Positions 1 through 64,000 of a DNA stretch of 64,000 bases are shown piece by piece. The stretch is from Chrysomallon squamiferum (lineage: Eukaryota > Mollusca > Gastropoda > Neomphalida > Peltospiridae). The stretch lies in the NCBI GenBank assembly GCA_012295275.1, contig CM022668.1, positions 1,711,637 through 1,775,636 on the forward strand, read 5' to 3'. Position 1 is the first letter of the stretch; every line of letters begins with the position of its first letter. Position numbers and translations under genes: made by a program. The notes below the pieces were generated by a model. That model did no database searches and had not been told where the DNA came from. It was given only the letters and a program-made list of their open reading frames with translations.

Positions 1-167
1 TAAATATAGAGATTATGGAAAAGGAATATTTAGATTTAAGTGACATCACTATATATAAAATCACAAATAAAAAATGATAATAAAAAATATTGAAAAAGAA
101 TAAATAAATAAAATAAAATAAATTATTTTAAAAAAGTAAAGGTTAAAAGAAATAATAAAATAAATAA

Positions 168-231
<64 letters not shown>

Positions 232-1784
232 TGCACTTTTGATTCACTTAAATAAAACTGAAAAATGTTACTATTCCTTTACTTACTCTTAAAAATAAAC
301 AGTAAGGGATTTTCACATAAGTCACATACGTACCCTTTGATTAACTAGTAATGAAACATTGGTTGGCAGGGGTCACACTAGGCTTGAAAAATAGGGAGAA
401 GTGACTTCTCACTCTAGGCAAATTAGGGCAAAGTGAAATTTTGAAATTAATTTGTTTACAAGTTTAAAAGAACTGTTTATTTTGAACCTCTGACTACAAC
501 AGCAAAACAATCCATTTTTGAAGCTGTTCATACAGTAGATAGTGATAGATAGCTGTCTCTATAGGACTCAGTCGTAGATGCAAATTCTGTATCAATCAAT
601 AACATTAGAAGAAGATTCATGTTTATTGTCATTAAATAAAATGACATTGAGGCTTGCATAGGAACTAAAGGACCTATTATATCAGTTTCTTTGTTGTTTA
701 AAGTGAAATGTAGAATTAAAGTTAAATTTTTTTTTCTTTCAATAATTTATAAATTACTGTTGGACAAAATGGAGGCAAACTGTTCTTTCCAACTTCCAAG
801 TGATATATATTTTTGAACAAAAACGGAAATAAAAGCTTAAGAAATGAAGGCAACTTAGATTTCACCATGGATTAAAAATAAGATGAAATGTGCTATACAA
901 GGGCAATTACTTTGTCCATGTTGGTCCCAGACATGGACCAAGGACTAATTCCCATCCCTTGCTCAGTAGTTCATTTATCATAAAACACTAGACAAGCTCT
1001 TAACATAAATCAGACGTTAAGTGATACTTAGTGACATAACTAAACACATTTTTATGACATAAATTAGAAACTGTGACATTAATATGTAAGTATATGGTTC
1101 ACCTAAGATGACTTCACACTTGTGTAACTGCTTTTAATGTGAATATTTTTTGTTGCCAGTTTTCAGTTAGGTGCATATTCAGAAAAATAAAAACCCCCAC
1201 TTTTCTGACTTTTTTATGTGCAGTTAATAAAATAAACTATTAGTAAAACAAGATCTCTTTCTTTGTTTTCAGTTAAATGCAAATTCAATGAAATAAAACA
1301 CATTGACAAATTCATTGTGACACCTTCTTCAGGCCAGTGACTTTTGTCAGTGAGTTGTTAGAGCTGTGTTCTATTTCAGTGATATACTAACATCAAGTGA
1401 AACTTTTTGTCAATTTTAAAACTTTGATCTTTTTGTAGTTAGTGTCAGATTTTATAAAAGAGAAAGATAATTACATAAACTGGTTTGTCCAACAGTGATT
1501 TTTCTTATCTTTTAAGTGAGGCAGAGAAATCAACAGTTAAACAATAAATAAAATTCTGCTATCCTAATTTTTTAAATACACATCTGGTTCTATTTTGTGT
1601 TTGTGTGTATATATATATATATATATATTTTTTATTTTTTATTGTTGAAATGCTGAGTAATGTTAACTGAAGGAAAAAGGCTATTATTAACATATATATA
1701 AAAATACTACAAATTCTCAATTTATGAAATTTGCTTATTTATGAAGATAAAATAAATCTATTTATGAAACATTTAGTATTTACA
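1..1784. other. Non-coding, intron or 5' flank of SVIL
   Basis: No exon with splice sites and continuing frame was found. It holds a (TAA)n tract at about 170-226, TA-rich segments near 1612-1630 and a short inverted repeat at about 914-938 (GTCCATGT ... ACATGGAC). Since exon A is entered in mid-codon, this stretch is most likely an intron. Confidence 0.6.
170..226. repeat. (TAA)n microsatellite
   Basis: Uninterrupted AAT/TAA repeat visible by eye. Confidence 0.95.
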
Positions 1785-2520
1785 GAGGAGAAAAGAAATG
1801 TGGCTATATTTATGTAATGTTTTGTTTACAGAAGACAAAATATGTCAATATGTAATGTTATGTTTACAGACAAGAAAAGAGATATGGCTGTATTTATGTA
1901 GTGTTGTTTTTCAAAAGAGAAAAGAGATGTGACTGTATTTATGTAATAATATCTTTACAGAAAAGAAGAGAGATGTAACTATGTAATATTACATTTAGAG
2001 AAAAGAAAAGTGATTAGACAGTGTAATGTTTTGTTTACAGAAGAGAAAAGAGGTGATTATGTAATGTTTTGTTTACAGAAAAGAAGAGATGTGACTATGT
2101 AATGTTTTGTTTACAGAAGGGAAAAGAGATGTGACTATGTAATGTTTTGTTTACAGAAGAGAAAAGAGATGTGATTATATAATATTTTGTTTACAGAAGT
2201 GAAAAGAGATGTGACTGTGTAATGTTATGTTTACAGAATAGAAAAGATATGTGAGTATGTAATGTTATGTTACAGATGAGAAAAGAATGACTATGTAATG
2301 TATTTTACAGAAAAGAAAACAGATGTTGCTATCTAATGGTTTGTTTACAGAAGAGAAAAGAGGTGATTATGTAATGTTTTGTTTACAGAAGGGAAAAGAG
2401 ATGTAAGTATGTAATGTTTTGCTTACAGAAGGGAAAAGAGATGTAAGTATGTAATGTTTTGTTTACAGAAGGGAAAAGAGATGTGACTATGTAATGTTTT
2501 GTTTACAGAAGGGAAAAGAG
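1785..2520 (+). repeat. Splice-acceptor minisatellite (about 36-45 bp unit, ~18 copies)
   Basis: Tandem copies of a unit of the form TTTTGTTTACAG, AAGGGAAAAGAG, ATGTGACTATGTAATG. Early copies are diverged and 40-45 bp; later ones are ~36-38 bp and nearly identical. The last copy supplies the real acceptor and the first 12 bases of SVIL exon A. Confidence 0.93.
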
Positions 2521-2676
2521 AGCTGATGATGAAGATGAAAGCATGAAACAGCTGTCTGTTACTCAGAGGATTTTTGCGATGCAAAAGAAGATAGAGGAGG
2601 AGAAACTGGCAGCAATCACCCCCAAATCTGCCTCTCAGTCTGGTTACACCACTCCCAAGTCTGCCCTTAAGATCTG
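2509..2676 (+). CDS. SVIL: SVIL exon A (first visible)
   Basis: Encodes visible residues 1-56, including [19 protein letters not shown] and a Lys/Glu helix, then a [15 protein letters not shown] stretch. The acceptor is TTTGTTTACAG and the donor G|GTGAGT. The acceptor and the first 12 exon bases are the last unit of the minisatellite immediately upstream. Enters in phase with one base completing an upstream codon, so more exons lie to the left. Confidence 0.85.
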
Positions 2677-2800
2677 GTGAGTCAAAGCCTAATTAAATAT
2701 TGTTTAAAGTAGTAAACTAATTTGCTTCTTCCTTCTGAAAATTACCAACAATAGGTCAATACTGCTAAATTAAATGTTAATATTGTTTTTGATGTTGTTG

Positions 2801-2837
<37 letters not shown>

Positions 2838-5800
2838 GAAATCAAATATAATTTTTTGCAGATATGAAAATGAAAAATGGAATAAAAACAAAAACAACTG
2901 GATAGTGAAATCTGATTTTTATTGTTTTATTTATTTATTTACTTTTGGCAGGTGTCACAGTGATAATGAGATTGGTAGTAAATTTCATGCACAAATTTTA
3001 ATATTATTACCTAATTTAAAATCAGATCATTTTTTTTTTTCTATGTCAGATATCAAAATGAATGGAAAATTTTAATACTCATATTACCTAATTTAAAATC
3101 TTATTGTGTTTTTATTTGCTTGATGTCAAAGTGAAAATTGAACTGGTGATAAAGTGAATGAAGAATTTTAATGTTAATTTATCAAATTTAAGATTTAATT
3201 GTGTTTCTTTTTTCACCAGGTGTCAGAATGAAACTGGAGCTGGTAATAAAGTGAATGGTGACAGTTCTAACACGCAGGCAGTGTCTGGTGAGCAGTTGAT
3301 AGAGAAACTCAACAAACTCTCAGAACAGACAAACGTACAGGAGGTTGCTGGGCTGAAGTTGGTGCACAAGCAACGTGAACGTTTCCAGCAGCGACATCGT
3401 GCTGATGACTGGAGGAGGAAAACACAACCAGTGACTGTTGACGAAGTGAAGGAGGCAGACAGGTTTGTGACGTCTTCATTTTTTTGTTTCATCAGCTTCA
3501 TTTTCTTGTTTTCTACACTTCTTTACATTTTTATTTAAAACCTTTCTCTTTGTTAGTCTTCCTCTTCTTTTTCTTTCTTTTTTTTAAATTGTTTTTTGAT
3601 TCTGATTCACGTTTTTATTTCTGAGTAGCATCCAGACAAGACATAATCTTTAAAACATGTCAGCTGACAGAATTATAATGTTTTGAATAATTAAATTTTT
3701 ATACAGACAAGTTATGGTAGAATTTTCATAGCAATATGAACAAGTTATGTAAAAGATTTATTTATTTTATGTTGTAACTGTGTTGATGTAGTAGAGTAGA
3801 ATGTCTTCTTCAGTTTACTTTGTTTGTCATACTTGTTAACAAGACATTCATATAAGATGTTTATCTTTTAAATTTTAACCCTTGCTGTGAAACAGTCAGA
3901 TTTAATTCCAGTGACTGGAATGTGATATAAAATTGTCTTATCTTGGTAACAAAAACCATTATATTAATTTATATTTTTTTCAAATTTTTCATCTGTTTTT
4001 TTTTGATATTTCAAGATGTCATATTTTGAACAGTGGGATACATTCAATGTTTATTTGTTATAAAAAACAACAACTAATTTTTAAAGACAATTTGATATTG
4101 CAAGGGTTAATATAAAGTTTAACTTCTAGCTTTTTTGTATTATTTTAATATTGTAATCTTTCTGCTTACTTTTGATTTGCTACAAACAAACTGGTTGTGG
4201 AATTACATGATAGTGTTAGGTAGTAATGATTCTTGGAAATTTATTATTAAATAAAATCATTTATCATTGGTCCATCTCCCTTTCTAGCAATATATCATCA
4301 TGTTAATAAAACTTTTCAGACTTTGAAAGTTTCCAAATTACTTAATTAAAATACATATTTACCATCATTACGCTAAATCACCAAAGACTGGGTGTCTTTA
4401 TATATTTTTTAAAATTATTTATTTATTTATTAAATAAGTAAATAAATTTGTGTAAATTGACAAAAATATTTATTAAAACTTGTTACATAATGATGTGAAT
4501 CAGTGTAAAAGTTAGACTAGACTGGAAACCTGTTTGGTACTAGTACTGATATTTTGAAGGAAAATGTCTTGTTTAACATAGCTTCCATAATTCAGTCCTT
4601 GGTGATCTGGTGAATAGCTGTAATGAGTATCAAGTACAAAACATAATAAAAACAAATAAATGCACATTAGCATTCACATACAGAAACATATGTATGTATG
4701 TATACCACCCAGCATTATTAGGGTCCCAAAGCCAATGTTCATTCATTATCATTATTTTTTTTAAATACATCATTTGAAAAAATAACTGTAGTTCATTTAA
4801 AACTGAACCAAACGAGTGTCATCATCATTCATGTAAACATCACATTTTGAAAAACAAAAAGACTCTGAGTGAATGTAAGTACATACTTTTCAGTTTGGAA
4901 TCTGTTTTTGCATTCCGTGCTCTTGTCAGAAGACAATCTTCCAAAAATGTATTTCAACATCTAAAGGAGTTAGAAATGACTAAGAAACTTCCATCTGACA
5001 AAAAACCTGAATTTCCACAACATGCTATTCCAAATAAGTTAAACAAAAGACGCAATCGTTTGGAACGGTACCATACTCAGCCTGTCACTGCTGATGAACT
5101 AAACGCCATTCCTGAAGGTCAGGAGTCACCGATGAATTCTAACTTCAGATCCCTGGTGAAGAATGACTCAAAGGCAGATTCTGGAATTCTTTCTGGCTCT
5201 GAGGTGGAAATGTCCAGCCCAGACTGCTTGCAGAGCTTCAGTTTAGATATGGACAACAATGAGAATGATCCTGTATCTTTGAGCGTCTCAGCAAAGACTT
5301 CAATATTCCGCCAGATGGAAGAGAAAACAAAGGCAGAGAAAGACAAGTACAAAGCCTCGGCCAGTGGCGCCAAGCGCTACATAGACCGCAAACGTCGAGA
5401 GCGGATTAGAACACAGCCAGTTACTGAGGACGAGGTGAAAACAGCTTCAGAGATTGCTGAAAGAACAGAAAATGAGAAGAAGCCGGATGTTGCGAACAGA
5501 TCACAGAGTGTTGAGTCTGAGACAGAAAATAGTGATGAGTTAGCTGGGTAAGCTGTATTGAGATTGGTATCTGTTCCTCAGTCGCCATGTCTGCTTTCTC
5601 TGTTGCATGTTCCAAGGGTTTGGTGTTAGTGTGTCCATTTTGGTTATAGATTATAAAAAAAAATTGTTTTCGTTTTATCTTTATTTTGTATCTTTTGTTT
5701 CCTGTACAAATATTTTAAAAATTTACAGATATAAAGGCTTTGTACAATAAAAGTAAAGTTAAAAAAAGTGATTCTGATTAAAAATTCTTATTTTAGTTCA

Positions 5801-8800
5801 TCCATTTTATTTATTTATTTATATATTTATTTTTTTATTTATATTCAGTCTTCAGTTAATTAACTTTTGATCAGTTTCAGTTATTTAATTATTTTGTTTT
5901 ATTTTATTTTTGGGGTATAAATATTAATCTAAGTTTGCCTCACAGTTGCTTTGCATTTCTCTTTAAAATATATAACTTTTTTAATAATCATTTTCTTTAT
6001 TATTAGAACTATATAAACTTTTTTAATAATCATTTTCTTTATTATTAGAACTTTTTTTTATCTGAAAACTAGTGATTTACATAAATTTATTTCAGATTTA
6101 TACCTTTATGATTTCTATTAAAATGAACAATAATTTATTATTTGTATTCATTAATATTTAAAAAATATATTTTCATTCAAAAAATGAAAAATTGTTCATC
6201 TTCAGAAAGGTCTTTTTTTTTCTGTTTCTTTTATCTCTTTTTTGTTTTATATATGTAAATTTTATTAAAATTATTTCTTTTTTTTTTTTTTTTTATGTTT
6301 CATAGTTAAAGACTGATTATTTAAATTCTGTTGTATTCTGATAGGAAATATCTTGAAGATAATATCAAAAATGGCATCAGATACAAAATAAATGATTTTA
6401 CATTTACTTTGTTTTATTTGCTATTGTTATTATCTTTTTTCTTTATTATTTTATTTTATTGTTATTTTGTTGTGTAAAATTTTAATTTTGTTTTAACCTT
6501 GGTACTGTTGTTTGAATGTTGATTTTTTGATGACTGATTATGTTTAATGCTTGGAAGTTACTTGTAAGTTTGCAGTAGATAATTACAGACTGCTTGGTTT
6601 TCTCTGGCTTACTAATGTGACCCATTTCATTAACAACTGTTTAGTTAGTGTTCTAATAACAATATAGTTTAATGCTTTATTATACAGTAGTATACATGCC
6701 TATAGGAGGTGACAATTGTTAGAAAATCAATCTTAGAATAATTTTTTTTTTTTTAAATTTAATTTAATATAAAACATTTGCATACCTTAAATGCACACCA
6801 TTTGTTATACTGTATTTTGCACACACACACACTATGTATATATATATATATAAATACAAAAATGTTAAAGATGACTATATTGATAGGTTTGTAGTAAGAA
6901 TATTTTTTGAGATTTGAATTTTCAGACAGCAAATTCCATTGATCTTTATTTTAAAATCCTATGGGCATGACAATCCTACTAACAGAATATATACCATTGT
7001 ACTCTAGTATCTATTTGTACATATAAATATATATCTATATAGGTACATTTATAAACATCTTGTCATAATTAAGTTTTGTATTATGTTTTATATTTCAGAT
7101 GTTTTGTTTATGTACAGTTACTGTTTCGGTATAGCATTATCAACAGCTGTAATGACAAAAAAAAAAAAAGATCAATAATAATAATAATAATAATAATAAA
7201 AAGTATCTTAGCCAAAAAAAAATCTGCTATACATTCCATCACTTTTTAAAGTTGTATGTAATGTAAACTATCTGATTATGTGGGGGGGGGGGGTTTGACA
7301 CTTTTATTTACAATTTTTTTTATTACTTTACCATACTGGTAATTTATAAAACAATTTAAATATAGGATTAATGCTTTCTGATTCTTTTTGAAAGAACATT
7401 TTGTTTTTGTCTGTCTCTCCATTTTTCAGTTGTTTTTTTTTAATGAAAAATGAGACAGATAGACAAAACAAAAACTATCTTAACATTATCCATCTTTTGT
7501 TTTTATCTCGATATTTTTCACGTTCCTTTTAATAAACCTCTTTTGTCTTCTTCCTTATTTTCCAGGCTTTTCTGCAATTAAATAACCATTGTACTTTTAT
7601 TATAGAATTATTAACAATATTACTTCTTATATGTCAAAAGATTATTTTGTTCACAATCATGAATTTGCTTCTAAAATATATTTTATATGTAATTTTATAT
7701 GTATGCTAATGTGATGGAATGTATAGATATGTGAATGTCATAAACGTTTAGATAAGATCAGTAACGTCCATTTAGGAATTTTAAAATCCTCTTTCTTAAA
7801 TAAATCAAAGAGTATATGTGACTACTCTTGCCCTTCTTGTCAAGTCAGCATATATGAGGACATAAAAAATTCCTCAAAGTTTGTTAAGGCAAAATATTTC
7901 CATGCTAACAGGCAGAGTTTGAAACTGTGACATGAACTGCTAAACCTGTTTCTACACAGATCTAACTGACCATGAAGTAACCTGTTCTTTTAAAACTTCA
8001 TCTGTCATCATATTTTTTATCATAACAAACAGTCAAAAACCATACAAACACATTTATGTAAGTATACATAAATTATATATATATATGTGTGTGGGGTGTA
8101 TCTATATATATTCGTATATAATACTACGTAAATACATACATACATAGATAAATGCACACTCACAAACACACACACACAAACACACACACATACATACATA
8201 CATATACACATATGTATGTATGTAAATACTGATACATGTGAACATACACATGAACAATACACACATTTCTGAATATGTAACAGAAAAAAAAACGACCATA
8301 ACTTCCTATAAGAATCTTTCAACGAACAACATTATATTATAAGTATTTTAAACTTGCTTGACTGAATAGCTGGTTCAGAAAGATGAGATTGTTTGATGTG
8401 TTACCTATCCAAATATAGCCACTACTGTAGTGATTTTGTCAACAGGATATCACTGAAGCATGTCTTATTCTGAATTTAAAGTCTTGCATGAATAGACCCA
8501 GTCATTTTTTGTTTTTAAAGATTTCCAAGTAAATCTTACACTGAACTTCAGTAAATCTGTGATGTGGGTGATTCAAAGCACATGAATGTTCATCAGTTCT
8601 CAGTGTTGTTACTGAACATACCTGTCCAGATTAAATCAAAACAAACATTACTCACACTGAAAGGATGTGATAATCTCTAGTCTTCTTCATGTAAGATAAT
8701 AATGTTTAAAAAAAAAAAAAAAAAAAAAAAGTAAAAAAACAACAAAAAAGTTGTTTATTTTTGTGTTTGTCTAGATCCAGACATTGTAGATTGGTATGTC

Positions 8801-11800
8801 ACTGTGTATAAAATATTTATTCAGTGAAAAATCAGACATCTCTACTATCAGGCATTACTGAAGTAATAATTACTGAATACTCTTTTCAAATTTTATCTCT
8901 TTCTTAACCATATCAGAGTTGAACTATTCATAACATAAAGCAAAGAAAGATAATTATCAGTCACCTTTAGAACATTTGATATTTTTTTTTTTTCACATCC
9001 AAATCAGATATATACATAAATAGAATATCTATATACTTACCTATTATATATGTATGTGTATGTATATTTGTGATAGGATCTATAATGGGATCATGAACAA
9101 TCTTAAAAAATATTATCCTTATTGTGAGAGCTTAAACTGTTTGGTCAAATCAAATGATTTTATAACATGAATATTTATTTTATGATGGGGAAGAGTCACA
9201 GAAACAGCTTTTATAAAGAAATTAATCAGGCAAAAATGTGACACCTGCAATATCTGATCAAATTTTTTCAGGTGTAGTTTACCTGTATGACCTAGATCAG
9301 CTGTCTTTAAACACTTTGTTGTGTTTATCGGTGTTGTTGTTTGTCGTTGCAGTCTCAGTGTGGTGGAGAAGGTGAGGCTGTTCAGTGAGAGCAAGGCAAA
9401 GAAGGACGAGGCAGTGAAACACGATGTCCCCGTACCCCGCAGACGTGCACGCAAACAGGCAACACGCTTTGCTACACAGGTAACATCCTTTCTGATAAAC
9501 CCGCCTGCTTACAAATAGGTGTGTGACAAATTCTTTTTTACAATGACTGTAGACTGCATTTTATTAAAACTGTTAATCTGTTTTATACGTATTAACATGG
9601 GTACATTATGTACATAAAATAGTTTTATATTGAATGCTGGTAGTCTTTGCAGGGTAAATATATTATAAGTCAATTGAAATAATCTGTGACAACTTAATAT
9701 TTTATAGGCTGTGGATAATAATCTATAGGATGTTAATATAATAATAGTCTAAGGATGATTATAATATGTAGCCTAGGAATAATTAAAATATAGACTGAGT
9801 AATAGCCTGCATTACTATGGTGTCTGTACAATATACTGAATAATAGTCTATTAGATATTACTGGCTGTAGCTAATTGTCAGTGCAGTAACCTGATGTTGC
9901 AGCATTATAGTATGTACAAGTTATGATACAGACTGGAATAATGGCCAATCTGTTATATACATACACACATATATTTTAAACAGTACTTGTCATGGTATGA
10001 ATACATCATCTTAAAAAAAATTAAATTAAAAGTTCTTTATACTTATAAGTTATTATTTTATTTAGTTTCAGTGATGTAATCACTTAATAACAAATTATAA
10101 CAATAGAATAATACTGTTTATAATTATAAATTAAAACTGGATGGCAAAACCCAAATAAAACATAACTTAAAAGTTTAGAAAATATATTTAAACTATTTCT
10201 TCATATCATCATTTTTGTCATTGATATTAACCTTTAAGAATTTCTTGATTTGCTAATGATACACAGTTCTGCAGAATGTAAAATACATTTTCTTTTCACG
10301 TATGCTGTATAAAATGATAATTTGTTTTACAGCATGGACATTCCATTGACATTGTAAGAATACTGCTCAGATATTACTTACGCAATTAAATGTGTTTTTG
10401 TGTTAATTCAGTTTTTTATTTTTATTTTATTTTATTTTGTTGCTTTGGTTTTAGCCATTGTTTTAAGTTCAGTTTAAAGACATTGGATAAAAATGAAATT
10501 CTTTTTTGTTGAATGGAAAATAACAATTTACTTGATATATTTCTGTCAGGAAGAAAAGAAAATGTTTGACAAATATCCACTTCAATGTTGTGGATAATAA
10601 ACACTTGCTATAATCTATGACCTGTTAGATATAGATGATACTGTACAAATAAGCATGGCTTTCAGCCTATTTTGTTTTGTTCTTGCATTTGGTTTAATGT
10701 CACAAAACAGTGTTCATTAGTTAATTTTACTGATTTATAAAATGTAAAATATACTGATTTCCGAATGCAGCATTTAAATTTGTGATAATGTGAACTGTAA
10801 TATTTCATGTTCTGTTGTATATAGCTTCATTGCTTTTACAAGGAATAGTTTAATTACAGAATTATGTATTGTGTGTTTAGCAGAAATGTGTAAAAATATC
10901 ACTGCACATTTGTCTCCAGTATTATTTTTGTTATTATTATTTTTGGTGTTGTTGGAATTTATTTAGATTGTAATTTAAAATATTATTACATGACAAAAAG
11001 ATATTTTGTTGTTGTAATAAAGTTTAATGTATTAAATTACTTTGATTTGCTGGATTCTCTTGAAAGAGGAGTTGAATATGTAAATATGTGTATTAGTAAT
11101 CAGTATCACTCAAATCCAGATATTTCAAGATGTAATGAACATTAATAGAAAAGGTTTAAATATAACTATAATAATAATAAAAAAAAAAAAAAAAAAATAC
11201 CTCAGTATTTTGCATTTTAAGCTGAAAAAGCATAGTATTCAAAATCAATTAATTTTTGTTTTTATTATTTCCAGCCTGTAACAACAGAGGAAGTAGTAAA
11301 AGCTGCTTCTTTGAACCGAGTATCCCCATTGGCTGCCACTCTTATCAAACCTCCTGAACCAGACATCTTACAAGGTCTTCCATTGGCTGCTCAGAGAGAA
11401 CTCATAGTTCTTCATGCCCAGCAGTGTTTATCACAGCCAAGCTCAAGAAGATCATCATTTGGTGACATGGACCAGATTTCTAAAGGTATCATGGGAAACT
11501 ATATTAATGTTCGTAATTTGCAATGTTTTATATTTTACCTGTATTACAATAAAAAACAGTGTTTTCAAAATATTATAAAAATAAAAAATATAAATAGGAT
11601 AAAAATCATTTTGAAATGCAAATAAAATTTAAAGAAGTAAATACCAAGTTGAGAAACAAAATTAAAACATTAATAATGCAATTTTTTTTTTCTAAAAATG
11701 TGTATAAAATATTTATAATATATAAAATTTATAATACATATATAACATATAACAATATAGAAAGTTCACTTAAAGTTTATAATATAATAAGGCATAAATT

Positions 11801-12876
11801 CAGTTTTAACATAAAATTAATATTTTACCATTAATTTGTATTATCATTTAGAGCAGCACCTGAATAATTTATATGATAGCATTAAATTGTATTATAGCAT
11901 ATAATACATATTATTAAATTGTATTGTAGCATATAATACATTATCTTTCTTATATGTCTTCAGAAGATAGCTCAAAGGAAGCTGACTCAAAGGAAACACA
12001 AGTGAAGGACAGTCCAGAAGTGAAAGGAATCCTGAAACACCAAGTGTCTCACCAGAGTCCAGATCATGATGTTAAGAGTATCCTCAAGACTGAGAAGGAC
12101 AAAAAGGACAGCCAAGAGCCAAAGAGCATCCTGAAACGATCAGAAGCAGATGAGTCAAGTCAGAAACAAACTGAGCTTGTTGGAAAGGGAATTCTCAAAC
12201 ACTCACACAGTCTTTCCAAATCCCTTGATGGAACCTCAAAAGGAATTCTGAAAGCTTCAGATCTGCAGACGTCCCCAGTGCTAGAATCAAATCTGAAACA
12301 CTCATTGAAACAGGTGGATTCAAAACTGAGCAGCTCTGAGAACAGTCTGAATAGAGGTATTCTGAAATCTGGAGGTGCTTTTGACAATCTGAACAGTAAT
12401 GCAAACTGTGAGATTGGATCTGGTGATAAAAAACATGATTTAATTTCTCCTCAGACAAAAAGTCCCATGCATAAAGAAAGTGTTAAAGAAAAACAGACAG
12501 ACAGTTCAGAGGATTTGGAACAAAAGAATGATGAGAATAATCATCAAGAGGTCACAGAGGTCACATCAGAGACTGTGTTCTATATATCTGATTCTTCTTC
12601 ACCAGAAAAGGAGACAACTCCTGAAAGATCATCAGAAAGTACTTCAGTCAAAAGAAAATCAAGATTTCAGGATCGAAAATCTCAGGGAGAAAGGTCAGTG
12701 TAAAAATAATTAAAAATAATATTTTTATATTTCTTTCCTACTTTTTTCTCCCCTTTTCTTTTCTTTTTTTTTTGTTGAATTTAAAAAAGTTATAAATCTT
12801 CTGCAACACTGAAGCACTTGAAGTTTCAGTGACTTTCCATTTGGGTAAATCTTTTTTCTTTTACTATTGTTATTAA

Positions 12877-12910
<34 letters not shown>

Positions 12911-13914
12911 AATAATAATTTATGCTTTATATAAATATAATTTTTTTTTTTAAACTTTTTACCTTTTTTGTAAAAATAAAGTGCAGGACAATAATCCATT
13001 ATCCATTCCTATAGAAGTGTTGATAGAACTACCCTTTACATCATTTTAGCATGACAAATTACAAAGCAGATCTATATTTAATTAATTTTTATACAGGTTG
13101 ATTATTGAGAAATATTTCTGTAAGTGTTGTAAAAAAAACATGGAAACTTATCATTTTTACTTCTTTTGTACAGATCTTTGAAATGGTGTGTTAATTCTGA
13201 TAAAATGTTATGCGAGCTACTAATTTTTGTCATCATTATGATTTGTTAATTCATTGGTAAAATTGACATTCTTTAAATTTATTGGGTTCTTTTTACTTTT
13301 CAAATGTTAATACATTAAAAAGAAAACTGGAAAATGTCTTACCTGGAAAAGAAATAATCCATTAGGTACACAAACGGTTTAAGACATCTGCTAGTTAAAC
13401 TGATCTTAGATGTGTTCAGAATAAAGTATTTATTTTTAAATTAATTTATTGAAACTGTGTTAGTAATATTATTCTCTAATGACTAGAACATTTTTTTTTA
13501 ATAAATGTATTAAGTAAACTGAAAGTAAGAGATGTTTGTGTTTCTAAGAGACTAATTAAAATACTAGACATTTTGTTTTTTTTGTCCAAGTTATGTGTAC
13601 TTACAATACTGATAAATTATTGTGTCTTGTATAGAATACAGATAATTCAGTTAAAATTCAGCAGTCTTTAAAGGTGGACATGGAGAAAAATTCAGAAACC
13701 AATTAAATTATTATTCTGCTGATAAACAATATTCCATGATTAAATGTGAGGGATAGTTAACAGCAGATGTGTTTATGTTTATTATCTGTATTTATGGAAA
13801 ATTTATTAACATTTTCCATAAAACTAACTTCATTTTGTACATTTCCATATTTTATTCCAGTAATAATAATAATAATAATAATAATAAAATAATAATAATA
13901 ATATTAATAATAGT

Positions 13915-13972
<58 letters not shown>

Positions 13973-16900
13973 TGTATACATAATGTATCTGTGTAATCTC
14001 TGTAGTGATCTGCCTACCTGTATGCATACATACATGTATTTCTATGTGTGTATATATGTATGATTGTATATGTTTAGGTTTGTTTATGTAAAGTACATAG
14101 TATTGCCTTAATATATCATTTGTTCCCAAAACCCAGTTCCATAAGTAATACAAGTATGTATACCCAATTCCCCTAACCAGTTGAGTCATACAAGTAATTA
14201 ACCTCCTCACTTAGTAATTAAAGAATGTGATGGTATTAATGATTAAAGAACCAGGATGTTTGCAGAAGGTTATCACACACGTAATTGCAGTTGAAAGAGT
14301 TCAATTAAATAAAGCTGTTAACAGCGGAAACAAGCATTTACAGTGTAATCAGAGTACAGCAGCTCCTAATGAACAGTCCTAGACTTCATGCTGGTCACTT
14401 CTGATATATATATTATTGGTTTTTTTATATATATATATATACACACACACACACTCACACACACACACACCCATACATGCATACACACACACAAATACAC
14501 ACGCACATTATTCATTTTTTAAATTCTTATATATATATATATATATGTAATAATGATAAAAAAAAACATAAATGAAATAAAATAATAATAATAAAAATAT
14601 AAATAAACAAATAAAATGGAAAGATACATATGATAAAATATCTCCTTCCTAATAAAAACTCTTTGATACTAGGTTTCATATCAATATAAAGGAAAACAAA
14701 AAATTTGAGTTAACATAAGACCTGATAGTCTAGAAAATGAATAGGTCTAACTAAACATGCATTGAATGTTAGACACATAATCCAGATTTGTTCATGTATT
14801 TTATTAAAGTTTATGTTGAATATTACAAATTGAAATTTGTCTTTCTTAGTTGACATCTATCAATCTCTTAACACCTCTTTTCTTTCTCTTATTTTGTTTC
14901 ATTATTATTATTTTTTATCATTTGTTTGTCTGCATTTTTTGTAATTAAATTTAATATATTTATGTTAGAACAATAGTTTTGCAATTAACATCCAAACAGT
15001 GTGTGCATGTGGGTATCATCAAGTAATCATTAACTTCTGTCATAAAATGAACTTGGATCTTTAGTGTTTGGATTATGCAGTATTTTGGGAGATTACTTTA
15101 TCAGTATATATATAAATTAGACTTTTCCCACTGGCTTATTACATAATTATAATAACTGAATAAAATGAAAACCATACCCATGTTAAATATTTTAAACATG
15201 ACTGACATGGTTTCAGTATAGTTGTAAATATTAAAAATAACAGGAAATAACCCTAGTGATGGTAATTTTTCAACTGTAAGTAGGTTTAAATTAAACACAA
15301 TTTTATATACATTGTTTCCTGCATTAATTACTAGCTTGACATGACATACCTGAACCAGTGAAAACAGCAGTACAGTCTAGTGCATTTTGTTTTCCTGTTC
15401 TTCTTATGTCCCCATTATAAATACAGGATCAGAAAAAAATAAATCATTATAATATTTAAAATTCTTCATTAGAAATATTTAAATATTTATAATTATGCTT
15501 AATGATTACAGATTTGTGGTTTGTGGTATTGTTGGATTGTTATTTTTTACCAATTAAAAACTGATTGAGTATGAAAAAGTAAGAGTGCAATTTTCAAATT
15601 GTTCAATAACATGGTGTTTACTAATGATTCTCCAAGGTTTGCTGATTTGAGATACAGAACATTTGATTATGGTAACTTAAGAAAAAAGTAAGTAGGGTTA
15701 TTATCCTTATTATTATTAATTTTTATTTAACTTCTGCTTGATTATTTTTGACTGAACTTATAATAATTTTTCTAATTACTGGTTCATCTCTCATTGTTGT
15801 TTTATATATAGAGAGTGTGTGTGTGTGTGTGTGTAAACTTAATAATTTAATGAAGTTCTGAGTAAACATAAAGACATTGCATTTTGACAGCATACTGTGT
15901 TATGTAACCATTAGGAAAAAACACTACTTAATGATATACTTACATATGCATATTTGTGGTTTCTTTAATCTGTTAATTTTCTGTTGGTTTCAACCAGACA
16001 GAAAGTTGATTCTTTTTCTTCTTCTTCTTCTGATTATTATTATTAATAATGCATATTATTTTGTTTTCTGTTTTTTGCTTTTATTATTATTATGATTTGA
16101 TAAATTGTTCACACAAACACACACATGCATAATCACTCATGCACACACAAATGTTAGTCATTACTGGAGGTGTGTATATATACAAGTTTTTAAATCTCAG
16201 CAATAAGCCAAGCATTTAACATAATCTGAATTGGAGGCAATCTTAAGATGATTATACCAGGTACTTACTTACCAGCATTTTATTTTTACATTTCTCTGTC
16301 AGACTAATAGCTGAGGCCTACCTAATTCAACTCAGTAGACTAAATCACATCATTAAAATGGATGAAACTATTAAACCAAATAGGGGTGAAATAGTTACCT
16401 AGAACTAATTTGTCAACTATTGATTTTGTATGATAAATTTGAATATAAATTGTCTATCCATTAACACCTGTTTCCTCAAGTCATTAATCTACAAAGAGTT
16501 GAGAACTTTATCTGTGTTTATTCACTGGTCATTTATAAGTCAATGAAATCAACTGTAAACTTCACTTGTACAGATATAAACTGGCTATTGTTTCCTTTCT
16601 AGCTACCCTTATACCTGACCACATATTTATACATAGTAGCAGCACAAGAAAAAGATATGTTGCTTGTAGGCATATCAATTTATTTTGAGGTGGAATACTA
16701 GTAGCACAGGATGGAGTAAAATTTAGACAATGTATTTGTCAAGGTAGGAATTGAAATTAATGAATGTTTTATTTTTTTATTGTTGGTTTTTTTTTTTTTT
16801 TTTTTTACAACATAATGATATGTTGTTATTGCAATGTATTTTGAATTTACCTATTTAGGTAACAGCATGAACACATGGGATAAACATGTTTGTGTTTATG

Positions 16901-19312
16901 TTTTCATGTGTATAATAGTGTATATAAATTATTATAATTATGTGCAACTACATGTATATTAAATGGTATATATGTTTAAATGGATGTAAAGAGCAGTATG
17001 AATAAAACTGATAAACTGTTATTGATTCACACTTGTGATATAAACATGTATCTTGTGTACTGACAATATGTATTATCTAGAATATAGGGTTGTCAGACTT
17101 ACTGTGTGGTGTATTGACAATACATCACATGTGATTACATGACACACGCCACACATCTGTCAAACTGAGTAGATCCAAACAAGTACCACGATTAGTGATT
17201 CATCATTGGCTGGATTTGTCAAATATTAAAGTAATCACCAACTTCTCAGCATGATTATGTTGTCATGGAATATAATTTAGTAGTTAACATTTTACTAAAA
17301 TAAACACACACTGGTCATATCACTAATCTATATATTTATATATATATCACTTGTCTCAGCTGAGGATGTATATTATGTTATTTTGATACAGTATAAGAAT
17401 TTAAAATATTAATGAGCAAGATGTTAATTGTTGTGAAGAATCCCAGGTAAATAATCCAGTATTACTGATAGCTGAGACTTTTCTTTGTTTTAAATAATCT
17501 TTATTTCTGTTTGTATTAACAGATGGAATTGGTCAACAGGCATAGGCTATAAAAAAGACTTTCCCTGCATTATGCAACTGAAGTGTTAACTGGTCAACAT
17601 ATAAAGTACAAGATATGCATTTAGTGTTGAAGAATGTAAAACTATTGTTAACATGGCAAAATACAAATATAAAAGAGAAATTGCTTTGCAGATGAGATTG
17701 TTTTGTAGTGTCAAGTTTATTCTTCAAGTGTGGGCTGTATCTTGGTGAATAGAGAGTAGGTCTGTTGAAGTATACAAGGCACAATCTTACTACATCAGTG
17801 TGTCACTGGGTTTCATTTCAACCACTGTCCTGTTTTTTTATAAACAAGCCTGATTTAAAGATGGTGTTTAGAAAAGGAACTTGTACATAAACTGAGGTTA
17901 CATTTCAAAGGATATTATGATGTAACATGGAATAATCAGCTTAAAACAGTTATTGCTGAGAATAATCACATTACACTTGATATCCTGATATGAAATCATT
18001 TTAAAATATGGCTTTTAAAGCTTACTGTATGTAAAAATCACTGTAAAAAACTAATCACTTCATGTGTGATGTCCTTGTATAAAGATCATTTCAAAGACTG
18101 CTATAGATACGTGTTCACCTGGACTTGGATATTCAAATGATTCACAGCTAAAACTGTCTCACATTAATTCAGTCTTGCCCTATCTCTGAACTGTAAACCA
18201 AGTCTGATGTGTAAGGCGATATCGTTTAAGTTTTTTGAACACTTTATTTACAAGTAAACAATAGAAACTATGGTGTTTATTGTTGTTCGTAATAAAATTA
18301 CGTTGTAGAATAGAAAGATGATACTTCTCTTATATGTGTTTTTCTCAGTTATGTTGTATTATTATTTTTTAAAAACCTTTTTCTATATATTTATGTCTGT
18401 ATATGAGCTTATAGTACTATATTATCTCCATATGTTTTTTAATTGTTAAACACTGACCTTATTTTTGACTTGCTAGTACATGTATCCTATTTGTGTAACA
18501 TTTTTATTTTTAACTGAGAATTAATTACATACATAAAAAAAAAAAATATTATTTTTATCTTTTGCATTTGGGAACATGAATGTCTCACAGCAGGAAGATG
18601 TTATTTATGATTTTGTTTTATTTTGTAGAAAATAAAATTAATGTAATAAAATGTTTGGATTGGGATAACCTTATCTGTTGTATTTTCTTGGATAGAAAAT
18701 AGATATTAATTTATATATATATTTTTTTTTTATGTCAAATGATACTAATTTATATTTTTTTATTACAAATTATACTGATTTTTGACTTTATTGCAATATT
18801 TGTAGTAATGTTATCTTATCTGATTAACTTGCTAGAATTTCATGTTATGAAATCATGACCATCATCTATCCATCCATCCTATTACCATATTTAAGTAGTC
18901 TTTGTTTCCTATTCTAGTTACATGTGACTCACTGACAGTGTAAAACAGACTGGGTCACAGTTACAAATGTGTGTTCAGTCAGCCTCGTTTCTGTGTGTGT
19001 TTTTTTGTCACAGCTGTTGATGTTATTATTTGACCATGTACACAAATATTGCCTATTAAGGTTAGTTAGATATTGTTTTGTTATGATTTATAAAACTGTC
19101 CTGTATTAAGATTTTTTGTTGTTATTGCCATATAAGAGCTTGTCGGATTTATGTTTAGTTATGAAGTAATATAAATATTTCATTTTGAATAGTCACTGCT
19201 GTGTTTATGATTTGTACTCAATCCAACTTACTCTGATCAAAATAGTTGTGATAATTTGCTTGTTCAGAAAGACTGAAAGAGGAAGAAAAGGATATAGGAA
19301 GATATAGAGGTA

Positions 19313-19386
<74 letters not shown>

Positions 19387-19796
19387 TTACATTGTTGCAC
19401 TGTAGTTAAATGTATAGATGTCTGTTGTCTTTCAGGTGTGAAAATATTAACAAAAAGAGGGAAAATAATTCTTTGAAAAAATAAATTTTAAAGTTCTGAA
19501 GCATGTTTCAGATAAAGTTTTCTAAATGTGATGTTTCTTCAGAGAAGAGTATACAAATACTTTGTGTTTCCTCACTGTTTAGATTTCTGTTTCAGTTATT
19601 AACATCATGATACCAGCACAGGTACAAATATTTGTCTCTGTCAGATTCAAATATTGATTTAACAAATTTATATTCAAATAAAGGGAGTGGTTTCTAACTG
19701 AACAGTTTGCATTGTTTCATTTTGAACTTTCAATTGATTCAGTTGCAGGTGAAAATGTTTAATATAGATTTATTTCTTTTTTACAGTTATTTTGTA

Positions 19797-19872
<76 letters not shown>

Positions 19873-22800
19873 TAATAATAACAATAACAATTACTTTTGG
19901 TCTCTGTAATGCAGTGTGTGTATGTTATACTATATTGTATATTATCAAGCATTGTAACCAAAAGCAGTGGCCAAATGTCATGGGATTTTTGATTCTCTAT
20001 AATTGTTTGTTAGCACATAATAGATTATTCAGGATAATTTTTAATAGTTTTGATATTCCAGAGTTGGAAATGTTAATAATTTATATGTTTTTAATTTTTT
20101 AACAGTTTAAAAATTCAATAAGACAGTGATTTAAATTATTGTTATTATTATTATTGTAATAAATACTTAGATAACTGAATAATATTACAATATTTATACC
20201 TTAGTTACATTGAAAGAAACTGTTTCAGATAATATCAGACATTTAATTTGTCTCAAACATAAAAAAGCCACTGCTATCAACTGGGCTTTTTAGTTTGTCA
20301 AGTATCTGCTGTTTTCTCATAGTTTATATGCTCTTATGATTTCATGGATTTCTATGTTTCAAAAATCATTTTAGTATAACTGATGTTTGTCATAATTATT
20401 TTGTTATAATTGTCATTATTATTGTATTAAAATCATTGTTATTATTATTATTACTATTACTACTACTACTACTACTACTACTATTATTATTAACATATTT
20501 AATTTTTACCCTTTTTCTTTAGCTTTTCTTGAAGCCGTTATGCATCATTAACATCAACTGATTTATAATTTTTGCATTCTGTACGAGTGTTATCACTGTT
20601 TACAGGTACCTGACTCAACCAGCTGACCTTGGTGCCAGCAAGAGCCCAGTGAGCCAGTCCAAGAAGAAGTATGAGGGACGACACATGACCCAGCCCATCA
20701 CTCCGGAGGAGATGAAGGAGGCTGAGGCAGGCTCTACCCCTGTTAGAGCAACCAGCTCCATCAGTGAGAGGTCAGTCTACAAAAATGGATGCATCTGAAT
20801 ATAGTTATAAATAAAATTTCAGAAACCTTGAGTTACAAATCACCTAATTATAGTGAAAAATTAAAATTAAAAGAAAGTTAATATGTCAGTTCTAAGAAGT
20901 ATATAAAGTTATACTTTTATCTTCATATTGTAGTTAACAGATCAGGTCAGTTAATAAATGTCTGGATTATGAAATATAAAAAAATCAGCTTTCACAGATT
21001 TTTAACCTTTTGAAATTTGTAATTAAAAAAACACAACAAGAAGCCCACCCCGATTTTTAAAATATTTTTTTATCTCACATGCTGTTTGTATTAATAACAC
21101 AATACTCAAAAGATAGATAGATATTCAAACAGTCAGCTTGTAGAGGCAGAAAAATGGATATTGTATTGAAAAATGTAGCCATATTGTATTGAGGTCAGAA
21201 TATAGGATGACAGTTTATGTGGAACATTTGGGGTTCAAAGTGCTAAGCCCTGCCTTTTTTTTGGATCGGTTTTTATTTAATATATTTTATACATTTTTTG
21301 GATTAATTTAATTTATTATTATTATTTTTTTAATAATTAATGTTGAATGGTTTGATGCAACTTGCAGATTAGTGAGACAAACATTTTTTTTTTTTAATTT
21401 TATATTCTTTCTCATTTAATTTTAACTATTGTTATTACTTACTTTGTCAACCACATTTGCCTTGAAGCAAAGAAACAAACAGGAAACATATGTTTTAAAT
21501 TACCTGTCCGCAATAACTTTTATAGCTTTACTTTTTAAATTTATAATGTTATATTTTTTAAAGTTTTTTATCAGCACAACTTGAGCACATTTTATAATAA
21601 TATTTTTGAATATTTCTTAGGTCTGTTTCTGATATTGTCTTTAACATAAAAAGACACAGGCTGATGCTGTGTTTTTATTATAAGAAATAAAAAAATATTC
21701 TATAAGCATTTCCCCATAAATAGGTCTGTGCATACCACTGACTTTGAAAACAGTTGTGAATACATAAAAATAATGAATAGGAAAGAATTGGGGCTATATC
21801 TTTAATCACTAAAAAGTCAGCTAACTTTACCATTTTTGTATAAAAATGTTTACAGTTACTACCTTTATTTCAGGTTAAATGCCTTGAAGCAGTCAGGGGA
21901 GACAAGCTGGAAGAAACGTTTGCCAAAGCAGCTGGACTACGACACTCCAGTAGCCGAAACCAAATTACGTTCTCACTCCAACAGAGACCTGTCTGCCATC
22001 CGTCCTTCTAGCATTGCTGACAGACTGAGTCAGATTGAGGTTGCCAAGGGTGGCTGGAAAGAACGGGTTGAAGAAAAAGATCAGACGAAATTCACTGTGG
22101 CAGGGAAACTTAGTAAAACAGGTTTGTATCATTGCTTTTTATCTATGTACATAACAACTATATATATTCCATTTCTGATACTGATTTACTTTTTATTATT
22201 GTTGAAATTAAGCGTTTTATTTGCATATTGTTAATATTAAACATTTATTTAAATATTCATTGTAATAGTGACTAATATAATGGTAAAAGAAATATTTTTA
22301 ATTTTTATTTTTATTTTCTATACCTAGGTCAAGGTCATACGGAGAGCCCTCTGGTGGCAAGATTAAAACAAACACCAAAAAGAGAAGGGATAAGTCTGTC
22401 AGGAGGTGGGTTGTTTTGTTTTGTTGTTGTTTTTTATACCATATCTCTGTTTGTTTATTTTTCCCATTCCAAACCGATTTCACGATTTGGGGGAATCATT
22501 TGATTGCCTTTTAATATACCATGCCTTACTAAAATGTTATGTATTGTTATTGTTATTATTTTTTTTTTTTCAATTTGATATTTATAATTTGAAATAAGTC
22601 TAGAATGTAAGTGTTTCATTGTAGCAGCATTCAGGAACAATTTTTATACACAACTTAATTTTTTTTTTAATATTATGCTAGTACATTGGTTCTTTTCCAT
22701 ACATATTATTAAAAAAATAATGACAGTAACTTTCTTGTGATATTATCATAACTGAAGCTTATTTCCACTAATTTACTTAATCTGAGTGTGAAATAAAAGT

Positions 22801-25800
22801 TAGCCTTGCACTTAAGAATAGAAAAAAAGAAAAAACAAGAAGAAAGAGTGAGCTATATATAATATGTGTGTATGTGTGTGTATATTTCACACCCTGATAT
22901 AATATTCAGATTTTTAATTAAGTTAAGAATTTATTTTTCAGAATTATTTTACATTAGTAATGTCCAGGTTTTAGCATGATTTGCACTGTTAATGTTTTTA
23001 AATTCAGTTTAGTCTTTGTTTCATTTTATTACTAAAAGTGTTCTTTTTTGGAAACCTCACTAACAGTGAACTAACCCTAATTTTTAACCAATCACAGATT
23101 CTGGATCGAGTGAACCCTCCCCTGTTACTTCTCCCTCTGACCCCAAAGAGTTCATTTCTCCTAGCAAGAAGATCCCTATACCAAAAGAAATAATATCAGG
23201 TAAATGCTTATATACGTACAGTGTCAGTGTAGTGAGCTGCTGCTGTAGTGCTTACAGTTTACATATTGTAAATAGATTTTTCTAATAGGACATTGATTTA
23301 TTTATTTATTTATTTTTAAAAACGTTTTGACACTTATGTATACAGTTAAAAACAAATAATAATTTTTTATTTTTTTTATACAGAGACCAGGACAAATGTG
23401 TGAAAAAAACATTAACAAATCAGAAACATGTCTAATAACATGAATTAGATTTATCTGATATGAGTGTCTTTTACAAAGATCAGAACATACACACACAAAA
23501 TAATAAAAAAAGAAACTTCTAATAGAACATATTTACAGTATTTAAGTGTGTTCGTGTGTGTATGTATTTGTGTATATGTCTGTATATAAATATTTTATAT
23601 TTAATAAGAAAATCTTTGTGATGTTCATTTGGCAGTCTTAGTTGTTTCATGCATTGCAATATATTTATATATGCATGTTGTGTGATTTTCATTGTTTCTT
23701 TTACATTATTTATTTTTCTCCTTTCTAAGATATATTTATTTGATAATAATTGGTAACTGATAGATGATTGTGTTTATGAGTTAATAATAAAATAAAGGAT
23801 TAAGTTAAATTCATATTGCTATCCAGCTAAAAGCCATTTTTATTTTATGTGTGTGTGTGTTAATGTGTTTGTGTATATATGAATATGTATAATTATTAAA
23901 TGTAATTATTATCAATCAGTGACAAAACTAAATCATCAAATGGTTACAGTTATAAACATAGTTTTAAAAATGTATACATCTGAAAAATAAAACTTATTTA
24001 TTTGTTTATTAGCTCATTTGATCACATTTTATAAAGGAAAAGTATTAATTTTAACTATTTTTGCATAATTAGATATAAAGATTCTATTTAAATGAGCACC
24101 TGACATTTTACTTACTTACAGATAATTATAATATAGATTGAATCTATATCAGTATATCACATCTCCTCTACTTTATATAAATGATTGCATTAACAAATTT
24201 ACAGATGAAATTCCTGTTGTCAAGGGTGACAAACAGAAAGGAGATGGGGAGAAGGTGGAGCCTGTTACAGTTGAGGTTCCCAAGATGGTTGACCAGGAGC
24301 TGGATTCCATGTTTTTCCAGACAAAGGATATCAGTGAAATAGAAGACAAAGTGGAATGTGACACAGATGATTTCAATGAAATTTTCATACAGGCTAATGA
24401 CATGTGAGTTTATTTTTAGTGTGTATTGAATACAATATTAAGTATTGTAATAAAACATGTGATGACATTAAAAAAATAATAATAATAATAAAATAAATAA
24501 ATAAAAATAATAAAATATAGTAAAAAGAAATAAAAGAAAAATGAAATTCTCTGAAATTATATATTTAATAGTTTTGTATATTTGCTCAGCATTAATTTAT
24601 TTTTATTTTTTTCATTTATTTATTTTTTAATCTAAATATTTTTCCCTTAATAAGTTTATTTTTTAATTTTTTTTGTTTTCAATAATTTAGACTTCCTGCT
24701 ATTCGGAGAGTCCGTCCATCGCGAAGAAAACCAGCTCAAAGTCAGAATCCTCTGAAAACTATGTCACAACACATTGAGATCAAACAGGAGTACACACAGG
24801 TGGACCGAGGTGTTGCAGAACTCGAATTCAGACGCTTTAAAAAAGAACAATGTAAGATAAATAACTGTTTATGTTGCATGTGCATGTCAGGTTGGTTGTT
24901 CCCAGTGTAATGTCAGGTTGATTGTTTTCAGTTTCATTTCAGGTTGATTGTTCTCAGTGTCATGTCAGGTTGATTGTTCCCAGTGTCATGTCAGGTTGAT
25001 TGTTCTCAGTGTCATGTCAGGTTGATTGATCCAGTGTCATGTCAGGTTGATTGTTCTCAGTGTCATGTCAGGTTGATTGTTCCCAGTGTCATGTCAGGTT
25101 GATTGTTCCCAGTGTCATGTCAGGTTGATTGTTTTCAGTTTCATTTCAGGTTGATTGTTCTCAGTGTCATGTCAGGTTGATTGTTCCCAGTGTCATGTCA
25201 GGTTGATTGTTCTCAGTGTCATGTCAGGTTGATTGATCCAGTGTCATGTCAGGTTGATTGTTCTCAGTGTCATGTCAGGTTGATTGATCCAGTGTCATGT
25301 CAGGTTGATTGTTCCCAGTGTCATGTCAGGTTGATTGTTTTCAGTTTCATTTCAGGTTGATTGTTCTCAGTGTCATGTCAGGTTGATTGTTCCCAGTGTC
25401 ATGTCAGGTTGATTGTTCTCAGTGTCATGTCAGGTTGATTGATTCAGTGTCATGTCAGGTTGATTGTTCTCAGTGTCATGTCAGGTTGATTGTTCTCAGT
25501 GTCATGTCAGGTTGATTGTTCCCAGTGTCATGTCAGGTTGATTGTTCTCAGTGTCATGTCAGGTTGATTGATCCAGTGTTATGTCAGGTTGATTGTTCTC
25601 AGTGTCATGTCAGGGTTATTGTTCTAAGTGTCATGTCAGGTTGATTGTTCCCAGTGTCATGTCAGGTTGTTTGTTCTCAATGTCATGTCACTGTGATGTT
25701 TGAAAAATAAATTACAAAAAGATTTTTTGCCATTGCAGATCTATTTTATTATTAATTCTTTTTCTTATCTATTTCTTAGCTAAGAAAAGGCTGAAAAATG

Positions 25801-28800
25801 TTTTTATAAAATAAAAATTAATGTGGTTTATGGTTGCATATATTAATTTTGTTAAACATTGAGTAATGACATAATTAGGGAGAAAAATTAAATTAACTCT
25901 GGTAACAAATAAAATGAGGAATAAAATTGTTTATTAATTAAGTTTTACCACTAGGGCTTGTTAACCTTCATTAAAATACCCAGATTAATTTGATGATTAT
26001 CTAATAATATGAAATGAAGACAGTTAATGATTTATTATTATTATCATTTTTCTTCATCTTTTTGTTTTTGTTTGTTGTTTATTTCTCTTTTTTCATAGAG
26101 GATTAATATTAGATTGTTTAAAACTTGACTCCTTAACAACAGAAGATTTTAAAATTTTCATTTAATTTAATCTTTTTCCTAAGTTTAAAATTTATGCTAT
26201 TACTTATTTTTAAACAAATATTTCAGTATCTAAGGAGACTGGGTTTGCTCAGGAGGCACTGGCAGGACTTGCAAGCAAGGAGAACTTTTCTAAGATAGAA
26301 CTGCGTAAAATGGATGAAGCCTCAACTCCAGGAACAGCACAGCGATACGAACCATTTAAGAATTTGATGTTGCTGCACATCAAAGGACGAAGAACTGTAC
26401 AGACGAGGCTGGTGGAACCGAGCTGTAAATCTTTAAACAGTGGCGACTGCTTCATATTAGTCACACCTGATAAAGTCATACACTGGATTGGAGAATTCAG
26501 CAATGTCATTGAAAAAGCGAAGGTAAAAGAAAAAGATATGGTCCTATTTGTTTTTGTTATTTTAAAAGATATATTTTTTTGGTAATTACAGTAATAAGAG
26601 AATTGTGAATGTATTAGGAGATGTGGCTGTAATGTTTTGATTAAATTGTTAGAAGATAAATAAACACCTAAACAGTTTAAAATAAAGTTAATATTGAAGG
26701 AAGAACGATAACTGTCATTCCTTTGTGAAAATTAATAAAGACTAAAAAGTTCTTATCATCATTCAAAGATATTTTATTACTTTCTAGTCTTCTGAAATTG
26801 CCTCTGTGATAAGTACAAAGAAAGACCTGGGCTGCAGAAGTTCGGTTGTCTTGACAACAGTTGATGAAGTGAAGAGTCAACTTGGCATTGGTACTGTGTT
26901 CTGGTCAGCACTGGGAGGGCAGTCAGAGTATCAAGGTGACAGTTTGTTATTATTAAACTTCTCAAATTCAGACATTTAAAATAATCAGTGATTCTTACTA
27001 AACTTTTAAGCATATCTTGTGGAATTTATTTAGAAAATTTTAATTTATGGAGATACAAGTTCTAGTAATATTCTAGTGTTAATGTTGTTTTGTTGTGTAT
27101 TTAACATTAAGTTAATGTTTTTCAAATATTTGTTTCATTCTTAAACTTAACAAATTGTATTTTAATTTTTAAGTCTAATGTTTGCTCTTCGTTTTCCGAA
27201 TAACCAAATTTTAATTAATTTTATTATAGTTGTTCTTAATTTCTTGTTATTAATAGCAGTGTTAGTATTAGTAATAATAATAGTGGTGGTAGAAGTAGTT
27301 ATAATAATATGACAAGTAGTACTAGAAGATAAAGTTGTAGTATAAAGAGTAAAAGCAGTAGTAGAATTAGTAGTAGTAGTGATAACAATAGTAACAGATG
27401 TAGCAGCAGTATTTGTTTATTTATTTATACTAGTGATAGCAATACTAATAGTAGTAGCAGCAGTATTTATTTATTTATTTATATATGTTAGCAATCCTAA
27501 TAGTGGCAGCAATATTTGCTTATTTATAGCAGTGATAGCAATTGTAATAGTAGTAGCAGCAGTATTTATTTATTTATTTATATATGTTAGCAATACTAAT
27601 AGTGGCAGCAATATTTGCTTATTTATAGCATTCATAGCAATAGTAATCGTAGTAACAACAGTATTTATTTATAGCATTGATAGCAATAGTAATAGTAGTA
27701 ACAGCAGTATTTATTTATTTATAGAAGATAGCAATATTATTAATAGTAGCAGCAGTATTTATTTATTTATAGAGCTGATAGCAATAGTAATAGTAGTAAC
27801 AGCAGTATTTATTTATAGTAGAATAGCAATAGTAATAGTAGTAACAGCAGTATTTATTTATTTATAGTATGATAGCAATAGAAGTAGTAGTAGCAGCAAT
27901 ATTTATTTATTTATAGTAGTAGCAATAGAAGTAGTAGCAGCAGTATTTATTTATTTATTGATAGCAATAGTAATAGTAGTGATAGCAATATTAATAATAA
28001 TAGCAGCAGTAGCAGTATTTATTTATAGTAATTTAATACAGTAGAAATAGTAGTAGCAGCAGTAATAGCAGTATTTATTTTTTTATATAAGTAATAGTAG
28101 TATTTATTTATTTACAATAGTATAAGTAATTGTAGTATTTATTTATTTATAATAATACAAGTAATAGTAGTATTTATTTATTTATAATAGTACATAATAG
28201 TACAAGTAATAGTAGTATTTATTTATTCACAGTAGTAATAGTAATAGTAGTATTTATTTATTTATAATAGTACAAGTAATAGTAGTATTTATTTATTTAT
28301 AGTAGTAATAGTAGTATTTATTTATTTATAATAGTACAAGTAATAGTAGTATTTATTTATAATAGTATAAGTAATAGTAGTATTTATTTATTTATAATAG
28401 TATAAGTAATAGTAGTATTTATTTATAATAGTATAAGTAATAGTAGTATTTATTTATTTATAATAGTACAAGTAATAGTAGTATTTATTTATTTATAAGT
28501 AATAGTAGTATTTATTTATTTATAATAGTATAAGTAATAGCAGTATTTATTTATTTATAATAGTATAAGTAATAGTAGTATTTATTTATTTATAACAGTG
28601 TAAGTAATTGTAGTATTTATTTATTTATAATAGTATAAGTAATAGCAGTATTTATTTATTTAGAATAATATAAGTAATAGCAGTATTTATTTATTTATAG
28701 TATAAGTAATAGTAGTATTTATTTATTTATAATAGTATAAGTAATAGCAGTATTTATTTATTTATAATAGTATAAGTAATAGTAGTATTTATTTATTTAT

Positions 28801-31800
28801 AATAGTATAAGTAATAGCAGTATTTATTTATTTATAATAGTATAAGTAATAGTAGTATTTATTTATTTATAATAGTATAAGTAATAGCAGTATTTATTTA
28901 TTTATAGTATAAGTAATAGTAGTATTTATTTATTTATAATAGTATAAGTAATAGCAGTATTTATTTATTTATAGTATAAGTAATTGTAGTATTTATTTAT
29001 TTATAATAGTATAAGTAATAGCAGTATTTATTTATTTATAGTATAAGTAATAGCAGTATTTATTTATTTATAATAGTATAAGTAATAGCAGTATTTATTT
29101 ATTTATAGTATAAGTAATTGTAGTATTTATTTATTTATAATAGTATAAGTAATAGCAGTATTTATTTATTTATAGTATAAGTAATAGCAGTATTTATTTA
29201 TTTATAATAGTATAAGTAATAGCAGTATTTATTTATAATAGTATAAGTAATAGTAGTATTTATTTATAATAGTATAAGTAATAGTAGTATTTATTTATTT
29301 ATAATAGTACAAGTAATAGTAGTATTTATTTATTTATAAGTAATAGTAGTATTTATTTATTTATAATAGTATAAGTAATAGCAGTATTTATTTATTTATA
29401 ATAGTATAAGTAATAGTAGTATTTATTTATTTATAACAGTGTAAGTAATTGTAGTATTTATTTATTTATAATAGTATAAGTAATAGCAGTATTTATTTAT
29501 TTAGAATAATATAAGTAATAGCAGTATTTATTTATTTATAGTATAAGTAATAGTAGTATTTATTTATTTATAATAGTATAAGTAATAGCAGTATTTATTT
29601 ATTTATAATAGTATAAGTAATAGTAGTATTTATTTATTTATAATAGTATAAGTAATAGCAGTATTTATTTATTTATAATAGTATAAGTAATAGTAGTATT
29701 TATTTATTTATAATAGTATAAGTAATAGCAGTATTTATTTATTTATAGTATAAGTAATAGTAGTATTTATTTATTTATAATAGTATAAGTAATAGCAGTA
29801 TTTATTTATTTATAGTATAAGTAATTGTAGTATTTATTTATTTATAATAGTATAAGTAATAGCAGTATTTATTTATTTATAATAGTATAAGTAATAGCAG
29901 TATTTATTTATTTATAGTATAAGTAATAGTAGTATTTATTTATTTATTTAAATTTCTTTCAGCGTGTGGACCAGATGAGGAAGATGAGCTGTTTGAAAGT
30001 CATCTGATCAAAACAAACATGGTGTACCGGCTTGTTGACAACTCACTCGAACCTTACGAAAAATACTGGGGTGTCCTTCCAAAATATGAAATGTTGAAAA
30101 AGGAAGAGGTAAGTTCTATTTTTCTTATTTTTCTCATCATGTTCACATGTTTATACATAGAAAAAAAGAAAGATTTATTTATCTAACAGCCTTCTGTTAT
30201 TTCAGATTTTTTTATTTCCTTTTTTATTATAAGTTTAAAAAAATAATAACGTTGGAGTTTTTAAAAAAGAAAAAAGAAAATGAAAAAAAAGACATCAGTG
30301 TTACAGCATGCTATCAATTATTAACATAAATGTGTTTCAGGTTCTAGTGTTTGATTTTGGAGGAGAAATGTATTTGTGGATGGGGACAGCAGTTTCCATG
30401 GACAACAGAAAACGTGCTCTGAAACTTGCTCAAAAACTGTGGGATCGAGGATATGATTACTCAGAATGTAACCTTAATCCTTTGTCTCCCCTCAGAAGTA
30501 AGTTTTTAAATCTGTTGTTTCAGTACAGAGATTATGTTAATGACTTAATACTCTTAATAAGTAATGTTTAAATATGTATTTTTTTTCCTAAATTAAAAGA
30601 ACTGAAAAAAAGGGAACACCCTACTAGGCTACATTAATCCTTAATCTGTCATCAGAAGTGATGTTTGCACAAATGTTTATCAGATTAATAAATTAACTCT
30701 ATTTCCCACAAATTCAACTGTTTGTTCCCAAATGTAATCTCTTGGTAACTTAACACCTGAATGATGGTGATCTCCGTCATAGTTTTAAAATTGCCACACA
30801 TTAGCGATGTGACTTATAGTGCTGACGTATGCAGTTATTGATCTACTATGGGCTTCCCCAGCATGCAAGTACGAGCAGAAACTTGTTTCAAAAACGCCCA
30901 GCACCAAAGGTGTTAATATTCAGTGTCATACTTATCTTTATTAATTCTTCGTTAACCTCAAATGAATTCTGTCAATATTATTTGTGTTTTTGACATTCAG
31001 CTGAGGAAGATGGTGGTTTGAAGATGGCTGACACAAAGAGACCCGACTGGGCACTGTTTGGTAAAGTCAGTCAGAACATGGAGACTGTTTTATTTCGAGA
31101 GAAGTTCAGTGACTGGCCAGATACTTCAAGAATTATTCGTTGCCGTGGTCACAGTGAAGAAAAACAGAAAAAGGTATTATTGTGTTGTTGCTCGGTGGTT
31201 AATATCTGAAAAATAAGTTTATCTCAGTAGTCATTTTGAAGTAAATCTGAAAAGCAAAGTTATGAACCTGACTGAAAAGAGGGGTTTCACTGCTGGTTAG
31301 TCCAGTCATGGGCAAGCTGTCTGAGTGGCTGCCTACTTTCACAAGGAAAATAACAATTCAAATTTTATAAAATGAGTCTGATTTGTATTTACTAATATAC
31401 TAAAACTCATGTAATTTTTTTATTATAACAGGTCCTGAAGTAAATGAAAATGAAAAATTTCTTAAAATAAACTCTACATAAAAACACAAATTTATTTTGA
31501 CACGTAATCTCCAGAATCGCCTAAATTAGTAACTGCGGCCCGCCTGAGGATGAGCCATGTCTCATGTGGCCCACTCCTCAAACAAGGTTGCCCATGCCTG
31601 GATTAGACTCTTTTAGTAATACAGTAGTCCAGACTGGATTTTTTTTTTTTTCATGAATGTCAAGTGACATGTTATTGTCTTTTCTCTTTTTTAATGAAGT
31701 CATTCTGTTTAGCAGATGTTGTCCACTCTGATGGTCCATCATTTTAGCCAAATTGTGGGTCTGCCATTACACGTTTTTCTCATGATTACTCCATACTTTC

Positions 31801-32767
31801 TCATACCATTCTAACAGAGCTTGAGTGAACAATTTTGGCATACCAGAAAAAAAAGTAAAATTTAACTCTTCATTATATAATTTTGTAGTTTTATTATCTA
31901 TATAATAGTTTTAATAACAATTCAAATAGCATTAAATTAAAAATTCCAAAATCAAACTGATATTTTAAGTATATTATAAACATCTATGTATGAATATGTG
32001 TGTATAATTTTTATTTTTATTGGTTTGTGTTTGACAGAGTGATATCAGTGAACTGAAACCCTGTGATGTAAAGAAAATGTTGGAACCCATAAAAACACCT
32101 GTTTCCTTGTTTCTGGAAGGATCTCATGTTGGTAGAGGGACCAAATGGTAATAATTGGGCAGCTTTCAAACTCATACAGTATTTCTCTGGATTGTATAAA
32201 TTGCATTTCTTGATTAAAAATACTTATTTATTTGTCATATTAAAATTTCATTGTATTGTTGTATGTAAGCATGCATGCGTGCATGAGTGAATGTGTACTT
32301 ATCTGTGCATTTATTGTTTATGTTTTCATATATATATATATTTGTAGACTAACTTATTGCTAAAGTGTAATGTTTTTAATTAATTAATTAATTAATTTAT
32401 TTATTTATTAAGTAAGAAAGAATAACAAATTTAACAAATTATAATTTTCAAACTGAACTTTTTGTTTATAGGAAGGAGGACGTGGATGGTCTAATTCGTG
32501 AATTTGATGTTCTCACCTTGTCCACGGCCACGTGGCATGTCCTAGAGTATGACCATTACAAGTTGCCAGAGCTCAGTTACGGTCAGTTCCATGATGGAGA
32601 CACGTACGTGGTGCGTTGGCAGTACATGATTACAGCTTCAGGTAACACATCATTAATATACAAAATTGTTACATTGATCTTTAGACTTGTGTTACTTTTG
32701 ATATAATGTTATTTAAAATATATTTCCATTATAATTTTTTGTTTCCTCTGATTATTATATTTTGTTT

Positions 32768-32833
<66 letters not shown>

Positions 32834-33875
32834 TTTGAATCTGACAAGTAAATTATTATTTGTTACTATCAACAATGAGTAAATTTATTACTGTGTTTGA
32901 ATTGTTCAGGTATCAAGTCTCTGAAAGGTCACAGTGCTCGACACTCGCTGACTGGCAGAGAGAAGTGTGCGTATTTCTTCTGGCAGGGAAACAAGTCGAC
33001 AGTCAATGAGAAGGGTGCGTCTGCTCTCATGACTGTGGAATTGGATGAGGAGAGAGGACCTCAAGTTTGTTTTCTTAATCTTTTATTTCTAATTTAGTTA
33101 TATTAGTTTTGTTTTCATGTCAACATGAAGCTGGTTAAATGCTGTCAGTTACAGATATCTAAATGTTTATTTTTTTTTTTTGAAAGATGAATGTAATGTT
33201 CATAAGCTAATGTTACTTTCATAGCAGCTAACATTTCAGAAGGTTACATTATTTATGGTTACCATTTACTTATAACATATTTCTGACTGAATATCAATTT
33301 CTATCAGTCTGTTTTTTCCATGGTCACTGCTTATTCATGTTTATCCTTCTCTCTATCTCTCTTTCTCTCTCATCACAACATTTCTATCTCTGTTGATAAA
33401 TACATCATAAATAGACTGAAAATCAGGTAAAAATAATGTTTCATTCTGTGTTTCAGGTTAGGGTAGTGCAAGGAAAGGAGCCTCCGTGTTTTCTAAATCT
33501 GTTCAAGGGTAAAATGATCATCCACATAGGAAAACGTGAAGATCCTTCCACTAACACTCAGGGATCCACTCGCTTCTACTGGGTGCGGGGCGAGTTTGAC
33601 AATGAGTTGTGTCTTGTTGAGATTCCTCTACAAATGAGCAATCTGCGCAGTCGCTCGTCCCTGCTGGTTCTCAGTGTCAGCACAGGACTGCTGTATGTGT
33701 GGCACGGCTGCAAGTCTTTGCCTCACGCTCGCAACCTGGCGCTCACAGCTGCACAGCAACTCAAATCTCAGTGAGCTTTACAAGTTTTACATTTGTTAAA
33801 GTAAACGTGTCAGTGTTGTCTTTGGTTCTGTTACAATTTGGGTGTGTGAGTGCCTGTAAGTAAGAGTTTTGGGTG

Positions 33876-33912
<37 letters not shown>

Positions 33913-36900
33913 TGTGTGTGTGTGGGGGTGAGTGGGGGTGAGTGTAAGTGTGTGAGTGAAAATATTTAAAATACATCTGCATGTACGAATAGGAATAACA
34001 AGCCAGTTTATAATTATTACCTGGATAATTAAACAAGCAGAGTACTTCAGAATGCAAACAAACAGCAGATTAATTATTTAAACTATTTTTAGATGTCCGC
34101 TGGAAGTTGGTCTTCATAAGGATGCCTGTATTGTGATAACAGAGGTTGAAGAGGGACAAGAAACCTCAGCTTTCTGGACAGCTCTTGATGGATACTATCA
34201 AAACAGTTACCTGTCTCTCATTAAAGGTAAGAAATTTTATAGAGGTATCATATCCAAAATATATTTAGAAATATTATCTTTAAATTAAATTGGTAAAATT
34301 GCACATACACTATTTAATAGTGATTTTTGACCATTTTTTTTTTATTTATTTCTTACAATTGTTATAATTGTCATTATTGTTGTTGCTGTTTTGTCATTGT
34401 TTTATTACTATTTAATATTTTTAGCAACATGCTAGTACCATCTTTACAATAATTTTATCAGTATAGAAATATACTCAGTCACAGTTAATGAAATTTCTTT
34501 TTCAGATCCTAAGCCATATACGCACACAATCCGTATTTTCAACATGTGCAGTGTGTCGGGGGTGCTGGAAGTGAACGAAGTGCCTAACCCATCGCGGTCT
34601 GAGATGACTACGCCATTTCCATTCCTGCAGTCTGATCTGTACAAGCCAGCGCAGCCTGCCCTGTTTCTCATAGACAATGACCATGAGGTGTACCTCTGGC
34701 AGGGCTGGTGGCCAGTGGCAACTGAGGAACAGGAGAATGTGAAGACAGGATCTGCTCATGCCCGTTTCAATGTTGACAGAAAATGTGCAATACAGACTGC
34801 CATTGATTACTGTAATGGTTGGTATATTTATAATTTATTCATTTCACATTCTTCTTGGATTCTTAACATTATGGACATTGAAAAATTACAATCAAGATAT
34901 TTTGACAGACAGACACACACATAATGATATATGGATTGAATCAGCAATCTTACCTTTGCATGATAAAGCTGATATCTGAAGACAGTAACCAGTTATTCCT
35001 TACACATACACACCCATGCATGCACACATACACATAGACACATGCACACATAGAGTAAATTTTTCAAACAGATGCCTGTAAGGACATGAAAAAACTGCTA
35101 ACAGTGAATTATGAAGAATTATATTTTGTGTATTTACAGAAAAGAATCCTGACAGCCCACCAGGAGCGTACCATGTCTGTGCGGGTGTAGAACCTCAGTG
35201 TTTTACCAACTTGTTTCCTTACTGGCAGGTGGACAAAGTGGTCAGAGACACCAGTTTGAATGTTTGTATCTCTTTACTTTGTGAATCACTTAATTCTTAC
35301 ATGCTGTCAGAAACTAAACAGTTTTCCTTTTCTGTTCATCTCTTCCCCTCCCCTCTCTACCCCCTCTCTCTGTCTTTCTGTCTGTTTCTCTCTTTCTCTA
35401 CCATATAGTGTACACTGTACTCTGTTTTTGTACACAGGAAGGCAAAGTAGATGGCTACATTGATCGTTTAACAGATGTCCTCACAAGACTGAGCAAGACA
35501 AGGTTTACACTGGAAGAACTGCAGGAACGTCCACTGCCTGAAGGTGTCGATGCATCCAAACTGGAGGCATATCTTGATGATGAAGAGTTTGAGGTAAATT
35601 ATTTCACTTTCATCCATTTTATTAAAGTTTCCTCTCTCGGGATTTGTTATTCAAAATGAATAGTTTTTTGAAAAGAACAGATTTTCATCATTGCTTTGAT
35701 TTATGTATAATAGCTTAAACAAACCTATGATTTGCAGAAAATAATATTAAAATATATATTTAATTATCTTTTTATAATCAGACTAAAGCTAAGTTTATAA
35801 AGAACTAATGTGTTTAGTCTTCACTTAAGAGTATATGAGGAATTAGCAGATGTGAATAAAGGACATTATGAAAAAATATTGTCTTTTGGAACTTTACCTT
35901 GATAAGAGAGCAATTTATTAATTCATAACAATTCTCAGAGATGTGTCAAATATTTTCTGTTTTTGGAGGAAACCAATATACTTAAACATATAATGATGTT
36001 TCAACCAATGTTGTTTACTTTCATTTGAATTGCACTCTTTTTAATATTTGTGGGGCAAAAAGAGATTAATCACCTTTCTATTTGTTAAACCTTGAAACCA
36101 AAGCAAATATATGACTAAATAAAATGTATTGATCTAACTTTGTTAAAGATAATGAGAGCTGTTATCAGTAGATTATAAATAGTCAATAACTTGTTTTAAA
36201 TAAATAAGTACTTTGTTACAGATCATGGGAGCTGCTTATCAGTAGATTATAAATAGTCAATAACTTGTTTTAAATAAATAAGTACTTTGTTACAGATCAT
36301 GGGAGCTGTTTATCAGTAGATTATAAATAGTCAATAACTTGTTTTAAATAAATAAGTACTTTGTTACAGATCATGGGAGCTGTTTATCAGTAGATTATAA
36401 ATAGTCAATAACTTGTTTTAAATAAATAAGTACTTTGTTACAGATCATGGGAGCTGTTTATCAGTAGATTATAAATAGTCAATAACTTGTTTTAAATAAA
36501 TAAGTACTTTGTTACAGATCATGGGAGCTGTTTATCAGTAGATTATAAATAGTCAATAACTTGTTTTAAATAAATAAGTACTTTGTTACAGATCATGGGA
36601 GCTGTTTATCAGTAGATTATAAATAGTCAATAACTTGTTTTAAATAAATAAGTACTTTGTTACAGATCATGGGAGCTGTTTATCAGTAGATTATAAATAG
36701 TCAATAACTTGTTTTAAATAAATAAGTACTTTGTTACAGATCATGGGAGCTGTTTATCAGTAGATTATAAATAGTCAATAACTTGTTTTAAATAAATAAG
36801 TACTTTGTTACAGATCATTTATCAGTAGATTATAAATAGTAGTCAATAACTTGTTTTAAATAAATAAGTACTTTGTTACAGATCATGGGAGCTGTTTATC

Positions 36901-37966
36901 AGTAGATAATAAGCAGCCTACAACTTGTTTTAAATAAATAAGTACTTTGTTACAGATCATGGGAGCTGTTTATCAGTAGATTATAAATAGTCAATAACTT
37001 GTTTTAAATAAATAAGTACTTTGTTACAGATCATGGGAGCTGTTTATCAGTAGATTATAAATAGTCAATAACTTGTTTTAAATAAATAAGTACTTTGTTT
37101 CATGGGAAAGTAGATTATAAATAGTCAATAACTTGTTTTAAATAAATAAGTACTTTGTTACAGATCATGGGAGCTGTTTATCAGTAGATTATAAATAGTC
37201 AATAACTTGTTTTAAATAAATAAGTACTTTGTTACAGATCATGGGAGCTGTTTATCAGTAGATTATAAATAGTCAATAACTTGTTTTAAATAAATAAGTA
37301 CTTTGTTACAGATCATGGGAGCTGTTATCAGTAGATTATAAATAGTCAATAACTTGTTTTAAATAAATAAGTACTTTGTTACAGATCATGGGAGCTGTTT
37401 ATCAGTAGATTATAAATAGTCAATAACTTGTTTTAAATAAATAAGTACTTTGTTACAGATCATGGGAGCTGTTTATCAGTAGATTATAAATAGTCAATAA
37501 CTTGTTTTAAATAAATAAGTACTTTGTTACAGATCATGGGAGCTGTTTATCAGTAGATTATAAATAGTCAATAACTTGTTTTAAATAAATAAGTACTTTG
37601 TTACAGATCATGGGAGCTGTTTATCAGTAGATTATAAATAGTCAATAACTTGTTTTAAATAAATAAGTACTTTGTTACAGATCATGGGAGCTGTTTATCA
37701 GTAGATTATAAATAGTCAATAACTTGTTTTAAATAAATAAGTATTGATCTCAGTTTGTTACTGATAATGGTAGCTGTTTATCATTAGATAAACTTGTTTT
37801 CAGACAGGAGCATACTGCTTGCAAATTGCCAAAATAAATAATTATTTGAAAATATTAAAAACATTTTCTTCTTTTGCAGGCATTGATGGAAATGAACAGA
37901 GAGGAATTCTACGTATTGCCATCTTGGAGACAAAGACAACTTAAACAACAAGCTCACTTGTTTTAA
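2509..37966 (+). CDS. SVIL: Supervillin (SVIL), 26 visible exons, 5' part missing
   Basis: Supervillin is a membrane- and actin-associated scaffold of the villin/gelsolin family, known in animals to link myosin II, F-actin and cell-substrate contacts. The 26 exons join in one frame (all splice phases agree) to 1,842 codons ending at TAA 37964-37966. Residues 1-1016 of the visible part are low-complexity and charged, with repeated TQPVT-type modules and [GS]ILK motifs. Residues 1017-1722 are gelsolin-like repeats recognised by strings such as [42 protein letters not shown] and [11 protein letters not shown]. The last ~80 residues form a villin headpiece ([16 protein letters not shown], then LPSWRQRQ). 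The order and spacing match vertebrate supervillin, not villin or gelsolin. The first visible exon is entered in mid-codon, so the start lies left of the window. Exon coordinates follow as separate entries. Confidence 0.95.
2803..2836. repeat. (TTA)n microsatellite
   Basis: Trinucleotide run in SVIL intron A-B. Confidence 0.9.
3220..3462 (+). CDS. SVIL: SVIL exon B
   Basis: Visible residues 56-137. A leucine-rich helix ([13 protein letters not shown]) is followed by an arginine-rich run and the first TQPVT module ([17 protein letters not shown]). Acceptor TTTTTTCACCAG, donor AG|GTTTGT. The codon TG|G spans the junction with exon A. Confidence 0.88.
3463..4929 (+). other. SVIL intron B-C
   Basis: 1.5-kb AT-rich intron with no supported exon. 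A 60-codon open frame near 3933 lacks splice support and looks like chance. Confidence 0.75.
4930..5547 (+). CDS. SVIL: SVIL exon C
   Basis: Visible residues 137-343, the second longest exon. It carries two more modules: [13 protein letters not shown] near its start, and a helix [16 protein letters not shown] followed by [17 protein letters not shown]. The middle is Ser/Asp-rich and probably disordered. Donor GG|GTAAGC is strong. The acceptor is taken at CTCTTGTCAG (4929); an in-frame alternative after CTTTTCAG at 4892 would add 13 residues. Confidence 0.88.
5548..9352 (+). other. SVIL intron C-D
   Basis: 3.8-kb intron. Contains T-rich low-complexity DNA, a directly repeated ~35-bp segment at about 5972-6050 (TTTTTTAATAATCATTTTC twice), a 12-bp G run (7282-7293), a TAA run near 7177-7198, CA/TACA microsatellites at 8150-8230 and a 23-bp A run (8708-8730). 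No exon seen. Confidence 0.8.
9353..9479 (+). CDS. SVIL: SVIL exon D
   Basis: Visible residues 343-385: a short helix [20 protein letters not shown] followed by a basic run [14 protein letters not shown]. The TQ|PVT motif is split by the intron after this exon, so the fourth module is completed by exon E. Acceptor TTTGTCGTTGCAG, donor CAG|GTAACA. Confidence 0.9.
9480..11274 (+). other. SVIL intron D-E
   Basis: 1.8-kb AT-rich intron with no exon recognised; a short A run lies near 11180. Confidence 0.8.
11275..11485 (+). CDS. SVIL: SVIL exon E
   Basis: Visible residues 386-456. Begins [13 protein letters not shown], completing the module started in exon D, then a Pro/Leu-rich segment ([15 protein letters not shown]) and a serine-rich end. 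Acceptor TATTTCCAG, donor AAAG|GTATCA. Confidence 0.88.
11964..12693 (+). CDS. SVIL: SVIL exon F, [GS]ILK-repeat exon
   Basis: Visible residues 456-699, the longest SVIL exon (730 bp). A Ser/Lys/Asp/Glu-rich disordered segment with six exact [GS]ILK tetrapeptides ([42 protein letters not shown]) at about 12026, 12076, 12125, 12188, 12241 and 12357, plus one degenerate copy. [GS]IL[RK] is the SILK docking motif for protein phosphatase 1. Acceptor TATATGTCTTCAG, donor AAAG|GTCAGT. A minor frame is open for ~75 codons but is a shadow. Confidence 0.9.
13861..13972. repeat. (TAA)n microsatellite
   Basis: Long, slightly interrupted TAA run. Confidence 0.95.
19319..19384. repeat. (GA)n microsatellite
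   Basis: About 33 pure GA units inside the SVIL transcript; complementary to the (CT)n at 32772-32827 in the same pre-mRNA. Confidence 0.97.
19798..19880. repeat. (TAA)n microsatellite
   Basis: About 24 TAA units with minor interruptions, responsible for a spurious poly-Asn open frame. Confidence 0.95.
20606..20770 (+). CDS. SVIL: SVIL exon G
   Basis: Visible residues 699-754. Contains the fifth module, [18 protein letters not shown], and an extra upstream YLTQPADLG. Higher GC than its surroundings. Acceptor CACTGTTTACAG, donor AGAG|GTCAGT. It follows a 7.9-kb intron. Confidence 0.9.
20771..21873 (+). other. SVIL intron G-H
   Basis: 1.1-kb AT-rich intron; nothing else recognised. Confidence 0.8.
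21874..22121 (+). CDS. SVIL: SVIL exon H
   Basis: Visible residues 754-837. Has [15 protein letters not shown] and later [20 protein letters not shown], corresponding to the conserved central region of supervillins that ends in an FTVAG motif. Acceptor TTTATTTCAG, donor ACAG|GTTTGT. Confidence 0.93.
22328..22405 (+). CDS. SVIL: SVIL exon I
   Basis: Short 78-bp exon, visible residues 837-863 ([16 protein letters not shown]). Both ends are phase 1, so it could be skipped without changing frame. Acceptor TTTTCTATACCTAG, donor GGAG|GTGGGT. Confidence 0.85.
22406..24204 (+). other. SVIL introns I-J and J-K
   Basis: Apart from exon J (23098-23199) this stretch contains only T-rich and GT-rich low-complexity DNA. 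Confidence 0.75.
23098..23199 (+). CDS. SVIL: SVIL exon J
   Basis: 102-bp exon, visible residues 863-897, Ser/Pro-rich ([26 protein letters not shown]). Symmetric phase 1, a possible cassette exon. Acceptor CCAATCACAG, donor TCAG|GTAAAT. Confidence 0.85.
24205..24403 (+). CDS. SVIL: SVIL exon K
   Basis: Visible residues 897-963: acidic segment ending [14 protein letters not shown], which matches the conserved acidic motif just upstream of the gelsolin core of supervillins. Acceptor AAATTTACAG, donor CAT|GTGAGT. Confidence 0.92.
24691..24851 (+). CDS. SVIL: SVIL exon L
   Basis: Visible residues 963-1017. Basic [18 protein letters not shown] followed by a helix with [17 protein letters not shown], as in other supervillins. 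Acceptor CAATAATTTAG, donor CAAT|GTAAGA. The 26-bp minisatellite starts about 30 bp after the donor. Confidence 0.93.
24884..25690 (+). repeat. 26-bp minisatellite, ~31 copies
   Basis: Tandem copies of GGTTGATTGTTCTCAG plus TGTCATGTCA, with 25-bp variants (GATCCAG) and CCCAG/TCTCAG variants. It lies in SVIL intron L-M, starting soon after the exon L donor. Each unit has an AG followed 11 bp later by CAG|GTTGAT. Confidence 0.96.
26227..26522 (+). CDS. SVIL: SVIL exon M, first gelsolin-like repeat
   Basis: Visible residues 1017-1115. Starts [20 protein letters not shown], a segment strongly conserved in supervillins, then the first gelsolin-like repeat with [20 protein letters not shown] and [19 protein letters not shown]. 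Acceptor AATATTTCAG, donor AAG|GTAAAA. Confidence 0.95.
26788..26935 (+). CDS. SVIL: SVIL exon N
   Basis: Visible residues 1116-1165, the end of the first gelsolin-like repeat ([26 protein letters not shown]). Acceptor ACTTTCTAG, donor CAAG|GTGACA. The intron after it carries the AU-rich minisatellite. Confidence 0.95.
27240..29949 (+). repeat. AU-rich minisatellite with an 841-bp higher-order repeat
   Basis: Begins as irregular GTA/ATAG repeats and becomes regular after about 28090. The unit is roughly 32-36 bp of the form TATTTATTTATTTATAATAG + TATAAGTAATAGYAG. Diagnostic variants (TAACAGTGTAAGTAATTG, TAGAATAATATAAG, a GTATAAGTAATTG variant) recur exactly 841 bp apart (28591/29432, 28661/29502, 28981/29822), showing a large internal duplication. 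The array fills SVIL intron N-O and ends 13 bp before exon O. Confidence 0.93.
29963..30108 (+). CDS. SVIL: SVIL exon O
   Basis: Visible residues 1165-1213 ([31 protein letters not shown]), leading into the second gelsolin-like repeat. Acceptor AATTTCTTTCAG directly abuts the end of the 2.5-kb minisatellite; donor GAG|GTAAGT. Confidence 0.95.
30341..30497 (+). CDS. SVIL: SVIL exon P, second gelsolin-like repeat
   Basis: Visible residues 1214-1266: [18 protein letters not shown] is the core strand of a gelsolin fold, followed by [18 protein letters not shown]. Acceptor ATGTGTTTCAG, donor AGAA|GTAAGT. Confidence 0.95.
30750..30916. mobile_element. Possible TTAA-flanked MITE (piggyBac-like)
   Basis: A 167-bp segment of higher GC than its surroundings, bounded on both sides by TTAA. 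Its ends read TTAACACCT and AGGTGTTAA. The inverted match is short, so this is tentative. Confidence 0.4.
31001..31173 (+). CDS. SVIL: SVIL exon Q
   Basis: Visible residues 1266-1323 ([29 protein letters not shown]), the linker between gelsolin-like repeats found in supervillin. Acceptor TTTTTGACATTCAG, donor AAG|GTATTA. Confidence 0.95.
31303..31600. mobile_element. Non-autonomous hAT element
   Basis: A 298-bp element in SVIL intron Q-R with terminal inverted repeats CAGTCATGGGCAAGC / CAGGCATGGGCAACC. The flanking 8-bp sequences GGTTAGTC and GATTAGAC are an imperfect target-site duplication. The internal TGCGGCCCGC ... TGTGGCCCAC sequence is typical of many short hAT elements. No transposase frame. 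Confidence 0.85.
32038..32147 (+). CDS. SVIL: SVIL exon R
   Basis: Visible residues 1324-1360 ([25 protein letters not shown]). Acceptor GTGTTTGACAG, donor AATG|GTAATA. Codon TG|G (Trp) spans the next junction. Confidence 0.92.
32472..32641 (+). CDS. SVIL: SVIL exon S
   Basis: Visible residues 1360-1417, start of the third gelsolin-like repeat: [20 protein letters not shown] then [12 protein letters not shown]. Acceptor TTTGTTTATAG, donor TCAG|GTAACA. Confidence 0.95.
32772..32827. repeat. (CT)n microsatellite
   Basis: About 28 CT units in SVIL intron S-T, upstream of exon T. Confidence 0.97.
32910..33064 (+). CDS. SVIL: SVIL exon T
   Basis: Visible residues 1417-1468: [20 protein letters not shown] and [11 protein letters not shown], among the best conserved stretches of supervillin. 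Acceptor GAATTGTTCAG, donor CAA|GTTTGT. Confidence 0.96.
33457..33770 (+). CDS. SVIL: SVIL exon U, fourth and fifth gelsolin-like repeats
   Basis: Visible residues 1469-1573. [20 protein letters not shown] closes one repeat, and [13 protein letters not shown] with [11 protein letters not shown] opens the next. Acceptor CTGTGTTTCAG, donor TCA|GTGAGC. Confidence 0.96.
33879..33910. repeat. (AT)n followed by (GT)n
   Basis: 16 AT units followed by GT-rich DNA in SVIL intron U-V. Confidence 0.95.
34093..34226 (+). CDS. SVIL: SVIL exon V
   Basis: Visible residues 1573-1618 ([27 protein letters not shown]), the end of the penultimate gelsolin-like repeat. Acceptor CTATTTTTAG, donor AAAG|GTAAGA. 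Confidence 0.94.
34506..34817 (+). CDS. SVIL: SVIL exon W, last gelsolin-like repeat
   Basis: Visible residues 1618-1722: [20 protein letters not shown] and [20 protein letters not shown], then [13 protein letters not shown]. Acceptor TTTCTTTTTCAG, donor AATG|GTTGGT. Confidence 0.96.
35140..35261 (+). CDS. SVIL: SVIL exon X
   Basis: Visible residues 1722-1762: [20 protein letters not shown], matching the conserved end of the gelsolin core. Acceptor GTATTTACAG, donor AAT|GTTTGT, which is weak but keeps the frame. Confidence 0.92.
35438..35593 (+). CDS. SVIL: SVIL exon Y, start of villin headpiece
   Basis: Visible residues 1763-1814. Linker helix, then [20 protein letters not shown], the first half of the villin headpiece. 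Acceptor TGTACACAG, donor GAG|GTAAAT. Confidence 0.95.
35594..36127 (+). other. 5' part of the last SVIL intron
   Basis: Unique AT-rich DNA before the 74-bp minisatellite; no exon seen. Confidence 0.7.
36128..37790 (+). repeat. 74-bp minisatellite, ~22 copies, in the last SVIL intron
   Basis: Nearly identical 74-bp units (spacing measured from successive CATGGGAGCTG copies at 36298 and 36372). Each contains AATAAATAAG, ACTTTGTTACAG and ATCATGGGAGCTG. A few units are truncated (near 36818 and 37100), and the outermost units at both ends are diverged (TTGATCTAACTTTGTT, TTGATCTCAGTTTGTT). Confidence 0.97.
37880..37966 (+). CDS. SVIL: SVIL exon Z, end of villin headpiece and stop
   Basis: Visible residues 1815-1842, with [18 protein letters not shown] and a Leu-Phe C-terminus, then TAA. 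This is the actin-binding subdomain of the headpiece. Compared with the villin ending (KKEKGLF type) the residues before Leu-Phe are KQQAH, so basic positions and the glycine are lost. Acceptor CTTCTTTTGCAG. Confidence 0.95.
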   Translation, partial: ALMEMNREEFYVLPSWRQRQLKQQAHLF

Positions 37967-40556
37967 TAATAAAAAAAATATATATATAAAAAGAGATATA
38001 AATTTACAACTAACAATATATTTGAAATTAGATGTCCTAATAAGGTAGGCATGAGGACAAAACTAACCATATATTATTATTAAGTCTGTAAGACACAAAG
38101 TGTACATTTAATTGTACATAAGAGCAGTGTACAAAGATAAACTGTACACTAGTTGTAGAAGATGAAACTACAACTATCAGTAATCAATATTCTGTAGAGA
38201 ACAGTTATTGGTCTTTAAAAATAGTAAACAATATTTGAGATCTGTTGCCATAGAAACATGACTTCTCTTCTAAGATTAGAAAGAAAATATCAGTGATGAC
38301 ATTTTGTGATCATAACAGACTTTCCTGTTTTCTTCTTTTTATTAAAATACATTGTCTGTGCCAACGTGCTTTGAATATGGCTGCCTTAATTTTGCAACCT
38401 AATACAAAAATCATTTTACTCTCATCAGAGAATCATTTTAACTGCAACACTGGTATTTAGATCAACTTGCAGCAAGCATTACTGTTCTTGATACCAGTCT
38501 GCTGCTGTTCTCATTTGGGTTATCAAAATAGCAATTCATTCACATAATAGTTTAGGACATCCATTTTAAAAATTTATATATAGGGAGTCCTAAAAGCAAA
38601 TATTATGTCAGGTCATTCAGGGGAGAAAAAAAAAAAAAAAAGATTAGTTGTGTCCATTATTTAAGAATTTATTTATTCATTAAAAAGCACTCACTAGAAT
38701 TTTCTATTTGAAGCAGCTTATATGTTGGTGGGGATAGTCGGTGCCAGTGAAGACAGTTGTCCAAAGAAAAGATTAATCAATAAATTTATTTTTAACAAAC
38801 TGTTATATAATATATATAAAATTACCATTTTAAATGACAAACCAATCTGCAATAGTGTTTTCCTCTATCACCTGTTTTGCAAGCTGAGTAGCTGCTTTTA
38901 AATTAGTTGGCAGTGTTGTGTGAGACTGTTGTCTTTGTCAGTGTATGATTGTTAAACTGTATTTCTGTTTAAGAAATAAAGATTTAGGTTTCAGTATGCT
39001 GCAGAATGCTTTGATATTTTTAAATTTAATAGCTCAATTTGTATTTACATTTAATACTTCTCTCATTACAATAAAATATAAAATATTGATAATTACAGTT
39101 TGAAATATTTTTAAGACACAAAAACTAGAAATGAAATGTTTTTGCATCTGCAAAATGCTTTCTGAATGTTTTCATAATCTAGTGAGACCCAGATTTTTAC
39201 TTTACATTTGTTTTCACTAACTTTATTCACATGAAAAATAGAGAAAGATGAAGCATTCTGTAGTAGTTGATTTAAATTACTGACACTTCATACAGATAAA
39301 AAAGTGTAGTATTCTTTGATGTGATCATTTATATACATTCAAAAACATAACCAGCAAAAATGAATAAAAGTAGACTGATATGTAATGTACAAATCTGAAA
39401 AATCTGGTCTCTAAGCGTGTGATGTGTGTGATTGTTTGCATGTGCATATGTAATCTTGTCTTTATAATTTTCTTTTTTTTTGAAGTCTTGAGAGAAATTT
39501 GCTATTGCTAATTTGAATTATGATTACAACATGAAAATGCCTTCATATTAATATCTGATTTACAGCAATAAATGTTACTCTTGATTTTCATTTTATAAAT
39601 ACCTCTGGTATAAATTAATATCAGTATTTTCTTCTTTCTTTAAAAAAAAATAAAACAAATAATGGAAAGAGTAAGAAAAAAAAGAAAGCCAAAATAATAA
39701 TTCCTTTGCATTTTTTCCAGCTTGGCTAATGAAATAAGTATGATATTAATTGCTGTTGGTTTTGAAGATTTTTAATGCTTGTCTTTAAAAGGTGTTTTTC
39801 TTTCGTTATCTGTTTTTTGTTTTTTGTTGGGTTTTTTGTCTGCAATAGGTATCATTTTTGTCATGATTTTTTCTTAATGGTTTAATTATAAATGATCATA
39901 TTTTGTAAAAAATAAATTTTTGTCTTATATATATGCCTGTATTAGTGCCATTACTGGTGATAAAAATTGATTAATATGCAATTTTTAAATATTTTTTTTT
40001 AAACTAATTATAAATTCAGAGGCAATTCCTTTTACAACAGAACTGTGGTATCTGACAATTATTCCTGAGAATATTTTCTCATGGATGTCTTTACAGTTGT
40101 TGTGTGTTTACACAGCAGAGTGTTTACACTCGGATGTTTTGTAGTGGCTTTTTTCACAAAATGTTACCATTGCAATATCCCAGCTGGGTCTGGCTAGAAA
40201 CACATGTTGACATGTGTTACTTCAGACTCAGTCAGTGTGACTGCTTCAAGCTCACAGTATGTTTTGCTGTGAGGCATAAAGCTTCTTTCAGACAAGGCAA
40301 GGTGGGAAACTCTTTACGATATTAATACAGCAATCTGTGATGTTATATAAAAACTAGCCTATTTCAGTTATGCAATTTTTGTACATTTCTGCTACATATT
40401 TTTTTGACATTATATTTCCCCTTATAATTTGTATATAAAATGAGTATGGACACACTTCTACAAATAAACATAAAATAAAATAAATATACTATATAATCTA
40501 TTTATATCTGTGTTGTGAATTTCTGTTTTTGTTATTTTCTGTACTTGATAATGATA

Positions 40557-40587
<31 letters not shown>

Positions 40588-41708
40588 GAGAGAGAAAGAG
40601 ACAACAAAGATGCACACTACATACCTGTGCCTCTGCCTATACACACAACATATATGTACATACAGAATTCTGAATGTTTTGTTATAGGAAGATTAGGTCA
40701 GGTAACCTTTAAATCATGTTCTAAAATAATTATTTTAATACACTAGCTTTTAGGGTTGCCACTCCTTTCAGTAGCAAATTACACTGAAAACAGAAACATA
40801 AAGTGACTTGAATTATGCAGGGGTGCAGCAGTTAAAAGCACTGGTAGAGAATGGAATAATATTAGTATCGAATAATTAATGTACCTTTCTTTTATTTCTA
40901 TTATTTCTTCAAAGCATTATATGTAAACTGAACAGCAAACTACATGTTCATTTAGTTTTTTGGACTCTACAATATTGCTGACTCAGTGTATTTTGATAAA
41001 TTAATACTGATAAAATACAGATAGAAATATAAAATATATGTTAAATATGTATTGACAAAAATTTCAACAATGTTCATGAAACAATTTAATATGAAAATTG
41101 GTACACACACATGTAAGATGAACATAAATGAAGTGAATTGTTAAACATCACAAACTATTACTTCATGCAAGAAAAAGTTTTATGTGGTAACAAAAATATT
41201 AAAATTACTTCTTTGAAAATACAGGTACAAAATATACAATAGGAATAAACAAGAATGTTTTTGCAATAATACAATGAAGTGTCAAATTCAGCTGTAATTG
41301 TGAATCATGGGTTAAAAACAACAGTAAAAGGTTATAAATGTAAATTAGTGCATGGTTAATAATCCATGTAGATATATGAATGAATGGACAAAAAGCAATG
41401 TGGACAATACCATCCAGTTTAAAATAACTTAGTGAACAGTATCCAGTTTTAAAATTATATACATGCAAAGTTCTGTCTGGTTTAACACTGTGGTAAATAA
41501 TGACCAGTTTAACGTTGTGTGATTAGTACTGTCCTGCTTAACCCTAAGTGTGTGAACAGTACTGTCCTGCATAACACTAAATGTGTGAACAGTACTGTCC
41601 TGTTTAACACTAAGTGTGTGAACAGTACTGTTCTGCTTAACACTAAGTGTGTGAACAGTACTGTCCTGTTTAACACTAAGTGTGTGAACAGTACTGTCCT
41701 GTTTAACA
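37967..41708 (+). other. SVIL 3' UTR and intergenic DNA
   Basis: No convincing exon. AATAAA motifs lie at 37968, 38975-38980, around 39572 and around 39910, so the SVIL transcript may end anywhere between. A 73-codon frame at 40104-40325 has no recognisable product. A (GT)n/(GA) tract lies near 40560-40597. Confidence 0.7.
38975..38980 (+). terminator. Candidate SVIL poly(A) signal
   Basis: AATAAA about 1 kb after the SVIL stop codon, in a less AT-extreme context than most other copies. Choice among several AATAAA motifs cannot be made from sequence alone. Confidence 0.35.
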
Positions 41709-41740
41709 TTAAGTGTGTGAACAGTACTGTCCTGCATGGG
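41527..41740. repeat. 33-bp minisatellite, ~7 copies
   Basis: Copies of GTGTGAACAGTACTGTCCTG + TTTAACACTAA with a 33-bp spacing (TACTG at 41527, 41560, 41593, 41626). As 33 is a multiple of three, one plus frame and two minus frames stay open through it. It overlaps the predicted 3' end of the minus-strand gene. Confidence 0.95.
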
Positions 41741-41874
41741 CCACTCTTTCTGCCTGAGCTGGTTCTAGCACTTCAGCCGCGTGTTCAGATCTCCACTCAT
41801 TGAACCTGTCAACTCCAAGCTCATCATGAAGTTTCTTTAACTTCTCCTGAGACTTTGACACTTCTTTATCCATC
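41709..41874 (-). CDS. Unknown small gene, exon 3
   Basis: Starts with one base completing AG|G, then MDKEVSKSQEKLKKLHDELG and on to the stop inside the 33-bp repeat. Acceptor TTTGCTAATTCAG. The last ~8 residues are repeat-derived. Confidence 0.55.
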
Positions 41875-42606
41875 CTGAATTAGCAAAATAATTTTCATTA
41901 GCAGAGGTAATGATAACTTTATATATCACTTTCTATATATATATATATATATAATGGCGAGAAAATTATTCTGGTTTACAATTTTATAAATTTAAAAATG
42001 TATAATTCATCATAATGATAACTATATCAAATAAATACTTACAAATATGTAGGAAGAATCAAATGATTAGTCTCGTTTACAATTTTATTTACCACATTCT
42101 AGTATAAAAATTTATTTAGCTCAACTTTTCAAACAATATATGTATACTTCAAGTACCATCTGACTAGTGATACTAGGAAATACTAGAAAGTATTCTGGTT
42201 TGACATATTTTTTCTTTAACCACCTAAAATAAATTTCCATTTTATAGCCACTTTTAGAATATATGCTAACTACAAATATTCTGCTTTTGGGAAAGTAGTT
42301 AAATTATAGAAGCAAAAGGAAATGTAGAGGTTGGAACATTGTGCAGTTTTTCTATTCAGCAAAATATTTATTTTTAAACTAGTTTTGTTAATGACCTTCT
42401 GCTCTCAGACAAAGCTCTGGTAAAGAAATCTGATGTTCTGGCATCATTTATGTCTTCTGTGGCATCTAATTTTCCATCTTTCTGAAAATATATACACTAA
42501 ATAAAATAATAAACACTTATTTGTATTATTTATATAGGTTGGTTACTGTTAATGGTAATTATTAAATAATTTATTTTGTACTTTTACATTTTTAGGAAAA
42601 AAGATA

Positions 42607-42637
<31 letters not shown>

Positions 42638-43075
42638 ACTGAACAGATATAATATATTCAAATGCTGTTTTTTGCTACATAATTCAGGAACATATTTTAT
42701 AGTTGTGAAAAAAGAAGAAGAAAAAAGTATGAATTACATGAATGTATATATCAAAGAAAAAATAGAAGTAGATATATACTATAATAATAAAAGTAATAAC
42801 ATTATTTTGTGATCTGATTTGAATGATTATAATCAGAACATGCTATCGTGAATATTTCATGTCATTATAATGTTATTATGATGGTAACAGAACGTAGCAA
42901 CACATGAAATGCATTTCTTAAATTTATATAAAATCCATTTTCAAATAATGTTTTTCAAATAGACCTTTTGTTGAGTGTACTGTTCTGTTATAAAATCTTC
43001 TAAAGATTTGGATTTTTCACAGACCTCTTCATTTTCTTTCCCTTTGTTTACATTTTTGCTTGTTTTGTCCGCCAT
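41709..43075 (-). CDS. Small unknown gene, 3 exons, ~120 aa
   Basis: Not recognised. Three minus-strand exons (43075-42965, 42481-42396, 41874-41709) join in one frame with GT-AG sites to 120 codons plus TAA. The product is hydrophilic and mostly helical: a Lys/Glu N-terminus (starting MADKTSKNVNKGKENEE), a middle with DARTSDFFTRALSESRR, and a coiled-coil-like SKSQEKLKKLHDELG followed by RFNEWRSEHAAEVLEPAQAE. No signal peptide or membrane segment. The start has a good context (A at -3, G at +4). It lies 246 bp from the ODAD4 start in divergent orientation with an X-box between them, hinting at a ciliary role (inference). The stop lies in the 33-bp minisatellite, so the 3' end is uncertain. 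Confidence 0.6.
42396..42481 (-). CDS. Unknown small gene, exon 2
   Basis: Encodes KDGKLDATEDINDARTSDFF and on to ALSESR. Acceptor TATTTTCAG, donor AGAAG|GTCATT. Without splicing, the frame would stop 8 codons later. Confidence 0.6.
42965..43075 (-). CDS. Unknown small gene, exon 1
   Basis: 37 codons from ATG (complement of 43073-43075) to QYTQQK. Donor AAG|GTCTAT. Ends in phase 0, which fits exon 2. Confidence 0.65.
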
Positions 43076-43321
43076 AGTTAAGCAACTTAAATCGAGGCTT
43101 AAATCGTTCACTGGTATACGTCACTTATTGCGCTTCGTTTCCTTAATGATAGTGAATTACCGACATGTCACATAGGATATCAGTATATTCCTGTTATATT
43201 CACCTGGTTGTCAGTGACAACGAAAGAAGCAGGTGCCCGTGTCTGAAAAAGAAAAGCGCCGTGTAATAAGGATTAATCCCTGATTAAACAGTTTCTATTG
43301 TTAAGAGATTATTAATAAACA
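43076..43321. promoter_or_regulatory. Divergent (bidirectional) promoter region
   Basis: 246 bp between the ATGs of the minus-strand gene and ODAD4. It is clearly less AT-rich and contains more CpG than its surroundings, with an ACGTCA half-site at 43118-43123 and an X-box at 43207-43221. Confidence 0.65.
43207..43221. promoter_or_regulatory. X-box (RFX-factor binding site)
   Basis: GTTGTC-AGT-GACAAC is a perfect inverted repeat fitting the X-box consensus RYYNYY-N(1-3)-RRNRAC bound by RFX factors, which control ciliary genes in animals. It lies 101 bp upstream of the ODAD4 ATG and 132 bp upstream of the divergent gene's ATG. Confidence 0.75.
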
Positions 43322-61691
<18,370 letters not shown>

Positions 61692-64000
61692 AACTGCCAT
61701 TTTTCTCTCTCTCTGTCTCTACCCCATCTCTCTCTCTGTCTCTCACTTTATTTTCTGCATGCTCATAAATACACACAAAAAACAAAAAGTGTTATCAGTT
61801 TTCAATCACTTTTTATATTTATATTACATTGTGCATATACAAAAATCAACTACAACAAATTTTAATAATATGTTTGTGGGTGTGTGTGTTTGTGTGTGTG
61901 TGTGTACACAGATATATATATATATACATACATACATAAATACATACACACACACACAAAAAAAGAAAATAAGTGCTATTCAAATTAATATTAAAAAGAA
62001 TGTTTTTGTAAAAACAGGATGAAAGTAAGTGTAATGGACTGTTTAGTTATTTTTTTGTTTATCTTTTAAACTTAGTAAATTGTACTAGAATGATACTAGA
62101 AGATATCATTTATGTTCAGATGAAATTCTGAAAGTGTAATTAATGGATATAGATTGTTAAGATAAGTTTTATAAAATTTATTTTAAAATAATAATGATAA
62201 TAAAAGTATTAATATCATTAATATAAAAGTTTACTGTATTTTTCTAATTTAGGTGCATATGTAATTTCATGATATGTCAACAAATGTTATTTTTTTATAT
62301 ACGATCTATATTGTTATTTCTGAAATAAATGAAACAGATCTGAAGAAAATTAGTCAAATAAATTTATATATTATATATTTATAAAACAACTTTATTTGTA
62401 TTTTTAAATTTAATTTAGTTTTAACAAACTTCAGATTTACATTTATTTCTATTGTTTTGTAATTTCTTTCTGTTTTGTTGTAATGCATTCAGTTTCTGGA
62501 ATCAGGGTGGTGGCCATGCTTTTCATGGGGTGTGTCTGTGAAAACAGCAAATGTTGATTGAAGCCATAAAATAAATTTTTAAAATGTGCTAATTTAATAT
62601 TTTTCTGTCCAGTCTATCATACACGTTTAGATTCAGCTAATAACAATCCTGACTACAATAGTTCTCCATTTTTTTAACATCCTCCTAATTCTTATACATC
62701 TGATGATGAATTATAATTTTTGTTCTTCAAAGATCAATTGAAAAAATAAAATAAAAAAATAAATGTTGTTAAATCTAAATGAAATGTCACTATATACAAT
62801 TTATTATATTTTATCATGAGATTTCCCCACTCAAAAATATGGTGCATATTTTACTAGCTATTACAATATTTTAGTTTTGAAGCATACTACAAAGATACAC
62901 AAAAATATTAATTAAAATTTTACACTTTTGTATTGTCTTACTTTCAGGAAATAATCATTGTTATTTCTGTGTTTTTAATGTTAACGAACATTTGTTAATA
63001 CTTTTCTAATGTTTTATACTAAGGCTATTTTATTTCTTAAAATAAAAATGTAAATTTTTCTGATTTAAAAATACTTTAATCGGTTATGAACTATAGCTTG
63101 TTTCAGTAAATTTATATTTTGATCTTAAATAAATTAAATTTTCTTTCGTAAAATACATATTTAGAACATAAGTAGATGAGAGATGGCAAACTGTATTTTT
63201 TCTTTAAAATCAATTATAGTTACTATATCAATGTTAATGCAGAAGTCAGAAAAATAATATTATTTGTCAGTGACTTAAAAACAACCTTGAGAAAAGTAGT
63301 AAAAAATGTTTTTAAAAATTAAAAATAAATAAAGTAAAAGAACTAAATAAAAATAATAAAAATAATTATTTTAGTATTTTGCATTGGAACTTTCTAATTT
63401 AATTATTGTCTCTCTTCTTAAGACTTTAAAAAAAAAAGGGGAATAAAATACATATGTGATAACTACAGCAATTTAAAATCAAATTTATTTATTATACATT
63501 ACAATAAATGTGATACTGTTTGTGATATTGTATAATTTAATTTTATTGCATTTGTTTTATTGCAACATATAATTATAATGAATATAACCTTTTTGTGCTA
63601 GATATAACATTTATATATATATATTTTTTTATAGTTAAATATTAAACTATTTAGCTATTAAATGTGTTTGTATATTATTTAATGTGCATGAACACATTTG
63701 TTTGTTAGTTTGCGTGTGCATGTTTACTTACATAAACATACTGTTCATGAAAAAAAGACATTGGTAAACTTTAGTAAGAATTTACAAATGCCAAAATTCT
63801 TCCCCACAGTAAATTAACTGTGCAAACATTACAACTGATTCTTCAGTATTGCAGTAGGTTTCATGACCACCTAAAGGTCAGAAGTAAAAGTTGAAAGCTG
63901 ACAGGGTTTTTAGTTTTGTATCTCAGTATTGGGTTACACCCCTGCTGTGTGTAAGACACTGGTTCAGGTAAACTGTGTGAGTGTCACAAAGGCTATCTGG
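61692..64000 (+). other. ODAD4 3' UTR and flanking DNA
   Basis: Starts with a CT-rich stretch and mixed GT/TA/CA repeats (61877-61960), followed by AT-rich DNA. Candidate AATAAA signals occur near 62322 and 62570. The last ~170 bp are less AT-rich and could be the start of another element or exon cut by the window edge. Confidence 0.6.

Follow-up and report, generated by a model that had tools for sequence, protein, structure and literature searches.

A symmetric X-box-like palindrome in the putative bidirectional promoter of ODAD4 and a small minus-strand gene in Chrysomallon squamiferum

In Chrysomallon squamiferum, the gap between ODAD4 and a small gene on the opposite strand holds a perfect inverted repeat, GTTGTC-AGT-GACAAC, that resembles the X-box recognized by RFX factors. 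We propose that an RFX dimer on an unmethylated bidirectional promoter drives ODAD4 and probably the small gene as well, a reading to which we assign a probability of about 0.62. All positions refer to the window, which denotes the whole stretch of 64,000 bases that was analysed; the features in and around the gap are collected in Table 1.

A symmetric site in a CpG-undepleted gap

A pattern search of the window located GTTGTCAGTGACAAC at 43207-43221, exact to the base. GTTGTCNNNGACAAC has one exact match in the 64,000 bases and, with up to two mismatches allowed, five matches against 1.84 expected; five or more turned up in 5 of 100 shuffles. The window is thus no more than mildly enriched in near-matches, and the exact copy stands out. 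The first-pass annotation had set this palindrome in a short space between two genes, which proved accurate, and the site is the only exact copy in 64 kb.

The palindrome consists of two inverted GTTGTCA monomers with one G between them, the first on the plus strand from 43207 and the other on the minus strand covering 43215-43221. The C. elegans X-box form, GTHNYY-AT-RRNAAC, has no match within 43000-43400; its spacer is AT, while that of the palindrome is the 3-nt AGT. The Drosophila form GYTRYY-N1-3-RRHRAC, in contrast, accommodates the palindrome. Further, both arms, each taken with the next base, fit the RFX monomer GTTGYCA, which is common to human RFX2 and two motifs of choanoflagellate ciliary promoters (PMC10530576, cited from excerpts). 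The same excerpts give GTNRCC N0-3 RGYAAC as the canonical metazoan X-box, which resembles the snail site in its inverted hexamers, its short spacer, and its location close to the start of a ciliary gene. However, each of the snail arms, GTTGTC and GACAAC, is one base off, and this strict vertebrate form (GTNRCC-N0-3-RGYAAC) finds no match within 43000-43400. The earlier description as a perfect RFX site thus stands for the symmetry of the palindrome and for the Drosophila form, and falls for the strict vertebrate and C. elegans forms. Inverted E-boxes, CACCTG (43201-43206) and CAGGTG (43230-43235), are found on either side of the palindrome.

How often such sites arise by chance was estimated from 40 Markov sequences as a control for the window and from a background sample of 220 kb outside the window, drawn from the same genome in 22 stretches, two of which adjoin the window. 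The symmetric class GTTRYC-N1-3-GRYAAC occurs twice in the window against 0.07 expected and once in the sample (stretch L008, position 7155), which corresponds to 0.0003 (Markov) to 0.0011 (sample, from that one site) per 246 bp. The loose Drosophila class is far less discriminating, with 9 in the window against 6.6 expected (0.026 per 246 bp) and 20 in the sample (0.022 per 246 bp). For the strict vertebrate class we found two sites in the window against 0.12 expected, at 31139 and 34708, both outside the gap and inside open frames of a gelsolin-family gene, and three in the sample (0.0034 per 246 bp). One site, at 38244, belongs to the C. elegans AT-spacer class (0.55 expected), and single RFX half-sites are not enriched in the window (87 against 92.7 expected). 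Sample site L015 8379 was read as lying inside a coding exon. A loose X-box alone is therefore weak evidence, and it is the perfect symmetry at a promoter position that makes the site convincing.

The opposed start codons lie at 43075 (minus strand) and 43322 (plus strand), which bears out the head-to-head arrangement with a short gap described earlier. In a bidirectional promoter, by definition, less than 1 kb separates the starts of two opposed genes, and the ATG spacing of 246 bp falls within this limit. The palindrome is 101 bp from the ATG of ODAD4 and 132 bp from that of the small gene. The gap contains 10 CpG at an observed/expected ratio of 1.22, whereas the ratio across the window is 0.25; of overlapping 246-bp windows, 0.6% are as high as the gap. 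In otherwise CpG-poor DNA, this pattern suggests an unmethylated promoter. The CpG-undepleted stretch has its left edge at the ATG of the small gene and its right edge approximately 260 bp into ODAD4, so that a promoter of ODAD4 accounts for it no less well than a symmetric shared promoter would. ATAAACA and GTAAACA (Table 1) are forkhead-type motifs. An Rfam search of this DNA returned no match and, like a scan for bacterial-type promoters, is uninformative for it.

Table 1. Coordinates of features in and around the gap between ODAD4 and the small gene
Feature	Position	Strand	Evidence
X-box-like RFX site GTTGTC-AGT-GACAAC	43207..43221	.	exact match
ATG-to-ATG gap, 246 bp, putative shared (bidirectional) promoter	43076..43321	.	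start codons and CpG observed/expected
CpG-undepleted stretch	43070..43580 (right end about)	.	CpG positions
Single RFX half-site GTTGCT next to the ATG of the small gene	43081..43086	-	0.36-0.45 such hexamers per 246 bp by chance
Forkhead-type motif ATAAACA directly before the ODAD4 ATG	43315..43321	+	motif match
Forkhead-type motif GTAAACA within exon 1 of the small gene	43045..43051	-	motif match
Small gene exon 1 (37 codons of coding sequence up to a GT donor)	42965..43075	-	codon score 0.315; 1.6% of 670 null windows score as high
Small gene exon 2	42396..42481	-	codon score 0.546; 1.6% of 1349 null windows score as high
Small gene exon 3 and stop codon	41709..41874	-	codon score 0.756; none of 633 null windows scores as high
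Alternative small-gene end: exon 2 read-through to stop, 72 aa	42374..42395	-	AATAAA begins at 42372
Minisatellite (33-bp unit, 6.7 copies) that overlaps the end of exon 3	41516..41735	.	repeat search
ODAD4 exon 1 (coding part)	43322..43474	+	gene model; PDB match

ODAD4 and the small minus-strand gene

The plus-strand gene is ODAD4 (TTC25), subunit 4 of the outer dynein arm docking complex, as the first-pass annotation had named it; PDB matches, matches in a large protein set, and a tree agree on this. A PDB search with its first 145 residues gave ODAD4 chains, with 8j07_m9 at the top (E 1.1e-31), a chain that we take to be human ODAD4, and homology extends over the TPR regions. The model comprises 15 exons with GT-AG introns from 43322 to about 58605. 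Of 7,995 candidates scored against its 537-residue core, 873 proteins reach E 0.001 or better, and abalone ODAD4 heads the 120 matches listed. Identity to the protein of Gigantopelta aegis is 82% over 359 columns, and in a midpoint-rooted tree of the window sequence with 47 of the 120 matches listed, the two are sisters with support 100/100. What distinguishes the protein of the window's model from the known subunit is a long acidic, repeat-rich C-terminus. In human, ACLY presumably adjoins ODAD4.

The same tree separates molluscan ODAD4 into two clades, as far as its midpoint root and the 47 of 120 listed matches reach, and the window gene falls in one of them, together with Gigantopelta P0017, Haliotis, Lingula, and Owenia. 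Thirteen mollusc rows, labelled second copy before the tree was built on account of their lower identity among the matches listed, form one clade (100/99) and group with Lineus, Paralvinella, and Bugula. Under the midpoint root, deuterostome and Actinia rows are placed on the side of the window's ODAD4.

On the minus strand, three exons (43075-42965, 42481-42396, and 41874-41709) join in phase across two phase-consistent introns to 120 codons. Codon scores were based on the codon frequencies of ODAD4 and its neighbour (2,719 codons), the training exons being models of this analysis itself, and were compared with stop-free, non-coding null windows, which overlap and are thus not independent trials. 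Opposite exon 2, one frame of the other strand is also open and scores 0.335. The start is Kozak-like: as in the Kozak rule, A stands at -3 and G at +4. The donors GTCTAT and GTCATT look weak, and the stop codon lies inside the 33-bp minisatellite. The three-exon, 120-aa model of a coding gene is credible. The 72-aa product of the alternative end would stop directly before AATAAA. The length of 120 aa announced earlier is that of one gene model.

A search of the PDB gave no significant match to the small protein (best of 4 listed, E 0.037), and Pfam assigns it no family. Four Pfam matches listed (best E 0.0048; DUF4110 0.028) were rejected, since all fall under the curated cut-offs. A large protein set that includes mollusc proteins yielded 9 candidates of 66-210 aa, none at E 1 or better, and 71 candidates of 132-420 aa, none at E 10 or better, in a search that depends on identical words of 5 residues and would overlook relatives that evolve fast. 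Fold prediction of the exon-3 frame alone, run with no alignment, gave three helices (17, 15, and 10 residues; mean pLDDT 66.8), by which the label "coiled-coil-like" is at best weakly backed.

Possible RFX control and competing explanations

That RFX factors drive cilium genes across animals is already a well-established rule, and RFX control of ODAD4, which we consider likely, would be unsurprising because this known role predicts it. In the mechanism we envisage, the gap would act as a compact, unmethylated bidirectional promoter, and an RFX dimer would bind the inverted repeat, which precedes the ODAD4 ATG by about 100 bp and the ATG of the small gene by about 130 bp. Bound RFX would drive ODAD4, which encodes a docking subunit of the outer dynein arm, in cells that bear motile cilia or flagella. 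Since the palindrome reads alike on both strands and sits between the two start codons, the same dimer would probably raise transcription of the small gene too, which would then probably be active in sperm or ciliated cells. That the small gene uses this promoter as well appears rather likely to us. That its product is a cilium component is plausible but less likely than not, and it is somewhat less likely still that the 120-aa protein represents a fast-evolving, unannotated component of the cilium or sperm flagellum of vent snails, co-activated with ODAD4 by one RFX dimer; as evidence for a ciliary role, a shared promoter is weak. The gap itself is very probably an ordinary cilium-gene promoter.

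A close counterpart of the site is known from Drosophila pseudoobscura, where GA15848 carries GTTGTC-TGT-GACAAC 122 bp upstream of its ATG (PMC2375033, Table 2; this study is cited from excerpts throughout). GA15848 is the orthologue of Drosophila CG30441, a gene whose expression falls in the dRfx mutant (PMC2375033). Both sites are palindromic with the arms GTTGTC and GACAAC and a 3-nt spacer, at a comparable distance (122 bp versus 101 and 132 bp); the spacer is TGT in the fly and AGT in the snail. The fly site belongs to another gene, whose RFX dependence was established via the D. melanogaster mutant; for the snail site such dependence is putative. The site of D. melanogaster CG30441 itself is GTTGTC-AAT-AGCAAC at 60 bp (PMC2375033). 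By our own count in the excerpted table, 16 of the 23 RFX-dependent genes have a conserved X-box and 7 have none; in 11 of those 16, one lies at most 150 bp upstream of the D. melanogaster ATG (PMC2375033). According to the same excerpts, palindromic X-boxes are over-represented among RFX-regulated genes, and an X-box at a single gene does not predict RFX-dependent expression; X-boxes are equally frequent at negative control genes (PMC2375033). Excerpts of a study of frog multiciliated cells name RFX sites as the top promoter motif of the genes of these cells and describe a comparable enrichment for human, mouse, zebrafish, fly, and Nematostella (PMC5245798). Our literature search returned no paper joining TTC25, X-box, and RFX and none joining X-box, RFX, and mollusc. 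If our reading is true, the snail joins the animals with RFX sites at dynein-arm gene promoters, here in the 3-nt-spacer form, and the orphan gene gains a cheap guilt-by-association lead.

A real RFX site might nevertheless serve ODAD4 alone, with the small gene as an unrelated neighbour or as a promoter-derived transcript with a lineage-specific, non-ciliary frame, a somewhat unlikely arrangement in our judgement. In amphioxus, 25% of neighbouring genes (3,950 of 15,884) are in bidirectional promoters, which are enriched for housekeeping functions (PMC6292497, excerpts), so that proximity alone says little. The short gap and the opposed genes are common to these promoters and the snail pair, whereas one partner here is a cilium gene. 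In line with a promoter of ODAD4 only, no homologue of the small protein was found in the PDB, Pfam, or the large protein set, though the last contains ODAD4 of many snails and bivalves; moreover, the CpG-undepleted stretch is skewed to ODAD4, and the small gene ends in a minisatellite. Shared use is favoured by the codon use and splice phase of the small gene, which indicate coding, and by the symmetry of the palindrome at 101-132 bp from both ATGs.

It is improbable, by contrast, that the palindrome is a chance inverted repeat and that other factors drive the promoter. The loose Drosophila class is indeed little above expectation in 64 kb, at about 0.02-0.03 per 246 bp, the choice of motif near a gene of interest was free in the first-pass annotation, and coding positions hold the other symmetric copy in the window (as read) as well as both vertebrate-form matches (open frames). 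Yet the symmetric class is expected at only 0.0003-0.0011 per 246 bp, the CpG-undepleted stretch precedes a gene of an RFX-regulated class, and a near-identical site is found at GA15848, the orthologue of an RFX-dependent fly gene (PMC2375033, excerpts). The palindrome also reads TTGTCA-G-TGACAA, so that another factor with an inverted TGACA core might use it, for example a TALE homeodomain dimer. Such use is most improbable, given that both 7-bp arms fit the RFX monomer and the neighbour is a motile-cilium gene. TGACA is the TALE core.

Further features of the window

A plus-strand gene of the gelsolin/villin family spans 1-35650 and converges on the small gene. One of the six frames scanned contains a Gelsolin repeat (E 7.7e-07), and the gene has both villin and gelsolin matches; it is probably supervillin, a name assigned from these resemblances. 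A second symmetric RFX-like palindrome, GTTGTC-TT-GACAAC, lies at 26845-26858 in what was read as a coding exon of this gene and is probably a coincidence. The X-box of the C. elegans form, GTTGCC-AT-AGAAAC at 38244-38257, is located where the gelsolin-family gene has ended and before the small gene's own end is reached.

ODAD4 contains a duplicated block, 51337-52841 versus 52767-54463, with 88.6% identity over 1,356 aligned bases, the compared stretches sharing about 75 bases of overlap. Each copy contributes one 75-base exon to the model (51436-51510 and 52862-52936). Further downstream, at 56618-59393, a large acidic C-terminal exon passes into a 30/90-bp repeat array that codes for protein repeats; the frame of the model stops at 58605, and another frame is open beyond. 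Long minisatellite arrays also occur within and after the gelsolin-family gene, at 28061-29947, 36137-37743, and 24883-25690, with units of 35/67, 74, and 26 bp, respectively.
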